DNA of 64,000 bases from an uncultured Alistipes sp. (GTDB taxonomy: Bacteria > Bacteroidota > Bacteroidia > Bacteroidales > Rikenellaceae): contig NZ_OZ007039.1 of assembly GCF_963931675.1 (NCBI RefSeq), forward strand, positions 1 to 64,000. The letters are read 5' to 3'. This document shows positions 1 to 64,000 of this stretch, in pieces. Each line of letters opens with the position of its first letter. Positions within the stretch are counted from its first letter, which is position 1. The notes beneath the pieces were generated by a model that saw only the letters and a list, made by a program, of their open reading frames with translations, was not told where the DNA came from and did no database searches. Both the position numbers and the translations under genes were made by a program.

Positions 1-113
1 ACAGATTTCCGGAATTCTGGAAATATCCATTCAAAAGGAGATTCATGCACATTCATGGATATAGAGATGAAAATCCAACACGACAAATCATCAACCACTC
101 AAATCTTCAAACG

Positions 114-896
114 ATGAAAACTTCCAATCAACAAACATCCGGTTCCTGGAACATCTCCATCTGCAATCAGAAGGGAGGTGTCGGCAAGTCGGCTCTTACG
201 ACGCTTCTTGCCAGCTATCTGCACTACATCTGCAAACGCAAGGTGCTGGTCGTCGACTGCGACTATCCCCAATGGTCGATCTACACGCAACGCACCCGCG
301 AGTTGGAGATCCTCGATTCGAATGATTATTACAAGCTGCTGATGACGCGGCAGTTCAAAGTCTCGGGACAAAAGCTCTGGCCTGTTGTCCGTACCACCCC
401 GGACAAAGCAGTCGATGAGGCTGAGCGTTTCAAATCGGAGAAGGAATATGCGCCGCAGATCGCACTCTACGATCTGCCCGGGACGGTCAACACCGAAGGT
501 GTCATTGAGACATTCTCGAAGATGGACTGCCTGTTCCTTCCGATGAAGGCCGACAAGATTGTCATGGAGAGCGCACTCTCCTTTGCCCGTATCCTCTCGC
601 GGCAACTTGTCGAAGATCCGGCAATCCGGCTCAAGCGCATCTTCCTTTTCTGGACGATGGTCGACCGTCGTGAAAAGACGTCGCTCTACGACTTGTATGA
701 TGACATTATCCGCCAACTTGGACTGCCACTGATGGAGACCCGTCTTCCATACCGATCAAAATTCAACAAAGAACTGTTGCCCGACAGCACGGGCGTAGGA
801 CGCTCGACCCTGCTGGCCCCGGAAAAGGCATTTACCGCCGATTCCCGGATTGGAGATCTGGCCCATGAAATACTCACCCTGCTTCAATCCCTGTAG
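114..896 (+). CDS. traA: ParA/MinD-like ATPase of conjugative element (TraA)
   Basis: Encodes about 260 residues from the ATG at 114. The frame is open from an ATG at 45, but the later start gives the usual family N-terminus with the P-loop close to the start. A deviant Walker A motif, KGGVGKS, lies at residues 20-26, followed by a VVDCDYPQ switch segment and a YDLPG Walker B-like motif, as in ParA/MinD ATPases. In CTnDOT-type elements this is the first gene of the tra operon. Such ATPases are thought to position the element or transfer proteins; that role is inferred. The next gene begins 2 nt after the stop, so they are cotranscribed. Confidence 0.85.
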   Translation: MKTSNQQTSGSWNISICNQKGGVGKSALTTLLASYLHYICKRKVLVVDCDYPQWSIYTQRTRELEILDSNDYYKLLMTRQFKVSGQKLWPVVRTTPDKAVDEAERFKSEKEYAPQIALYDLPGTVNTEGVIETFSKMDCLFLPMKADKIVMESALSFARILSRQLVEDPAIRLKRIFLFWTMVDRREKTSLYDLYDDIIRQLGLPLMETRLPYRSKFNKELLPDSTGVGRSTLLAPEKAFTADSRIGDLAHEILTLLQSL

Positions 897-898
897 AT

Positions 899-1196
899 AT
901 GGCCAAGCGACAGAAAATGGAGATCGACGAGGGTCTGATCCGAAAGATGATTGCAGGCGAGGCCTCTCCCCGCGAAAAGAGTACCCAGGAAGATGCCTCT
1001 ACAAAAGAGCCCCCGGAGCTTCCCGACCCTGCGGAGCCGGTTCCCGAACCGGAGACAGCGACGGCAGATGCTCCAGCCGCGGATGAATTGCCGCAGAGTT
1101 TCGCAGCTGAGAATCGCCGTCGGCGCACCATGCCCCTTCCCGACTACGAGCAGACATTCCTGCAACCCGTGAACTACGACCTCAGAGCCTCCCTCT
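899..1196 (+). pseudogene. DUF3408 conjugal transfer gene, 5' part (split by the IME)
   Basis: This is the N-terminal part of a DUF3408 protein. It has a charged, proline-rich segment and the start of the conserved domain (…NYDLRASL). After residue 99 the frame runs into mobile-element DNA and stops at 1261. The missing C-terminal domain is found intact at 10863-11045. Joining the halves across the shared 13-bp repeat restores a single frame of 155 codons that aligns with the intact paralogue at 11064-11438. It is therefore an interrupted gene that would be functional again on excision. Confidence 0.9.
1184..1196. repeat. Left attachment-site repeat (attL core)
   Basis: The 13-bp sequence AGAGCCTCCCTCT is repeated exactly at 10863-10875, in the same codon phase (AGA GCC TCC CTC T). 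It is the expected footprint of tyrosine-integrase insertion. Confidence 0.88.
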
Positions 1197-1204
1197 CCGC
1201 AACA

Positions 1205-1252
1205 AAGGGTGTAAATCAAGTAATTACAAGATTTACACCCTTTTTTACACCC
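1205..1252. promoter_or_regulatory. Integrase arm-type repeats at the left end
   Basis: Immediately inside attL there is a perfect 13-bp inverted repeat (AAGGGTGTAAATC at 1205-1217 and its complement at 1230-1242) and a further TACACCC at 1246-1252. The same TACACCC core recurs next to the integrase gene at the other end. Repeated motifs at both ends of a tyrosine-recombinase element suggest integrase arm-binding sites. The inverted repeat could also act as a terminator. Confidence 0.5.
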
Positions 1253-1260
1253 AAAAATTG

Positions 1261-1486
1261 AAGCAGAGTGCTTTTGCAATGCAATTCTACCTTAAGGTAT
1301 TGTTGTTTTGAAAAATGTTTCTCTGATGATGCTAAAATTTTCCTTTCTATTACGCTCTATCTCCAAAGTAAGGCTCTCTGCTTGTCAGATATATGTTTCT
1401 AATTTGCCGCTTAATACGGACATGATGCATGAATCGATAACCCCTCTATCTACAGCGATTACCTTATCTACTAATATTAATCTTGC
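1261..1486. other. AT-rich spacer inside the IME left end
   Basis: I see no credible gene, RNA or repeat between the left-end arm repeats and the 3' end of the aspartyl-protease-like gene. The one short open frame (1308-1508) has no recognisable features. Confidence 0.5.
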
Positions 1487-2446
1487 TTATTTTCTTACTT
1501 TCAGGTAGAGGTCTTTGTTTGGCTTGCCATGCTCATCAAGAGAATAATGTAATACAAAATTGCATTGGTGCATAAATTTAGCTCCAATATAGTTGGCATT
1601 CACCACGCGGCTATTAACTACCTCACAAGAATCAACCCGTGTTCCGGCAACCGTAACGGGAATCTTGAAAACGGTGAGCGTATCGGTCAATTTCCCTCCG
1701 TGCTGTTTGATTTTTTCTTCGTAAGGAAAGTGCGTTTTCAGCCGGTCTGCAAGTGCGTTGTTTATCTCCAATACTCCTGTATAACCCAAATCGAGCGTAA
1801 AGCGTACTTCTTCATTCAATCCATTCATATAAACCGGAATGGAATCCTCGCGCAATCCTTGAGGGAGATAGGTCATTCCTGCGGTCTCCTTCGCCAGCAG
1901 ATCTTTGTTATTGGAATGGAAAAGCGTCATCGTGCCCGCTTCCGTGTCGAATTTCCACGTGCCAATAGCCAACATTTCCGTTCCGAACACGCCTTCATCT
2001 ATCACATCATATATCACGTTATCTTTGCGAATGCCGTTGAACATCGGTTCTTGGATGCTTGCCTCACCAAAAGCAATAGAAGTGAATGTGTACAATTCCG
2101 GAGAATTTTTCTCTTGATACGCATTGGTGCTTTTAATCGGCAGATTCCCCCAGTATTCGCCACCGTAGGCTTGGATGGAATCTTCGCGCATAAGGCTTGT
2201 CGCTTGCGTGTCGATACGGAGCGGAACTTTGTGCGTGCCGTTGAGGGTACAATCAATCAGAAACCAACCCTCTTTGCTGTACTGAATCGGATATTGATAG
2301 CACGCGTTTCCCGGCAGGGCTGAACGGTATGCAAGCGTATGCGAACTATAACGGATGAAAGGATAAATAAACCAAGCGGCTCCGGCAGCAATCAAGACTA
2401 TCACTATCGCTGCGATAATCAAATTACGTTTTGTCTTTTTCTTCAT
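1487..2446 (-). CDS. Membrane-anchored retropepsin/aspartyl-protease-like protein (IME cargo)
   Basis: Encodes 319 residues. A basic N-terminus (MKKKTKRN) and one membrane helix at about residues 9-30 predict an exported, anchored protein. Two aspartyl-protease-like motifs are visible: LRIDTQATS in the first half and FTLDLGYTG in the second, with a conserved VFGTEML between them. This is the layout of bacterial retropepsin/pepsin-like proteins with two lobes. Both catalytic motifs depart from the usual D-T/S-G (DTQ and DLG), so catalysis is doubtful and a binding role is possible. It is the last gene before the left end of the IME and looks like cargo. The fold assignment is by motif only. 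Confidence 0.55.
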   Translation of the reverse strand: MKKKTKRNLIIAAIVIVLIAAGAAWFIYPFIRYSSHTLAYRSALPGNACYQYPIQYSKEGWFLIDCTLNGTHKVPLRIDTQATSLMREDSIQAYGGEYWGNLPIKSTNAYQEKNSPELYTFTSIAFGEASIQEPMFNGIRKDNVIYDVIDEGVFGTEMLAIGTWKFDTEAGTMTLFHSNNKDLLAKETAGMTYLPQGLREDSIPVYMNGLNEEVRFTLDLGYTGVLEINNALADRLKTHFPYEEKIKQHGGKLTDTLTVFKIPVTVAGTRVDSCEVVNSRVVNANYIGAKFMHQCNFVLHYSLDEHGKPNKDLYLKVRK

Positions 2447-2604
2447 TGTATTATTTATATATGTTCATTAAAAATAAGTAACTATAAGTTTAGTGAATAT
2501 AGTAATTTGTTACATTATATATTACAAAATATTGTTATTCATAACCTCAAACAAATACGGCAACAAAAATACTACTTTTTCATATGATACAATATAAGCA
2601 ACTA

Positions 2605-4008
2605 TTAAAACTTCAATCCTCTGCTTTTTCTTGCCTCTTCATCGGATTGTCGCAAACCTCGTCTTAACTTTTCCCATTGTTCCTTGAACCATTCGCTTAT
2701 TGGCTGCCTGTTTATTGTCAGCACCAATTTATTATCATCAATTGAACTTTTCTCAACTCTGAAAATATTGTTTTTGATGTCAAACCTCCGCCTGTGTTCA
2801 TCAGAATAAATTTTGCCACTACATTGTATGGCTTCTTTCTTTGTCAAAAGTCTGTCAATCATATCTTTAGTAAATCCGATGGCAGCGCACAATTTTTCCA
2901 TTCTCAGCATCTCTTTAAGCATCGGAAACCACTTGAAAGCCTTTTCAAGCAGGATATTCAGCCGTGATATTTCCTTGTCTCTGGCTTCAAGCTCCCGATT
3001 ATGTATTCCTTGAAGATTGCGTATCTGCTTGCCATGCTGCTCTTGCATGAGTTGCATTTGAACTTTCAAGTCATCAATTCCTTTGTCCCTCTTGGCAATT
3101 TCCCGATGCAGTTCTTCATTGGACTGTTCCAGTTTCTTCATTTTCCCGCTGCCGAAAAGAGAACCCACTCCGCTTACTATGACCGTAGCGGCATCGGTGG
3201 CTGCACCTTTGAGCTTGTCCGTGCGTATCTCCGATTTCACTTGACGGAGTTCCTGTTCGGCAAGATTTATCTGTTCTTCTTTGTGCCGCTTTGCAGCATC
3301 CATGCGTTGCAGTTCGGCTTTCTGCTTCTCAATGATAAAATCGTTCCGTTCCAGATGTTCCTTGCCTGTTACAGCCTTTGACTGTCCACGCTCCATCAGC
3401 AGAATGTTGGATGCCAAACTCTGCATCTCAGTCATATCCTCATCATTGAGTTTACGGCTCTTGCCTGTATCGTGGTTCATCCAGTCGAATACGATATGGG
3501 CATGGTAATTCGGTTTGAACCACCTTTCGCCTACTTGGAAACTCTCCCTGTCCTCCGGGTCAGGCTGTCCGTTCAGCCAATGCCCTTCGTCCTTGTGCAG
3601 GAAGATTTGCAGCGGTGTGATACCCCAACGTCTTTGACACTCTTTACCGAATTTACACACGTCTGCCAATGTCGTATCCGCTCTGATGAGCAATACTCCC
3701 TCACGGATTGGTGAGCATCCAGCTACTTTTATAATCTTCCCATTCTTTCCCTTGCGTTCACGCTCCTTTTCTTGCATCGCTCGTCCGGTCTTTTCTTTGA
3801 CCATCCGTTTGATGTTTTCATAGTGCACCTGCAGATCAGGACTGCCAAAGTTCGGGTTTATCCACTGCTCGTTATCGGCAGTAAGTTCGGGCACGATGTA
3901 GATTTGAGATTTGCCGATATTGCGCATATACTCGGCAGTTCTCCGGTTATGAGCCCCGCTTGATGTAACTCTGCAGGGCTTGATATGTATGCTTGACTTT
4001 GTTGCCAT
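2605..4008 (-). CDS. MobV (Pre/Mob) family relaxase
   Basis: Encodes 467 residues. The N-terminus (MATKSSIHIKPC…HNRRT) and the internal YHAHIVFDW match the Pre/Mob family, in which a His-x-His metal site and upstream residues drive nicking at oriT. A long charged coiled coil follows (about residues 215-360), then a short basic C-terminal domain. Relaxases of this family start conjugative mobilization of small Bacteroides elements, using the secretion channel of a helper. The 224 bp upstream is full of inverted repeats and is the likely oriT. The family is confident; the nicking residues are not resolved here. Confidence 0.85.
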   Translation of the reverse strand: MATKSSIHIKPCRVTSSGAHNRRTAEYMRNIGKSQIYIVPELTADNEQWINPNFGSPDLQVHYENIKRMVKEKTGRAMQEKERERKGKNGKIIKVAGCSPIREGVLLIRADTTLADVCKFGKECQRRWGITPLQIFLHKDEGHWLNGQPDPEDRESFQVGERWFKPNYHAHIVFDWMNHDTGKSRKLNDEDMTEMQSLASNILLMERGQSKAVTGKEHLERNDFIIEKQKAELQRMDAAKRHKEEQINLAEQELRQVKSEIRTDKLKGAATDAATVIVSGVGSLFGSGKMKKLEQSNEELHREIAKRDKGIDDLKVQMQLMQEQHGKQIRNLQGIHNRELEARDKEISRLNILLEKAFKWFPMLKEMLRMEKLCAAIGFTKDMIDRLLTKKEAIQCSGKIYSDEHRRRFDIKNNIFRVEKSSIDDNKLVLTINRQPISEWFKEQWEKLRRGLRQSDEEARKSRGLKF

Positions 4009-4232
4009 ATTCTTAAATTTTGATTCGGATTGTTGATAAAATATTCTGTTGTCTGCTCATTGCCGCACAGGGTTCTTAGGGGTGTAACCCATAAGCGGAG
4101 ATTGCAAAGAGAGGGTCACTCTTTGCTCGGGGTTCTCAGGGGAGAAACGCCCTGAGTGGGTCATTAGGGCAAAGCCCTAATCCCCTCGGGAGAGCCCACA
4201 ACTACGTAAGCGAAGCGTGTAGTTATAGTGGG
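4009..4232. other. Candidate oriT of the IME
   Basis: This non-coding DNA lies between the relaxase start and the primase stop and is packed with inverted repeats. They are GCAAAGAG (4104-4111) with CTCTTTGC (4119-4126); CTCAGG (4135-4140) with CCTGAG (4151-4156); TTAGGGC (4164-4170) with GCCCTAA (4174-4180); and a longer imperfect hairpin from AGCCCACAACTAC to GTAGTTATAGTGGGCT. A structured segment directly upstream of a Mob gene is the usual place for oriT. The nick site cannot be placed by eye. Confidence 0.55.
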
Positions 4233-5192
4233 CTATAACCGGAAGCCTTTCGGTTTCTTGGATAGCGTATCATTCCTCTTTTTGACAGATTGCGATTGCT
4301 CTTTCCTATCGGCTATTCGTTTCTGTAAATATTCGTTCAGATCTTTACATCCACTGTAGATTTGCGAGGCGTCACGTATATACCGAGTAGCATCATACTC
4401 CTTTCGGATTTGCTGTACTGCTTCCATTCCTGCACGGTCATTGTCAAAGAAACAGTGGATGCGCTCATAGCTTCCCAACGTATAGAGTGCCTTGGGAACA
4501 TTGGCTACGGAATTAAGAACCATGTAATCCTGTCTGTCGAAGTCGGGTGATTGCGGACAGCTTTCCAGCTTTAAGGAAAGAAAGGAAAGGTAATCCATAA
4601 ATCCCTCAAAAACGTAACATCTACTCCTTGGCTTTCCTGACTGTCTGATATGGGATATTTCTTTCGGTGCGATACATCCCTTGAAATATCGGTTGCGAAT
4701 TTCATATCCGCCCGATATGTTCGGAAAGGCAATGGCGAAATACCGTTTGCCGTTGTGGGTGAAACGGGCTTCCTTACATTCTCTTTTCGCCAGTGCCGTG
4801 TTTATCCCTCTTTCCTGTAGGTAGGCAAGCAGGGCAGGAGAAGCCAGCTGTACAATGTCCAATTGCTGAAAACTCGGTTCGGAAAATGATTGCTTGCCAA
4901 AAGAGAAAGATATGGGACGTATGTGTGGTGTCTGCTCCTCAATTTTCTGTAGAAGATAAGGCACATAATCGGAACAGTAGAGTTCCTCTGCCAGTGCGAT
5001 GATATTTCCACCTTTACCGATTGCAAAATCATACCATTGGTTGCGTTCGGTATTTACTTTGAACGAGGGTTTTGTCTCTTCCCGTAACGGGGATTTATAC
5101 CACAAGTTGATACCTTGCTGTTTGACGGGAGAATGTCCCAAGCTGTACAGAAAATCCGCTATCCTGATTTGTTTTGCTGTCTGTATATCCAT
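4233..5192 (-). CDS. Toprim DNA primase of the IME
   Basis: Encodes 319 residues. The N-terminal part (IADFLYSLGHSP…YDFAIGKGGN) resembles the CHC2-type zinc-binding region of DnaG-like primases but keeps no clear Cys/His set. The second half has Toprim motifs: CYVFEGFMDYLSFL with the catalytic Glu and CFFDNDRAGMEA with the Asp-x-Asp pair. Such primases accompany RepA-like ATPases on mobilizable Bacteroides elements and prime replication of the circular or transferred strand. It lies downstream of the repeat-rich gap 5193-5408 and the ATPase gene, on the same strand. Confidence 0.82.
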   Translation of the reverse strand: MDIQTAKQIRIADFLYSLGHSPVKQQGINLWYKSPLREETKPSFKVNTERNQWYDFAIGKGGNIIALAEELYCSDYVPYLLQKIEEQTPHIRPISFSFGKQSFSEPSFQQLDIVQLASPALLAYLQERGINTALAKRECKEARFTHNGKRYFAIAFPNISGGYEIRNRYFKGCIAPKEISHIRQSGKPRSRCYVFEGFMDYLSFLSLKLESCPQSPDFDRQDYMVLNSVANVPKALYTLGSYERIHCFFDNDRAGMEAVQQIRKEYDATRYIRDASQIYSGCKDLNEYLQKRIADRKEQSQSVKKRNDTLSKKPKGFRL

Positions 5193-5275
5193 AATAAGAT
5201 GAGTATTTGAATAATGGTTGGAATATTTATTTCTCTTTTCGCCCGTACCTTTTTATGAAGTACGGTCTGTATAAT

Positions 5276-5392
5276 CACTTCACTTTATTTTCGTATATAT
5301 AGGATACGGTAATAAAGTGAAGCGGTTTTACATTTTCTGCAATCGCTTCGCTTTATCCTTAATATATAGACCAGCCGAATAAAGTGAAGTGG
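5276..5392. repeat. Iteron-like repeats, candidate replication origin of the IME
   Basis: Four copies of a 14-15-bp motif, consensus AATAAAGTGAAGYGG, occur in alternating orientation in the gap between the ATPase and primase genes. They are inverted at 5276-5289, direct at 5311-5325, inverted with changes at 5344-5358, and direct at 5378-5392. AT-rich segments (TATATATAGG, TTAATATATAG) lie between them. Evenly arranged repeats beside a replication ATPase are typical of iteron origins, but regulatory sites for the flanking genes are possible. Confidence 0.55.
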
Positions 5393-5408
5393 TTACAGGT
5401 TAGACGGT

Positions 5409-6500
5409 CTAATAGTGAAAGTCCGGCTTGAACGTGTATTTCCTGCCGTTCTCCTGTACTATCATCCGTTTGTTCCGGAGCATGGTAATAAGTGATACCG
5501 CCTTTTGATGGTTCAGTTTTACACCTACCGACATATATGCCTTGACTAAGGCGGTTTCCAGATCCTTGTAGCCGTATTCCTCTTTCAGCCCGAAAGCCGC
5601 TTCCAATGCTATACGGTGCTGCTGTTCGGTAATATGCCTGTAAGGGTCGAACTTTTCCTCTTCCGGTCTTCCGGGTTTCTTCGCTTCTGGTCTGTACCCC
5701 TCTATGAGTTCAGGCAATGCATTGTCGTTGATACGGAATGCGAAAGGCTCAAAATCCATTGCACGGATGTGCATGGCTGAAACATTGCTTATGTCTCCGT
5801 TGCCCTTATCCTTTTCCACAAGAAGCACGGTTTCCGCCTTGTTGTTCAGCTCCGTACCGATATGACCTCTTGCGTTTTCATCGCCTTTGTTCTGGTGGAG
5901 TATCGTATGGATATGTATCTGCCTGTCATCCGTCCACTGCATCAGCTTGGATATGATGCGTGTCGATTCTCCCGGACTGTTGATGTCATATACCATATCA
6001 CGGATGCCGTCTATGACTACAAGCCCTATGTCCGGTGTATTATAGATAGCCTGTTCGACAATCCTGATACGCTGTTCGGGTGTGTATTTCCTCAAAGCGA
6101 GAAACTCCAAATGTTCATAGTCCCTGTCATCAGAAAGACCAGCCAGTCGTAAAATACGTTTCATAACTTTCAGACAGTGATAAGGGCTTTGTTCCGTGTC
6201 CACATAAAGAATCTTTCTTTTTTCTTCCGGTAGTTCCGCAACATACCGCAGTACCGTACCGTTTTTCAATGCGGCGGCTACGATAGCCGATACATTGAAA
6301 GTCTTTTTACTCTTGGCTTTGCCGATGGATGCACTGAAATTGCCCAGTGTACCAATGACCGAACCTTGCACTTTTAGAATCTCAGGTGCTTTCTCGTAGA
6401 TTTTCGACAGGCTCAGGCGTGAAGCTTGCCAAAGGATTATTGCCTGTTCTGCCGAAATCTCCTTTATTTCTTTCATATAGTCCATAAGCATACCTCCCAT
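5409..6500 (-). CDS. RepA-like RecA-fold ATPase
   Basis: Encodes 363 residues, starting by TAATG overlap with the stop of the upstream DUF3853 gene; in-frame Met codons shortly after are alternatives. It has an unusual Walker A-like segment (SASIGKAKSKKT), the strand YVDTEQSP, the Walker B-like VVIDGIRDMV and the RecA-type segment TILHQNKGDENARGHIG. This matches the hexameric helicase/RepA group on mobilizable elements. The C-terminal 80 residues look like a winged helix. It is likely the replication helicase acting with the primase downstream at the repeats between them. Confidence 0.78.
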   Translation of the reverse strand: MGGMLMDYMKEIKEISAEQAIILWQASRLSLSKIYEKAPEILKVQGSVIGTLGNFSASIGKAKSKKTFNVSAIVAAALKNGTVLRYVAELPEEKRKILYVDTEQSPYHCLKVMKRILRLAGLSDDRDYEHLEFLALRKYTPEQRIRIVEQAIYNTPDIGLVVIDGIRDMVYDINSPGESTRIISKLMQWTDDRQIHIHTILHQNKGDENARGHIGTELNNKAETVLLVEKDKGNGDISNVSAMHIRAMDFEPFAFRINDNALPELIEGYRPEAKKPGRPEEEKFDPYRHITEQQHRIALEAAFGLKEEYGYKDLETALVKAYMSVGVKLNHQKAVSLITMLRNKRMIVQENGRKYTFKPDFHY

Positions 6501-6808
6501 TATTTCCGTCCTCCTGTTTTCTTCCCGGCAAGTTCAAGAGCCAATTCTGCATCTACGATAATCTTGCGCCCTATCTGGGTAATAGCCTTGTCTATCTTAC
6601 CGCTTTTCTTTATGCGGTTGGCAGTGGGCAGACTGCACCCGAACAGTTTGGCTATACCGAGTATTCCGTACACATACTTCTTTTCCGTGTCTGTAACGGG
6701 TTGCGGCAATGCTTCGGCCTGACCTGAAGCGTGCTTACTCAGGAATATGAATTCTTCTCCTGTCATCTGCCAGACGGGTTTTGATAATAATTCTTGGATA
6801 TTTGTCAT
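6500..6808 (-). CDS. DUF3853 family helix-turn-helix protein
   Basis: Encodes 102 residues. The core (YGILGIAKLFGCSLPTANRI followed by KSGKIDKAITQIGRKIIVD) has the excisionase/MerR-like pattern of a short helix-turn-helix with a wing, and matches DUF3853 proteins found just upstream of repA-like genes on Bacteroidales elements. It is the first gene of the rep operon, translationally coupled to the ATPase by TAATG. A role in controlling excision or replication is inferred. It may be transcribed from the TAATTTTG element (- strand) at 6878-6885. Confidence 0.75.
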   Translation of the reverse strand: MTNIQELLSKPVWQMTGEEFIFLSKHASGQAEALPQPVTDTEKKYVYGILGIAKLFGCSLPTANRIKKSGKIDKAITQIGRKIIVDAELALELAGKKTGGRK

Positions 6809-6877
6809 CGTCCAATCTATTTAGTCGTTAAACAATCAGCCCTGCGCACTGGCTGCTATTTCTGTTCTCGAACGATG

Positions 6878-6885
6878 CAAAATTA
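6878..6885 (-). promoter_or_regulatory. Candidate -7 promoter element of the rep operon
   Basis: Read on the - strand, this is TAATTTTG, which fits the Bacteroidetes -7 consensus TAnnTTTG. It lies about 70 nt before the DUF3853 start. No clear -33 TTTG partner was seen. Confidence 0.4.
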
Positions 6886-6964
6886 GGTAGGGTTATGAGT
6901 GGTAAGGATGGGGATGATATAAACCGAATATCATTGTATCTTATTGAATGTCAGAAAATAAAAA

Positions 6965-6992
6965 TACCACTCAAAAATTATTTTGAGTGGTA
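6965..6992 (-). terminator. Rho-independent terminator after the 7032-8087 gene
   Basis: A perfect 12-bp stem (TACCACTCAAAA and its complement) has a 4-nt loop. On the - strand it is followed by TTTTTATTTTC. It lies 40 nt past the stop of the hypothetical gene and separates the cargo pair from the rep operon. Confidence 0.8.
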
Positions 6993-7031
6993 AAAGTGGA
7001 ACTTTCGTAAAGTATCAGGATATATCACGGA

Positions 7032-8051
7032 TTATCTGAATATATGTTCCATTTCCTTGGCGAATTTCTGGTTGCTGTCACTTGGAAAATCAGAAACCGG
7101 CTCCTTGTATTTGGATTTGTAGTAGCTGTCGTCAATATCCAGCAATTCCAGTATTCCGGCCTTCCATTTGTCCTTGTCCTGCTTGGAGAGTTTCTCGCCC
7201 ATCAGGAATATCAGATAGCATACACGGATTTTCTCTCTCGGTTTGATTCTCAACTTGCAGTTGCAGGGTTGCAGGTTCATATTGGCATAGAAATCCAGTG
7301 CGGAAATTTCCTCGAACTGTTCTCCAACACATACCTCATGAATGAGCGAAAGCAATTTCATGCTGAAATATTCTTGTTGTCCGTCCGTCGTTTCCTGCTG
7401 GCTGATGGGGTTGCCCGGCTCGTCCTGTCGTTTCCCGTCAGGAATGTATTTTTTCAATATGTCCAGAAAAAGGCGGCTTTGGCGGTATATGTCCGTACAA
7501 CGGTTCTTCATATATTGGAACGCCTCTTTCCTTGCAGCCTTTTGCTGGTCATAGAGTTCGTTCAGTATGGCTCTTTCCTTGTCATATTCAGCCTTGCAGC
7601 GTTCATATTCTTTCTCCGCCTGCTTTTCCTCTTCGGCGGTATGTTCCCTATAGCCAATGGAATCATACTTGTTGTTGGCTTCATTCAGCGGCTTGCTCAG
7701 ACTTCTTGTAACATCCAGTTGGGCTTTAATTTCAGGGGAATACCTTTCCATGTGCTGATAGCAAACACGTTCTATCACACTGTCACTTATGGGGTGCGTT
7801 TCATAAGACTGTATGCTCTTTTCTATTTCGGTTCTCAGGCTGCTGAGTATCAAGGTGTATTGTTCTTTTTGCCTGTCAAGCACCAGTTCAAGGATAGCGG
7901 CTTCAAAAGACTTTGTGTCACTATACTGCCGATAGAAATCCGAAATGAATTTCTGCCTGTCAAAAGAGAAAACGTGATTGTCTATATAGTCCCTGTATAT
8001 TCTGTTGAGTTCTCCGTACCGGGGGATTATCGTCTGTATCTTGTCTGCCAT
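7032..8051 (-). CDS. Hypothetical protein paired with the DUF1016 nuclease
   Basis: Encodes about 339 residues if it starts at MADKIQ (8051); an upstream Met at 8087 overlaps the previous gene by 29 nt. I do not recognise the family. The protein is soluble and largely helical, with a charged coiled-coil stretch in the middle (about residues 125-200, rich in E and K). A C-terminal region (…NCKLRIKPREKIRVCYLIFLM…) could be a small globular domain. It follows the DUF1016 gene directly, and a strong terminator follows it, so the two form an operon within the IME. Confidence 0.6.
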   Translation of the reverse strand: MADKIQTIIPRYGELNRIYRDYIDNHVFSFDRQKFISDFYRQYSDTKSFEAAILELVLDRQKEQYTLILSSLRTEIEKSIQSYETHPISDSVIERVCYQHMERYSPEIKAQLDVTRSLSKPLNEANNKYDSIGYREHTAEEEKQAEKEYERCKAEYDKERAILNELYDQQKAARKEAFQYMKNRCTDIYRQSRLFLDILKKYIPDGKRQDEPGNPISQQETTDGQQEYFSMKLLSLIHEVCVGEQFEEISALDFYANMNLQPCNCKLRIKPREKIRVCYLIFLMGEKLSKQDKDKWKAGILELLDIDDSYYKSKYKEPVSDFPSDSNQKFAKEMEHIFR

Positions 8052-8058
8052 AGGTGTC

Positions 8059-9357
8059 TTACTTTTGTTTGTTCTTTTCATTGTCAAGAAGCATCGTCAG
8101 TTCTTCTTCCACCTGTTCTATGCTCGGCAATGCCGATTTCAGGTTCTCTGGTACGGCCTTGCTGAGTTGGTAGTCACTGATGCCGATAGGCTGGTCATAG
8201 CCTGTCAGTGCATACTGCGCAACAATCTCATCCTTGCCCTTGCACAGCAGCAGCCCGATGGTCTTGTTGTCATTTTCTCCCCTCAGTTTGTCGTCCACCA
8301 CATTGATGTAGAAATTCAACTGTCCGGCGTATTCCGGTTTGAACGGGGTGGCTTTCAGTTCCACAACCACGTATGCATGGAGCTTGATATTGTACAGAAT
8401 CAGGTCGGCATAGAAATCGCTGTCGCCAATCTGGAAATGCTTCTGCCTTGCGACAAAGGCGAATCCGTTGCCCATTTCCAAAAGATAACGGGTAACGTGC
8501 TTCACCAGTTGTTCCTCTATGTCCCTTTCGTCCGCACGTTCTTTGGCTCCCGCCAAGTCAAAGATATACGGGTCTTTCAACAGGTAGTTGGCAAGGTCGC
8601 TTTGGGGCGCAGGAAGCGTGGCGGTAAAATTATTGACCTTGTGGCTGTTGACTTGCCGTTCAAACAATTTGCTTTCAATCTGCATTTTAAGAGTATTGCT
8701 GCTCCAGCCCATTTCCACGGATTGCTTCATATACCAGTAATCGACACCCAACGGAAGGGAACTGTTCAGCAGAATCACATGGCTTGCCCAATTGATTTTT
8801 GCAACAGGTGATGCCAGGAACAGTTTTTCTATGTCCTCAATCGCTATTTGGTAAGCGGCAGCGACTGTTTGGGCTACATCCTGAATTTGTGCAAGAGGTT
8901 CTTGCACAATTGCAACTTCCTTGTTGTCTGAGGATTGAATTTGCGCAAGAGGCTCTTGCGTAAATGACACATTGTTCAGGCTTTGAAGTTCATCCGTGAT
9001 TTTCTGCACACTTGGAGCAAGTAATTTCACATCGGTTTCTATGAAACTCCGTAATGCGCCCAATGGATAGGAGCGTGCGAACTGGCACATATAAGCCAAG
9101 TTCCTGACCGAATACCCTTTCTTTTCGGGATAATTGAACCGTATCGCCTGCGCCAGTCTCTTGATGACCTTGCCGCCCCAACCTTGCAGTTTCTGGTGGT
9201 ATAAAATGTAATTACCCATCTTCCAGTAATGGAACAGCATCTGCGCATTGGCGGCACTGATGAGCCGGACTTGCGCCTGCTCTATTTCCGAGCCGATGGC
9301 ATTGACGAAAGCCTCGAAACTTCTTTTTTCTATATTGTTGTTATCGTTGTTGCTCAT
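8059..9357 (-). CDS. DUF1016 (YhcG-type) PD-(D/E)XK nuclease
   Basis: Encodes 432 residues. The N-terminal half has the DUF1016_N pattern (YHLWKMG-like HYWKMGNYILYHQ and then GWGGKVIKRLAQ). The C-terminal half has the PD-(D/E)XK nuclease core: GDSDFYADLILYN followed by YVVVELKAT, with the Asp and the Glu-x-Lys in place. The middle has a degenerate repeat around QEPLAQIQ, which occurs twice (about residues 138-160). The family is widespread on mobile elements, and its members are suspected of roles in DNA processing or defence. Here it is cargo between integrase and rep genes, with a partner gene downstream. Confidence 0.82.
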   Translation of the reverse strand: MSNNDNNNIEKRSFEAFVNAIGSEIEQAQVRLISAANAQMLFHYWKMGNYILYHQKLQGWGGKVIKRLAQAIRFNYPEKKGYSVRNLAYMCQFARSYPLGALRSFIETDVKLLAPSVQKITDELQSLNNVSFTQEPLAQIQSSDNKEVAIVQEPLAQIQDVAQTVAAAYQIAIEDIEKLFLASPVAKINWASHVILLNSSLPLGVDYWYMKQSVEMGWSSNTLKMQIESKLFERQVNSHKVNNFTATLPAPQSDLANYLLKDPYIFDLAGAKERADERDIEEQLVKHVTRYLLEMGNGFAFVARQKHFQIGDSDFYADLILYNIKLHAYVVVELKATPFKPEYAGQLNFYINVVDDKLRGENDNKTIGLLLCKGKDEIVAQYALTGYDQPIGISDYQLSKAVPENLKSALPSIEQVEEELTMLLDNEKNKQK

Positions 9358-9426
9358 TGTTGTATGTATTGAAAGTTACAAAGATAAGCCCAATAACAGG
9401 CATACCGTGAAACTTGCTGATTGTTT

Positions 9427-10707
9427 TTATAGTTGGTTGAATTTATTCATTGCATTTGCCTTAATGTCATCTGCGATGTCAATGTAAGGTTTCATGGCTT
9501 TATAATCGCTGTGTCCTGTCCATTTCATTACGACCTGTGCCGGAATACCGAGAGCCAGTGCATTACAGATGAATGTCCTTCTTCCTGCGTGTGTGCTAAG
9601 CAATGCATATTTCGGTGTAACTTCATCTATACGTTCATTCCCTTTATAGTAGGTTTCTCGTATAGGTTCGTTGATCTCTGCAAGTTCACCCAGTTCCTTC
9701 AGGTAATCGTTCATTTTCTGATTACTGATAACGGGCAGTGCCATGTGGTTTTCAAAATGGATGTCCTTGTATTTTTCAAGTATGGCTTTACTGTACTTGT
9801 TCAGTTCAATACTCAGACTGTCTGCCGTTTTAACGGTGGTAACTTCTATGTGGTCGGACTTGACATCACTTCGTTTTAGGTTACGAACATCTGAATAACG
9901 CAGACTGGTAAAGCAACAGAACAGAAAAACATCCCGGACACGTTCCAGATATTGTTTGTCTTTGGGTATCTGATAGTCTTTCAGTCTATTCAATTCGTCC
10001 CATGTCAGAAAGATTACTTTCTTTGAGGTGGTCTTCAATTTCGGTTTAAATGTATCGTATGCAATGTTTTGATTATATCCCTTTTTGAAGCTCCATCGCA
10101 GGAACCATTTGAGAAATCCTATCTGTTTGCCGATGGTACTGTTTCTCATGTCTTTTTTGTCACGCAGGAAGTTTACATACTCGTTTAGTCCGAACTCATC
10201 GAAATACTCAAAAGTCACATTTTCTTTGAACTCTTTCAGGTGATTTTTTACGGCTGCAAATTTTTCGTATGTGGATTCAGTCCAGTTATTCTGATTGCCA
10301 CATTCCTTAACGAACTCATCGAATACCTCCCAAAAACTTATCTTTACGTCTTCCTGGTCTTCACTTGTATCTTTCATCCGCAGGTTGAATGCGTCCTTTA
10401 ATTGTTGAGTAGTGGGCATAGTTTCCTGTACCTCAAATTCTTTGAATACGTTTTGAATTTCGGTATAGTATTTCAGGAGATCGGCATTGATTTCGGATGC
10501 ACTTTGCTTTAATTTGTTGGTACATCCGTTCTTTACTCGCTGCTTGTCAGCATCCCACTTGGCTACATCAATGCGGTAACCCGTTGTAAATTCAATACGC
10601 TGGCTTGCGTATATGACGCGCATACGGATGGGAACATTCTCCACGATTGGCACACCGTTCTTTTTCCGGCTTTCCAATGCAAAAATGATGTTTCGTTTGA
10701 TATTCAT
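9427..10707 (-). CDS. int: Tyrosine recombinase integrase of the IME
   Basis: Encodes 426 residues from MNIKRNIIF (10707); the frame stays open upstream to 10821, but the shorter form has the normal family N-terminus. A SAM-like core-binding domain spans about residues 120-225. The catalytic domain has Arg in TSLRYSDVRNL (about residue 270), a beta-hairpin Lys, HAGRR (His and Arg at about 373 and 376), TGHSDY (His at about 399) and the Tyr nucleophile in MKPYIDI (about 408). It resembles the phage-like integrases of Bacteroides elements. It sits at the right end, about 160 bp from attR, transcribed inward. Confidence 0.9.
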   Translation of the reverse strand: MNIKRNIIFALESRKKNGVPIVENVPIRMRVIYASQRIEFTTGYRIDVAKWDADKQRVKNGCTNKLKQSASEINADLLKYYTEIQNVFKEFEVQETMPTTQQLKDAFNLRMKDTSEDQEDVKISFWEVFDEFVKECGNQNNWTESTYEKFAAVKNHLKEFKENVTFEYFDEFGLNEYVNFLRDKKDMRNSTIGKQIGFLKWFLRWSFKKGYNQNIAYDTFKPKLKTTSKKVIFLTWDELNRLKDYQIPKDKQYLERVRDVFLFCCFTSLRYSDVRNLKRSDVKSDHIEVTTVKTADSLSIELNKYSKAILEKYKDIHFENHMALPVISNQKMNDYLKELGELAEINEPIRETYYKGNERIDEVTPKYALLSTHAGRRTFICNALALGIPAQVVMKWTGHSDYKAMKPYIDIADDIKANAMNKFNQL

Positions 10708-10728
10708 AATTGGGTGCGTTTGAAATTC

Positions 10729-10750
10729 TACACCCAAATATACACCCAAT
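10729..10750. promoter_or_regulatory. Tandem TACACCCAA repeats upstream of int
   Basis: Two 12-bp units begin TACACCCAA at 10729 and 10741, just upstream of the integrase start and 113 bp inside attR. A related ATTGGGTG lies at about 10709 in the opposite orientation. The same core occurs at the left end. They probably bind integrase and may also regulate its promoter. Confidence 0.5.
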
Positions 10751-10862
10751 ATTTGGAATGGCAAAAGATATTCAGAAAGATTTAGATTTACTACACACTC
10801 CAAATAGTGAGTGATTATCAATAGTTTGCAATTTTATGATATTTCTTGAACATGTAGGTTCG

Positions 10863-10875
10863 AGAGCCTCCCTCT
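10863..10875. repeat. Right attachment-site repeat (attR core)
   Basis: This is an exact second copy of AGAGCCTCCCTCT, in the same codon phase as the left copy. Confidence 0.88.
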
Positions 10876-11045
10876 ATGTGAGTCGTGCCACCAAACTCAA
10901 GATTCTGGAGATTGTCAAAAAGATCGGCAACGAACGTCTTACGGCCACCTCTTTCGTGGACAACATCCTGCGCCACCATATCACCACCTTCCGGGACGAA
11001 ATCAACCGGATCTACAAAACCCGCAATAAGGAAACCATTGTTTAA
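10863..11045 (+). pseudogene. DUF3408 conjugal transfer gene, 3' part
   Basis: This is the C-terminal DUF3408 domain of the split gene: RASLYVSRATKLKILEIV, then a helical segment ending IYKTRNKETIV. It matches the intact paralogue downstream residue for residue in the core (SAIYVSGATKQKILEIV). An ATG at 10836 inside the IME could start a 69-residue fragment, but this fragment lacks the N-terminal part. It belongs with 899-1196. Confidence 0.9.
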
Positions 11046-11063
11046 CCTAAAAATTTTACAGTT

Positions 11064-11438
11064 ATGTTTTACAACCCATCTTATCTTGTACTTGCGATCA
11101 TTTTCCTCGGAATTGCTCTTGCTATCCAAATGGGGTATTTCTGGCGAACGAAGCGAAAAGCCCGGATTCCCGATTCCAATCAGGAAGACTCCGACCAGCC
11201 AAAGGCCGCAACCGAGTTTGAGCGGATTTTCATGACGCCGCTCACCATTCGGGCACGGAGCGCCATTTACGTCAGTGGAGCCACCAAGCAGAAGATTCTG
11301 GAGATTGTCCGGAAGGTCGGTGGCGAACGAATGACCGTCACCTCCTATGCGGAACACATCCTGCGGCAACACCTTGCCCAGTACAAGGAGGAGATCAACC
11401 GCATCTACGAGGAACGCGGCAAGAAAGATCTGTTTTGA
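11064..11438 (+). CDS. DUF3408 conjugal transfer protein with membrane anchor
   Basis: Encodes 124 residues. One membrane helix lies at about residues 6-24 (LVLAIIFLGIALAIQMGYF). It is followed by a linker and the DUF3408 domain (RARSAIYVSGATKQKILEIV … HILRQHLAQYKEEINRIYEE), a small ribbon-helix-helix-like fold. It is the second DUF3408 gene of the operon and is intact, so it may partly cover for the disrupted paralogue. The stop overlaps the next start (ATGA-type, 4 nt). In CTnDOT-like elements the pair sits at the traB/traC position; the exact function is unknown. Confidence 0.8.
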   Translation: MFYNPSYLVLAIIFLGIALAIQMGYFWRTKRKARIPDSNQEDSDQPKAATEFERIFMTPLTIRARSAIYVSGATKQKILEIVRKVGGERMTVTSYAEHILRQHLAQYKEEINRIYEERGKKDLF

Positions 11439-11971
11439 AAATGGACTTCCCGAGTTCCCTTCTCAAGAGAATTGCACGATGGCATTGGCGGTGGCTTCCG
11501 CAGCGGTGGAGAAAGTCCGCAGAATCCCGGGCTGACGGGCCGGACAGCAAGGTCGATTCGGAGCAGGCCGCCGAGCCCCGCCGGGGAGAACCGCCCTCAC
11601 TGATAATCCCGAAACATTACGCGGTTACCGGCCATCTGCGGCCTCGGAAGGCCATTCCGTCACCTGCGGAATCAAAACCCGAAGATGCTGCTACATTTGT
11701 TCCGCCCCCGGCCGAAAAGCCGGCCTCGATGCAGGGCTGGGGCGAGCTGGTCCTCCAGGGTCCGATCCGCGAGAACGGCGAGACCGTAGAGCCGCGGGAG
11801 CCCCGGCCGCCCTTGCGGCTTCCGTCCCTGCAGGACAACGGCGAGCTGCACGATCCGGAGGTCCAGGCGCTGCTCCGGAGCGCCGAAGCGGGCGAGCGTG
11901 TCCTTGCGCCGGATGTTACGGAGGAGGAGCGCCGCGAGATTGAGAATTTTGACCTGCGAAACTATGTCTGA
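11435..11971 (+). CDS. TraD-like conjugative element protein
   Basis: Encodes 178 residues, soluble and proline-rich. It has a basic N-terminus (LLKRIARWHWRWLPQRWRK), a long low-complexity middle and a short conserved-looking C-terminal end (DVTEEERREIENFDLRNYV). It matches no enzymatic family that I know. Its position, between DUF3408 genes and traE, is that of traD in CTnDOT-type operons, and the name rests on this. GC is high like the other tra genes. About 160 bp without a clear gene separates it from traE. Confidence 0.6.
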   Translation: MKMDFPSSLLKRIARWHWRWLPQRWRKSAESRADGPDSKVDSEQAAEPRRGEPPSLIIPKHYAVTGHLRPRKAIPSPAESKPEDAATFVPPPAEKPASMQGWGELVLQGPIRENGETVEPREPRPPLRLPSLQDNGELHDPEVQALLRSAEAGERVLAPDVTEEERREIENFDLRNYV

Positions 11972-12131
11972 CCCTCAAAAAAACGAATGCACGATGAACT
12001 GGAATCGGGATTACGGCTGACGCCCGAATGATTTGCTGCAGGAAGCAACGGTTTGCTTCCGTCCCGGTCGCAGACTGCCTCAAAAGGCGGGCTGCGGCCT
12101 TTTTCACACCCATTACCAAACTGCAAAACCG

Positions 12132-12428
12132 ATGAAAAAAAGCGCAATCTTCTTGATTCTGATGCTCCCCGCATCGCTTGCCTCCTTCGCACAGGGCAAC
12201 GGCATGGCCGGAATCAGCGAGGCGACCAACATGGTCACCTCCTATTTCGATCCGCTCACCAAACTGATCTTCGCCGTGGCTGCCGTGCTTGGACTGGTGG
12301 GCGGCGTCCGCGTCTACTCGAAGTTCAACAGCGGCGATCCCGACGCCTCGAAGTCCGCCACGGCACTCTTCCTCTCATGCGTCTTTCTGGTTATCGTCGG
12401 CACCGTCTTACGCTCCTTCTTCCTCTGA
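12132..12428 (+). CDS. traE: TraE (DUF4134) conjugal transfer membrane protein
   Basis: Encodes 98 residues starting at MKKSAIFLILML, a signal peptide ending near SFAQG. Two membrane helices follow (about 40-60 and 73-95), with VRVYSKFNSGDPDASKSA between them, the hallmark of DUF4134. The protein is VirB2/pilin-like in size and topology and is presumed part of the mating channel. The start was chosen at the signal peptide; the frame is open further upstream. traF follows 1 nt after the stop. Confidence 0.9.
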   Translation: MKKSAIFLILMLPASLASFAQGNGMAGISEATNMVTSYFDPLTKLIFAVAAVLGLVGGVRVYSKFNSGDPDASKSATALFLSCVFLVIVGTVLRSFFL

Positions 12429-12429
12429 T

Positions 12430-12759
12430 ATGGCACAGTACACCATCCACAAGGGCGTCGACCGACAGGTCGAATTCCAGGGGCTGACCTCGCACTATCT
12501 GATTCTCTTTGTTGCCGGGCTGCTGGGCATCTTCCTGCTCTTTGTCATCCTCTACGCCGGAGGGGTTCCGCAGGGCATCTGCATCCTCTTCGCCGTCACG
12601 GGCGGCAGCGGCCTCACCTGGGCGACCTTCTATCTGAACCGCCGCTTCGGGCCCCACGGTCTGATGAAGCTCCTCGCCCAGCGGCAGCATCCGCGCCGCA
12701 TCATCCACCGCCGGAGTGTGCGCCGCCTGCTCGAACGTCGAACCTTACCCAAACGATGA
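12430..12759 (+). CDS. traF: TraF (DUF4133) conjugal transfer membrane protein
   Basis: Encodes 109 residues, MAQYTIHKGVDRQVEFQGL and then two close membrane helices (about 26-70) and a basic C-terminus (RRLLERRTLPKR). This is the DUF4133/TraF layout, equivalent to VirB3, which pairs with the TraG ATPase. It starts right behind traE, and traG starts 4 nt after its stop. Confidence 0.9.
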   Translation: MAQYTIHKGVDRQVEFQGLTSHYLILFVAGLLGIFLLFVILYAGGVPQGICILFAVTGGSGLTWATFYLNRRFGPHGLMKLLAQRQHPRRIIHRRSVRRLLERRTLPKR

Positions 12760-12763
12760 TGCC

Positions 12764-15700
12764 ATGCGAGGAACCCTAAAAACTTCGACCCTCGAGTCGA
12801 AATTCCCGCTGCTGGCCGTCGAGGGGAACTGCATTCTCTCAAAGTTCGCCGACGTGACGGCCGCCTTCCGCGTGACGCTCCCGGAGCTCTTCACCCTGAC
12901 GGCCGAAGAGTACGAAGCGCTGCACACCACCTGGGTCAAGGCACTGAAGGTCCTCCCGGACCACACCATCGTCCACAAGCAGGACCTCTTCATCGAGGAG
13001 CGTTACGAAACACCCGATCCCGAGGCCGAGCGCACGTTTCTCTCCCGGGCCTATGAACGCCACTTCAACGAGCGACCCTTTCTGCGCCACACCTGCCACC
13101 TCTTCATCACGAAGAGCACCCCCGAACGGCTGCGGCAGACAAGTGCTTCGTCCGTGCTGTGCCGGGGCTTCATCATCCCGCAGGAGATCCGCGACGGGGA
13201 GGCTGTGACCCGTTTTCTGGAGAGTGTCGCCCAGATGGAGCGCATCCTGAACGATTCGGGGCTGCTGCGGGTCGACCGCCTCACGGAGGCGGAGATCGTC
13301 GGCACGGATTCCGATGCGGGGCTGCTGGCCCGTTACTTCGCGCTCTCGGACGAGCGGCAGGCTATAGTCAACGAGGATATACGTCTTGATCCGGGCATGA
13401 TGCGCATCGGCGACAAGCTGCTCTCGATGCACACGCTCTCCGATCTGGATCTCCTGCCGCAGAGCGTTGCGACGGACTTCCGCTACGAGCGTCTCTCGAC
13501 CGACCGCTCGGAGTGCCGGCTCTCGTTCGCGGCCCCCGCGGGGCTGCTGCTCGGATGCTCGCACATCTACAACCAGTATCTCTTTCTGGACAACCACGAC
13601 GAGACCCTCAAGCGGCTCGAAGCCCGGGCCCGCAACATGAACTCGCTGGCGAACTATTCGCGCGGCAACACCCTGAACAAGGAGTGGATTGACCTCTACC
13701 TGAACGAAGCCCATTCGCAGGGGCTGCGCTCCGTGCGGTGCCACTGCAACGTCGTGGTCTGGGCCGAGAGCGAGGCGGAGCTCAAACGGCTGCGCAACGA
13801 CGTGGGGTCGCAGCTCGCCACAATGGGCTGCACGCCCCACCACAATACGGTGGACGTGCCGGTGCTCTTCTGGGCCGCCATCCCCGGCAACGAGGCCGAC
13901 TTCCCCGCCGAGGAGAGCTTTCTGACCTTCCTCGAGCAGGGGGTCTGCCTCTTCAACGGCGAGACGAACTACCGCTCGTCGCTCTCGCCCTTCGGCATCA
14001 AGATGGCCGACCGGCTCACGGGGGTTCCGCTCCATCTCGACATCTCGGATCTTCCGATGAAGCGCGGCATCACCACCAACCGCAACAAGTTCATCCTGGG
14101 TCCCTCGGGCAGCGGAAAGTCCTTCTTCACGAACCACATGGTCCGCCAGTATTACGAACAGGGGGCGCATATCCTGCTCGTCGATACAGGAAACTCCTAC
14201 GAGGGGCTCTGCTCGCTGATTCACCGCACGACGCGGGGACGCGACGGCATCTACTTCACCTACACTGAACAGGAGCCCATCGCCTTCAACCCCTTCTACG
14301 TCGAGGACGGGGTCTACGACATCGAGAAGCGCGAGTCGATCAAGACTCTGCTGCTGACGCTCTGGAAGCGCGAATCCGAGGAGCCGACACGCGCGGAGGA
14401 GGTGGCTCTGTCGAACGCCGTGAACCTCTACCTCTCGAAGCTCAAGACGGACGATTCGATCCAGCCCTCGTTCAACACCTTCTACGAGTTTCTCACCTCG
14501 GACTACCGTCGGCTGCTGGAGCAGAAGCACGTCCGCGAGAAGGATTTCGACCTTGCGAACCTGCTCAACGTGCTGGAGCCCTACTACCGGGGCGGCGAGT
14601 ACGACTACCTGCTCAACTCCGACCGGCAACTGGACCTGCTCTCGAAGCGATTCATCGTCTTCGAGCTGGACAACATCTCTTCGAATAAAACGCTGCTTCC
14701 CGTGGTGACGATCATCATCATGGAGGTCTTCATCAACAAGATGCGGCGGCTGAAGGGCATCCGCAAGATGATCCTGATCGAAGAGTGCTGGAAGGCCCTC
14801 ACCTCGGCCAACATGTCGACCTACATCCGCTATCTCTACAAGACGGTGCGCAAGTATTTCGGCGAGGCAGTCGTCGTCACGCAGGAGGTCGACGACATCA
14901 TCTCCTCGCCGATTGTCAAGGAGTCGATCATCAACAATGCCGACTGCAAGATCCTCCTCGACCAGCGCAAGTACATGAACAAGTTCGACCAGATCCAGAC
15001 GCTGCTCGGCCTTTCGGAGAAGGAGCGGGCGCAGATCCTCTCGATCAACCAGGCGAACGATCCCCGCCGCACCTACAAGGAGGTTTGGATCGGACTCGGA
15101 GGCGTGCAGTCGGCGGTCTATGCCACGGAGGTCTCGTCCGAGGAGTATCTCGTGCGCCCGTAAGGGGATTTGACAAATGTCACTGTGGCAAGTGGCTGGG
15201 AGTGAGTTTATAAGCCCATTAACAACCGACTTATCTGAAAGGGAAACTGGACAGGGAGTGGAGCATGTCGGTAAAGCCATAAGTCAGCCAACTATCAGGC
15301 TGCGACTGAATGGCAAGTTAAAAAGATAGATATAAGGATAAAGCCTGCATTGGTTGAACGATAGTCCGAGCAGTCGTATCCTTGGGCGGTGACGGAAGAT
15401 AGTTATATACGTCACACTGCGGTACTACACCGATGACAGATAGCGGATGTAGCATAAACTGACCGCAGGGCAACTGCCATAAGCAGTAAAGGACGAAAGT
15501 CGTATCCGACAATCTATCGCGCCAAACAGTTGTCAAGTTCCTAAACGGGGATTGCCTAAACCGGAACGCCGCAAGGCTATTAGGTGTAGACCTATGAATA
15601 TCCGGCATGGCAACGGAGCTTCCATAGTAGTCTGAGCAGGGTAACGCCCTGTACATGGCGAAGGGAAGCAGCTAATTAAGTTTAACAATTTAACGGAAAA

Positions 15701-17763
15701 TGTGTGAGACATGAGAAATCCAGAGAATGTGTTAAACAGTCTGTCTAAACACAGCAAGGACTCAAGCTACAAGTTTGAGCGGCTGTACAGAGTGCTGTTT
15801 AATGAAGAAATGTTCTATGCTGCTTACCAGCGTATTTACAGCAAGGCGGGCAACATGACGGCAGGAGCCGATGGGCAAACCATCGACGGAATGAGCATCG
15901 ACCGCATTAAGCAACTGGTTGATAGCCTTAAAAATGAGACTTATCAGCCAGCTCCGTCCAAAAGGGCGTACATCCCGAAGAAAAACGGGAAAAAACGCCC
16001 GCTTGGCATCCCCTCATTCAACGACAAATTGGTGCAGGAAGTGGTTAGAATGATATTGGAAGCTATCTACGAGGGCAGTTTTGAGCATACCTCGCACGGG
16101 TTTCGGCCCGGGCGTAGTTGCCATACCGCACTTATCAGCATACAGAAGTCATTCTCGGCCGTGAAATGGTTCATTGAGGGCGACATCAAAGGGTTCTACG
16201 ACAACATCGACCATGATGTGTTGATAAGCATCCTGCGGGAACGCATCGCCGACGAGAGATTTCTACGGCTTATCCGCAAAATCCTGAACGCCGGTTACGT
16301 CGAAGATTGGGTATTTCACAGAACGTACAGCGGCACGCCGCAGGGCGGTATTGTCAGTCCAATACTGGCGAATATCTACCTCGACAAACTCGACAAGTAC
16401 ATCCGTGAGTATATCAACCGGTTCAACAAGGGGGAGATACGGAAAGGCAACGCTCAGTACAAGCTCTACGAGCAGCGGAGATACCGGCTGGCTAAGAAGC
16501 TGAAAAATGAGAAAGATGAAAAGGTAAGAGAACAGATGACCGCTGAAATCAAGCGGCTACGGGAAGAAAGGAACAAGTTTCCCGCGCGTAATGAAATGGA
16601 CAGCAGTATCAGACGCATAAAATACGTTCGGTACGCAGATGACTTTCTGATTGGAATAATCGGTAGTCTGGAAGACTGCAAAACGGTAAAAGAGGACATT
16701 AAAAACTATTTAAAAGAGGCTCTTAAACTGGAACTGTCAGATGAAAAGACACTGATAACCAGCGCACAGAAACCCGCCAAGTTCCTCGGATTCGACATTT
16801 TTATCCGTAGGAGCAATGATTTACGCAAGGATAAAAACGGCAGAACGGTCAGGGCGTTCGGACACGTCCCGGTCTTGTATCTGAATTTTGAAACAATGCG
16901 AAAGAAACTCTTTGACTACAAGGCCGCAAGAATAGCGGTCGTGAACGGCAAAGAGGTATGGAAATCCATCGTCAGAACGTACATGATCGATTTGGACGAC
17001 CTGGAAATAGTCAGTCAGTTCAACGCCGAAATCCGGGGATTCTACAACTACTACTCGATAGCCAATAACAGCCCGGCCATCAACTCTTTCTATCACATCA
17101 TGTCATACAGTATGTACAAGACTTTCGCAAGAAAGTACAAGTCGTCTGTTAAGAAAATCCTGACCAAGTATAAAAAGGGAGGGACGTTCAAAGTGGCATA
17201 TGAGAACAAGAAGGGTAAAATGCTCTACCAATCATTCTATCACGAAGGCTTCAAACGCAAAAAAAATGCAGGGGCTACCTCATGCGACACTATCCCGCGG
17301 ACAGTTACAATAACTGGTGGTCGTAATAGCCTGATGGAAAGGCTGAAACTCCAAGTCTGCGAATTATGCGGTGCTACGGATAAACTCGAAATGCACCACG
17401 TCCGCAAACTTAAAGACCTGACAGGTAAGTCCGATTGGGAGAAGAGAATGATCGCCCGGCGCCGGAAGACGCTGGCGGTCTGCTCAAAGTGTCATGCAAA
17501 GATAGACCCTGACCGACGGATCAGACTGAATTAGTTAGTGGAGAGCCGGATACAGGGAGACTTGTAAGTCCGGTTCGGGGGCGAGTGCCCGGAAACCTAT
17601 CATAGAAATATGACAAGGCGCTGGGTACTTAGCCTACTGCTACACCACCGAGGAGCGGGAGAAGATGGAGGTGATGGCCCGGGCCGAGAAGCTCGGCGGT
17701 GACATCCAGGCAGCCATCCGCGCGCTGGCCCGCGAGCGGGAAAACCAAAAATCCCAGCCATGA
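12764..17763 (+). CDS. traG: TraG conjugation ATPase (VirB4-like), split by a group II intron
   Basis: Exon 1 is 12764-15151 and exon 2 is 17629-17763; splicing gives about 840 residues. The start MRGTLKTSTLESKFPLLAVE matches the family; in-frame ATGs lie a few codons earlier. Walker A is GPSGSGKSFF (about residue 450) and Walker B is MILIEECWKAL, as in VirB4-type motors of the mating channel. Without splicing, translation stops 4 codons into the intron (LVRP) and loses only the last 44 residues (AYCYTTEE … RALARERENQKSQP). The stop overlaps the next start (ATGA). Confidence 0.9.
15152..17628 (+). mobile_element. Group II intron inserted in traG
   Basis: The 5' end is GTGCG at 15152, the standard boundary. 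Near the 3' end is a textbook domain V, from GAGCCGGATACAGGG at about 17541 to GTCCGGTTC with a GAGA-containing bulge. A domain VI stem (GTGCCC … GGGTAC) follows, with the intron ending in AC at about 17628. About 560 nt of structured RNA precede the reverse-transcriptase gene. Exon joining gives EEYL-LAYCYTTEE in frame. The 3' boundary could be off by up to 3 nt, which would change one Leu but not the frame. Confidence 0.88.
15711..17534 (+). CDS. Group II intron reverse transcriptase/maturase with HNH endonuclease
   Basis: Encodes 607 residues. RT motifs appear in order: KKRPLGIPSFNDK, HGFRPGRSCHTAL, GDIKGFYDNIDHD, GTPQGGIVSPILANIYLD and the active site YVRYADDFLIG (about residue 305), then a maturase (X) domain. 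A charged insertion of about 60 residues lies between RT blocks (KLKNEKDEKVREQ). The C-terminus has the HNH endonuclease: CELCGATDKLEMHHVRKL, then CSKCHAKID. Such proteins splice their own intron and copy it into DNA by retrohoming. All visible catalytic residues are intact, so it is probably active. Confidence 0.95.
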   Translation: MRNPENVLNSLSKHSKDSSYKFERLYRVLFNEEMFYAAYQRIYSKAGNMTAGADGQTIDGMSIDRIKQLVDSLKNETYQPAPSKRAYIPKKNGKKRPLGIPSFNDKLVQEVVRMILEAIYEGSFEHTSHGFRPGRSCHTALISIQKSFSAVKWFIEGDIKGFYDNIDHDVLISILRERIADERFLRLIRKILNAGYVEDWVFHRTYSGTPQGGIVSPILANIYLDKLDKYIREYINRFNKGEIRKGNAQYKLYEQRRYRLAKKLKNEKDEKVREQMTAEIKRLREERNKFPARNEMDSSIRRIKYVRYADDFLIGIIGSLEDCKTVKEDIKNYLKEALKLELSDEKTLITSAQKPAKFLGFDIFIRRSNDLRKDKNGRTVRAFGHVPVLYLNFETMRKKLFDYKAARIAVVNGKEVWKSIVRTYMIDLDDLEIVSQFNAEIRGFYNYYSIANNSPAINSFYHIMSYSMYKTFARKYKSSVKKILTKYKKGGTFKVAYENKKGKMLYQSFYHEGFKRKKNAGATSCDTIPRTVTITGGRNSLMERLKLQVCELCGATDKLEMHHVRKLKDLTGKSDWEKRMIARRRKTLAVCSKCHAKIDPDRRIRLN

Positions 17764-18140
17764 AACAGATCCTTTGGAACTGCGTCGGGCTGCTGCTGGC
17801 GTTGCTGTTCCTGCTCGGCGGATTCCGGCTCTTCTACGATTTCGAATACCACAAGATCCGCCCGCTGTGCGGCGAGTGGCGTTCGACACGGAATGACACC
17901 CGGCTCGAAATCGACCATCGGGACGATGGATTCTGGATCCGCATCCATCGCCACGATTCGCGGACGGGTCGTGAATCCTTTGAAATGCACCCGCTGAAGT
18001 ATGCCTCGTGTATCCATTACGAGACTTACGGCCGTGCGCGTGTCGACCTCTTCCACACCCCCGGCTCCAACCTGCTGCTGGTCATTCCGGGAGGTATTTT
18101 CAAACGCGATTTATCCAACCTTCAAAACAACTTACCATGA
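17760..18140 (+). CDS. DUF3876 conjugative element protein (first copy)
   Basis: Encodes 126 residues with an N-terminal membrane helix (about 5-25, WNCVGLLLALLFLLGGFRLF). The DUF3876 core follows: PLCGEWRSTRNDTRLEI, with the Cys-Gly-x-Trp signature. It overlaps traG exon 2 by ATGA and the next DUF3876 gene by ATGA, so the three are translationally coupled. The function is unknown; the gene is usual between traG and traI in this family of elements, where CTnDOT has traH. Confidence 0.75.
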   Translation: MKQILWNCVGLLLALLFLLGGFRLFYDFEYHKIRPLCGEWRSTRNDTRLEIDHRDDGFWIRIHRHDSRTGRESFEMHPLKYASCIHYETYGRARVDLFHTPGSNLLLVIPGGIFKRDLSNLQNNLP

Positions 18141-18589
18141 GTAGTACCCCAAACATCACCCCCGCGGAGGCGCTCACGGCGCTGCGGGCCGAAATCCGAC
18201 AGCGCACCCGGCTTGTGCGGCTCATCACCTCATTGCAGGAGGAGATCGCCTGTGACCGCATCTGCGGATCGTGGCTCTCGACGGAGAACAACCTCTCGGC
18301 CTCGATCCGCCGCATCTGCACCCGAACCTACCGGATGCTGATCTTCGACAACACGCTCTGCTACCGGCGGCTGGTGCAGGATACCGTCATCACGACCGAG
18401 CGGCGCTCGCTGCTCTTCGACAGTCGCGACGACCCCCGCGACATGAACCCCATCGAGCTCGACCCCGAGAGCGACACGCTGCTGCTGGGCTGCTACGGAC
18501 GCTTTGTCGCGGAGGAGCGGGCCTGCCGGCGTGCGGAGCAGGAGAGCATTTCCGAGGAGTGTTTCACAGATCATGAACCCGAGGCATGA
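18137..18589 (+). CDS. DUF3876 conjugative element protein (second copy)
   Basis: Encodes 150 residues from the ATG that overlaps the preceding stop; the frame is open earlier in antiphase to the previous gene. The core CGSWLSTENNLSASI is the DUF3876 signature, here without a membrane helix. The protein has a helical N-terminus (EALTALRAEIRQRTRLVRLI) and a charged C-terminal tail (EERACRRAEQ). It is a diverged duplicate of the gene before it: one copy is anchored and one soluble, which suggests a membrane and a cytoplasmic partner. The function is unknown. Confidence 0.72.
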   Translation: MSSTPNITPAEALTALRAEIRQRTRLVRLITSLQEEIACDRICGSWLSTENNLSASIRRICTRTYRMLIFDNTLCYRRLVQDTVITTERRSLLFDSRDDPRDMNPIELDPESDTLLLGCYGRFVAEERACRRAEQESISEECFTDHEPEA

Positions 18590-18648
18590 AGTGGCGCGAA
18601 GTATTCGAGGGGCTCTTTCGCCCTGCAGCCGGGAGTACCCCGCAGTGA
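18586..18648 (+). CDS. Possible 20-residue leader or remnant ORF
   Basis: It overlaps the previous stop by ATGA and encodes MKWREVFEGLFRPAAGSTPQ. A second 13-codon ORF overlaps its stop (ATG at 18648, stop at 18689). The coupling suggests either translated spacer peptides or the remains of a short gene before traI. Nothing in the peptide is recognisable. Confidence 0.25.
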   Translation: MKWREVFEGLFRPAAGSTPQ

Positions 18649-18714
18649 TGCAGCCCTCCGAAGCTATGCCCCGCAAATTGAGACATTGAACCACCCTCAA
18701 AAAACGACCGAACC

Positions 18715-21700
18715 ATGAAACCACGCATCATTCTGCTCTGCCTCGGGCTGCTCCTGACAGCCCGGGCTGCGCAGGCACAATGGGTCGTCACGGACCCTAC
18801 GAACCTCGCACAGGGAATCATCAACTCCACCAAACAGATCGTCGAAGCGGCCCGCAACGGATCGACCCTTCTGCAAAGTTTTCAAGAGACCGTAAAGATC
18901 TACGAGCAAGGGGTGTGACACGAAAAGTTACATAAATGACTGTTTAACAGAGGATAGTCCATCGTGTATGGAAGCCGGAGTTTAAACCTGCTGTTCCGTC
19001 AGCAGTAGCCTACGGGCGCGTGCATTACAAGCAATTGTTTTGTACGAAGCCGCCCGGACAAAGTAGCCCGCCGCAAGGAAAGCGGAAGCCGTGAGGCAGA
19101 CGCAATTATCGCCAGCATCAGGCGGTTAGGGAGCGAGGCTGAGTGATATGGCTAACGTAAGTGAACTGTCATTGACGCATCGTAAGGTATGAAACAAGCT
19201 AAAGATGCTATAAGGCTTGAACCAAAAGGTAAGCAGCCGGATAACCTCGAACCTTGTGGGGTTACACGGACACAAGCGCTGCCGGTGTATAGACAGAGCC
19301 TAAGTCATTCGATGTCATTTATGTAAAACGTGGTAAGCCCGTATCTCTCCTGTTTAAGGACAGGTAAGTGAGCCGCAAGGCAAACCGAATGGGGTGCGGG
19401 TATAGGATTGCGGAAAAAGCGAATGCCCTTCTGTAATGGAATGGATAGGAGTTTCAATGTTACTCCACGGGAAACCGGGCAGACTTCCGCATTAGGTAAC
19501 TCTTTACAAGGAACTTGTTGAACTTTTTAAAGGAGGAAAGCAAATGAACGAGATGAAAAGATCGTGTGCACCTACTGACCGACAGCCGCACTGGGAGAAT
19601 ATCGACTGGGACAAATGCGACCGGGAGGTTAGAAAGCTGCAAGCACGTATTGTAAAGGCTCAAAAGGAAGGTCGCTACGGCAAGGTCAAATCCTTGCAGT
19701 GGCTGCTGACCCACTCGTTCACGGCCAAAGCTCTGGCTGTGAAACGGGTGACTTCCAACAAAGGGAAGAATACATCGGGAGTGGACAAGGTATTATGGTC
19801 TACTCCTGCTGCCAAGGCGAATGCCATTCGTGTGTTGAGAAGGCGGGATTACAGGCCTATGCCTTTGAAACGGGTAAACATTCGCAAGAGCAACGGGAAA
19901 TTACGCCCGTTGGGAATACCCACGATGAAAGACAGAGCCATGCAGGCATTGTATCTCATGGCATTAGACCCCGTAGCAGAAACTACTGCGGACAACCATT
20001 CCTACGGATTCCGCAAAGAGAGGTGCACGGGTGATGCCATCCATCAATGCTACATCAATCTGTCCAAAGAATCATCGCCGCAGTGGGTTCTGGAGGGCGA
20101 CATTAAAGGATGCTTCGACCACATCAGCCATGAATGGCTGCTCAACAATATCCCGATGGATAAAGTGATGCTCCGGAAATGGCTTAAAAGCGGTTTTGTA
20201 TTCAACAAACAGCTCTTTCCCACCGAAGAGGGTACTCCCCAGGGAGGTATCATATCGCCGACTCTTGCGAACATGACGCTTGACGGCCTGCAAGCAATGC
20301 TCGAAACCAGATTTCAGAGAATTGATTTGTATGGGCCCCGAAGAACGTATTATCCGAAAGTGCATCTTATCCGCTACGCAGATGACTTCATCGTCACCGC
20401 TCAACGTAGGGATATGTTGGAACAGGAGGTCATGCCGATGATCAAAGAGTTTCTTCAAGCCCGGGGGCTTACCCTGTCAGAAGAGAAGACGAAGATAACT
20501 CACATTGAAGATGGCTTTGACTTTTTGGGCTTCAATATTCGGAAGTACAAGGGCAAGCTCCTCATTATGCCGTCTAAAGAGAGCCAAAAGAGATTCCAGC
20601 AGAAAGTAAATGAGATCGTCAATTCTCACAAAGCAATCCCGCAGGAATCACTCATCAGGCTTCTTAATCCGGTCATAACCGGGTGGGCGAACTATTACCA
20701 ACACGTCGTGTCAGGCAGGATTTTCCAGAAGATGGACTTCCACGTCTACCAGAAACTTTTGCAATGGTCGCTCCGGCGACATCCGGCGAAAGGGAAATGG
20801 TGGGTAGTCGAAAAGTATTTCCACAGACACCGGGGCAGGACATGGGTTTTTGCCGCACCTTTCGACAAGGAGGGCAGAATGGAACTGTTCCCGATCAAGT
20901 GGCTGACGGATACTAAAATTACCCGTTATGCAAAGCTGAAATGCGATGCCAATCCCTATGATCCGGAATGGCGGGAGTATTTCGAGAGGCGGGAAACCCG
21001 CTTGATGCTCCAGTCTGCGAGAGGCAGAAACACGATTGTCCGAATCTGGAAACGCCAACAGCGCAGATGTCCCTGCTGCGGGGAACCCATAACCCGGAAT
21101 ACCCCTTGGAGGGTTGCCGAGAAAACGGTAAACGGACATGCCGAGCGAACGCTTGTGCATAACCACTGCGGCAGGTTTAATGTCAAACCCTTTAACAAAG
21201 AAGAATATGAGCCGGTTTCATAACAGAAACTTTGAGTTGCTTGAGCCGTATGATGCGAAAGTATCATGTACGGTTCTTAGAGGGGAAAGCATCCGCAAGG
21301 ATGCCGACCTACTCGACAAGAAATATTACGACGCACTGAAGGCGGTCAACAACCTCGTCCGCTCGGCCCGCAAGGTCCAGCAGTGCATGTTGCTCGTCGG
21401 GGAGATCTCCGACATCTACGTCAACGGCTATCAGCGCATGGTGGTCGATGACAATTTTTCGGCCGCGGAACTGGCCGCCATCGCCACGGGATATGCCCGG
21501 ATCATCGAGGAGTCGGCCGGGGAACTCAAGGAGCTGCAGGATATTGTCAACCCCACGGACATGTCGCTGACGGACAAGGACCGTATCGACGTGGTGGAAC
21601 GGGTCTACGGCGTGCTGCGCCACCATCGGGATCTGGCCCGCTACTACACGCGCAAGAACATCTCCATCTCGCTGCTGCGCGGCACCCGGCGCAACGACCT

Positions 21701-21749
21701 CGACCGCGTGATGGCTCTTTACGGAACCGACGAACAACGATACTGGTAG
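18715..21749 (+). CDS. traI: TraI (DUF4141) conjugal transfer protein, split by a group II intron
   Basis: Exon 1 is 18715-18912 and exon 2 is 21318-21749, giving about 209 residues. The N-terminus is a signal peptide (MKPRIILLCLGLLLTARAAQAQ), followed by the family opening WVVTDPTNLAQGIINSTKQI. The exon junction reads ETVKIYEQG-KKYYDALKAV, exactly the expected DUF4141 sequence, so splicing restores the gene without change. Unspliced translation ends at residue 67 (…EQGV), leaving only the signal peptide and one helix. TraI is a periplasmic, helical, VirB5-like component of the transfer channel; that role is inferred. traJ starts 2 nt later. Confidence 0.92.
18913..21317 (+). mobile_element. 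Group II intron inserted in traI
   Basis: It begins GTGTG at 18913. Domain V is at about 21240-21275 (GAGCCGTATGATGCGAAAG … ATGTACGGTTC), and domain VI follows (GCATCCGCAAGGATGC hairpin), with the intron ending CGAC at 21317. About 630 nt of structured RNA precede the RT gene. CCTTGT at 19252-19257 is complementary to the GCAAGG next to the 5' splice site and may be EBS1. The intron differs from the traG intron in both RNA and protein, so this is an independent insertion. Confidence 0.9.
19544..21223 (+). CDS. ltrA: Group II intron reverse transcriptase/maturase (chloroplast-like type)
   Basis: Encodes 559 residues behind a good ribosome-binding site (AAAGGAGGAAAGC). An N-terminal extension (KVKSLQWLLTHSFTAKALAV … KRVTSNKGKNTSGVDKVLW) is followed by RT motifs LRPLGIPTMKDRAMQALYLM, HSYGFRKERCTGDAI, LEGDIKGCFDHISH, GTPQGGIISPTLANMTLDGL and RYADDFIVT (about residue 285). 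The maturase domain contains GWANYYQHVVS. The C-terminus has an HNH-like zinc-binding end (CPCCGEPITRN … LVHNHCGRFN). The order and N-terminal extension fit the chloroplast-like maturase class. It appears intact. Confidence 0.95.
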   Translation: MNEMKRSCAPTDRQPHWENIDWDKCDREVRKLQARIVKAQKEGRYGKVKSLQWLLTHSFTAKALAVKRVTSNKGKNTSGVDKVLWSTPAAKANAIRVLRRRDYRPMPLKRVNIRKSNGKLRPLGIPTMKDRAMQALYLMALDPVAETTADNHSYGFRKERCTGDAIHQCYINLSKESSPQWVLEGDIKGCFDHISHEWLLNNIPMDKVMLRKWLKSGFVFNKQLFPTEEGTPQGGIISPTLANMTLDGLQAMLETRFQRIDLYGPRRTYYPKVHLIRYADDFIVTAQRRDMLEQEVMPMIKEFLQARGLTLSEEKTKITHIEDGFDFLGFNIRKYKGKLLIMPSKESQKRFQQKVNEIVNSHKAIPQESLIRLLNPVITGWANYYQHVVSGRIFQKMDFHVYQKLLQWSLRRHPAKGKWWVVEKYFHRHRGRTWVFAAPFDKEGRMELFPIKWLTDTKITRYAKLKCDANPYDPEWREYFERRETRLMLQSARGRNTIVRIWKRQQRRCPCCGEPITRNTPWRVAEKTVNGHAERTLVHNHCGRFNVKPFNKEEYEPVS

Positions 21750-21751
21750 CG

Positions 21752-22807
21752 ATGGTACAGGCACTCTCCATTTCGGAGAACATCCACACGATTCTCCGCG
21801 TTCTCTACGACGACATGATGGTTCTCTGCTATCCGATGGCCAAAGTTGCCACGGCCATAGCCGGAATCGGGGCCCTGGTCTACATCGCCTGCCGCATCTG
21901 GCAGGCGATGGCCCGGGCCGAACCCATCGACCTCTTCCCGCTGCTGCGCCCTATGGCGATCGGCATCTGCATCATGTTCTTTCCGACCCTTGTGCTCGGG
22001 TCGCTCAACGGAATCCTCTCTCCTCTGGTGCAGGCCACCCACTCGCTGATGGTAGGCCAAACCTTTGACATGCAGGAGTGGCGGCAGGAGTGTGCACGCC
22101 TCGAACAGGAGAGCCGCGAGCGGCTTCCGGCAGAGAGCTACTACACCGAGGATGAAGAGAAGGAGCGCGAGTTGCAGGCCCTGGGCATCGACGAGCAGTC
22201 GCAGCAGTCCCTCGACCGGATGCAGAGCGAGCGGAAGTCGTGGAGCTTCAAGGGGATGATCCTGAAGGCCCTTACCACGATCATGGAGCTCTTCTTCGCC
22301 GCCGCGGGCGTGATTCTCGACGTGCTGCGGACCTTCTACCTGATCGTCCTCTCGCTGCTCGGGCCCATCGCCTTCGCCATCTCGATCTTCGACGGATTTC
22401 AGAATACCCTGGTGCAGTGGTTCTCCAAGTACATCTCCATCTACCTGTGGCTTCCCATCTCGGACCTCTTCTCGGCCATCATCGCCCGGCTGCAAACCCT
22501 CTCGCTGCAGCACGACGCCGAAATGATGGCGCAGGACTACAACTGGTATTTCGACATGTCGAACAGCATCAATCTGATCTTCATCCTCGTGGCCATCTGC
22601 GGCTATCTCTGCATACCCTCGATCGCCTCGTGGGTCGTGCAGGCCAACGGCTTCTCCTCCTACAACAAGACCACCTCGCGCGCTACGTCGCTCGTGAGCG
22701 GCGGTGCCGGATGGATCACCGGGAAGGTTTGGGCCGGGACCAAAAGTACGGTAGGTGGCGTCGGAAAGGGGCTGGCAACCGCAGCTCGCCTGATTATCAA
22801 AAAATAG
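21752..22807 (+). CDS. traJ: TraJ conjugal transfer membrane protein
   Basis: Encodes 351 residues with several membrane helices. One pair is near residues 25-50 and 65-95 (PLLRPMAIGICIMFFPTLVL), and there are more between 165 and 225 (IMELFFAAAGVILDVLRTFY, LLGPIAFAISIF) and near 275-300. A long soluble insertion lies at about 105-165. This is the VirB6-like topology of TraJ in CTnDOT-type elements, a core channel protein of the inner membrane. It follows traI by 2 nt. An IS110-family element was inserted just downstream, between traJ and traK. Confidence 0.88.
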   Translation: MVQALSISENIHTILRVLYDDMMVLCYPMAKVATAIAGIGALVYIACRIWQAMARAEPIDLFPLLRPMAIGICIMFFPTLVLGSLNGILSPLVQATHSLMVGQTFDMQEWRQECARLEQESRERLPAESYYTEDEEKERELQALGIDEQSQQSLDRMQSERKSWSFKGMILKALTTIMELFFAAAGVILDVLRTFYLIVLSLLGPIAFAISIFDGFQNTLVQWFSKYISIYLWLPISDLFSAIIARLQTLSLQHDAEMMAQDYNWYFDMSNSINLIFILVAICGYLCIPSIASWVVQANGFSSYNKTTSRATSLVSGGAGWITGKVWAGTKSTVGGVGKGLATAARLIIKK

Positions 22808-22922
22808 TTCCTATGTTTACGATCCGAGTAGACCGCACCGATAGCGGATAGAAGAAAAAAGCTATCGAGATTTTGGTTAGATTAAAGCAGCCAAACCTTA
22901 ACTAACTAAAATAGCGATAGCC

Positions 22923-24002
22923 ATGAGAGGACAAAGAAACGAAATTAGTTTCAGAGGACAAAAGATTTATATAGGGATCGATGTCCATTTGAAGAGTTGG
23001 TCGGTTACGGTCTTGTCGGAGACCTCCGTGCTGAAGAAGTTTAGTCAGCATCCGAGTCCGGAAGCATTGCACGGATTTCTGGCGCGGAGTTATCCGGGAG
23101 CCGAATATCATTCGGTATACGAAGCCGGCTTCTGCGGGTTCTGGATACACGAACGGCTGACGGCATTAGGGATTGACAACATCGTGGTCAATCCGGGGGA
23201 TGTTCCGACCAAGAGCAGTGAAAAGCTTCGTAAGAGTGACGCCGTGGATAGCAGCAAGCTGGCGCGGAGTTTACGAGCCAACGAACTGAAAGGCATTTAC
23301 ACGCCGGACAGCGCATCGTTGGAGATGCGTTCCTTGATAAGATTGAAGAACTCGATAACAAAAGACACGACGCGTCAGAAGAACCGGATCAAGTCCCAAT
23401 TGCGGTATCTGGGCATTGGGATTCCACAAGAGTTCCTCGAACCGTTCTCCAACTGGTCAAAACGTTTTATTGCCTGGTTGAAGGAGGTTGAAACCCTCAC
23501 ACCGAGCGGGCGTCAGGCCCTCGACATTCAAATCCGGCATCTGGAGGAGCTACGCCGCCAGAAGTTGGAGATGACACGGGCTTTGCGGACATTGGCCAAG
23601 ACGGACCGGTTTCGCGAACCGCTGCGGTTGATTATGACCGTTCCGGGGTTCGGACAGGCTACGGGAATGGCATTTCTTTCGGAGATATGCGACATTGCCC
23701 GTTTCCGCAATGCCGAACAACTGGCCGCCTATATCGGGATGATCCCGATGTGCCATTCCAGTGGAGAGAAAGATGGGACAGGAGACATTACCGTGCGAAG
23801 AAACGCCGTCATGCGCTGTAACCTGATAGAGGCCGCATGGGTGGCGGTACGTCAAGACCCTGCGATGAACCTGTTTTTTACTGAACAGTGCAAGCGAATG
23901 CCAAAGAGCAAGGCCATCGTAAAGGTCGCTCGCAAACTGGTCAACAGATTATACTTCGTACTCAAGCACCAGACTGATTATGTCAATAGTGTCATGTCAT
24001 AG
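22923..24002 (+). CDS. IS110-family transposase (DEDD/serine recombinase)
   Basis: Encodes 359 residues. The N-terminal RuvC-like domain has IGIDVHLKSWSV (first Asp), SVYEAGFCG (Glu) and KSDAVDSSKLARSL (Asp pair), the DEDD set. A coiled-coil linker follows, then the C-terminal Tnp domain with MTVPGFGQATGMAFLSEI and PMCHSSGEKD, which holds the catalytic Ser. Enzymes of this family are guided by an RNA made from their own element. Upstream DNA contains nested GCTATCG/CGATAGC repeats at 22840-22920, the last just before the ATG. Confidence 0.93.
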   Translation: MRGQRNEISFRGQKIYIGIDVHLKSWSVTVLSETSVLKKFSQHPSPEALHGFLARSYPGAEYHSVYEAGFCGFWIHERLTALGIDNIVVNPGDVPTKSSEKLRKSDAVDSSKLARSLRANELKGIYTPDSASLEMRSLIRLKNSITKDTTRQKNRIKSQLRYLGIGIPQEFLEPFSNWSKRFIAWLKEVETLTPSGRQALDIQIRHLEELRRQKLEMTRALRTLAKTDRFREPLRLIMTVPGFGQATGMAFLSEICDIARFRNAEQLAAYIGMIPMCHSSGEKDGTGDITVRRNAVMRCNLIEAAWVAVRQDPAMNLFFTEQCKRMPKSKAIVKVARKLVNRLYFVLKHQTDYVNSVMS

Positions 24003-24325
24003 AGAAACCCTTCCGGTAAACGGATTTTCCCAGAGAGAATACTACATGATGTTTGCGGCGTTAACGTCCGCTTAAAATAGTTTGCTCCTCTGGCCTTTGT
24101 AAACTAATACAGGAACATGCGGCAGCGTGCTGACCGCTGTGGAAAGTCTGTTTACCGAAGGTTTTTTACGGGTTCTGAAATCTCGGCTTTCGAAAGGGCC
24201 AAAGGTGTTAAGCACGAAGTGTCTCCGCACCGGCTCGATCAGAGGCCGGCGGAGTCACTTGTGCCTTGACCTTTGGCCGGGAAGATCTTCAAGAAACGCA
24301 ATATGTTGTTAATGAAATAAAAACA
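24003..24325 (+). ncRNA. Candidate bridge (seek) RNA of the IS110-family element
   Basis: In the IS1111 subgroup the guide RNA comes from the non-coding part downstream of the transposase, and this segment is that part. It contains an extended hairpin at 24197-24278: GGCCAAAGGT pairs with ACCTTTGGCC, then AAGTG with CACTT, CTCCG with CGGAG, and CCGGC with GCCGG around the loop. Small internal bulges lie between the stems. Compensatory evidence from relatives was not available, so RNA status rests on position and folding. Confidence 0.6.
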
Positions 24326-24382
24326 AATCTAACCAAAAACTTTGATCCAAATTTATTTGGATTGTAACTGGAAAATCGCATC

Positions 24383-25006
24383 ATGGAATTCAAATCATTG
24401 CTGAACATCGAAACCTCCTTCCGGCAGTTGCGCCTCTATGCGCTCATCTTCGCCGGGATCTGCGCCGTGGTGACCATCACGGCCGTCTGCCTCTCGTATG
24501 CCTTTGCCGAGCGGCAGCGCGAGAAGATCTACGTCCTCGACAACGGGCGCTCGCTCATGGTCGCCCTCTCGCAGGACCTTGCCCAGAACCGTCCCGTCGA
24601 GGCCCGCGAGCATGTACGCCGCTTCCACGAACTCTTCTTCTCGCTCTCGCCCGACAAGGCGGCCATCGAGTCGAACATGGTGCGGGCCCTGCAGATGGCC
24701 GACAAGAGTGCCCTGTCCTACTACAAGCTCCTGCAGGAGAAGGGATTCTTCAACCGACTGATTGCCGCCAATGTCTCGCAAATGGTCCATGTGGACAGCA
24801 TCCGCTGCAACTTCGACCGCTATCCCTACGAAGCCACGACCTACGCCCGGCAGCGCATCATGCGTGAGAACACGATCACCGAGCGGTCGCTCGTCACGAC
24901 CTGCCGGCTGGTCAACGTCTCCCGCTCGGACAACAACCCGCAGGGGTTTCTGGTCGAGGATCTGATGATTGTTGAAAATAAGGATCTGCAGACCTATGAC
25001 CGTTAA
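24383..25006 (+). CDS. traK: TraK conjugal transfer protein
   Basis: Encodes 207 residues. It opens MEFKSLLNIETSFRQLRLYA and has one membrane helix at about 20-40 (IFAGICAVVTITAVCLSYAF), then a soluble domain. This matches TraK of CTnDOT-type elements, a VirB8-like protein that links inner-membrane and periplasmic channel parts. It overlaps traL by 11 nt, and the operon continues tightly to traN. The upstream 40 nt is the remainder of the traJ-traK spacer beyond the IS110 element. Confidence 0.9.
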   Translation: MEFKSLLNIETSFRQLRLYALIFAGICAVVTITAVCLSYAFAERQREKIYVLDNGRSLMVALSQDLAQNRPVEAREHVRRFHELFFSLSPDKAAIESNMVRALQMADKSALSYYKLLQEKGFFNRLIAANVSQMVHVDSIRCNFDRYPYEATTYARQRIMRENTITERSLVTTCRLVNVSRSDNNPQGFLVEDLMIVENKDLQTYDR

Positions 25007-25214
25007 AGCACTTATCCAAAGCCGCGTGCGCTGGCTGCGCCGGCGCATCCGGCGCTGGCACGACCGGCTCTCGCCCCGAACCCGGCGGTGCATCCTCCTG
25101 GGGATGTTTCTGCTGCTGGTCGGGCTCTACGAGCTGCTGCTCTTCGGCCCGGCTCCGCGATTCGACTTCGGGAGGATGGCGCCTCCCTCTTTGGAAAATC
25201 TGAAATTCCGATAA
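24996..25214 (+). CDS. traL: TraL conjugal transfer protein
   Basis: Encodes 72 residues, starting MTVKALIQSRVRWLRRRIRR inside the end of traK. A strongly basic N-terminus is followed by one membrane helix (about 35-52, CILLGMFLLLVGLYELLLF). The size, charge and position between traK and traM are those of TraL (DUF3989). Its role in the channel is not known. traM begins 2 nt after the stop. Confidence 0.85.
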   Translation: MTVKALIQSRVRWLRRRIRRWHDRLSPRTRRCILLGMFLLLVGLYELLLFGPAPRFDFGRMAPPSLENLKFR

Positions 25215-25216
25215 CC

Positions 25217-26419
25217 ATGGAAGAGCGACAAAAAAACACACCGACGCCCGACTCCGCTACGGCATTCGAGCGTCAGCGAAAAAGAAAAGTCATCCTGGTG
25301 GCCGCAGTCGGGAGTTGTCTGGTCATCGCGTTCATCTGGCTCCTCTTCAAGCCCGCACCCACGATCGGCGAGGGGCAGGCAGGAATCAACACCACGCTGC
25401 CCGACGGCAAGACCCCGAAGATCGAGGGTGACAAGCGCAAGGCCGCGGAGCGCGTGGCCAGCGAGGAGCAGTCCCGCAACCGGATGATGACCCTCGGGGA
25501 CAACTCCTTCTCGCTGCTCGATGAAGAGCTTCGCAACACGGAACCGCAGTCTCCGGCCGAGGATCCCGTGCGCCGGGCTGCCGAGGCGAACCGTGCCATG
25601 CAGCAGCAGGCCCGGCAATTCTACGCCGCGCCGCCGCGCAATGCCGAGGTCGAAGAGCTCCGCGAGCAGGTGGCCTCCCTGCAGCAGCAACTCGACATCG
25701 AACGGCAGCAGCCCGACCCGATGGAGGTGACCGAGGAGCAGTACCGCCTCGCACAGCGCTACCTCGGAGGTGGGACCGGGGTTTCAAGCGAGGCCGACGG
25801 TATGAAATCCCCGGGACGTTTCAGCGTCATGCGTCCCGTCCGCGAGGGCGATGTCCGGGCCTCGACCCTCAATCCGCGGATCGACTCCGCGCGGGAACGC
25901 AACATCGGGTTTCTGACGGCCGCGGGTGTTCTTCCGGTAGATACGGCTCCGACCATCCGGGCCTGCGTTGCGCAGACGCAGGTCGTGCGTGTAGGCTCGA
26001 CAATCGCTCTCCGGCTGCTGGAACCGGTACGCATCGACGGCGAGGTGATCCCCCGCAATACGCCGCTCTACGGCGCCGTCTCCGTAACGAGCGACCGGCT
26101 GCGGGTGACGGTAACCTCCATCGAATACCGGGGGCGCATCTTCCAGGTGCAGGCCGAGGCGTATGATCTCGACGGCCAGCCGGGAATCAACGTCCCTAAC
26201 TCCCGTGAGCGGACAGCCCTCAAGGAGGCGCTGGCATCCGTGGGACAGACGGCCGGGACGAGCGTGAACATCACCCATTCGGCCGGGCAACAGGTCCTCG
26301 CAGAGCTGGCACGGGGCGGAATTCAGGCATCCTCCCGATACCTCTCCGAGAAGCTCCGCGAGGTACGCATCACCCTCAAGGCCAACCACCAGATGCTGTT
26401 AATCTCCAAAGAAAACTAA
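25217..26419 (+). CDS. traM: TraM conjugative transposon protein
   Basis: Encodes 400 residues from MEERQKNTPTPDS; the frame is open upstream through traL, but this start fits the family. A cytoplasmic basic tail and one membrane helix (about 27-46) come first, then a long Gln- and Glu-rich linker with coiled-coil character (VEELREQVASLQQQLDIE). The C-terminal TraM domain follows (from about residue 250, IRACVAQTQVVRVGSTIALR). This is a VirB10-like layout, expected to span from the inner membrane to the outer-membrane ring. Confidence 0.9.
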   Translation: MEERQKNTPTPDSATAFERQRKRKVILVAAVGSCLVIAFIWLLFKPAPTIGEGQAGINTTLPDGKTPKIEGDKRKAAERVASEEQSRNRMMTLGDNSFSLLDEELRNTEPQSPAEDPVRRAAEANRAMQQQARQFYAAPPRNAEVEELREQVASLQQQLDIERQQPDPMEVTEEQYRLAQRYLGGGTGVSSEADGMKSPGRFSVMRPVREGDVRASTLNPRIDSARERNIGFLTAAGVLPVDTAPTIRACVAQTQVVRVGSTIALRLLEPVRIDGEVIPRNTPLYGAVSVTSDRLRVTVTSIEYRGRIFQVQAEAYDLDGQPGINVPNSRERTALKEALASVGQTAGTSVNITHSAGQQVLAELARGGIQASSRYLSEKLREVRITLKANHQMLLISKEN

Positions 26420-26427
26420 ACAACACC

Positions 26428-27318
26428 ATGAAACGAGACCTCATTTATCTGACTCTTCTGTCCGCTCTTTTTGCCGCGGCCAAAGTCATGGCCCAAAATG
26501 AGGGGACCACGTCCCGACAGGAGCTCACGCCCCGCACCATCGAAGTGGGATTCACGAAGACCTTGCATATCCTCTTCCCGGCGCCCGTAACCTACATCGA
26601 CATCGGCTCGATGGCCATCATCGCCGGGAAAGCCGACGGCGCGGAGAATGTCGTGCGGGTGAAGGCCGCCGTGCGCGACTTTGCGGAGGAGACCAACCTC
26701 ACGGTAATTACCGAGGACGGCGGGTTCTACACCTTCGATGCCCGGTATGCCGAGAACCCCTTCCCGTCGACCATCGAGATTGCGGCCGCGGAGAGTCCGA
26801 CGACACAGCCCGCGTCAGCCTCGGAACCTGCCCGTACGGACGAGGGGCGCGTGCTGCTCCGCGAGGTGGGGCGGGAACGCCCTGCCACGGTAAAACGCGT
26901 GTTGAGCGACATATACCGCCAGAACCGCGCGGATGTAAAGGGTATCCACACCCGAAAATACGGCGTAGAGGTCGAGGTGCGGGGTATCTACGTCCACAAC
27001 GACGTGATCTACCTCCATGTGCAGATTGCCAACAACACGAACATCTCCTTCGAGGTGGACTATCGCCGCTTTGTCGTCGCGGACCGCAAGGCGGCCAAAC
27101 GCACGGCTCAACAACAGCGCATCATCGAACCGCTGCGGGTCTGCAACGACCTCTCGATCGTGCGCGGACACCAGCGCCAACGCATCGTTTTCACCCTCCC
27201 GAAACTGACTCTCGAGGAGGACAAGATGCTCCTGTTGGAGATCGCCGAGAAGGACGGGGCTCGCCACCAATATCTCGAAATTTCGAGCAAGGAGCTGCTC
27301 GGAGCGAAGGCTCTGTAA
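26428..27318 (+). CDS. traN: TraN conjugative transposon protein
   Basis: Encodes 296 residues. A signal peptide (MKRDLIYLTLLSALFAAAKV) ends near MAQN. The mature protein begins with a beta-rich domain (TIEVGFTKTLHILFPAPVTY), followed by a Pro/Ser/Thr-rich linker and a second beta-rich domain (GVEVEVRGIYVHNDVIYLHV). This is the VirB9-like TraN. In CTnDOT-type operons traO, traP and traQ follow, but here a terminator stands 25 nt past the stop, so traN ends the operon. Confidence 0.9.
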   Translation: MKRDLIYLTLLSALFAAAKVMAQNEGTTSRQELTPRTIEVGFTKTLHILFPAPVTYIDIGSMAIIAGKADGAENVVRVKAAVRDFAEETNLTVITEDGGFYTFDARYAENPFPSTIEIAAAESPTTQPASASEPARTDEGRVLLREVGRERPATVKRVLSDIYRQNRADVKGIHTRKYGVEVEVRGIYVHNDVIYLHVQIANNTNISFEVDYRRFVVADRKAAKRTAQQQRIIEPLRVCNDLSIVRGHQRQRIVFTLPKLTLEEDKMLLLEIAEKDGARHQYLEISSKELLGAKAL

Positions 27319-27343
27319 GGATTGCAAGAAATAATAAACCTTG

Positions 27344-27389
27344 TAGCAAGTAAGCCGTTAAGGGAATTAGCGACTTACTTGCTATTTTT
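27344..27389 (+). terminator. Terminator of the tra operon
   Basis: An 11-bp perfect stem, TAGCAAGTAAG (27344-27354) with CTTACTTGCTA (27374-27384), has a 19-nt loop and is followed by TTTTTAT. It sits 25 nt after the traN stop. Confidence 0.85.
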
Positions 27390-27492
27390 ATATCCATTCA
27401 ACAAATATGGAACAACTTATTCCTACTCGCGAACATCGTGTGAACCATATTTAGATGGACAAAATTTTCAAAATACATTCTAAAAACAAGCG

Positions 27493-27539
27493 AAAAGGTT
27501 ATATACATACAACCTTTTCTAGAAATTATGTTATCTTTG
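27493..27539 (+). promoter_or_regulatory. Promoter and operator-like dyad of the fic gene
   Basis: TATCTTTG at 27532-27539 fits the Bacteroidetes -7 element TAnnTTTG, 28 nt before the ATG. An inverted repeat, AAAAGGTT (27493-27500) and AACCTTTT (27511-27518), lies where the -33 region should be. A repressor bound there would block the promoter. Confidence 0.5.
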
Positions 27540-27566
27540 TAATATTGATGGGAAATAGATGTCCGT

Positions 27567-28634
27567 ATGAAATATCTTAACATAAAAAAGGCTCTTGCTG
27601 CATGGCAGAATTTGCAGCCACTTTCGGAAAAGGATAGAGAACGACTTAGCCGACGTTTTACAGTGGATTTCAATTACAACAGCAACCACATTGAAGGTAA
27701 CACGTTAACTTATGGACAGACAGAAATTCTGCTGCTTTTCGGCAAAGTGATTGGGGAGGCAGACGTGCGTGACGTACAAGAAATGACCGCAAGTAACGTA
27801 GGCCTGCGAATGATGACGGAAGAAGCTGCGGTGAAGGGAGTGCCATTGACACAGAATTTTATCCGGACATTACATAAAACCATATTACGAGAAGATTATA
27901 CTGTTTATCGTAATTTGCCTGGCGGCATGCAAACAAGTTATGTAATTCATGCCGGCCAGTATAAGACACGACCGAACAGTGTTATTACACGGTATGGGGA
28001 CAGATTCGAATATGCTTCACCCGAGGAGACTCCTGGATTAATGGGAGATCTGGTGGATTGGTATAATGCCGCGGAGAAAGAGGGGAAATTATCTCCAGTA
28101 GAGTTGGCCGCGCTGTTTCACTATCGTTATATACGCATTCATCCATTCGAGGACGGCAACGGTCGTATTGCACGACTGATGGTGAACTACATTCTGACTC
28201 GCCATGACTATCCGATGATTGTAGTACGCAGTCGTAAAAAAAGTGAGTATTTAGACGCTTTACACCAAACTGATATGGAGGTTGGCCCTGTCCCCAGTGA
28301 TGGAGCCCATGCAGACATCAAGGACATCCACCCTTTTTTGAAATATTTCAATGATCTGGTAGCTACGGAAATATATAATGATGTATTGTTTGTAAGCGAG
28401 CAAAATGAAAATGTATGGTGGTATGATGGGGAACGGATTGCCTTCCGAACACCCAATTATACGAAAATTCTGAACGCTATGCGAACACAGCCAACATTAA
28501 CATTGGCAGACATGAAAGAGAAAACAGGTATTAGTGTGACGGCTATACAGAAACTGCTGGATCAGTTGATTTCCAAAAAATATGTGGAGCGTGGCGAGAA
28601 GGAAGGAAGCTGGAGAGTATTTGTAACACAATAA
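27567..28634 (+). CDS. Fic family protein with N-terminal inhibitory motif and winged helix
   Basis: Encodes 355 residues. The Fic active site HPFEDGNGRIAR is complete at about 192-203; this motif transfers AMP (or another nucleotide part) from NTP to a protein target. SNHIEGN at about 39-45 fits the (S/T)xxxE(G/N) inhibitory helix placed N-terminal to the Fic core (class II), so the enzyme is self-restrained. The C-terminal 70 residues (LADMKEKTGISVTAIQKLLD) form a winged helix-turn-helix. The gene is solitary, AT-richer than the tra genes, and lies right after the tra terminator. A role in regulation or element stability is inferred. Confidence 0.9.
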   Translation: MKYLNIKKALAAWQNLQPLSEKDRERLSRRFTVDFNYNSNHIEGNTLTYGQTEILLLFGKVIGEADVRDVQEMTASNVGLRMMTEEAAVKGVPLTQNFIRTLHKTILREDYTVYRNLPGGMQTSYVIHAGQYKTRPNSVITRYGDRFEYASPEETPGLMGDLVDWYNAAEKEGKLSPVELAALFHYRYIRIHPFEDGNGRIARLMVNYILTRHDYPMIVVRSRKKSEYLDALHQTDMEVGPVPSDGAHADIKDIHPFLKYFNDLVATEIYNDVLFVSEQNENVWWYDGERIAFRTPNYTKILNAMRTQPTLTLADMKEKTGISVTAIQKLLDQLISKKYVERGEKEGSWRVFVTQ

Positions 28635-28684
28635 TTCAGAATAAACGTTTTTGCAACGGATTAATTTCTAAAAGTTACTTGTAA

Positions 28685-29922
28685 TAGTCAAGACTTGTTC
28701 TGACATTTTCTATACTATCGGGCAAAAAAAGTGTCCGATGCCATCTGCGAAGATACGCAACTATTCTCACTCTCACAACCTGGTGAGCCAATAACCTGCT
28801 CATCAGGTTGTATTTTCCCTGCATCCTGCAATTGATATCTCCTTGCCACCTCCATTCCTTCGAGGAAAGTCTGCATGGGTGTTTTCCCGAAACAGTATTT
28901 CCCGGAGTGCGTCCTTTGCGTGTTATAGGAGTTCATCCAAGTGTCAAGGTCTGCCTGCAGTTGTTCTATCGAGGTGTATATCTTCTTCCTGAAAGCGATG
29001 GCGTAGAATTCGTTCTGGACAGTCCTGTTGAAGCGTTCACAGATGCCGTTTGTCTGCGGGCTCTTGGCCTTGATCTTGGAATGGTCTATGTCCTCGATGG
29101 CCAGATACAGTTCGTATTCATGTGTTTCCCTGTTTCCGCAGTATTCGGTTCCCCTGTCCGTGAGCATCCTCATCAGTTTCAGGTCATGCTGCTCGAAGAA
29201 CGGAACCACCCTGTCATTGAGCATGTCCGCCGCCACGAGCGCGTTCTTCCTGTCGTAAAGTTTGGCGAATCCGATTTTGGAATAGGTGTCGATGACCGTC
29301 TGCTGGTAAATGTGCCCCACGCCTTTGATATACCCTACATAATAGGTGTCCTGCGCCACAAGGAAGCCTGGATAATAAGTCTCTATTTCCCCGTGTGCCT
29401 GTTTCTCCGCCTTGGCTTTTTCCAGCGCGGCCACCTGGTTCTCGTCAAGCACGATGCCTTCCTGCTCCACCTTGGTCGAAAGTGCCTTCAGGCGTTTCTG
29501 GAAGGTCTCCATGTCATGCCTGAGCCAGATGGAGCGCACTCCTCCGGGAGATACGAGTATGCCTTTCTTGCGCAGCTCGTTGGATACGCGTACTTGTCCC
29601 AAAGCCGGGTTGGCTATGGCCATCTGCACTACAGCCTGCTCTATGCGCTCCTCCACGCGGTTCTTTATCACCGGCTTTTTACGGGAAATCTCCTGCAGGG
29701 CCAGTTCTCCGCCCTGCTCGTACAGTTCCTTGAAACGATAAAAACTGTCACGGCTGTATCCCATAATCTTGCAGGCTCGTGACACGTTTCCCAACTGTTG
29801 GGACAGCTCAAGCAGTCCCAGTTTGTTCTTGATGACTTTTTCTGATGTGGTCATAACTTAATCTGCTTTTATGTTACAAATCTACTCTTTTTATGCGTAA
29901 CTGTCAGATTAAGTCTTGACTA
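28685..29922. mobile_element. IS481-family insertion sequence
   Basis: The ends are 21-bp inverted repeats, 28685-28705 (TAGTCAAGACTTGTTCTGACA) and 29902-29922, matching at 19 of 21 positions. The single transposase gene nearly fills the element. No convincing target duplication is visible. Confidence 0.85.
28715..29854 (-). CDS. IS481-family transposase
   Basis: Encodes 379 residues. An N-terminal helix-turn-helix ([21 protein letters not shown]) comes first, then a second one, then an rve integrase core with the DDE triad: [19 protein letters not shown] and [15 protein letters not shown] with the Glu. The tail ends DTFFAR inside the left terminal repeat region. No frameshift or stop is seen, so it is probably active. 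Confidence 0.92.
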
Positions 29923-29937
29923 ATTCAAGTTACTAGT

Positions 29938-29997
29938 CTACAAATCTAAAAAATCTGTAGACTTTTTTATTTATCCCCCAGACACACTTTTGGAACA
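29938..29997. mobile_element. Remnant of an IS256-type element end
   Basis: About 60 bp nearly match the right end of the IS256 element at 41050-41111, with a few substitutions and one indel. They include the terminator-like hairpin (GTCTACA … TGTAGAC then TTTTTTATTTA) and the terminal CCCAGACACAC…TTTGGAACA. No transposase accompanies it. The IS5-family element begins 3 nt beyond, so this is a scar of an earlier IS256 copy cut by later events. Confidence 0.7.
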
Positions 29998-29999
29998 AT

Positions 30000-30950
30000 G
30001 AAGTGATTTAAACTTTTTGTTTTCGTGAAATTTTCTTTAGTAACAAGACCGCGAATGCCAGGTAATTCCAAGATGTCCAGTTGGCAACAGTTGTATCAAA
30101 CCGGTTCAATAGAGTCCTGAAACTGTCCATCCAAGCGTTGGTCCGTTCGATGGAATACCTTTCAGCATACAGTTCATCATCAACAAAGATGTCATCGGCA
30201 TTTTCTCTCCGTTTATTGATGCAGATGTTTGCGATGATCTCTTTTTCACACAGGAAACCACGTAAGGCATCGCAATCGAATCCGGCATCGGCATTGAGGA
30301 AAAGGCCGTCAACCCGAATATGGGATTTCTCAAGGTCGTTGAACATGTCACCAATGACCTTTTCTATGTCATGTACGTCATGGTGTTCGCCGGATTTCGG
30401 AGAAGACATGGCAATCGGAAGTCCTTGCCTGTCTGTTAGGTAGAGTGCGTTGGTCGTCTTCCGTTTCTTCCGCCCTTGCTATCCGACTTCTTCACCGCCA
30501 CGGAGTGCAGCCGTGTGGCTCCCGTCCAAATCCACGCCGGACATGTCCAACTCATTGCGGTGTTTGTCAAGCAACCTGACCCACATGGATTTCCACTCGC
30601 CCGACTTGCTCCATTTGTTGTAATGATGATATACGGCACCATGGCTCAGTACCTTGCCGCTAAACAGCGCTTCCACAGGAAGGAATGCCCATTGACAACC
30701 GGTCTTCAACTTGTACAAGATGGCGTTTACAACCTCTATTAGGCAACTTTGAGTGACATAACCACGTTTTGCCTTCGAAAGATGAGGCAATATCTCATTT
30801 TTTATCGTATCTTTGTCGAGCTCAGTGTACATAGGACTTTCACTATATATGAGTTTGGGCACCCATAATATAAGGAATAATTCTATTTGTATGCTGTGCT
30901 TTAACATTTTGATGCAATTTTAAGAGAATGAAATAAGTTTAAATCACTTC
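30000..30950. mobile_element. IS5-family insertion sequence, 951 bp
   Basis: Perfect 16-bp inverted repeats, GAAGTGATTTAAACTT at 30000-30015 and its complement at 30935-30950, are flanked on both sides by AAT (29997-29999 and 30951-30953), a likely target duplication. The transposase gene carries an in-frame stop. Confidence 0.88.
30008..30832 (-). pseudogene. IS5-family transposase with in-frame amber codon
   Basis: From MYTELDKD (30832) to 30008 the reading frame is continuous except for one TAG at 30479-30481. It lies between GSHTAALRGGEEVG and QGRKKRKTTNALYL, where relatives have Tyr. The Asp of DLDGSHT and the C-terminal YSIERTNAWMDSFRTLLNRF with its Glu are otherwise intact. There is no frame change, so this is a simple nonsense mutation and not a programmed frameshift. 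Element ends are perfect, so the damage is recent and the element could move only if helped. Confidence 0.85.
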
Positions 30951-30997
30951 AATATCATCAAAATACTCCTCACACATAATTTTCATAGCGTGATTTA

Positions 30998-31606
30998 TTA
31001 TCTGGTTCGACAATAAGTCATGGTTCCATAAGGTTTCCGGCGCTGGATCTCGATCAGCAGGCCCCGTTGGACCAGCGAGGCGTAGGTCTCCCGGACGATG
31101 TGCACGCACGGCGAATCGAACGAACAGCCCAGCGGTGCGCGAACAGTGTGTACCATCAGTTGCCGCACTAGTTCCTCGAGAACCTCGTCCCGAAGGTGGT
31201 ATTTCGAAGGATCCGAGGTACGGAAGGCTTCAAGAAAAAGTTGCTCGGAATAGTGTTGCCGGTAGTAGGCCAACTCCTCCTCAACGGTAAAGTCATAGAG
31301 TCGGTCGTAACGGTCCGTCGTCTGATATTGAAACGAGGTTCCTTGTCGCAGGACTCTTTCAACAAGGGCAATATGAGGCTCCTCGACCGGACCGGAGAGC
31401 TCCATTGGGTGGCAGTAGAGGCAAGTCGTTCCCAACTGGAAGGAGGGACAACCCGGCGGATTCTCCAAAATCATAAAACCTGCACGAGAGAAGAGCGCGC
31501 AGATCTCCGTGTAGAACCGGTTGTGCTGTTCGTGCGGCATACGGCCGTCATTATAGCCCGCTTCGATGCGGAAGTAGACATCATAGATTGGATGGATGGT
31601 TTTCAT
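30998..31606 (-). CDS. Hypothetical conjugative-element protein
   Basis: Encodes 202 residues, GC-rich like the tra genes, on the - strand beside the ArdC gene. I do not recognise the family. It is soluble. The N-terminal half (MKTIHPIYDVYFRIEAGYNDGR) contains CPSFQLGTTCLYCHPMELSG, where two Cys and a His could form a metal site. The C-terminal part looks helical and resembles a winged helix (VRETYASLVQRGLLIEIQRR). It probably belongs to the accessory module read with ardC and parB, given the same strand and spacing of 65 nt. Confidence 0.6.
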   Translation of the reverse strand: MKTIHPIYDVYFRIEAGYNDGRMPHEQHNRFYTEICALFSRAGFMILENPPGCPSFQLGTTCLYCHPMELSGPVEEPHIALVERVLRQGTSFQYQTTDRYDRLYDFTVEEELAYYRQHYSEQLFLEAFRTSDPSKYHLRDEVLEELVRQLMVHTVRAPLGCSFDSPCVHIVRETYASLVQRGLLIEIQRRKPYGTMTYCRTR

Positions 31607-31670
31607 GACTTGAAAAAGTTAAGCCGCAGCCCGAAGACTGCGGCATGGTTCAACAAATGACAACAAGAAT

Positions 31671-32663
31671 TTATGCAGCCGGAACTTCGGTCTCCTCGTC
31701 CGCGATCTCGTCAGATCCGGGTTCCAGATGGTCGAAGATCATCCGGGCGGCCCGGTTGACATCGACCAGAATATCGAACAGGTAGGCAGGCTCCCGGCGC
31801 AATTGCGTAAGCCACTCTTTGAGATAGGCGGCATTCTCCTCGCGGGGCGTCGTGGCAAAGCCTGCCATGGCACCGCACAACGCCGAGGTCAGCTCCGCAA
31901 CCAACTCTTCGCGGGCATACTCTTCGTCGCCAAAGCTGCTCCCCATCGTGCGGTTCAGACGCTCGGCATGGCCCGTGCTGTGGGCGATCTCGTGCAGCAG
32001 CGTCCCGTAGAAGGCTTCTCCCTTCGGGAACTGCTCCTTGAGCGGACAAACGACCCGATCGTGCAAACGTGTGTAGTAGGCACGGTCGCCGTAACGAAGT
32101 TCAATCGGGCAGAGCCACGATTGTTGCTCAATCATCCGGTCAATCGGCTCGCAGACCATGCCGTCGGAGTAATCCTTCCGTTCGGCGCGGACCGTCAGCG
32201 CCGCATAGCGTTCCGGTTGCTTCTCTTGCATATCCGTTTGGTCGAGGTTGAAGACCGAATAGTAGCGTATGATGGGAATGACCTCGTACTGTTTGCGGGC
32301 CTCCTTCGGAAGCTGGCGATACTCCTCGAGGTCGATCTTGCGGCGGGTCTCCTTGTGGCGGATGCAGATCTTCCAGAAGTAGACCGGGAACGACAGGGAG
32401 CCCTTGAGGATATTCAGCCCCTCCTCCTTGGCCTGCCGGAAGGTCATAAAGATCGGCGTTTGGTAGCCCGCTATCCCCGAGAGAAAGAGCAGCATCAGGA
32501 TGTTCCCGGCCCGGTAGGGCGTGCCGCGCAGGTTGCGGGGAAGACCGTGTGCGAGGTCCGTGATCCACGGTTTCTGCCAGTCGGTTTCGAGGTGTTCGAT
32601 ACGCTGGATCATCAGCTCCGTCAGTCGGGGTGCTATGGCATCTATCAGATTCTGGTTTTTCAT
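31671..32663 (-). CDS. ArdC-like antirestriction protein with zincin domain
   Basis: Encodes about 330 residues from MKNQNLIDAIA; the frame is open a little upstream. The N-terminal ArdC domain (LPRNLRGTPYRAGNILMLLF) binds single-stranded DNA in studied relatives. The C-terminal metallopeptidase-like domain has the HExxH motif in YGTLLHEIAHSTGHAERL and a downstream YAREELVAELTSAL Glu. Such proteins enter the recipient or protect incoming DNA from restriction. It stands between a hypothetical gene and the ParB gene on the same strand. Confidence 0.88.
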   Translation of the reverse strand: MKNQNLIDAIAPRLTELMIQRIEHLETDWQKPWITDLAHGLPRNLRGTPYRAGNILMLLFLSGIAGYQTPIFMTFRQAKEEGLNILKGSLSFPVYFWKICIRHKETRRKIDLEEYRQLPKEARKQYEVIPIIRYYSVFNLDQTDMQEKQPERYAALTVRAERKDYSDGMVCEPIDRMIEQQSWLCPIELRYGDRAYYTRLHDRVVCPLKEQFPKGEAFYGTLLHEIAHSTGHAERLNRTMGSSFGDEEYAREELVAELTSALCGAMAGFATTPREENAAYLKEWLTQLRREPAYLFDILVDVNRAARMIFDHLEPGSDEIADEETEVPAA

Positions 32664-32739
32664 GGCTGGATGGGATTGGAAACAGGTTGGAAATGAAAGA
32701 CGGAGCAATCGTTTGATTGCTCCGTCGGTTTTACTTGGA

Positions 32740-34737
32740 TTAAGCAGCCTGGGATTCTGCTGTCTCGTTCGGGCCGAACTCCGGATCGGCCGGGATAATC
32801 AGCGGCTCGGTCGGCGAGGTCGGAATCTCCGTGTCCGGTATTGGTTCCGGCTCCTCGGGAAGTTCCTCGGGAGTTGCCCCTGTGCTCGATTCCCGGGATT
32901 CGGCAAGGGCCCGGGCCTCTTCCTGCGCCTTCAGGTCGTCGATTTGCTCCTGCAGCTTCGTCCGGCGTCTTTCGTAGGTTGCCAGGTACTTCTCCTGCAG
33001 AGTCCGGCTTTGAGCCTCGAAATTCAGATCGGCGAACCGGCACATCAGGCGCGTATCCACCTCCTCGTCCGTACAATTGTAATCCCGGGCCGTCGTGCGG
33101 AAGAAGTCGAGCAGGAAGATGCGGATCATTGCCGCCCGCTGTTCGGGTGTCAGTTGTCCGGCGGCCGCGAAACGCTCCTCCTCGGTAACGCGCCACTGAT
33201 TTTGAGGCTCGATGCCGCACTGCCGAAGTCGGTCGTCCGCCATGTGTCGGATCACGGCGTAGTAGAACATCTGGTGCTCCTCTTCGGTCAGCGGGTTGCC
33301 CGAGACCTTCGATTCGCGGAACAGCGTCTTCATGTCGGCGGTGATATGCTCGTAGCAAAGCTGCCGGTTTCGGTGGTCCTGCCGCAGCAGACTCTCCATC
33401 GGAGAGGCGGGGACCATCGTGACGTAAACCGTCCGTTCCCCTGCGGCATCCTCGACCGCGACCTCCCGCTCCTCCTCCGGGACATCCTCATAACGAATCT
33501 CCACATCAAACATGCCGATGACGGCATATTTGCGGACTCGTCCTTCCGTAACGTCGAATTCGAGTTGCCGGGTCTGCTCCGTAAACCGGGCCAACGCTGC
33601 TTCGTAGCGCTTCACGGCTTCCGCATAGTTTTCTTCCGACGAGTAGCACTCCGCCTGGGGAGCTTCGGGCATCTCGGGAGCCGTATCGTAGTAATCGAGG
33701 TAGTAATCCAACTCTTCGATCCGGTATCCCTCCTCTTCAAGATGCTCGATTACCGAATCGGGGGTATCCCCCACCGTGGCAAGGACCGTCCGCGGATCTG
33801 CCTTCAACAGTTGCAGGGCCTTCTGCACGAGGTATTCATCATTCTTGCGCATCATGCAACTCCGGTTCTGGCAGCCCGCGCAGCCCTCCGCACATTCATC
33901 CTTGAAGAGGATCTGGTTGGCCGTATTGTGGTGGCAGGTGTGGCATTCTGCCTTGTCGAAGCGGTAGGTGTCCAGGCGGGTCATGTAGCGGTCGTAGAGC
34001 CGCCGGGCAATCTCCTTGATCCGGGCATTCTTCCACGACAGGCGGCAGCCGTCCGAGAAATGCTCTTCGTAGACCTCCTGCTGAACCTCCGCATCGTATT
34101 TCGCAATCTCGGTGGCGACGCCAACCGAAATCTCCTCCCGGTCGAGCTGCTCGGCGAGGGCGTCGATCAGATCACAGAGTTTCAGTCGGGAGCGGATGTA
34201 GGCCTCGGATTTCCCGAACTTCCCGACCAGGCTCTCGATCGTATGACGGCCCGATTCCAGCGCCCGTTTGTAGGCCGCAGCCTCCTCGCGGGGTGTAACA
34301 TCCTCGCGCTGAAGGTTCTCCGTAATGGCAGCATCCTCGGCTTCGGCATCCGACAACTCCCTAACAAGGGCCGGAATGAATTTCAGCCCCGCCATCGCTG
34401 CTGCCCAATAGCGTCGTTCGCCGTAGACAATTTCGAAACCTTCATCTTTGGGCCGGACGCAGATCGGTTGCAAAACCCCGACCTGGCGGATGCTGTCGGC
34501 GAGCTCTTGCAAGGTCTCCGAGCGGAAATCCTTGCGGGGATTGTAGGTGCTGCTGACAATCTTGTTCAAATCCAGTAACTGGACGGCCGGAGCGGATTGC
34601 TGTTCCGCGGTCCCGGAATTGGAGGCAGCCTGCGGCAATTCCTGCACGTCGGGATTCGGATTCAAAGTGGCGGCTTTCAATACTTTGACCCGGCTCTTCT
34701 TCGTTTTTGGTTCTTCCTTTGGAAGTCTGCATAACAT
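32740..34737 (-). CDS. ParB/Spo0J-like protein of the conjugative element
   Basis: Encodes about 665 residues starting MLCRLPKEEPKTKK. A ParB N-terminal domain (LDLNKIVSSTYNPRKDF … IVYGERRYWAAAM) has the GERRxxA box of the CTP-binding fold. It is followed by the helix-turn-helix (SLVGKFGKSEAYIRSRLKL). The long C-terminal half has paired Cys motifs (CHTCHHNTANQ, CAEGCAGCQNRSC), a probable zinc site, and an acidic Pro/Glu-rich tail. This is far longer than chromosomal ParB (about 300 residues) but normal for conjugative-element versions. A partition or regulation role is inferred. Confidence 0.87.
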   Translation of the reverse strand: MLCRLPKEEPKTKKSRVKVLKAATLNPNPDVQELPQAASNSGTAEQQSAPAVQLLDLNKIVSSTYNPRKDFRSETLQELADSIRQVGVLQPICVRPKDEGFEIVYGERRYWAAAMAGLKFIPALVRELSDAEAEDAAITENLQREDVTPREEAAAYKRALESGRHTIESLVGKFGKSEAYIRSRLKLCDLIDALAEQLDREEISVGVATEIAKYDAEVQQEVYEEHFSDGCRLSWKNARIKEIARRLYDRYMTRLDTYRFDKAECHTCHHNTANQILFKDECAEGCAGCQNRSCMMRKNDEYLVQKALQLLKADPRTVLATVGDTPDSVIEHLEEEGYRIEELDYYLDYYDTAPEMPEAPQAECYSSEENYAEAVKRYEAALARFTEQTRQLEFDVTEGRVRKYAVIGMFDVEIRYEDVPEEEREVAVEDAAGERTVYVTMVPASPMESLLRQDHRNRQLCYEHITADMKTLFRESKVSGNPLTEEEHQMFYYAVIRHMADDRLRQCGIEPQNQWRVTEEERFAAAGQLTPEQRAAMIRIFLLDFFRTTARDYNCTDEEVDTRLMCRFADLNFEAQSRTLQEKYLATYERRRTKLQEQIDDLKAQEEARALAESRESSTGATPEELPEEPEPIPDTEIPTSPTEPLIIPADPEFGPNETAESQAA

Positions 34738-34840
34738 CAAACAGTTTTTACCGTGTGTCTCACGTTTTAGGACCATACAATCTCAGAAGACTGCATAGTC
34801 AATGAATAATTATGTTATGAGGACTTATTCCCGACGCGGT

Positions 34841-34982
34841 CGGTTGCCTCGGGAAGAGACACAGTCATGCGGCGACGTCGGAGCGGCGAAAAATACCGCA
34901 GCCTCGGCGAGGATGATTTTTCGTCCGAGGACGGCGAGCCGCCCACGGCCTTCCGCATGACTATCTTCCCCGACGGCAACCG
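34841..34982. other. Long imperfect hairpin upstream of the ParB gene
   Basis: CGGTTGCCTCGGGAAGAGAC (start of the left arm, 34841-34872) pairs with 34953-34982. Its best part is AGTCATGCGG with CCGCATGACT, then GTTGCC with GGCAAC, enclosing about 80 GC-rich nt that can fold further (CCTCGGCGAGG). It may be a structured RNA, a leader, or the ParB binding region. Because it also lies within a possible small gene, part of the pairing may be coincidental. Confidence 0.4.
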
Positions 34983-35046
34983 GGAAGAAAATAACCCACC
35001 TATGACATTTTATTTTGAGCTGGAACCATTTCCCCTATTAAAATAA
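34867..35046 (+). CDS. Possible 59-residue small protein
   Basis: This is an open frame from an ATG at 34867 to the TAA at 35044-35046. It encodes a basic start (MRRRRSGEKYRSLGEDDFSS), an acidic middle and the segment AFRMTIFPDGNREENNPPMT. GC is high at the start and drops sharply at the end. It overlaps the hairpin. Codon use is compatible with a real gene of the element, but no homologue is recognised and it may be chance. Confidence 0.3.
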   Translation: MRRRRSGEKYRSLGEDDFSSEDGEPPTAFRMTIFPDGNREENNPPMTFYFELEPFPLLK

Positions 35047-35242
35047 TTTATTATACATAATACGATAAAGTTTTAATGCATGTTTGCTACATTTGTATAG
35101 AAAATTCCGCCTCCGTGAGCCCTTAATTAGTAAACATAACAAATAAAATGTAAAATACCCGACATCTTAATCTGATTATTAGCCATTTTAAATAATAAAG
35201 ATGTCTAAAATTTAAGACTAAACTTACTTAAATGACAATACC
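35047..35242. other. AT-rich promoter region of the KAP NTPase gene
   Basis: This stretch is very AT-rich and marks a sharp GC drop that continues through the next gene. No gene is seen. The promoter of the NTPase gene must lie here, but no single element stands out. Confidence 0.4.
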
Positions 35243-38200
35243 ATGTATCCTAAATTTATACAAGACAAGCCTCAAGGCGTAGATAAATTTGATGGAGCTT
35301 CACAAGAAGCTTTATCAAAAGCAATAGCTAAGCATATTAAAGACAACGATTCTTTACCAAAAGATGATTGTTTACCTAGAATAATCGGCATAGAAGGTGT
35401 TTGGGGCGCTGGTAAATCAAATGTTGTAAAACTTATCGAAAAACATTTACAGGAGGATAATTCCGACTACTTCTTTTTCGAATACGATGCATGGGGTAAT
35501 CAAGAAGATTTGCAACGCAGGTCATTATTAGAGCAACTTACTGATAAATTGGTTAACGACAAGATACTTATCGGCCATACTACAATCTCAACGAAAGAAG
35601 GAGGCACAAGATCCGTTACTTGGCCCCAAAAATTAAAACTGCTTTTAGCTCGAAAGACAGAATCTACAACTTTATCATATCCGCGTTTAAGCAATGGGGT
35701 AATTGCAGGTACTATTACAACCATACTCACCAGCATAGCCTCTCTTGCAGGTGCTTTGCTGGCAGATAAGTGTGGTTGGGCATTATCCATTATTATAGCA
35801 TTAATACCCATAACAATTACTTTTATTGTATGGGGTATAGCAGCTTTGAATAATCCTAATTATAGGAATCTCAGCTACATACTTGCTGTATATAATGATA
35901 AAGAAAAAAAAGAGACAGAATACCAAGTCATTAGTGAAGAAGAACCATCAGTTGTTGAATTCAAGAAATGGATGCAAGATGTTTCAGACAATTTAAATCC
36001 TGAAAAATGCAGAAAACTTGTCATTATTTTTGACAATATGGATAGACTGCCTGCAGAAAAAGTAAAACAATTATGGTCCTCCATTCACACTTTCTTTGCG
36101 GAAACTGGGTTTGAAAACATTTGGGTAATAATACCATATGATATTACACATCTTTCATGTGCTTTTGGTGATGATGCAACTAAAGCACTTGAGTTAGTCC
36201 AATATTTTGTCAACAAAACCTTCCCTGTTACTTTTACTGTCCCCAAACCTGTAATAACTGATTACAAAGGAATTTTCAGAAAACTATTCGAAGAAGCATT
36301 TGGTAATACTCAGAATAAGGATGAAAATATAATTAATCGGTTATACAGATTACAACACAATGAGGCAAACATCCGAGATATAATAATCTTTATCAATCGA
36401 CTTGTATCTCTCTATAAAGTCAGACATGACGATGTAAGCATTGTAAGCATGGCTATATATCAACTATATAAAGATGCTATACACAAAGAAAATAATGAAA
36501 TAAAACAAATATTAAGTGGAGAGTATTTAGGTTTAGCATCAAACATTATACCAAATGATGAGAAGCTTAAAGCTGAGATCTCGGCTCTAGCCTATGGCGT
36601 CGACATAGCAAATGCAAAACAAATTCCATTAACTGGATATATAAACAATTGCATAGATAAGTTGGAAGGATATAATATCAATGAATATGCAGAAACTGAT
36701 GAAAACTTTGATGCTATATTAACAGAGGTTTATGCCAATACTGATACTGCAAAACTAACAGCCATGATTGAAGTTCTGAATGGTCTAGTTAAAAATAATA
36801 CAACTATTAACGAAATATGGGAGAACCTAGCTTCCTTACAGAAGAAGCTGCCAGTATCTACACTGGAATTTACGAATGTTTACAAAATCCTCTTAATACA
36901 TGTAAGTGACAACACGAAGAAAGAAATAGTTGATAAACTTTGCTATTCTTGGAGAGTTTCTAAAGAATTCTCTGGGTCAAAATATGTGCACTGTATTAAT
37001 CAACTCAAAGCAATAGATGGCATTGCTAAGTATGTTAAATTATCATCAAAAGAAGTATCCGCCGAAGTTTTCATTGACGCAGTAAAAGAGGCCAAAGAAA
37101 CGTATCGAGATTATAACCTGCAAATTAAACCTGATTTATTAGACAAATATCTATCAGAGATTAAGACTAATGAATTTAAATACTTTGAGGTTGTAAATAT
37201 TTTAAGCGAATCTTCATTTTGTGATTTTAGCTTACTTAAAGAAACAATAAAGTCTGCCATTATAAATGAATTAATTGATGTGAATAATGCAGGACAGATT
37301 TTCAACACTTATCGTTGTTTGTTTAACTCCAATCCCCCTCTTGAGAAATTACCTTCACTTAGTTTTATAAATACACTACGCACCAATCTTGAAAATGCAA
37401 ATAAAACAACACTCAATGATGGTTACATTGATGCTGTATCTATTTGTTTAGCACAAAATGGAGGTATCGCAGTAAAAGAAGACCCAATGATTTCCGCCAT
37501 CGCTGAGAATATTGTATATTACATAGACAATAGTGACCTAATATACAACAATATTTCGTGGAACAACAACACCTTAAATAAGGTGGTATCGTATATGATC
37601 AAACATCATATAGGAGATTCCTTAGATATATTTAAATTAATGCCTAAATATACTGATCTCAAATCTCGATACAAAGTATCAGATGAAGAACTTATTGGAT
37701 TCTTTAATGATTGGAATTTTGAGGATGAAATACACAATAAAATCACCAATTTGTCCCAATTAACAAACTTTATTCCAGATGCCAATTTTTACAAGATAAC
37801 AGCATCTATTAATAATAACTTAACCAAGTTGATTAACCAAACTACTATAAAGATTCTTATCCTTTCTAAAACGGAGTCTAATTTAATTGATACAATCGGG
37901 AATTATTCAGGAGATTACTGTCACTGTATTATTAATGCCCTCATTGAGAATGATTGTATGAAGCCTATACCTAATATTATTAACAATTTTGGGGGATTAG
38001 TGTGTGAACGGATAGCAAATGGCAATATTTCCGTAAATGATTATACAGCCAAAATTATAAGCAATATTGATGGATCCAAATTAACTCACAAGTTTTCTGA
38101 GATTCGTGATGTCTATTGTAATGGTAAAATAAAAATGGATATAAGCAGATTTAAAATTCTCGAACCCAATCTTAGAAAATACGGTAGGCTTAATGATAGA

Positions 38201-38308
38201 GTAGCAGATGTCATTGATAAAATAATAAAACCTATCATCCAGGATGAAAAAGCAAAAGATATAATTATGCAAAACGCGGATTTTTATAAAAAACTCCTAA
38301 GTACATGA
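35243..38308 (+). pseudogene. KAP-family P-loop NTPase, 3' end cut off by an IS4 element
   Basis: The remaining frame has 1021 residues. Walker A is GVWGAGKSN at about 52-60, and Walker B is KLVIIFDNMDRLPAEKV at about 260. Two membrane helices lie between them (about 153-170 and 178-200, GALLADKCGWALSIIIALIP), as is typical of KAP NTPases. The C-terminal 600 residues are helical and repeat-like, with no known domain. GC is far lower than in neighbouring genes, a sign of separate acquisition. The frame ends at a TGA inside the IS end; 33 more residues lie past the IS at 39514-39615. Loss of about 3% may or may not inactivate it. A defence role is possible. Confidence 0.8.
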
Positions 38309-39400
38309 CAAAAATTTGAATACATCAAATTTCGGGACATAAATTGGTCGAAAAAGCACGTTGGAGATTTCCTCCAAGCCGTACTTTACTAAAGATTTGG
38401 CTTTACGTCCATGTTTCAATGTCTTTATAGGCTTTACGTTTTCATCTTTATGTTCCCCAACGAGATACGCCCATACAAGAGCAATACAAACCATTGCCAG
38501 AAGTCTTGCAATCCGCTCTGTGTCGCGCAAATGCGTGTCTTCGATATTGAATCCGGAGGATTTCATAGCCCGGAATGCGGTCTCGATCTCCCATCGCCTT
38601 TTATAAGTGTCGACACCCTTTTCCGGGCGTTTGAAGCAGATGAGGATCTGAAGTTCAGGCACACCGTCGGAGTTCTTGATTCGGCTTCCGGCAAGATAAA
38701 CGTACTCACCTTTGTGCAGGAAAAGCTTGTAATAAAATCTTTCCTGCCCCACTTTCAGGGAATTGAAGAGCCACCATGCACGGATTCTTTCCCCTGTGGA
38801 AGGCTTGACAAGCCAGAAATTCTGCCGGATCCGGATATAATATCGTATATGATTGCGGTTGAGCCAACCGATCCAATCCTTGCCGACAAACTCCCGGTCG
38901 GCAACAAGAGAGTCGATGCATTCGGAGCCGAACAGCCGGACAAATCGTTCAACGATTGCCTTGCGTTCCTTCCAATTGGAGTTCCCTTTCTTAGGCAGAA
39001 GGCTGAACATCAATGGGAATGCAATCCCCTTGTATGCCACGCCGAGCATGAGGATGTTGATGTTGAAATCACCGAACTTCCAGTTTGTACGGTCCATGCT
39101 CAGCACCAGCCCTGTCTTGACGGGAAGCAGAGAGTATATCATCTGCGCCACAAGGTCAAAGTTGAGGGCGTACTTGGCTATGAATCTTTGAATGCGGCGA
39201 AGGTTGGAGTCCCTTTCAACAGAGGTTGGCATTGCCGCCGCGAGTTTATGGAGGCTTACGGTCTGTACTACACACAGGGCATGGAGCATGAAAGCCATAA
39301 ACTTTATGCGGGCCAGATTCATCGATTTCCCAAAATGTTCTTGCATCATCGGAAGGATTTGGTTAACTTTGCCCAAGTCCTTAAAGTCAGTTGTCTTCAT
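38297..39400 (-). CDS. IS4-family transposase
   Basis: Encodes 367 residues with the DDE core: SMDRTNWKFG, DSLVADREFVGKDW and YKRRWEIETAFRAMKSSGFN (the Y-(2)-R-(3)-E-(6)-K signature of IS4). The last two residues and the stop codon (TAG) come from the target gene, because the frame runs out of the element end into the NTPase sequence. Thus in other sites the protein would have a different tail. No internal damage is seen. Confidence 0.92.
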   Translation of the reverse strand: MKTTDFKDLGKVNQILPMMQEHFGKSMNLARIKFMAFMLHALCVVQTVSLHKLAAAMPTSVERDSNLRRIQRFIAKYALNFDLVAQMIYSLLPVKTGLVLSMDRTNWKFGDFNINILMLGVAYKGIAFPLMFSLLPKKGNSNWKERKAIVERFVRLFGSECIDSLVADREFVGKDWIGWLNRNHIRYYIRIRQNFWLVKPSTGERIRAWWLFNSLKVGQERFYYKLFLHKGEYVYLAGSRIKNSDGVPELQILICFKRPEKGVDTYKRRWEIETAFRAMKSSGFNIEDTHLRDTERIARLLAMVCIALVWAYLVGEHKDENVKPIKTLKHGRKAKSLVKYGLEEISNVLFRPIYVPKFDVFKFLSCT

Positions 39401-39509
39401 ACGAAAAAGCGGGCAAACTTTTCTTTAAAGATACTGATTCTTAGGGACTTTTGCAAATATAAACAACTAATAATTAGGCATATAACAACATAATTTATAT
39501 TTTGTCATC
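38305..39509. mobile_element. IS4-family insertion sequence in the KAP NTPase gene
   Basis: The ends are short inverted repeats starting ATGACAAAA (38305 onward, and the complement ending at about 39508). TAC on both sides (38302-38304 and 39510-39512) would be a 3-bp duplication. Removing one TAC and the element restores the NTPase frame exactly (CTC CTA AGT ACT AAA). The duplication is shorter than usual for IS4, so it may be partly chance, but the frame repair supports these borders. Confidence 0.78.
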
Positions 39510-39513
39510 TACT

Positions 39514-39615
39514 AAAAAAAAACTCATAAATTCGACTGATAATATTGATGATTTCAAAATTCAGTTAAGAAAATCATGGTCTAAAGAAGATGTGGCAAAA
39601 ATATTAGGGGACTAA
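39514..39615 (+). pseudogene. Detached 3' end of the KAP NTPase gene
   Basis: It encodes KKKLINSTDNIDDFKIQLRK and continues to …KILGD and a TAA. It has the same low GC as the NTPase gene, is in phase with it across the IS4 borders, and is followed by a strong terminator. It has no start of its own. Confidence 0.8.
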
Positions 39616-39647
39616 ATTAATATGAATCCACATCAATGTTTAACTAA

Positions 39648-39686
39648 AATGAATTCGATGACAAGCTATTTGTCATCGAATTCATT
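39648..39686 (+). terminator. Terminator of the KAP NTPase gene
   Basis: A perfect 17-bp stem, AATGAATTCGATGACAA (39648-39664) with its complement (39670-39686), has a 5-nt loop and a T-rich tail (GTTTCTATT). It lies 33 nt after the original NTPase stop. Confidence 0.85.
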
Positions 39687-39801
39687 GTTTCTATTACTAG
39701 TAATACTGTTACAAAAAGCGTGTCTGGTAGTGTTTCAAAAAGTGTGTCTGAGAAGGAGCCTTCAGATTCTTCAGATATGCAAATATAACAATTCTTGTTT
39801 T

Positions 39802-39831
39802 TAGATCCACACGCCGCGGCGTGTGGATCTA
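39802..39831. terminator. Perfect 30-bp palindrome inside the IS256 left end
   Basis: TAGATCCACACGCCG joins its exact complement with no loop bases beyond the fold, followed by AATTTTTG on the + strand and preceded by CTTGTTTTT. It lies 19 nt past the transposase stop, so it probably ends transcription from both sides. Confidence 0.65.
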
Positions 39832-39849
39832 ATTTTTGTGTTATAGTCT

Positions 39850-41013
39850 TCACTCGGGGAATAATTCCCGGTCCAAGTCGATCCGCGGCACCGGTCTCAG
39901 GTAGGATTTCTTATCCATGGCCGTTTTACCCATCAGCAGCAGTACCGACTCCTCGCTGGGCATGGCTCCCCGCATGCGTGTAACCCGTCGAAAATCTTTC
40001 TGCAGACGCTCGATCCAGTTCGTCGTGTAGATCATCGACTGAATCCTTGCCTCGTAATTCAGATAGGTGAAGTAGGCTTTGTAGGTCGGATCCTCCGCCC
40101 GTCGTCGAAAACTGCGATAATCCTGACCCCATTTCTCACAGAGCGCCTGCCATTGTTCCCAAGCTCTCTCCACCGTATAGCTGCGGTCTCCCGTACGGAA
40201 GACCTGCCGCAGATCCTCGGCCAGCTCTCCCTTGTCGCCGTTGCGCACGCAGCTCAGCAGATTGCGTTTCAGATGCGTCGTGCAGCGTTGCAGCGGCGTC
40301 CCGGGAAAGACCGCACTGATGACATCCTCCAGACCCTTCAGCCCGTCGGCACACACCAGGCCGATCTTCCGAACGCCTCGTTCCTGCAGCTCTGTGAGCA
40401 TCTCGCCCCAGCCCAGGGCACTCTCCGTGGGTTTGTTGAAGATCCCCAGCACTTCACGCCGTTTGTCTTCACGCACGGCAAGCACTACATAGAAAGCTTC
40501 GGTCTCCACGCTCCGCTTGCGGTGGATCTTCATGTGTACGCAATCGATGAAGACGATCGGGTAATACGTCTCCAAAGAGCGCGTGAGCCATTGCGAGACA
40601 TCTTCTCGGAGGTAGTCCAGCATTCGCGAAATGCTCGCCTTGCTGTAGTGCTCGCCATAGATATCCTGGAATACCTCGCCGACCTGTTCCTGCGTAAGAC
40701 CTTTCGTGTAAAGTGTTCCGGCAAGGCGTTCGCATTCATCTTCCTGATGGCGCAGGATCGCCAGAATCCGGGGATGAAAGTTCCCGTAGCGATCTCGGGG
40801 TATCCGGAACGTCAGCGTACGGCCATGACCGTAACTATGTCCCGGACGGAAGCCGTTGCATTTATTCCCCGATGCGGAGTTTTCCCGGAGATATTCCCGG
40901 CGCTCCGAGACCATCATACTCTCCAACAAGATCTCCAACAGATCTTGAAGGCCATTTTCCCGCTCCGAATGTTTGCATATTAATTCGGAAAGTTGTTCCT
41001 TTGTCAATACCAT
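39850..41013 (-). CDS. IS256-family transposase
   Basis: Encodes 387 residues, close to the family's usual 390-400. The core has VFIDCVHMKIHRKRSVE (first Asp), GLVCADGLKGLEDVI (second Asp), PLQRCTTHLKRNLLSCV with the family C-x-x-H, and TTNWIERLQKDFRRVTRMRG with the Glu. It is intact and probably active. It is GC-rich, closer to the tra genes than to the NTPase gene beside it. Confidence 0.94.
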   Translation of the reverse strand: MVLTKEQLSELICKHSERENGLQDLLEILLESMMVSERREYLRENSASGNKCNGFRPGHSYGHGRTLTFRIPRDRYGNFHPRILAILRHQEDECERLAGTLYTKGLTQEQVGEVFQDIYGEHYSKASISRMLDYLREDVSQWLTRSLETYYPIVFIDCVHMKIHRKRSVETEAFYVVLAVREDKRREVLGIFNKPTESALGWGEMLTELQERGVRKIGLVCADGLKGLEDVISAVFPGTPLQRCTTHLKRNLLSCVRNGDKGELAEDLRQVFRTGDRSYTVERAWEQWQALCEKWGQDYRSFRRRAEDPTYKAYFTYLNYEARIQSMIYTTNWIERLQKDFRRVTRMRGAMPSEESVLLLMGKTAMDKKSYLRPVPRIDLDRELFPE

Positions 41014-41172
41014 AAGTCTACTCCTTTTTTAGTTTTTGTTGGTTCGTCACTACAAATCTAAAAAATCTGTAGACTTTTTTATTTATTCCCCAGACACACT
41101 ATTTGGAACAGTATCGCGTGTCTGGAAGGAGTAGGGCAGGATTAATAAACATCACAAGAGGAGGGACAGAAT

Positions 41173-41463
41173 CTACTGATGGTGCCACTTTCCATAGACA
41201 TAAATATTCCGCTCAAGATAGAGCGTGTGCAGGTCATATGAGATAACCCACAGACATAACGAGCGGTCACCTCGAAGGCTGAACGTCAAATCACGGAAAG
41301 CCGCTTTCGGGAAGCGGACGTTCTGCGTGTAGAATCGCCCCTTATAACCCGCAGGCGTCGCTTCACACAAGTAGACGCTAAAAGTACTGAATAAGCAGCG
41401 GAGAATCCTCCGCCGGTTCTCAGGATATAGGCTCTCAACATAAAAGCGATGGTAGTAAATCAT
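41173..41463 (-). CDS. Hypothetical small protein of the conjugative element
   Basis: Encodes 96 residues, rich in Tyr, Arg and Phe (MIYYHRFYVESLYPENRRRI). The C-terminal part looks like a beta-sheet (YDLHTLYLERNIYVYGKW). I do not recognise the family. It starts 13 nt after the stop of the next upstream gene on the same strand, so the two are cotranscribed. The IS256 element lies 50 bp downstream. Confidence 0.5.
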   Translation of the reverse strand: MIYYHRFYVESLYPENRRRILRCLFSTFSVYLCEATPAGYKGRFYTQNVRFPKAAFRDLTFSLRGDRSLCLWVISYDLHTLYLERNIYVYGKWHHQ

Positions 41464-41475
41464 CTCCTGCTGCTA

Positions 41476-41748
41476 TCAATGTAAACGATACCTCCGGGCA
41501 AAATAGGCAACAACTCCCGGAATGTGTTTTTTGTAATAGGGCTGATTCTCCCGGCACCAGACGGCAAGTTCCTGCTTTGAGGTAAAGGGTCGGCGCCAGC
41601 TGCATCCCGACATAATACGATCCAACTCGGGAGCCAAACGTTCAACAAAATCGCCAACGGTCCAGCCTTCCCAAATGTGTTTCTGAAGGTCAATCATACC
41701 AAATTCATTTTGAGGTTTGACATACGGTTTTGGAACCGGCCTGTCCAA
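41476..41748 (-). CDS. Conserved small protein of Bacteroidales mobile elements
   Basis: Encodes 90 residues if it starts at MDRPVPKPY, or 74 from MIDLQKH. The core, DLQKHIWEGWTVGDFVERLA then DRIMSGCSWRRPFTSKQELA and CRENQPYYKKHIP, is a pattern I know from short unnamed proteins of Bacteroides elements. It is helical, with no catalytic motif. It is read with the 96-residue gene downstream. The function is unknown. Confidence 0.6.
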   Translation of the reverse strand: MDRPVPKPYVKPQNEFGMIDLQKHIWEGWTVGDFVERLAPELDRIMSGCSWRRPFTSKQELAVWCRENQPYYKKHIPGVVAYFARRYRLH

Positions 41749-41920
41749 AAAAAGGAAGGGCCGGCCACGGGCAGATATTCAGCGGCGGGACAAACCGGAA
41801 GTCCTTTTCGGACGATACAACCCGAACGGGTGGAGATCGTGCGAAAAGGGCTTCAAGGTGCAGGCGTGCTGCTATCTTGGCCCGAGGCCGGCACTTGTGT
41901 ATTCTTCTTCAGTTTCTCCG

Positions 41921-42283
41921 TCATCCGTTATGCTCGTTCCCACCAATCACAATCCTGGGTATACGTCGCAGTGCATTTTGCAGGTTGCGCTGGTTGATCC
42001 GATAAACGAGCATCAGCAGATCATAGGCATTGTAAAGGAACTGTCTTCGATAGATTGTGGGGCGGATCAGCCGTTTTTGACGGTAACGGGTCAGCGTCTC
42101 GGGATGAATACCGAGGACTTCGCAGGCTGCATCGGCCGTCAGGAAGAGCGGCTCGTCGCTTTGACTGCACAGGTATTCAAACAGCAGCAAACTTTTGCTC
42201 AAAAGAAAATTCGTCTTGATGAGACGTTCGAGCTGTTCGGAGGGTACAAGCCGATAGATGCGGGGATTTTGTTTGGTTTCCAT
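41921..42283 (-). CDS. Helix-turn-helix DNA-binding protein
   Basis: Encodes about 120 residues from METKQNPRIYRL. The central part (LFLTADAACEVLGIHPETLTRYRQKRLIRPTIYRRQFLYNA) is an excisionase/MerR-type winged helix-turn-helix. An N-terminal helical stretch may dimerise. It lies 12 nt behind a second DNA-binding gene on the same strand. Such pairs sit at the ends of Bacteroides conjugative elements and control excision or transfer; that is inferred. Confidence 0.7.
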   Translation of the reverse strand: METKQNPRIYRLVPSEQLERLIKTNFLLSKSLLLFEYLCSQSDEPLFLTADAACEVLGIHPETLTRYRQKRLIRPTIYRRQFLYNAYDLLMLVYRINQRNLQNALRRIPRIVIGGNEHNG

Positions 42284-42295
42284 GGGTAACAAGAT

Positions 42296-42589
42296 TTATT
42301 GATTCAACGATTCGAGTTTTCCGCGGCGGCGCATCTTGCGGATGAACTCCTGCACTTCGGAGAGCAGGTACATGCGCCGGGCTCCGATGTTGAAGCCGAC
42401 AAGCAGCCCCTGTTCGCGGAAGCGGCGCACCTGGCGTTCGCTCTGGCGGAGCAACTGACAGACCTCCGCAAAATCGAGGATCGGATCGCCTTCGAGCTGG
42501 CTCCGGTGATCCTTCATGAAGTGTACGATCTCGAGGATCTCTTCGACCATCCGCAGAATGCGGGACAGGTCATCCGTGTGTTGATTTTC
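42296..42589 (-). CDS. Excisionase-like helix-turn-helix protein
   Basis: Encodes about 97 residues from MENQHTDDLSRI. An N-terminal helix (ILRMVEEILEIVHFMKDH) is followed by a typical HTH_17 domain: DPILDFAEVCQLLRQSERQV, then RFREQGLLVGFNIGARRMYL. The domain is the one used by Xis-type recombination directionality factors. It is the first gene of a two-gene unit with the protein at 41921-42283. About 390 bp of spacer separates it from the divergent HigA-like gene. Confidence 0.72.
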   Translation of the reverse strand, partial: ENQHTDDLSRILRMVEEILEIVHFMKDHRSQLEGDPILDFAEVCQLLRQSERQVRRFREQGLLVGFNIGARRMYLLSEVQEFIRKMRRRGKLESLNQ

Positions 42590-42984
42590 CATCTTTGTCG
42601 GGTTTGGTTTCCACGGCAAAAATGGGATAATCCCGGAACTCGTTTATCAGTGCTTGAATCAATTATATGTTTTTTCCTTGTCCGGGGCTCAAACCACTCT
42701 TGCCTCCGGCAGTCCATCAGATAGCAGGACCAAAACTTCTATAATTTGCCGGTATCGGCAAAAATCATCATTCTGGGAATGGAAATCACCACTTAACTTG
42801 CCGATAAGACAATAGCTTTTCAGGTTCGGTTCTTACTGCAAGGACACCATCTGAAAGCTCATGCTATTCAAAGAAAGTATGGCGAGCGGCATTGCTTCCA
42901 ACATCATCGACAACAACACGATGTCCTGTGACCAACTGTTCAGACAAAAAATGGTCTTCCAAAATCAGAAAAATACAACAAATT
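42590..42984. other. Divergent spacer between DNA-binding genes
   Basis: The segment separates a - strand excisionase-like gene from a + strand HigA-like gene. Promoters for both must lie here. No gene, RNA or repeat is convincing; an open frame reading through from 42861 into the HigA-like gene has no upstream support. Confidence 0.4.
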
Positions 42985-43017
42985 TGCAAACAAATCTGTT
43001 TGCATTTCGTATATTTG
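42985..43017 (+). promoter_or_regulatory. Operator dyad and promoter of the HigA-like gene
   Basis: A perfect 8-bp dyad, TGCAAACA (42985-42992) and TGTTTGCA (42997-43004), is followed by TATATTTG at 43010-43017, which fits the -7 element TAnnTTTG. A TTTG at 42983-42986 could be the -33 element. The start codon is 11 nt further on. The dyad lies between the promoter elements, as expected for autorepression by an antitoxin-type regulator. Confidence 0.6.
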
Positions 43018-43028
43018 CAGATGAAGCC

Positions 43029-43526
43029 ATGAAAAGCAGAATTGACATATTGAAAGGCATCCATCCGGGCAAGATAATTGGCAGGGATTTGAAGAAACGC
43101 AATCTCAGTCAGCGGTCGTTTGCTGCCTCCATCGGAGAACACAGTCAGACGCTCAATGCCGTCATTACGGGGCGACGCAATCTGACGGTCGAAATGGCGT
43201 TGAAGATTGAGCAGGCATTCGGATACGAAGAGGGATTCCTGCTGCTGCTTCAGACATACTACGAGATCGCCGAATACAAGAATGGTCAAAAGAGCCGTGC
43301 CATATCCGGGATACCGGCAATTCGTCGGTCCCTGTTCTGGGATACTGACTTCGACACACTTGACTGGGGCCGGTACCGCGAGTCGGTCATTGCCCGCGTC
43401 CTGGAGCGAGGTAATGACACAGAAAAAGCGGAGATTGCCCGATTCTACGGCACCACTCTCGCGGCCCTCGAAACCGATTCTCCGAAAAACTCATACCGTA
43501 TAAACACGACATTGCAAAATGACTGA
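43029..43526 (+). CDS. HigA/XRE-like antitoxin-type regulator
   Basis: Encodes 165 residues from MKSRIDILKGIHPGKII. The helix-turn-helix (LSQRSFAASIGEHSQTLNAV then GRRNLTVEMALKIEQAFG) is of the HigA/plasmid-antidote type. The C-terminal half (AIRRSLFWDTDFDTLDWGRY … VIARVLERGNDTEKAEIARF) is the extension seen in antitoxins that pair with AbiEii-type nucleotidyltransferases. The start was chosen because the promoter and operator lie just upstream. It overlaps the broken toxin gene by 8 nt, as in intact pairs. Confidence 0.8.
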   Translation: MKSRIDILKGIHPGKIIGRDLKKRNLSQRSFAASIGEHSQTLNAVITGRRNLTVEMALKIEQAFGYEEGFLLLLQTYYEIAEYKNGQKSRAISGIPAIRRSLFWDTDFDTLDWGRYRESVIARVLERGNDTEKAEIARFYGTTLAALETDSPKNSYRINTTLQND

Positions 43527-43709
43527 CAATAGCTACCTGCATTATGAAACGGTAACGCCGCTGTTGAAAGAGACACTCGGAATACTGATGTCCGAAGAAT
43601 CGTTTGCCCCTTCCGTCTGGTCGGAGGTACAAACCTGAGCCTTCGCTACGGACACCGAAAAGGTGGCAAGCAAGATGTTCTCATGTCAGAAAAGCGCAGG
43701 ATCACTTGA
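43519..43709 (+). pseudogene. AbiEii/AbiGii-type nucleotidyltransferase toxin, frameshifted and truncated
   Basis: The frame opens MTDNSYLHYETVTPLLKETL and reads EESFAP, then loses register. The next frame continues RLVGGTNLSLRYGHRK, the nucleotidyltransferase start motif (GGTxLSL). The expected sequence there is APFRLVGGT, so one T is missing from the CCCCTT run near 43608. After HRK the match ends, and the catalytic SxDxDxF part and the remaining 200 or more residues are gone. The toxin is dead while its antitoxin-like partner is intact. Confidence 0.75.
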
Positions 43710-44003
43710 TTTGGAAATATCCGATTGGGATCCAGAACCGAACAAAAAGATAATCTATTGATTTATTTATATTTAAACTCATCATATCACCCTCGAAATT
43801 CGACAAGGAATCAATAGGTTCGTTTCCAATTCGGTTGCAAAATCAGAAATTTTTTTGTAACTTTGTAACAACCAAGTGAATACAAGGGAAAACAGCGAAA
43901 AAAGGTTGTGGCCTATTCGGTGTATCTAAAAATTTTTACAATCTTAACACGTTGACATATTGGCGATTACGATATGGGTTCAGTTATCGTATTCTCCACC
44001 AAG
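43710..44003. other. AT-rich spacer with a strong promoter and a short interrupted reading frame
   Basis: TAACTTTG at 43858-43865 fits TAnnTTTG, with TTGC at 43835-43838 at 19-bp spacing. About 100 nt later an ATG at 43974 opens MGSVIVFSTK, interrupted by the MULE-type IS 30 nt in. The rest of that frame past the IS (45177 onward) has no recognisable continuation. The region probably contains the edge of the conjugative element. Confidence 0.45.
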
Positions 44004-44041
44004 GGTAATGATGCCAAAAGTGGTTGGTGTCGTATTGGATC

Positions 44042-44076
44042 AAATGACCAGAATTGTACGATTCTGGTCATTTGCG
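44042..44076 (-). terminator. Terminator at the 3' end of the MULE-type transposase gene
   Basis: A perfect 14-bp stem, CAAATGACCAGAAT (44041-44054) with its complement (44061-44074), has a 6-nt loop and overlaps the transposase stop region. It would halt transcription leaving the element in either direction. Confidence 0.7.
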
Positions 44077-45063
44077 TTTCTTAATAATTCCATCATTGCT
44101 GTTCAGGAAAAGATACCACTTTACAAAGTCCTTAAAATGTTGTTCCGAGAGTCCACGATGGATTCTTAAATTATCCTTCAAGTGACCGAAGAACGACTCA
44201 ATAGAATTTGAAGATTTAGGTACATTAGGGTATCGCGTGTATGAAAACAGATCGGGTATGGCACGCTTGATATGCGAGACACTTCGATGCAGCATCTTAT
44301 GCGTAAACCACCATCTTCCCGACAGCTCATCTACGGTTTTTTCATTGATAAATGGTTCGTGTCGCCGATACCAGTCAATAAAAGCCCGTATCCATAACTG
44401 TGCCTCATCATGTGTTTGTACTCCATTTAACAAGTGCACCAGTTCGAGGAGTTCCTGTGCCGCTACGGTCTGTGGTTTGCGTGTAATCCACGTCTCTATC
44501 TCTCGCGCTACATGTACCGTACAACGCTGCAAGATCGCCTCCGGACACACTTCCCGCACCGCTTTTATGATATTGGGAGATCCATCACAGGTGACACTCT
44601 CAATTTGAATGCCGACATCGCGTATAGCCGTTAGGTCTGCTTTCAAATCCCGCAGCGTTTCACTCCTGGTTATGCGATAGAGGAGGGTCATCTTGATGTT
44701 GTGATCCCGATATACAACCAGACAAATCTTATTTGAGAAGTAGGTGCCGTCGATCAGAAGATTTACCTTCTCGCGTCGCTGTATCTGCCATAAAGGGCAC
44801 TGGGGCAAGAGCCGATAGAAGTATCTTTTTAGGGTGCGTTCGCTGTATCCGCTCTCACTCGCAAGGTCACAAATACGCTGTTTACCGCGAACCCAACGCG
44901 CGAACCATATAAACTTGTTTTTATCGGAAATCCAGTCTCGACGATCCGTAAAATAGCTGCCACAATTCTTACAATAATAGCGGCTGCAACCGCTACGAGT
45001 ACCCCATTTTATTGTCTCTAAAAAGCCACAATGAGGACAGCGTATTTTTCGTTTTTTTGACAT
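44068..45063 (-). CDS. MULE-type transposase with N-terminal zinc ribbon
   Basis: Encodes 331 residues. The N-terminus has two CxxC pairs (IRCPHCGFL, YYCKNCGSYF), a zinc ribbon, then a helix-turn-helix (ICDLASESGYSERTLKRYF). The catalytic core shows LLIDGTYFSN (Asp), SVTCDGSPNIIKAV (Asp), AILQRCTVHVAREIE with C-x-x-H, and SNSIESFFGHLKDNLRIHRG (Glu). This is the IS256/MULE superfamily, near the IS1249 type. It has no internal damage. Confidence 0.85.
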   Translation of the reverse strand: MSKKRKIRCPHCGFLETIKWGTRSGCSRYYCKNCGSYFTDRRDWISDKNKFIWFARWVRGKQRICDLASESGYSERTLKRYFYRLLPQCPLWQIQRREKVNLLIDGTYFSNKICLVVYRDHNIKMTLLYRITRSETLRDLKADLTAIRDVGIQIESVTCDGSPNIIKAVREVCPEAILQRCTVHVAREIETWITRKPQTVAAQELLELVHLLNGVQTHDEAQLWIRAFIDWYRRHEPFINEKTVDELSGRWWFTHKMLHRSVSHIKRAIPDLFSYTRYPNVPKSSNSIESFFGHLKDNLRIHRGLSEQHFKDFVKWYLFLNSNDGIIKKRK

Positions 45064-45064
45064 A

Positions 45065-45108
45065 AAAATAGAGATTAGTAGAAACCCGTTTCTACTAATC
45101 TCTATTTT
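45065..45108 (-). promoter_or_regulatory. Perfect 21-bp hairpin directly before the transposase start
   Basis: AAAATAGAGATTAGTAGAAAC (written as two parts, 45065-45074 and 45075-45085) pairs perfectly with 45088-45108 around a 2-nt loop. On the - strand it ends in TTTTT one nucleotide before the ATG. It looks like a terminator that stops outside transcription from reaching the transposase, or a structure hiding its start. Confidence 0.7.
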
Positions 45109-45213
45109 ATCCTTATAACTACCAAATATTATGTCGGTTACATTTTATACCACCAACCAATTTTGGCATCATTACCCCACCAAGAGGGGGGGGGTAGCGT
45201 GAAAAACCTCCCG

Positions 45214-45248
45214 AATCCCTGCAAACCGGTGTTTGCAGGGATTTTTAT
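45214..45248. terminator. Terminator between the mobile region and the PUL
   Basis: A 13-bp perfect stem, AATCCCTGCAAAC (45214-45226) with GTTTGCAGGGATT (45231-45243), has a 4-nt loop and is followed by TTTATTTT. It reads best on the + strand. Confidence 0.8.
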
Positions 45249-45670
45249 TTTGGCCGAAATGCAGAAAAAGGCATCGAAAAGCGGGTTACCTGTGGCCTAT
45301 TCAGCCGGAACGAACCTGAAAACCAGAAAAAAATCCGGCCCGTTTGGCCCGTGCTGTTGCATCTGACGTTCCGGTCAAGCACTTCCTACTCGAAGTCCCT
45401 AAAAATCCCGATCCGGGCCATCCCGACAAGTACAGCTTCTATGAAGGGCCTCTCAACCGTGTTCCGACCATCAACAATATGCGGATCTGCGAAGCGGCGC
45501 CCCGCTGGACAATTCAAAGAAAGGCATCGAAAAGATCCGAAAAAGCCCAAAGTTCCAATCTTGAAGACATTGACCGCCGCAGAAGCAGATTTCTGCAGCG
45601 GTCGTTGTTCGCAAGTACAGAACAGAGGAGGGTCGGATCCATCTTCCCGAAAGGCCGAAACTACAACGGA
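45249..45670. other. Spacer between the mobile region and the PUL
   Basis: No convincing gene. A frame from 45344 gives MARAVASDVPVKHFLLEVPK and FYEGPLNRVPTINNMRI before degenerating, so a gene fragment is possible. The 15-bp sequence AAAGGCATCGAAAAG occurs twice (45267-45281 and 45520-45534). The 3' end of the PUL operon lies at 45671 without a clear terminator on its own strand. Confidence 0.4.
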
Positions 45671-47299
45671 TTATCGCAATCGGATCCTCATCCATGTATC
45701 CGAATCGGACGGATCGGCAAAAGTAAAAGTATCCCGGACATTCTGATCCTGCAAAGTCGCATTGAACCGGAGTTCATCTCCTGAATGAATCCCCAGCAGC
45801 GATAAGGGAATCGCTATTTTCAAATGTCGGTTCTGGTCTTCAGGCCCCGAAAGCGGCTCCTCAACCCATTTGACGCCCTCTCTCGAACCGGTCAACCCCG
45901 ACGCTTTGATCGTCAACGGAAGCGCATCCAGCTTCATATCGATCGAAAAATCATCCGAACACGCCTTGTAATCCACATACAGATAGAAAAACGAATCATC
46001 GTGGCTGGCCCGGAAGAAAGCACAGGACGGCGAATCCCCTCCGATAAACAGCGAGTGACGACTCTTCCAATCCAGCATATTCCCGTCAGACAAAGTATTT
46101 ACGTGCGGCGCATCAATACGATGATTAAGGTAAAACACACCAAGTTGAATCCCGGCATCACAATGCATCGCACCAATGACCCGATGAGCGTCCAAAGGCT
46201 CCAGACTTCCCCAAAATCCCTTCCCGGCAAAGGGCTGGAACCAATCCCGATCCCAGGCCCGCCCGTTGAAACGACGGCCCTCGCAGTCTCCGATCTTCAA
46301 ACTGAAAATCCGATCGATATTACAGGATACCAGCGTTTCGCCCGACGGGAAAACCGACACATAGCCGGCACATCCTTCAACGACATTCGTCTCACGATCC
46401 GCAGGTCCGGCACTCTCCTCGCCAAGCGGCTGCCAGTCAAAACCCCGATTCCGGACAACCGACATCCTATAAACGCTCTTCCCGGAAGGGCCTTCCGGTT
46501 CGAGCCGGGCCTCCAGAAATCCGAAAAGCGTCGTTCCGTCCTTCAAGAGCCGGAAGCAGGGCATCTGATCCGTAAAAATCGCCACGTCCCCGTCGTCGTA
46601 TTTGTATTGGCGGCAAACACGCATATGATTCTCCCAGGTATGGCCATTATCCGCAGAGGTTATGACCGATGTCCCGGAGTTGCGGGTAGCCGGGTGGCAA
46701 TCGGTAAAATAACATTGCACACGGCCATCCGGCAACTGCAGCAGATACGGTTCCCAGTTGGTACCTTCGAAGATCACCTGCTCGTCGGACCAGGTTCGGC
46801 CGTGATCCCGGCTGCGCTTCAGGACAATTCCGCATCCGATGCCGTATTTATATCCGGCCGAGGCCCGGAATGAACAGACGACCAACAAATCGCCGTTGGC
46901 AAGTACAACGGCATCGGCCGTCGAATAACAACGCATGTCGGGGCCTTTCGACGTCTCGATTTCCCGGGGTTCAAACAACAACCGGCCCTTGCTCCAGTTT
47001 TTCAGATCATCGCTCGTATAGCAATAGATCCGGGAAGCGATCTGACCTCCCTGACAAAAGAGGATGTAACGACCATCCGCCATCTTCTTGATCCGGGGAT
47101 ATATGGCGGTCCGATCGGTCTGAAGATGCGAGGCCGGAATCAGTTGCATGTATTCATAAACGGGTTCGAGCACACTGTGCCGTTCCTCCCCGGCATGTGA
47201 ATCATGTGCAGGCATCACGTCGCCCTTTTCCGAAGCATCCATCGAAAAGGACAACAAAAGGGAAAAAGCCGCCAGCGGCAAAAACAAAGATCGGTTCAT
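45671..47299 (-). CDS. Secreted sialidase-fold (BNR/Asp-box) glycosidase with C-terminal carbohydrate-binding-like domain
   Basis: Encodes about 542 residues from MNRSLFLPLAAFSLLLSFSM, a signal peptide without a lipobox; the frame is open upstream. A six-bladed propeller is suggested by the YPRIKKMADGRYILF segment (RIP-like) and two Asp boxes, SRDHGRTW and SADNGHTW. Conserved GTNWEPYLLQLPDGR follows. From about residue 400 a beta-sandwich domain resembles CBM9-type modules (DDSFFYLYVDYKACSDDFSI). It is a diverged relative of the lipoprotein at 52612-54513. It is the last gene of the operon. True sialic acid specificity is unproven; other exo-glycosidases share this fold. Confidence 0.75.
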   Translation of the reverse strand: MNRSLFLPLAAFSLLLSFSMDASEKGDVMPAHDSHAGEERHSVLEPVYEYMQLIPASHLQTDRTAIYPRIKKMADGRYILFCQGGQIASRIYCYTSDDLKNWSKGRLLFEPREIETSKGPDMRCYSTADAVVLANGDLLVVCSFRASAGYKYGIGCGIVLKRSRDHGRTWSDEQVIFEGTNWEPYLLQLPDGRVQCYFTDCHPATRNSGTSVITSADNGHTWENHMRVCRQYKYDDGDVAIFTDQMPCFRLLKDGTTLFGFLEARLEPEGPSGKSVYRMSVVRNRGFDWQPLGEESAGPADRETNVVEGCAGYVSVFPSGETLVSCNIDRIFSLKIGDCEGRRFNGRAWDRDWFQPFAGKGFWGSLEPLDAHRVIGAMHCDAGIQLGVFYLNHRIDAPHVNTLSDGNMLDWKSRHSLFIGGDSPSCAFFRASHDDSFFYLYVDYKACSDDFSIDMKLDALPLTIKASGLTGSREGVKWVEEPLSGPEDQNRHLKIAIPLSLLGIHSGDELRFNATLQDQNVRDTFTFADPSDSDTWMRIRLR

Positions 47300-47355
47300 A
47301 AGCAAATGAGCAAGGGAATTCCGGAGAGGAGATTCCTCTCCGGAATTCGACAAAT

Positions 47356-50300
47356 TTACTGAATTTTCCCAAGATAATAGTTGGCCCAAACATGGTCGTT
47401 ACGCTGGTCCAATGCTTTCCGGAAACATTCCCGGGCTTTAGCATCCTTTCCAAGCGCCTTATACCCGATTCCCTGCATATAATAGGCCCGCGAATTCACA
47501 TCCTGAGGATACTCGCCATAGCCGAAACTCTCGAAAAAGCGTTGTACATAATCCGTCACACCGGCTTCTCCGTTGCGGACAATCGCTCGGAACATCGCGT
47601 TCACATCGGCCTGCGGATCGAGTTTCTTCATGGCAAGGCCCTTTTCATAGTTGTAGATGCAATCGGCATCCTTGACTTCGACCCGGGCCGCCATTTCAAA
47701 GTATTTCCGGGCATTGTCCGGATCCCCGACCTTCTCATAGGCCATGCCGATATTGTAATAGACCTGGGCATCCCGCGCATAATATTCCAAATGCGCATAA
47801 CCATGATTCGCGGGATATTCGTTGGCCATCAACATATATTCAAGCCCTTTCGGATAATCACCCGACCTCCAGGCGGCAAATCCGGAAAGCATACAGGCAT
47901 CGACATAAATATCGTGCAGGTCTTCAATATGCTCCCGGCGACTGTAGAATCGCGTCAGCAGCGGTTCAAGCACCTCTTCGTACTCTCCGTGAAGAATCCG
48001 CTGCCGAATGGCCTTCGTCTCGGAATCATAACGTTTTTCATAGAGTCGCTCCCGTCCAGCAAAGAGTTCGTAGCGATCTTTCAAGGGGGCGTTGATGAGT
48101 TCCATGATTTCATCGCACTCCGCCAGGAAGATGGCATTTCCGTCCCGGTCGGCATCGATGGCTTTCCGATACCACTCAATTGCGGCGGGATAATCCTCCT
48201 TGAAGAATCGGCAACCCCAGCCGAGATTTCGCAGAGCCATGGCAAAATCGGGCTTGATCTCAACCGCTTTTTCCCAACATTCCATCGCCCGGGCCGGTTG
48301 TTTCTGGAAATAGAGATTGCCCAAATAATACCACGTATGGGCACTCGACGGCAAATACTCCAACGCCTTTTCATACACCGCAACGGTCTCCAGCCGGAAC
48401 GGATAGACATAATCCACGGAGGCGGATTCCGCACTTTCGAACAGAGCCTTCGCCTTCGCCTTATCGCCCTTTTTGTCGGCCAAAAACGCCCGGTAATAGG
48501 CAACGGTCGGATAGGAGGAGACCGCCTCGTTGCCGGACAGGATGTCGGCCGCGTCCTCGTAAAAGCCATTGTTCAAATAATACAGTCCGAGTTCCAGATA
48601 GGACTCGCTTTCATCCCGAAGCAAGCGGACAAAGGCCTCTTTCGGCTTCTGCCCCAGTTTCATCAGCTCATGGGTGGCATAGTAGTTAAGCGGGTCCACC
48701 GAAAGCACCTCGGCGGCAAGTGCGGATGCCTCTTCACACCGGCCGCTGTATCGCAACAAGGTCGTCAGCAGATTTTTGGCATCCAGATTCATGCCGTTGT
48801 AGTTGACAGCCATCCGTGCCTCCTGCATCGCCCGGACCGGATCACCCGAAATGGACGAAATCTCCGCCAGTTGGAAATAGGACGCCGAGGCATACTCATA
48901 ATCCCAGGCCGCTCGGTATAACGTATCGACGGCATCCTCGTAACGTCCTTCCGCCTTCAGGACCAACCCCAGATTGTACATCGATTCGCCGTCGCTGACC
49001 CGGGTCTGATTGGCGGTCTGCCTTTCGAGCGCTTTCCGAAGATATTTTTTGGCTTGGGCATAATCACCCTGCTTGCGGTAATATATGCCAAGCTGGGTAT
49101 TGGCCCGTACGTCTCTCGGATCCCGGCGTATCACCTCGAAAAAGTAGTCGTTGGGATCGACATGGGCGTTGTGGAACTGAAGGTTCCGCATTCCGAGATA
49201 GTAGAGTTCTTCGGTATTGGCAACCCGCTTCGGGTCCGGATTCAGCGGGGTGACCGGATCCGGCAGCGGTTTCGTCCGGTCCAGTTTGTACGGATGATAG
49301 CTGATCAGTTCATTCCCGGCCGCATCGTACAGGTACATCGTCACCTCCGAAGGTTCCGAGACCTCCGTTCCCGGCACCTGGGTGTCGATGGCAAAGGGAC
49401 GGTCCGGAGCAATATCGGCCTTCGTTTCATACAACGTCTTCCCGTTTCGCCGCACAACGATCCGGGCATTCCGTTGAATCTGAGTAACATTTGCAGCCAA
49501 ATGCAGACGTCCGTCGGGATTGATCTCCATGTTGACCGTGGCCTTCTCATTGCCCCGATTCACATGCTGCAGGTCCCGAATGCCATACCAATAGGCCGTA
49601 AACTCCTTCATCTCATACGGGTTGATCCAACAGTAATCGGGCTGGTTGTCCGAATAAGCCGCCGTCATCAGCTCAACGTAGGGACCGTCCTCATCGGTCA
49701 AGGTCTCGCAATCCCAGGCATGACCGTAATTCATGTGCCCCCAGGTCCAGAATTTACCACCCTTGTTGATATGGCGGTTCCCGGCCAGCATCGTTCCGGC
49801 ATTCCGGCCATAGTCGTAACCCGCGATGAAATCGTCCTGAAGGTCGTATACGAATACCGACCCGCCCATCAGCGCCGGAGGATTCTTCCAATAACTGACA
49901 TCCTTGCCGACGTAGTCCGGATTGTCGCAATACGGAGCATCGGGAACAGGCCATCGCATGAAACTGTTTTTGTGATGGAAGGTCCCGAATTCGGTGTTTT
50001 CCGGGAAAACGATCTGATAATTCTCATTGGCGTGTGTCGCAACGTTGTTCCAATGGAGCATGGAGTTCCGATCGGGGCTGTTGTTGAAAAAACGGCCCTT
50101 CACTTCAATATAGGATCTGTCGGGATAGAGCGTCATGCCAATGGCCCACGACATGCGGTGGCGCTTTTCAATCTCCCCGACCCAGATCGTCTTGGAACCG
50201 TCACCGTTGTCTACCAGCCTGTAATCGATCGGAAACTGGCTGGTCGCCCGGTGATGATGGAAGACGTTCCACTCGACACCGCCCGAAATCCAGGCCCCGA

Positions 50301-50679
50301 GCATTCCGACATTCGCAGGTTTGATAACGTGCTGACGATAGAAGATCTCGTACCCGTTCGTCTTGTCCGTGGCGTAAAACAGCCGTCCGCCGATGTCGGG
50401 GAGCACGCAAACCTTCAGGTAGTCGTTTTCAAGATACAAGGCCCGATATACGGTATCGGTCTTGATATCGGTCGGATTGTCATTCATCGCATAGGGATAA
50501 ACCCCACGTTTGGCACGTTGATAGGCAAAATCCCGTTCAAAAAGAGGCGCTTTCTCGGGAGGATTCACCCGATAAGCCGGAATGGCGAGGGTTCCCTCCC
50601 ACAATTTCACAGGTCCGTTCTGAGCTGGAATCGTACCACAGACAAAAAGTGACAGCACCGCACATGCAATTCTTTTCAT
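47356..50679 (-). CDS. DUF5107 protein with TPR repeats
   Basis: Encodes about 1107 residues. A signal peptide (MKRIACAVLSLFVCGTIPAQ) predicts the periplasm. The N-terminal 400 residues are DUF5107: VCVLPDIGGRLFYATDKTNG, then GVEWNVFHHHRATSQFPIDY, a pattern like the beta-supersandwich of aldose-epimerase-type folds. A short beta domain (about 395-450) leads into many tetratricopeptide repeats over the last 600 residues (e.g. PNDYFFEVIRRDPRDVRANT, AMECWEKAVEIKPDFAMALR). Members are common in Bacteroidetes glycan loci; activity on a sugar is suspected but not shown here. Spacing to both neighbours is short, so it is in the operon. Confidence 0.8.
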   Translation of the reverse strand: MKRIACAVLSLFVCGTIPAQNGPVKLWEGTLAIPAYRVNPPEKAPLFERDFAYQRAKRGVYPYAMNDNPTDIKTDTVYRALYLENDYLKVCVLPDIGGRLFYATDKTNGYEIFYRQHVIKPANVGMLGAWISGGVEWNVFHHHRATSQFPIDYRLVDNGDGSKTIWVGEIEKRHRMSWAIGMTLYPDRSYIEVKGRFFNNSPDRNSMLHWNNVATHANENYQIVFPENTEFGTFHHKNSFMRWPVPDAPYCDNPDYVGKDVSYWKNPPALMGGSVFVYDLQDDFIAGYDYGRNAGTMLAGNRHINKGGKFWTWGHMNYGHAWDCETLTDEDGPYVELMTAAYSDNQPDYCWINPYEMKEFTAYWYGIRDLQHVNRGNEKATVNMEINPDGRLHLAANVTQIQRNARIVVRRNGKTLYETKADIAPDRPFAIDTQVPGTEVSEPSEVTMYLYDAAGNELISYHPYKLDRTKPLPDPVTPLNPDPKRVANTEELYYLGMRNLQFHNAHVDPNDYFFEVIRRDPRDVRANTQLGIYYRKQGDYAQAKKYLRKALERQTANQTRVSDGESMYNLGLVLKAEGRYEDAVDTLYRAAWDYEYASASYFQLAEISSISGDPVRAMQEARMAVNYNGMNLDAKNLLTTLLRYSGRCEEASALAAEVLSVDPLNYYATHELMKLGQKPKEAFVRLLRDESESYLELGLYYLNNGFYEDAADILSGNEAVSSYPTVAYYRAFLADKKGDKAKAKALFESAESASVDYVYPFRLETVAVYEKALEYLPSSAHTWYYLGNLYFQKQPARAMECWEKAVEIKPDFAMALRNLGWGCRFFKEDYPAAIEWYRKAIDADRDGNAIFLAECDEIMELINAPLKDRYELFAGRERLYEKRYDSETKAIRQRILHGEYEEVLEPLLTRFYSRREHIEDLHDIYVDACMLSGFAAWRSGDYPKGLEYMLMANEYPANHGYAHLEYYARDAQVYYNIGMAYEKVGDPDNARKYFEMAARVEVKDADCIYNYEKGLAMKKLDPQADVNAMFRAIVRNGEAGVTDYVQRFFESFGYGEYPQDVNSRAYYMQGIGYKALGKDAKARECFRKALDQRNDHVWANYYLGKIQ

Positions 50680-50709
50680 GTTGTTCATTTTCTCGTTCGT
50701 ATTTCAGTC

Positions 50710-52590
50710 CTATTCGATCTTGATACAGCGGATCGAGCACCCGGCAGCCCGATCCATCCCGGTCCGGTTCAAATTGGCGTTGTTGTAATAGAAATAGTAG
50801 GAACCCGTTGCTCCGGGAACATTGGTCCACAAATAACCGCGATATTCCAGGTATTTAACGACATCCTTATTCTTATCCAGATAGCCAGTCGTCGGGAAAT
50901 ACGAAGTCGTTCCGCTTCCATCGACATCGAACATGTGTCCGTATTGATTGTTGCAGTTTCCCTTGTCCTTGTCGGTCAGACCGGCATAGGCCAACTCTTC
51001 CGGCACGCGGTATCCTGCAGGGCACGGGTCGAAAACGGTCTTGACACCCGTTCCCTCCTCGATCGTTCCGTCCGCATTTCCCCACAGGGCATTGATGCGG
51101 CCCGCAATCTGCCAGTCGTTGGCAGCAAGCAGGCGAGTATCCGGATGTTGCGTAGCATAAGCGATGGTCCCGGTTTCGGCGGTCGCTTCGAGAACCTGTT
51201 CCAGAGCGCTCGGTTCACTCTCATAAGGACTTCCGGAGGGACGCTGGGCCGTCAGATTCCGAGCCAACGGGTCTTTACGCCCCCACTGATAAAAGAGTCC
51301 GTAGGAGTTGGGATCTTTTTGTGCGGTAGAGGTTGCACCCAGATTCCGGTCGAGCATGTGGAAGTTGCCCAAAGCCTCGTTTTTCCAGGCGATGTCTTCG
51401 GCATCACTGACCCAAACGTGATACGACCAGAGAATCGTCCCCTCGGAATCGCATACGGCAACTACGGCATTGCCCTTTTTCCCGGTTGTCGGGACCCGGA
51501 GTGTCGTATTGTCAAGCGAAGGGGTCGAAATCACATCTCCGGATTCATCGGTCGCAGGCTGTTGCCAGATAATCCGAGACCGGGCCGGGAGTCCGACTGC
51601 AGCTCCGGAACTGTTGAGGCATTTCAGATTCTCATGCGTAAGTTTTTCATCGAACGTGTAATAGGGGGTCACGTCTATTTCGACTTCTCCGGCCCCTGTC
51701 GTCCGGTAACAGTTTGCTGAACCGTAATAGAGCGTTAAGAGCAGTGGTTTCAAAGGTGAAACGACTCCGGCGGTTACGGTTACGGCCTGCCGGGTTGCAA
51801 TCTCATAACAGCGGCCCTCGGTATCGGTAATGACGAACTCGAAACCGTCGTAGGTCGCAGCCGGAAGGAAAATGACGAATCCCGTATTTTTCGTCAAGTC
51901 CCCGCCGGAAGAGATATTGGCACCGTCACCGCAATTCACCGTTACGGAGGCACGATCGCCGTCCGATCCCAATGTAACCGTCCCGGATTCGAGGTCTACC
52001 GAAGCCTGCCCCGTGATCTGTTCGCCTCCGGAGGCCGTCATGACCACGGTTTTGATCTTGATCCCAAGCGATTGATAATCGTTAATCTGCAATTGTACGC
52101 CGCCACAAAGATTCTGGAACGAGAAGGCATTGTCTTCCGATCTCGCAACCATCGGCAATGCCGAAATGCCGGTTCCTCCGCCAAGCGCCGAATAATAGGA
52201 TTGCTCCGCCAAGGCCGAGAAATCGACCGTGAGCGAACTCGCTTCAAGGGTCCCGGACGCCGCATCAGCCGGATAAACGGCATAACGAAGCGCATCATTT
52301 ACAACCTTCTGTTCGTCCTCCGGTAAAAAAATCCCGGTACGGGTATTGTCCGATGCCGTCGTGTAAACGGCCCCTGCAGGAACGGTCGCGCCGAAAATAC
52401 GGATCCGGTCCCCGGAATTCCATACGACATTCCGCGAGAGATCCAACGAGGTCCGCGACCGCGGATTCAATATGCCGATGACAGACTCCGCTTGTAGAGA
52501 TTCGGGAATCGCATCGGTCTCTTCGTAACTTGAGCATGAGCCAAAAACGAAGGACAGCGCGAAAATAGTCAGAATATGACGAGTTTTCAT
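50710..52590 (-). CDS. Surface lipoprotein with fimbrillin-like and FISUMP domains
   Basis: Encodes 626 residues. A lipoprotein signal peptide ends FVFGSC, with the Cys at about residue 19. The N-terminal 280 residues look like the fimbrillin-type beta-sandwich seen in Bacteroidales surface proteins (RTSLDLSRNVVWNSGDRIRI). The C-terminal half matches the FISUMP pattern: NFHMLDRNLGATS, YGLFYQWGRKDPL, VFDPCPAGYRVPEE and GYLWTN, ending SIRCIKIE. It sits where PULs often encode a surface glycan-binding protein (SusE/F position), and that role is inferred. It contains no recognisable catalytic site. Confidence 0.7.
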   Translation of the reverse strand: MKTRHILTIFALSFVFGSCSSYEETDAIPESLQAESVIGILNPRSRTSLDLSRNVVWNSGDRIRIFGATVPAGAVYTTASDNTRTGIFLPEDEQKVVNDALRYAVYPADAASGTLEASSLTVDFSALAEQSYYSALGGGTGISALPMVARSEDNAFSFQNLCGGVQLQINDYQSLGIKIKTVVMTASGGEQITGQASVDLESGTVTLGSDGDRASVTVNCGDGANISSGGDLTKNTGFVIFLPAATYDGFEFVITDTEGRCYEIATRQAVTVTAGVVSPLKPLLLTLYYGSANCYRTTGAGEVEIDVTPYYTFDEKLTHENLKCLNSSGAAVGLPARSRIIWQQPATDESGDVISTPSLDNTTLRVPTTGKKGNAVVAVCDSEGTILWSYHVWVSDAEDIAWKNEALGNFHMLDRNLGATSTAQKDPNSYGLFYQWGRKDPLARNLTAQRPSGSPYESEPSALEQVLEATAETGTIAYATQHPDTRLLAANDWQIAGRINALWGNADGTIEEGTGVKTVFDPCPAGYRVPEELAYAGLTDKDKGNCNNQYGHMFDVDGSGTTSYFPTTGYLDKNKDVVKYLEYRGYLWTNVPGATGSYYFYYNNANLNRTGMDRAAGCSIRCIKIE

Positions 52591-52611
52591 GAGCTTGAAT
52601 TTTTGAGTCGT

Positions 52612-54513
52612 TTATTTCCACGGATTAATCTCTTCCCCATTGTTCCACTGGGGGCCCTGACCGTTGTCGTTATCGCCCGGTTCGGGCTCAGGTTGGGGTT
52701 CGGAAGGCTCTTTGAGCTCTACCGGCAGCCATTTTTCATAGTTGGAAGACGTCAGTCCCGAGAACGTATCGTCACCGGCGGCATCGTGCAATACGGCGTT
52801 GAAAAGGATGCGATCCATCGTCGTATTGAGTTTGCTGCGGGGGATGGCGACAACCAGGACATATCCACGGTCGTTTTCCGTTTCATCGAAGGTGCCGAGC
52901 ACGGTTGCACCCATCTGAAGGTCCTGATTCCCGCATACCAGCGTACCGCTTGCAGCATCAGGAGTGATCTTGACGATCAAAGGATCTCCCGTGGCATTTC
53001 CGCTCTGAATCATGAGTTCCAGGCCGTCGGTCCCGGAGAGGTTCTTGTCCAGCCGCTCGGCAAGGCAATACAGATTCTCGGCGTCATACGCAAAACGGAA
53101 TACGGCCTGGGCTTCCGAGACACTGCCGATGAAGAGCGCATCCTGTACATGGGTCCATCCCTTGCTGCTGCCGATGATTTCGGGGGTGAACTCCGAAGCA
53201 TTGATGCGGTGATTCAATACGAATTTGGCCAGTTGGATCCGGGCGCAGTCCGTCTGCGTTCCATCAATCGTCTGAGTGAAAGCCTCAGGAAAGACACCGA
53301 CGAGCGTATGGTCATCGATCAATTCGACGGATCCCCACGAGCCCCGGCCCGGAAAAGCCTGCATCGGCTGGCCGAATTCCCAGGCTTTGGAATCGCCGAG
53401 ACGCATGTTGAACATATAGTTGATGTTGCAGGAGAGGAGGGTTTCTCCCGAACGGAACTGCCGCAGATAGGGTGCGGCTTCATCCAGGAACAGGTTGCTC
53501 TGACGTTCGGCGGGACCGTCCTCATCCCCGGCAGGAGGTCCTGCCGCCCAGTTGTCCGACGTGTATGCCAGGCCCAGATGGTATCGATCTTCCGAGGTTC
53601 CGGTACGCCCGAATCGGGACTCGAATGCGACGGCAATCCGTTCCGAACCGTTCAATTGAATGGCCACAGGCATCTGGTCGGTAAATATCGTTTGTCCGGA
53701 GCCGTCGGTGGCCACACCGGCCTTTTGCCGAATGATCTTACCCACGGCGGTCCAGGTTGCACCCCGATCCGTAGAACGGAGCAATGAGGTTCCCGAATTA
53801 CCGATAAGCGGATCGGCATCCGTAAAATAGAGATGTACCTCCTTGCTCGACAATTGAAGGGCGGAGGGTTCCCAGGTCGTACCCCGGTAAATGACCTCCG
53901 TCGGAGACCAGGTCCGGCCGTTGTCGGTCGAGCGGCGCATCATGATCCCGTTGTTAAGCGGGTTGAGCAGGTACCCCTTGTTGAGCCGGAAGGAGGCAAA
54001 AGCCAGAATATCCCCGTTATCAAGCACAATGGCATCGGCCGACGAGAAGAGTACGCGGTCCGATACCGTGCTTTCATACTGGTTCATGTCGGTTTTTGCA
54101 AAAAGCTGCTCCTCGACATTCTGCCAGGAGGTCAGATTGTTGCTGCGGGCATAGTACACGTCGTGAGCCGTCATCCCTTGTTGGTAGATCAACAGATAGG
54201 ATCCATCCTTCAACTTCTTGATACGGGGATAACGGGCATTTACGGCCGACAGGAGCGGACTCTCCAGGGTGATAAACGACCGGTAATTCATTTCGAGCAG
54301 GCTGTTTTGCCACTCGTTCGCATGGGAATTGAGGAATCCTTCATCCGCATTGAGCTCCTGAATCGAGGTGATTTCCGTATCCACAGGCTCCGGATCGGTA
54401 TTTGTCCCCGGTTTAGGATTCGGATGTTCATCGGCGGACGGCTTGGCACATGCGGACAATGACAGCACCCATGCCCAAAAGATCGTTTTACTTATCAATC
54501 GACTGTATTTCAT
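52612..54513 (-). CDS. Sialidase-fold lipoprotein (BNR/Asp-box)
   Basis: Encodes 633 residues. The lipoprotein signal ends SLSACAKPSADE, with the Cys at about 22, followed by a Pro-rich linker that suggests surface display. The propeller part has ARYPRIKKLKDGSYLLIYQQ, Asp boxes STDNGRTW and STDRGATW, and GTTWEPSALQLSSKEV; the same landmarks occur in the same order in the enzyme at 45671-47299. A C-terminal CBM9-like domain follows (AVFRFAYDAENLYCLAERLD). It ends in a Pro/Glu-rich tail with a short NNGEEINPWK end. The two paralogues probably act on the same glycan, one outside and one in the periplasm. Confidence 0.75.
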   Translation of the reverse strand: MKYSRLISKTIFWAWVLSLSACAKPSADEHPNPKPGTNTDPEPVDTEITSIQELNADEGFLNSHANEWQNSLLEMNYRSFITLESPLLSAVNARYPRIKKLKDGSYLLIYQQGMTAHDVYYARSNNLTSWQNVEEQLFAKTDMNQYESTVSDRVLFSSADAIVLDNGDILAFASFRLNKGYLLNPLNNGIMMRRSTDNGRTWSPTEVIYRGTTWEPSALQLSSKEVHLYFTDADPLIGNSGTSLLRSTDRGATWTAVGKIIRQKAGVATDGSGQTIFTDQMPVAIQLNGSERIAVAFESRFGRTGTSEDRYHLGLAYTSDNWAAGPPAGDEDGPAERQSNLFLDEAAPYLRQFRSGETLLSCNINYMFNMRLGDSKAWEFGQPMQAFPGRGSWGSVELIDDHTLVGVFPEAFTQTIDGTQTDCARIQLAKFVLNHRINASEFTPEIIGSSKGWTHVQDALFIGSVSEAQAVFRFAYDAENLYCLAERLDKNLSGTDGLELMIQSGNATGDPLIVKITPDAASGTLVCGNQDLQMGATVLGTFDETENDRGYVLVVAIPRSKLNTTMDRILFNAVLHDAAGDDTFSGLTSSNYEKWLPVELKEPSEPQPEPEPGDNDNGQGPQWNNGEEINPWK

Positions 54514-54523
54514 GACTGTAGAA

Positions 54524-55624
54524 TTATTGGATATTCATATTTTTATCACGTGTCATGGATCGGATGAAATCAATTTCGTGTGGATCGTAAGGAGTCCCAT
54601 CGGAACGATAAATGTCATGGAACCAAATCTCGGGTTCCGGATCCCCGGCCTTGCTGGACCATTGCAGATGGAAATTGCATTTCCCGGCTGTGAGGCCCCA
54701 ACTGATAGCTCCGACATGCTCGCGTTTGAGAATAGGCATGATCTCTTCGAAGGTGGAACGCGGCCGTCCCATATATTCCTGACAAACAATCGGCCGGTCG
54801 AACTGTTTCATGTACGAAATGAATGTCTCCATCTCTTCCGGTTCATAATAGCAATGGAACGTCATGATATCGCAATTCTCGCCCAGGAAACTGATAATCG
54901 GGTAATTGCTTCGCCCCCCATGATATCCGGGGCAGAGCCAAACGGGAGACGAAAGCGGTTGCGAAGGGTTGACTTCACGTCCCCAGCGGAAAACTTCACG
55001 CAATAAAGGCAGACTCCGAGCCCCTTCCTTGAAATTTTCCGGCTCGTTGTAAAGGCACCAGAACAAAATACGGTCATCATCCCGGAATGTGTTCATAATG
55101 TCCGTCACATACTTTTTCAGCCGCGGCCAGGTCGCAGGATCGTTTACGGACTGCGCCCCGGGACTTTGAATCCATTGCGAATTATGCACGCCGGATATGG
55201 GTTCCGGCTGTTTGCCGAGTTTAGGATTGTTGAAACGGCCCCCATTGGTAAAAAAAGTCACAATAACCTTGATCCCGTGGCGGTCGCAGATCCCAAGGAA
55301 CTGATCGATACGCTGTTTGAAACCGTCCGGATCAGCTTCCCAGACCATGTCATGCAGGAAAATGCGAACCGTATTGAATCCCAGGCCTTCGGCAAGGTTC
55401 ATTTCTTGTTCTATGGTCTGAGGGTCGAAAGACTCCCGCTGCCACATTTCGAATTGATTGATTGCCGACGCAGCAACATAGTTGAACCCTACCGGCCATT
55501 CGTGCGAGGCATACCAGGCATTCGCCCGCTCTTCAGACCATCTTTCGGCGAGTTCTGCCGACGGAGCGGCACAGGATACGGCTGCCAATAACGAGGCTAT
55601 CGAAAAAATCAATTTTTGTTTCAT
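54524..55624 (-). CDS. Clan GH-A (GH5-like) glycosidase lipoprotein
   Basis: Encodes about 366 residues. The lipoprotein signal ends LAAVSCAAPSAE. A TIM-barrel glycosidase pattern follows: EGLGFNTVRIFLHDMVWEAD, IKVIVTFFTNGGRFNN and FWCLYNEPEN with the acid/base Glu after Asn, then IVCQEYMGRPRSTFE with the nucleophile Glu, and ISWGLTAGKCNFHLQW near the end. The spacing between the two Glu and the N-E-P motif are those of clan GH-A. Substrate specificity (mannan, glucan or other) cannot be read from the sequence. It follows susD with 15 nt spacing. Confidence 0.8.
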   Translation of the reverse strand: MKQKLIFSIASLLAAVSCAAPSAELAERWSEERANAWYASHEWPVGFNYVAASAINQFEMWQRESFDPQTIEQEMNLAEGLGFNTVRIFLHDMVWEADPDGFKQRIDQFLGICDRHGIKVIVTFFTNGGRFNNPKLGKQPEPISGVHNSQWIQSPGAQSVNDPATWPRLKKYVTDIMNTFRDDDRILFWCLYNEPENFKEGARSLPLLREVFRWGREVNPSQPLSSPVWLCPGYHGGRSNYPIISFLGENCDIMTFHCYYEPEEMETFISYMKQFDRPIVCQEYMGRPRSTFEEIMPILKREHVGAISWGLTAGKCNFHLQWSSKAGDPEPEIWFHDIYRSDGTPYDPHEIDFIRSMTRDKNMNIQ

Positions 55625-55639
55625 AATCATACGAAATAT

Positions 55640-57115
55640 TTAATATCCAGGATTTTGATCCTTAGCCGGATCAAGAGCAGTATTGTAATTGAACTCGTCC
55701 GTTGGAATGGGCCACCAGTAGGCGGCGTCCCCGACTTCGGAGGTCGAAGTGATGCGACCGGCCTTTACGGCATATTCAGCCAGTTTCCCGCATCGTTTCA
55801 GGTCACAGTAGCGTTTCCCCTCGAAAACGGTTTCATATCCCCGTTCCTTGAGCAGCAGCTCCATAAAAGACTCTTGCGTCGAATAATCCGCCAGTTTGTA
55901 ATCCGAAGCATGTGCCTGCATCGGGTTCAGGCCATAGGCTCGACGGTGTATCCGGTTGATCATTTCCAGGGCTGTACTATTGGGTTTCCCATCCCTGCGG
56001 CAGATTGCCTCGGCATAATAGAGCAGCGCATCGGCATAGCGATAGACGGGAAAGTCGTTGGCCATAGTGGACCCGTCGGTCTCCTGATCCCGATACTTCA
56101 GACAGATCATTCCGGTTTTGGTCAAACTGTTGAGCGTTCCATTCTCCGTTTGTTTGTAAAGGCTGTACTGATAGCGAAGATCCGCAGGATCCCAATCGAC
56201 AATAAACCGATTGTTGACATAGTCGGTATAGATGCCCAAAGCACCTGTGGCAAAAACCGGATTGGGTTTGCACAAATACATCCAGGGGAAAGTGGCTCCT
56301 TCATCCCGATTGTATTTAAAATAAAATATCTCCTCCTGCGTGGCATTGGCCTTGTAGCCGTAGAGGTCATCGAAATCATCGGCCGCCGAAACCTCCACAA
56401 GCGCATAACGCCCGGAGGTCACGATCTCTTCGGCCGCCGAAGCTGCGCCACTCCAATCCTCCAGATACAGGCAGGCCTCTGTCCGCAACATCAAAGCCGC
56501 ATAGCGAGTCGGATGTCCCGCCATAACCACCGTTTCCGGCAGCAAACCGGCAGCATCGGCAGCCTCTCGGGCGATAAATTCCCAGATCTCACGCTCCGGA
56601 GTTCTCGGTTTGTTGAAATCGGACATGTTGGTTTCGTCGAAAAAAGGCACGGCCCCGAAATATTTGACCAGGTACGAATAACTGAAGGCCCGCAGATACC
56701 GGGTCTCTCCCGTCAATTGGTCATATTGAAGCTGGGAAAGAGTGGCGCCGTCGATCTGAGAGAGGATTTCATTCGAAAAGCGAATGGCTCGGTACAGTAC
56801 GGCCCACGTATCTTTGGAGAAACCGATTCCGCCGCTCGTCAGGCCACTGGCATAAGACGTCGCATAATTTCCCCGCCCATAACAGTAATCGGCAAGGCTT
56901 TCGCTCAACACCGAAAGGTACCGGCCGAATCCGGGATTGCGGCGCAACTGATAATAGATCGAATTGATAACGCTCTGCACCTCTTCGGCATTGGACATAA
57001 AGGTCGTGGCATCCACTTTTTTAGGGTGCTCCTCCAGAAAGGACCACTCTTCACAGGAAGTGACGAGCGTCGAGGCTCCGAACAATGCAAGTATAAATGA
57101 AAGGATCCGTTTCAT
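55640..57115 (-). CDS. SusD/RagB-family glycan-binding lipoprotein
   Basis: Encodes about 491 residues from MKRILSFILALFG; the frame is open upstream into the susC 3' end but this start gives the lipoprotein signal ending STLVTSCEEW. RagB/SusD features include the N-terminal helical part (EEVQSVINSIYYQLRRNPGF), a TPR-like body (GETRYLRAFSYSYLVKYFG) and the typical C-terminal block (NRIHRRAYGLNPMQ … ERGYETVFEGKRYCDLKRCG). It forms the lid over SusC at the outer membrane and delivers oligosaccharides. It is 19 nt behind susC. Confidence 0.95.
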   Translation of the reverse strand: MKRILSFILALFGASTLVTSCEEWSFLEEHPKKVDATTFMSNAEEVQSVINSIYYQLRRNPGFGRYLSVLSESLADYCYGRGNYATSYASGLTSGGIGFSKDTWAVLYRAIRFSNEILSQIDGATLSQLQYDQLTGETRYLRAFSYSYLVKYFGAVPFFDETNMSDFNKPRTPEREIWEFIAREAADAAGLLPETVVMAGHPTRYAALMLRTEACLYLEDWSGAASAAEEIVTSGRYALVEVSAADDFDDLYGYKANATQEEIFYFKYNRDEGATFPWMYLCKPNPVFATGALGIYTDYVNNRFIVDWDPADLRYQYSLYKQTENGTLNSLTKTGMICLKYRDQETDGSTMANDFPVYRYADALLYYAEAICRRDGKPNSTALEMINRIHRRAYGLNPMQAHASDYKLADYSTQESFMELLLKERGYETVFEGKRYCDLKRCGKLAEYAVKAGRITSTSEVGDAAYWWPIPTDEFNYNTALDPAKDQNPGY

Positions 57116-57134
57116 AATTTTAACTGTTTGATCG

Positions 57135-60100
57135 TTAGAATACAAGCCGGCAACCCAGCGAGAAAGTCCGGGCACTGGGATAACAGTTGGAATCAATGCC
57201 TTGAATGAGGGAATTTCCTCCGCCATTTGCATTTACATCCGGATCCCAGAACGGATAGGACGTGATCGTGAACAGATTCTGAGCACTGACAAACACACGC
57301 GCCCGGCTGATAAACCGCCCTTTGCCGCAAGGGATGTCGTAGCTCAGTTCAAGATTCTTGAGACGCAGGTAGCTGCCGTCGTAAACGAAGCGGTCGGACA
57401 TCTTCAACGAAATATTCTGTGACAGGTTCGGATATTTCGCATTCGGATTCTCCGGAGTCCAATGGTCATAGAGCACCTCGCGCAACGCATTGGCATTATA
57501 TCCATAGTCGTAAGCGACGCTGACCATACTGAGCGAATAGATATCGTTTCCGAACGAACCCTGGAAAAACGCGCTTAACGTAAAGCCCTTGTAATTGACC
57601 GCCGTATTGAAATTGAGCAGAAAATCGGGATTGGGATTTCCGATAATGGTTTTATCGGCAGCCGAAATTCCCTCCTTGCCATCGAGATCCTTGTAAACGA
57701 TCTGCCCCTTATCGTCATAACCATCCTCCACATAGCCATAGAAGAGATACATGGGTTCTCCTTCCCGCATCAAGTTCAATTGATCGTTAAGTAGCGTGTT
57801 GCTGACCGTTCCGCCGAAAATATCCTTGCCTTCCGAAAGCGAGAGGACTTTCGATCGGTTGAGCGAAAAATTGACGCCGAAATCCCACTTTACGGCCTTG
57901 TTGATGATTCGGGAATCGAGCTGGACCTCGACACCGGAATTGCGGATCGATCCGATATTGCGCAACGCCGTCGTATAACCGCTCGACCGGGGCATCTCGA
58001 CATCATTGAGCAGATCCGTCGTCTTTTTATGGTAATAATCGGCCGTCAGGCGGATTCGGTTGTTGAGAAGGGCCAGATCGATGCCGGCATTCAACTGCGC
58101 GGTCGTCTCCCACCGGAGCCCGCCAAGATACGTGTCGCTCGGGGCATACCCCACAACCGTCGTTTTATCGAACACGACATTGACGGATTCCAACGTATTC
58201 TGCGTCGAATAGGGAGAAATGGCCGTACTGCCGGTCACGCCGTATCCGACACGCAGCTTGAGATCCGACAACCAATCGAGATCCTTCATGAAACGCTCCT
58301 GGGAGATACGCCACGCCACGGCCGCCGAAGGGAAATACCCCCATTTGTTGCCTTTGCTGTAACGCGACGATCCGTCGGCCCGGAAATTCACGGTCAGGAG
58401 GTACCGGTTGTCGTAGTTATAGTTGAAACGCCCGAGGAATGAAAGGAGTTTCCAGTTCGAATACCCCGAAGTCGGCAAGCCTTTTACTTCGGCGGCATTC
58501 ATGTCGTAGGACTCCACCACATCACTCAAAAAGCCGGTTCCGGTTCCGGTCCCAACGGTTTTCGACGTACTCTCTTCATACGTAATACCGCCCATGACGT
58601 TGATATGGTGCTTCCCGAAACCCTTGTCGTATGTAATGATGTTGTTGCTGGTAATCCCCAGGGTCTCGCCCAAAGTTATGGAGGCAGCACCGTCGGAATT
58701 CGGATAGTCGAGCGATTTGGTGTAATCCTTTCTGTTCTGATTGTTGGAGATGTTTGCGGCGAGTTGTATGGACAAGCCGTCGACCGGTTTGATCGTCAGA
58801 GCCGCATTGGCCAATATCCGGTTTGCATACCATTTGTTCTTGATTTCGTAAAGATAGGCCAGCGGATTGGTCCCAGCGACCGGTTGAGTCTGGAAATCGT
58901 TCCAGGAACCATCATCATAATGCGGCGTGGCAAGCGGAGAGGTTACCAACGCGGCGCCGATCACCGACGACCCGCGGCTGCCGCCCTGGGAATTCATCTG
59001 ATCATGATTCGAACGGCTGAAAATGATATTCGCGGAGGCGGAAACATACTTCGAAATATTGTAGTTGAGGTCGGTACGCAGGGAGATGCGCTCATAACCG
59101 CTCTTCTTGACGATTCCGTCTTGTTTGAAATAACTGGCTCCGAGCGATCCCTGGAACTTGGAATTGCCGCCGGTGATATCCACGGCATGGTTGGTGATGA
59201 CCGCCGCACGGAACACCTCGTCCTGCCAATTGGTATTGAACGTGTTTTCCTGGATCTGCTTTTCCGTGAAGACGGCCGGCAGACCGTTGATTTCGGCTTT
59301 TTTATTCAGATAGATCATATACTCGTCGCCGCTGAGCATCTCCATCTGCTTGGCTAGGCTTTGGACCCCGACACTGCCGTCGTAGGTGACTTTCACCTCT
59401 CCCTGTTTGGCGCTTTTCGTCGTGACGATGACAACGCCATTGGCACCCCGGGAGCCGTAAATAGCCGTTGCCGAAGCATCTTTCAGAATCTCGACCGATT
59501 CGATATCCGAGGTATTGATCATGTTGATATCCCCGGGGAATCCATTGATGATCCAAAGAGGCTCGTTGTCGCCCTTGATCGAATTCGCACCGCGAATACG
59601 GACCTGAATACCGGCCCCGGGCTGTCCGTTGAGCTGATTGATCTGTACGCCCGAGACGCGCCCCTGAAGGGCCGACGCAACCGAAAGATTGGCAAATTCG
59701 TTGATCACGTCGCCTTTCACCTGGGCAATGGCCCCGGACAGGTCGCGTTTGCGTTGCACACCATACCCGACGACTACGAGTTCGTCCATCTGAAGACTCT
59801 CTTCGGTCAGGGTGATGGTAATTTCAGTACGGCCGTTCAGCGGGGTTTCCCGGGCGGTCATACCGAGATAACTAACGGTCAGTATGGCCTGAGCCGGGAT
59901 TGCGTGAAACCGGCAAATTCCCTTCGTATCGGAAATTTCGCCCCGATTGCTGCCTTTTACAACAACGGCAGCTCCCGATACGGGTTTTCCTTCGGCATCC
60001 AATATACGGACCGTGCAATTCTCAATCGTGTTAACAGCATTCCTGGACTGAGACAAAGCCGCACTCGGCCACAGACACAGCAATGCAAAACACAGAACGG

Positions 60101-60152
60101 AAGAGAGGAAAATCAATTTCCCCGTGGCAATGAGGAGTCGTTCGTGTTTCAT
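57135..60152 (-). CDS. SusC/RagA-family TonB-dependent transporter
   Basis: Encodes 1005 residues, normal for the family. A signal peptide (KLIFLSSVLCFALLCLWPSA) is followed by a carboxypeptidase-like regulatory domain (VRILDAEGKPVSGAAVVVKG, about 45-130). A TonB-box-like segment (LQMDELVVVGYG), the plug (VQINQLNGQPGAGIQVRIRG then ASATAIYGSRGANGVVIVTT) and a large beta-barrel ending FSLGCRLVF complete the protein; the last aromatic residue fits barrel insertion. It imports the glycan pieces bound by its SusD partner. It is the first gene of the operon. Confidence 0.95.
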   Translation of the reverse strand: MKHERLLIATGKLIFLSSVLCFALLCLWPSAALSQSRNAVNTIENCTVRILDAEGKPVSGAAVVVKGSNRGEISDTKGICRFHAIPAQAILTVSYLGMTARETPLNGRTEITITLTEESLQMDELVVVGYGVQRKRDLSGAIAQVKGDVINEFANLSVASALQGRVSGVQINQLNGQPGAGIQVRIRGANSIKGDNEPLWIINGFPGDINMINTSDIESVEILKDASATAIYGSRGANGVVIVTTKSAKQGEVKVTYDGSVGVQSLAKQMEMLSGDEYMIYLNKKAEINGLPAVFTEKQIQENTFNTNWQDEVFRAAVITNHAVDITGGNSKFQGSLGASYFKQDGIVKKSGYERISLRTDLNYNISKYVSASANIIFSRSNHDQMNSQGGSRGSSVIGAALVTSPLATPHYDDGSWNDFQTQPVAGTNPLAYLYEIKNKWYANRILANAALTIKPVDGLSIQLAANISNNQNRKDYTKSLDYPNSDGAASITLGETLGITSNNIITYDKGFGKHHINVMGGITYEESTSKTVGTGTGTGFLSDVVESYDMNAAEVKGLPTSGYSNWKLLSFLGRFNYNYDNRYLLTVNFRADGSSRYSKGNKWGYFPSAAVAWRISQERFMKDLDWLSDLKLRVGYGVTGSTAISPYSTQNTLESVNVVFDKTTVVGYAPSDTYLGGLRWETTAQLNAGIDLALLNNRIRLTADYYHKKTTDLLNDVEMPRSSGYTTALRNIGSIRNSGVEVQLDSRIINKAVKWDFGVNFSLNRSKVLSLSEGKDIFGGTVSNTLLNDQLNLMREGEPMYLFYGYVEDGYDDKGQIVYKDLDGKEGISAADKTIIGNPNPDFLLNFNTAVNYKGFTLSAFFQGSFGNDIYSLSMVSVAYDYGYNANALREVLYDHWTPENPNAKYPNLSQNISLKMSDRFVYDGSYLRLKNLELSYDIPCGKGRFISRARVFVSAQNLFTITSYPFWDPDVNANGGGNSLIQGIDSNCYPSARTFSLGCRLVF

Positions 60153-60176
60153 AATGGTTGGTTTTAAGTTCGTACA

Positions 60177-60234
60177 GATCGGTTTCCGGCAACCGATCCT
60201 AATCAGGGTGGTTCATGAGCCCAATACAAAAATA
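60177..60234 (-). promoter_or_regulatory. Candidate promoter and leader hairpin of the PUL operon
   Basis: On the - strand TATTTTTG (60227-60234) fits TAnnTTTG, about 75 nt before the susC start. Downstream, GATCGGTT and AACCGATC (60177-60184 and 60191-60198) form an 8-bp hairpin in what would be the leader. The rest of the 60153-60337 spacer shows no gene. Confidence 0.4.
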
Positions 60235-60337
60235 GCAGGACTCGGCACGATGTGAAACGGTCTTCCGGCGGTTTGGGAAAATCGTCGTATCGGTTGGAAA
60301 AATTGTTGCATCGGCGCCTTTCAGAAAGCCCGGGCAA

Positions 60338-63300
60338 CTATTTTTTCTGATATTCTGCCGGAAGAATGCCGAATTGCTCCTTGAAGCATTTGGCAAAATA
60401 GGAGGGTGAGTTGAATCCGACCGCAAAGCAGACCTCACTGACCCGGCATTTGTTTCGGGCAAGTAATTGTGCAGCGACTGACAGCCGTTTGAAACGCAGA
60501 TAATCGTTGGGGGTCGTGTCGAGCAGCGCCCGGACTTTCCGGATCAGGGTCGAGCGGCTCAGGAAAAGAGCCTCTTCAATCTGTTTGCTGGAAAACGCGG
60601 GATCTTTGAGATTTTGCATGATCACTTCATCGAGACGATGCAGGAACTCCTCGTCGGCACTCTGGAGATTGAACTGTTTGGGATCGACCCGGGCCGACGG
60701 ATTCTGGTATGCCTTTTTCAGCCCGGCCCGTTTATCAAGGATCCCCTTGATACAGGCCTGAAGGTACTCGATACTGAACGGTTTTTCAATATAGGTGCTG
60801 GCTCCGGCCTCAATACATGCGATTTTGGTATCTGTGGCCGATATGGCCGAAACCACAATTACGGGAATATGCGAGCAATTGAAATCGGCGGAAATCGTCC
60901 GACAAAACTCGATGCCGCTCATTCCGGGCAACGCGATATCGGTAACAATGATATCGGGTTCGTGTTTTCGAAGCAACGCGCAGGCCTTCTCTGCAGAGTG
61001 TGCGATCTGAACCTGAAAATCAGCACCGAGCCTGCGGGCCAGATAGGCCGAAAGCTCCCGATTGTCTTCCACAAGCAGAATCGATGCCCCCAAAGGTCTG
61101 CTGGCCGGAGTCTCCTCGTTACCGATTGCCGTCTCCGTCTGAAATTCCCGGACCGGAAGGGTCAGCACGAAGGTCGTGGCCGTCGTATCGTCGGAGATCT
61201 CCAAAGTCCCGTCATGCATTTCGGCCAACGTCCGGGCCAGAGGAAGCCCGATACCGAAACTCCGGGCCTCGGTCTCCCGGTCGGTGCTGTACTGCACGAA
61301 CGGCTTGAAAATCTCGGATCGCCGTTCGAATGGAATCGCGGGCCCGTCATTGCTGATTTCAACGACTGCGGCTCCCGTTTTCCGGACAACGGTTACCCGG
61401 ATATAGGTCTCCGCATATTTAACGGCATTGTGAAGCAGGTTGTTCAGGATCTTATCGATCGCACTCTCGTCGGCTTCGATATAAATGGATTCCGGATTGG
61501 AGTTGAACGAGAGTTTCAGATTCCGGGACTTCACCGTTTCGGCAAAATTCGAGCACAGAAAACCGATTCTTTCGACAAGGTCCAGCATCCGACGATTGAG
61601 CTGGTAACCGTGTTTTTCGATGCGGATAAAATCAAGTAACTCCCGAACCAGTCGATCCAGATATTCCGTACCGTTTCCAATAGTTGCCAATTCCTCCAAG
61701 AGTGACGGATCGAGCCGTTCCGAGGCCATGATATTTTGCAAGGGGGTCCGGATAACGGTGAGCGGCGTCTTGATCTCATGAACGACGCTCGAAAAAAACG
61801 ACAGTTTCTGTTGGAAAAGTTCCTCTTCCTTCTGCTGTTTATAAATTTCATGTTCCCGCTTTTCCCGGATGATGGCCCGACGATAGTAAAAGAGAAATAT
61901 CCCGACAATAATGGAAACAAGGACAAACACATAGAGAAGAATCGCAACCGTACTTTTATAAAAACGCTGTGCCACGGTAATCGTCAAATCGGAATGCACG
62001 ATCTCTTCGGCGCCGATTCCGTTCAACGCTTTCGTTTTCAAGGTATAGGTTCCGGCCGGAACATTGTAATAAAATATGGTGTTGTCGATCGTCGTATGCC
62101 GCCACACGGAATCGAAGCCTTCGAGTTTGCATTGAATGGCATTCGACCCGGAAGCATTCGAATTGAGAATGGCAAATCCGAATCCGAACGAATTTTGTCG
62201 GGGCGAGAGATGAATCTCATGCGTTTCGTCGACATTGCAGGCAAGCGGACCGTTTCCAGTCTCGGACGGAGTTACCAAATCATCTCCAACCCTCAGGCCC
62301 GTAATCACAAGGCGTGAATTCCCGTTTTTCGAGCTAAAACGTTCCGGATTGAAACGGATGAATCCGCTCCGCGATCCGAAATAGAGATCTCCATTGTCGT
62401 CTTTCCATCCGCAGTTTTTGAATTCGTTGTCGAGGAGGCCGTCATAAACCGAAAACAATCGGATTTCGTCCGTATCGGGATCAAGAGACAAAAGTCCCTT
62501 GTCCGAGGAGATCCAAAGCACTCCCAGATCGTCTTCCAGAATCATGAAACAGATATCGGTCGGAAGCAGATCGTTATGCGCCGTGTTATAGTTTTTGAAT
62601 TGTCCGGTCGCCTTGTCGAAACTGCAAAAGCCATCGTTGAAACTGGTGGCCCAGATTCTGTCGTTCGACCCGACGGATACCGAAAAGAGCTTGTTGGAGG
62701 AAATACTTCCCTCTGCCGGGCTGGAGGGATCGTTGAGATAATGCGCCATGATACGGTCATCGAGCGGGTCATAACGGACCAAACCCTTGGCATAGGTTGA
62801 GATCCAAAGTGTTTGCTCTGCGTCTTCCTCCATATCGGTCACAAAAACGCCCTCAAACCATTCGATCGGATCGAACACGTCCTGAACGCGATCATATCGG
62901 AACAATCCTACGGTAGTCCCTACGAACAACTCATGGCACGAGGTGCAAAATATGGCAAAAACCCTCCGGTCCTGCATGGAAAACGGGAATCCAAGGGTTT
63001 CATAGGCTTTGCTCTCCCTGGTACGGGGATTGAAACGGTAAAGGCCTTGAATGGTTCCTATCCACAAGATTCCGGAATCGTAACAAACCGTAAATTGGGT
63101 TTTGGGGAGGTTGACACCTGCGATTTTTGTCAATTGCCTCGATTTTTTGTCGTAAACCAGCAGGCCCTCCTTTTCAGTAGCGACCCAAATATGGCCTTTT
63201 TTGTCATCGGCGAATCCCCGGACCAGACAATCTCCGAGAGACTGGTTCTTCACCAAATATTGTTTTTCGAAATTTCGTTGTATGGCACTGCTATAATTCA

Positions 63301-64000
63301 CCCCGCCGACATTGGTCCCGATCCACAGGCCCTCGTTTGCATCGATATAGACTGCGAACGCATGATTGTCCGACAGCGAAAAACGGTCCTGCTCATCCGC
63401 CGTATAACAATGAACCGTTTCGTCCTTCGGATTATAAACGTATACGCCGATATTGGTCGGCATCCATACTCGGCCCTGCCGATCGATGAACAGATCCTCG
63501 GCCGAGAAATCGGATTGCGGAGGAGGGATGAGGGTGCGGATTGTCCCTGTTGTCTGATCCAAAAGGCATAAGCCCTGGATGACACTCACAATATATACAC
63601 TCCGAGGCTGCCCGGGAACAGTCTGGACAGCCGTTACATCATCATGTCGGAATTGACTGATTACCGTCCACTCCCTTAGGGATTGGGGTATCGCCTGCCC
63701 GGGCGCCAGATATAAAAGCGAATGATAAAAAAGCGAGATCCACAATCCGTTTTCCGCATCAACATGCAACGTCCGGATATTGACCGGGAGCGTCTGTTTT
63801 CCATGCTCGAAAAAATAGTTGCGAAGCGATTTCGAAGTTGGATCATAGGCAAAAAGCCCTTGCCCGTTGACCGAAATCCATATTACGCCGTCGGGGCCCT
63901 TACAGATTGCATTGGCCTTGTTATGGATGAAGGTTCCCGAATCGCTTTTCCGGGTAAAAGGTTCAAAACGGTCCGTATGGACATTGTATACCGTAACACC
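60338..64000 (-). CDS. Hybrid two-component system regulator (HTCS), N-terminus beyond the window
   Basis: At least 1220 residues are visible; the frame stays open to the right edge, so start and signal peptide are outside. The order is periplasmic propeller repeats (LWIGTNVGGVNYSS-type blades), a Y_Y_Y domain (CKLEGFDSVWRHTTIDNTIF), a membrane helix (STVAILLYVFVLVSIIVGIF), a histidine kinase (SSVVHEIKTPLTVIRTPL with the phospho-His; ILNNLLHNAVKYAE N box), a receiver (DIIVTDIALPGMSGIEFCRT with the phospho-Asp) and an AraC-type DNA-binding domain (EVCFAVGFNSPSYFAKCFKE). Such proteins sense a glycan fragment and switch on the adjacent susC operon, separated here by 185 bp. Confidence 0.95.
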   Translation of the reverse strand, partial: GVTVYNVHTDRFEPFTRKSDSGTFIHNKANAICKGPDGVIWISVNGQGLFAYDPTSKSLRNYFFEHGKQTLPVNIRTLHVDAENGLWISLFYHSLLYLAPGQAIPQSLREWTVISQFRHDDVTAVQTVPGQPRSVYIVSVIQGLCLLDQTTGTIRTLIPPPQSDFSAEDLFIDRQGRVWMPTNIGVYVYNPKDETVHCYTADEQDRFSLSDNHAFAVYIDANEGLWIGTNVGGVNYSSAIQRNFEKQYLVKNQSLGDCLVRGFADDKKGHIWVATEKEGLLVYDKKSRQLTKIAGVNLPKTQFTVCYDSGILWIGTIQGLYRFNPRTRESKAYETLGFPFSMQDRRVFAIFCTSCHELFVGTTVGLFRYDRVQDVFDPIEWFEGVFVTDMEEDAEQTLWISTYAKGLVRYDPLDDRIMAHYLNDPSSPAEGSISSNKLFSVSVGSNDRIWATSFNDGFCSFDKATGQFKNYNTAHNDLLPTDICFMILEDDLGVLWISSDKGLLSLDPDTDEIRLFSVYDGLLDNEFKNCGWKDDNGDLYFGSRSGFIRFNPERFSSKNGNSRLVITGLRVGDDLVTPSETGNGPLACNVDETHEIHLSPRQNSFGFGFAILNSNASGSNAIQCKLEGFDSVWRHTTIDNTIFYYNVPAGTYTLKTKALNGIGAEEIVHSDLTITVAQRFYKSTVAILLYVFVLVSIIVGIFLFYYRRAIIREKREHEIYKQQKEEELFQQKLSFFSSVVHEIKTPLTVIRTPLQNIMASERLDPSLLEELATIGNGTEYLDRLVRELLDFIRIEKHGYQLNRRMLDLVERIGFLCSNFAETVKSRNLKLSFNSNPESIYIEADESAIDKILNNLLHNAVKYAETYIRVTVVRKTGAAVVEISNDGPAIPFERRSEIFKPFVQYSTDRETEARSFGIGLPLARTLAEMHDGTLEISDDTTATTFVLTLPVREFQTETAIGNEETPASRPLGASILLVEDNRELSAYLARRLGADFQVQIAHSAEKACALLRKHEPDIIVTDIALPGMSGIEFCRTISADFNCSHIPVIVVSAISATDTKIACIEAGASTYIEKPFSIEYLQACIKGILDKRAGLKKAYQNPSARVDPKQFNLQSADEEFLHRLDEVIMQNLKDPAFSSKQIEEALFLSRSTLIRKVRALLDTTPNDYLRFKRLSVAAQLLARNKCRVSEVCFAVGFNSPSYFAKCFKEQFGILPAEYQKK

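What the first reader, a model, noticed from the sequence alone, without database searches (positions are those of the whole stretch)
24003..24325. Candidate bridge RNA of an IS110-family element
The non-coding DNA downstream of the transposase folds into a long hairpin (24197-24278) with four stacked stems split by small bulges. In the IS1111 subgroup this is where the target-selecting RNA is encoded. The loops could be matched to the insertion site in the traJ-traK spacer, and the element's target code read.
Basis: partly seen in the sequence, partly recalled or inferred. Interest (0 to 1): 0.7.

Follow-up and report, generated by a model that had tools for sequence, protein, structure and literature searches.

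The report
Bridge RNA guide aimed at start codons
A gut bacterium's jumping gene carries, right behind its transposase gene, a small guide RNA that spells out where it lands; the guide matches the DNA just before the start codons of genes, and all nine landing sites found lie there, but the guide is a different stretch from the hairpin first noticed.

Summary
The RNA is about 24008-24167, directly 3' of the transposase (22923-24002), with a closing stem, a target arm and a donor arm. The hairpin 24197-24278 folds very well but occurs only in copies and remnants of this Alistipes element and fits no flank. Across 26 related elements the right-target guide fits its own right flank (170 against 97 +/- 6 permuted; 0 of 20,000), and in 19 the left-target guide its own left flank (79 against 38 +/- 5; 0 of 20,000). 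Helices covary (13 pairs changed on both sides, 6 in shuffles). RNA position, guide order and subterminal repeats are those reported for IS1111: a new member of a known kind. The unexpected part is the address, A-rich/N/A/7-8 nt/ATG: at all nine distinct sites a start codon begins 5-9 bases past the junction, and relatives with other guide letters but a kept CAU also hit start codons. No RNA was measured; expression and mechanism are inferred.

The parts
22807..24374 (+). Whole element, 1568 bp (GTTCCTATG...AACTGGAAA); core A at 22806 is shared by target and donor
   Evidence: 8 identical copies in the genome; empty sites in same-species genome G152 and in G002/G005 read left flank + A + right flank
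22799..22806 (+). Left target AAAAAA-T-A (core A 22806); TraJ keeps a stop codon (TAA in the empty site, TAG with the element)
24375..24385 (+). Right target ATCG-CATC-ATG, ending in the traK start codon (24383)
22812..22819 (+). TATGTTTA, -7-like box in the left end; with TTTG at 24356-24359 of the right end it would form a Bacteroides-type promoter (20-nt spacer) at the circle junction
   Evidence: sequence; promoter consensus from general knowledge; function inferred
22815..22825 (+). Left subterminal inverted repeat GTTTACGATCC
   Evidence: sequence comparison with 24359-24368, by eye
24359..24368 (+). Right subterminal inverted repeat GGATTGTAAC
   Evidence: by eye
22861..22921 (+). Hairpin in the tnp leader (GCTATCG 22861-22867 with CGATAGC 22915-22921), ending next to the tnp start codon
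   Evidence: z -4.7; arms covary in 17 rows, 119 of 136 pairs against 71 permuted
22923..24002 (+). IS110-family transposase, 359 aa
   Evidence: PF01548, PF02371; NF033542 'IS110 family RNA-guided transposase'; distant match to IS621 and ISCro4 in PDB
24008..24167 (+). Bridge (seek) RNA; closing stem 24009-24030 with 24141-24161, then a T run that would end transcription
   Evidence: conserved in 14 aligned relatives; z -4.2; covariation
24031..24092 (+). Target-binding arm: basal stem 24031-24035/24088-24092, inner stem 24055-24060/24065-24071
   Evidence: 4 of 5 basal pairs changed on both sides; 91 of 96 standard pairs against 74 permuted
24040..24054 (+). Right-target guide UACUACAUGAUGUUU; CAUGAUG (24045-24051) pairs with CATCATG of the top strand at 24379-24385
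24072..24080 (+). Left-target guide UUAAAAUAG, same sense as the left target (pairs with its bottom strand)
24111..24116 (+). Donor guide AGGAAC, pairs with GTTCCT of the left end (22807-22812)
24119..24137 (+). Inner stem of the donor-binding arm GCGGCAG...CUGACCGC
   Evidence: 5 of 7 pairs changed on both sides
24138..24147 (+). Donor guide UGUGGAAAGU, same sense as the right end TGGAAA plus the start of the left end
   Evidence: sequence; relatives with right end ATAGAAG carry AUAGAAG here, by inspection
24197..24278 (+).

Best explanation
The element is an IS1111-type IS110-family insertion sequence, recently active in an Alistipes-like genome. RNA from the 3' non-coding end (about 24008-24167) folds into a two-armed bridge RNA and binds the transposase (inferred from the family). 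In the target arm, CAUGAUG pairs with the top strand right of the insertion point (CATC-ATG) and UUAAAAUA pairs with the bottom strand on the left (A-rich tract, N, A). In the donor arm, AGGAAC and UGUGGAAAGU pair with the two ends joined in the circular form. The transposase recombines circle and target at the shared A, leaving the element a few bases upstream of a start codon. Shown here: ends, empty sites, guide-flank and guide-end matches, covarying structure. Inferred: RNA expression, binding, circle intermediate, strand exchange.
For: Transposase family. Ends and empty sites. RNA conserved across Bacteroidales elements. Covariation: 91.6% of cells paired, 13 pairs with both sides changed, 0 of 500 shuffles as high; basal stem. 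Right-target guide against own flank, 26 elements: 170 against 96.8 +/- 5.7, 0 of 20,000; left-target guide, 19 elements: 79 against 37.9 +/- 5.5, 0 of 20,000. Donor guide against left end, 19 rows: 79 against 61.3 +/- 3.7, 0 of 20,000. Guide order (top-strand complement first) is the published IS1111 order (PMC11187229).
Against: No RNA or transposition data. The window element's left-guide match is weak by itself (16 of 200 shuffled A-rich flanks as good), so it rests on the cross-element test. The spacer from core A to ATG is 7 nt in seven sites and 8 nt in two, while the guide as written predicts one fixed length. L021, L126 and L104 fit their right flank poorly. Guide loops and arms were registered by hand, not blindly, and related elements are not independent.
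Confidence: 0.94

Rival explanations
1. The hairpin 24197-24278 itself is the bridge RNA.
For: Very stable fold, right segment of the element.
Against: Absent from all relatives outside Alistipes; no match to either flank beyond shuffles; a neighbouring RNA meets every guide test.
Confidence: 0.02
2. The conserved 3' segment is only a structured 3' untranslated region or terminator, and the target is chosen by the protein.
For: The closing stem is followed by a T run, like a terminator.
Against: Loop letters change together with each element's own flanks and ends; closely related elements with different guides (G917 a and b) have different right-flank letters.
Confidence: 0.04
3. The bridge RNA is real, but the start-codon position of the sites reflects selection for harmless insertions more than guide choice.
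For: Insertions inside genes would often be lost; 11 strict sites in the genome are empty.
Against: The guide itself spells CATCATG, and 9 of 9 sites hold the ATG of an ORF of at least 84 codons, 8 of 9 with A and T at -3 and -2 of it. Relatives on the same scaffold without CAU in the guide (L016-L019) do not sit at start codons.
Confidence: 0.12

Closest known systems
IS1111-group seekRNA elements (ISEc11, ISKpn4, ISPa11; Siddiquee 2024, PMC11187229)
   Same: RNA gene downstream of tnp, subterminal inverted repeats, top-strand guide 5' of bottom-strand guide, no target duplication beyond the shared base
   Different: Targets there are REP and gene-cassette sites among others; here the DNA just before start codons. 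Tnp is 359 aa against 330-350 aa reported for IS1111. Here the donor guides are also readable
IS621 bridge RNA (IS110 group; Durrant 2024, PMC11208160)
   Same: One loop for target and one for donor, each pairing with both strands
   Different: RNA upstream of tnp, opposite guide order, CT core dinucleotide; here the core is one A with the next base free in the close group
ISCro4 and IS621 transposases in PDB (9t56, 8wt6)
   Same: C-terminal half alignable (E 1e-9 and 2e-7)
   Different: Distant in sequence; no detectable phmmer match over the N-terminal half

Membership tests
IS110 family (whole) | DEDD (RuvC-like) plus Transposase_20 domains | tested here: met
   PF01548 and PF02371 above cut-off; NF033542 219.9 bits, cut-off 140
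IS1111 group | Long non-coding region downstream of tnp | tested here: met
   372 bp after tnp, 116 bp before it
IS1111 group | Subterminal inverted repeats of 7-17 bp | tested here: met
   GTTTACGATCC / GGATTGTAAC, imperfect in this copy, longer in L019; judged by eye
IS1111 group | Top-strand guide precedes bottom-strand guide | tested here: met
IS1111 group | Transposase falls in the IS1111 clade of ISfinder | not tested
   no ISfinder set on hand; at 359 aa it is slightly longer than 330-350
Bridge/seek RNA | Guides match own target and own donor ends | tested here: met
Bridge/seek RNA | Covarying two-arm structure | tested here: met
Bridge/seek RNA | RNA is expressed, binds the transposase and is needed for movement | not testable with these tools
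   needs experiments
IS110 group (IS621 type) | RNA upstream of tnp and a core dinucleotide matching at both ends | tested here: not met
   RNA is downstream; close group shares only A, the next target base is A, G, T or C. Diverged relatives show AG at both ends

The most novel reading that the evidence does not exclude
Groups of Bacteroidales IS1111 elements have evolved bridge RNAs whose right-target guide keeps CAU, the complement of the start codon, in a fixed place, so that one guide addresses many genes. Insertion sits between the A-rich leader and the ATG without breaking a coding sequence, and the right end even puts GGAAA at ribosome-binding distance. The core dinucleotide is relaxed to one A, with a flexible spacer to the right-target match.
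Probability: 0.55. Interest if true: 0.6.

Novelty: new member of a known kind. Interest (0 to 1): 0.5.

Why it matters
It gives a complete, readable IS1111 bridge RNA for Bacteroidales, with target and donor guides, established ends and empty sites, and about 25 related natural guide-target pairs. The start-codon address shows how a programmable transposon can use a common motif as a low-damage, multi-copy target. The one-base core and movable spacer bear on how strict the IS110 recombination core must be, which matters for tool design.

Tried and rejected
Rfam at gathering and relaxed thresholds: no family for this RNA; the mir-306 match on the opposite strand of the hairpin (28.6 bits, cut-off 52) and the RAGATH-32 match are below threshold and dismissed. 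A scan of viral contigs gave no relative; plasmids only distant Acaryochloris hits at 32-33%. RNAalifold's automatic structure missed the basal target stem and was replaced by one taken from the single-sequence fold. An outward promoter at the right end reading into traK was looked for by eye; none convincing. Literature searches for start-codon targeting and for IS110 elements in Alistipes found no earlier report in the open-access library, which is not proof of absence.

Full report
What is there. The window carries an IS110-family transposase (22923-24002, 359 aa; Pfam DEDD_Tnp_IS110 and Transposase_20; NCBIfam 'IS110 family RNA-guided transposase') between traJ and traK of a Bacteroidetes conjugative transposon (TIGR03782 and TIGR03781). 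The genome is Alistipes-like: the two nearest named records, 99-100% identical in transposase, are Alistipes.

Ends. The genome holds eight full copies with near-complete identity over the element. The flanks of all eight change at the same two points. For four copies a same-species genome (G152) has the empty site, and for the traJ-traK copy two genomes of the genus (G002, G005) do. In all five the empty site is left flank + A + right flank. The element is therefore 22807-24374 with one shared A at 22806. The insertion leaves traJ with a stop codon (TAA becomes TAG), and the traK ATG begins 9 bases past the right junction.

The RNA. Straight after the transposase stop, about 160 bases are conserved in relatives whose transposases are only 57-80% identical, and the architecture persists at 41-48%. 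The single-sequence fold has a long closing stem, a target arm and a donor arm (z -4.2). On 14 sequences and 38 named pairs, 91.6% of cells are paired against 86.0 shuffled, 13 pairs are changed on both sides against 6.0, and sliding partners by one column nearly halves pairing. The basal target stem alone: 91 of 96 standard pairs in 16 distinct rows against 74.4 +/- 2.4 when arms are exchanged between elements. A T run follows the closing stem.

The guides. The 5' strand of the target loop, read as reverse complement, matches each element's own right flank: L013 AATAGTTATG, L016 AGATCGTCA, L019 AAAAAAAGGT, L017 ATACGTTT, L090 GAATGCAA, L091 TCACTGGT, L119 ACCAAGCC. The sum of scores is 170 against 96.8 +/- 5.7 when guides and flanks are exchanged between elements (0 of 20,000). 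The 3' strand, read directly, matches the own left flank in fixed register: 79 against 37.9 +/- 5.5 (0 of 20,000). The donor-loop guide matches the own left end: 79 against 61.3 +/- 3.7 (0 of 20,000). The other donor guide follows the right end: TGGAAA elements carry UGGAAA, ATAGAAG elements carry AUAGAAG (by inspection). The order, top-strand complement first, is the one Siddiquee et al. report for IS1111 and the reverse of IS110 (PMC11187229), and Durrant et al. place IS1111 bridge RNAs in the right end (PMC11208160).

24197-24278 is real and strong (z -8.0) but is found only in copies and remnants of this one element and fits no flank. In relatives its place is taken by other sequence, some of it structured. 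Its role is open; a barrier to transcription is a guess.

The address. The nine distinct sites of this element read A-rich (-6 to -2), a non-A base at -1, A, then 7-8 nt to ATG, with C-A-T-C before the ATG in most. At all nine, an ORF of at least 84 codons starts with an ATG that begins 5-9 bases past the junction; an ATG with an ORF of 50 or more codons within 20 nt is found at 11.7% of random flank positions. In a Bacteroidaceae genome (G917), two sister elements with guides CUACAUAUCUUUU and CUAUCAUUACUUU sit before start codons at seven of ten sites. The letters CAU stand at the same place in ten of sixteen close guides. On the transposase tree the CAU elements need two changes, so repeated origin or loss is possible; L025 and L033 are frameshifted and their places unsure. 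Elements on the same scaffold without CAU at that place (L016-L019) do not sit at start codons.

Core. In this close group only A is common to donor and target; the next target base is A, G, T or C, and the product keeps the donor G on the left and the target base on the right. Diverged relatives have AG at both ends, which is CT on the other strand, the IS621 core. So the second core position seems relaxed in this group. This is an inference from end sequences.

Judgement. The identification as an IS1111-type bridge RNA is firm by comparative evidence, short of RNA measurement. It is a new member of a known kind. The start-codon address, the one-base core and the movable spacer are the parts that could be more than that.

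Noticed in passing
window 22861-22921: Hairpin in the transposase leader, covarying across relatives, closing next to the tnp start codon; in some relatives a TAnnTTTG box lies between its arms, so it may block translation of read-through transcripts.
   Followed up: partly
window 24356-24374 joined to 22807-22819: The circle junction would form TTTG - 20 nt - TATGTTTA, close to the Bacteroides promoter consensus; the boxes recur in relatives.
   Followed up: partly
L013, L022, L092-L094, right ends (e.g. L022 about 4290-4450): Relatives from Dysgonomonas, Bacteroides and others hold an extra structured block (GTCAGGATGCTTATTGCTG..AGCAGAGCC..CATCCTGA) between bridge RNA and right end, absent from the Alistipes element; function unknown.
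   Followed up: partly
L015-L019, L026-L029 left ends: Left ends of some relatives carry a GC-rich block ending in GTTTTTCATGAG or GTGTTTTTCATAGT between the terminus and tnp, possibly a terminator against incoming transcription.
   Followed up: no
window 18987-21317: Group II intron with a 559-aa reverse transcriptase/maturase just upstream of traJ; a second intron-type hit at 17541-17637.
   Followed up: no
L009/L010 (G000 3053255-3053619) and L040/L048 (G152): Degraded remnant of a sister element (83-84% identical) in two genomes of the species, with the middle deleted.
   Followed up: partly
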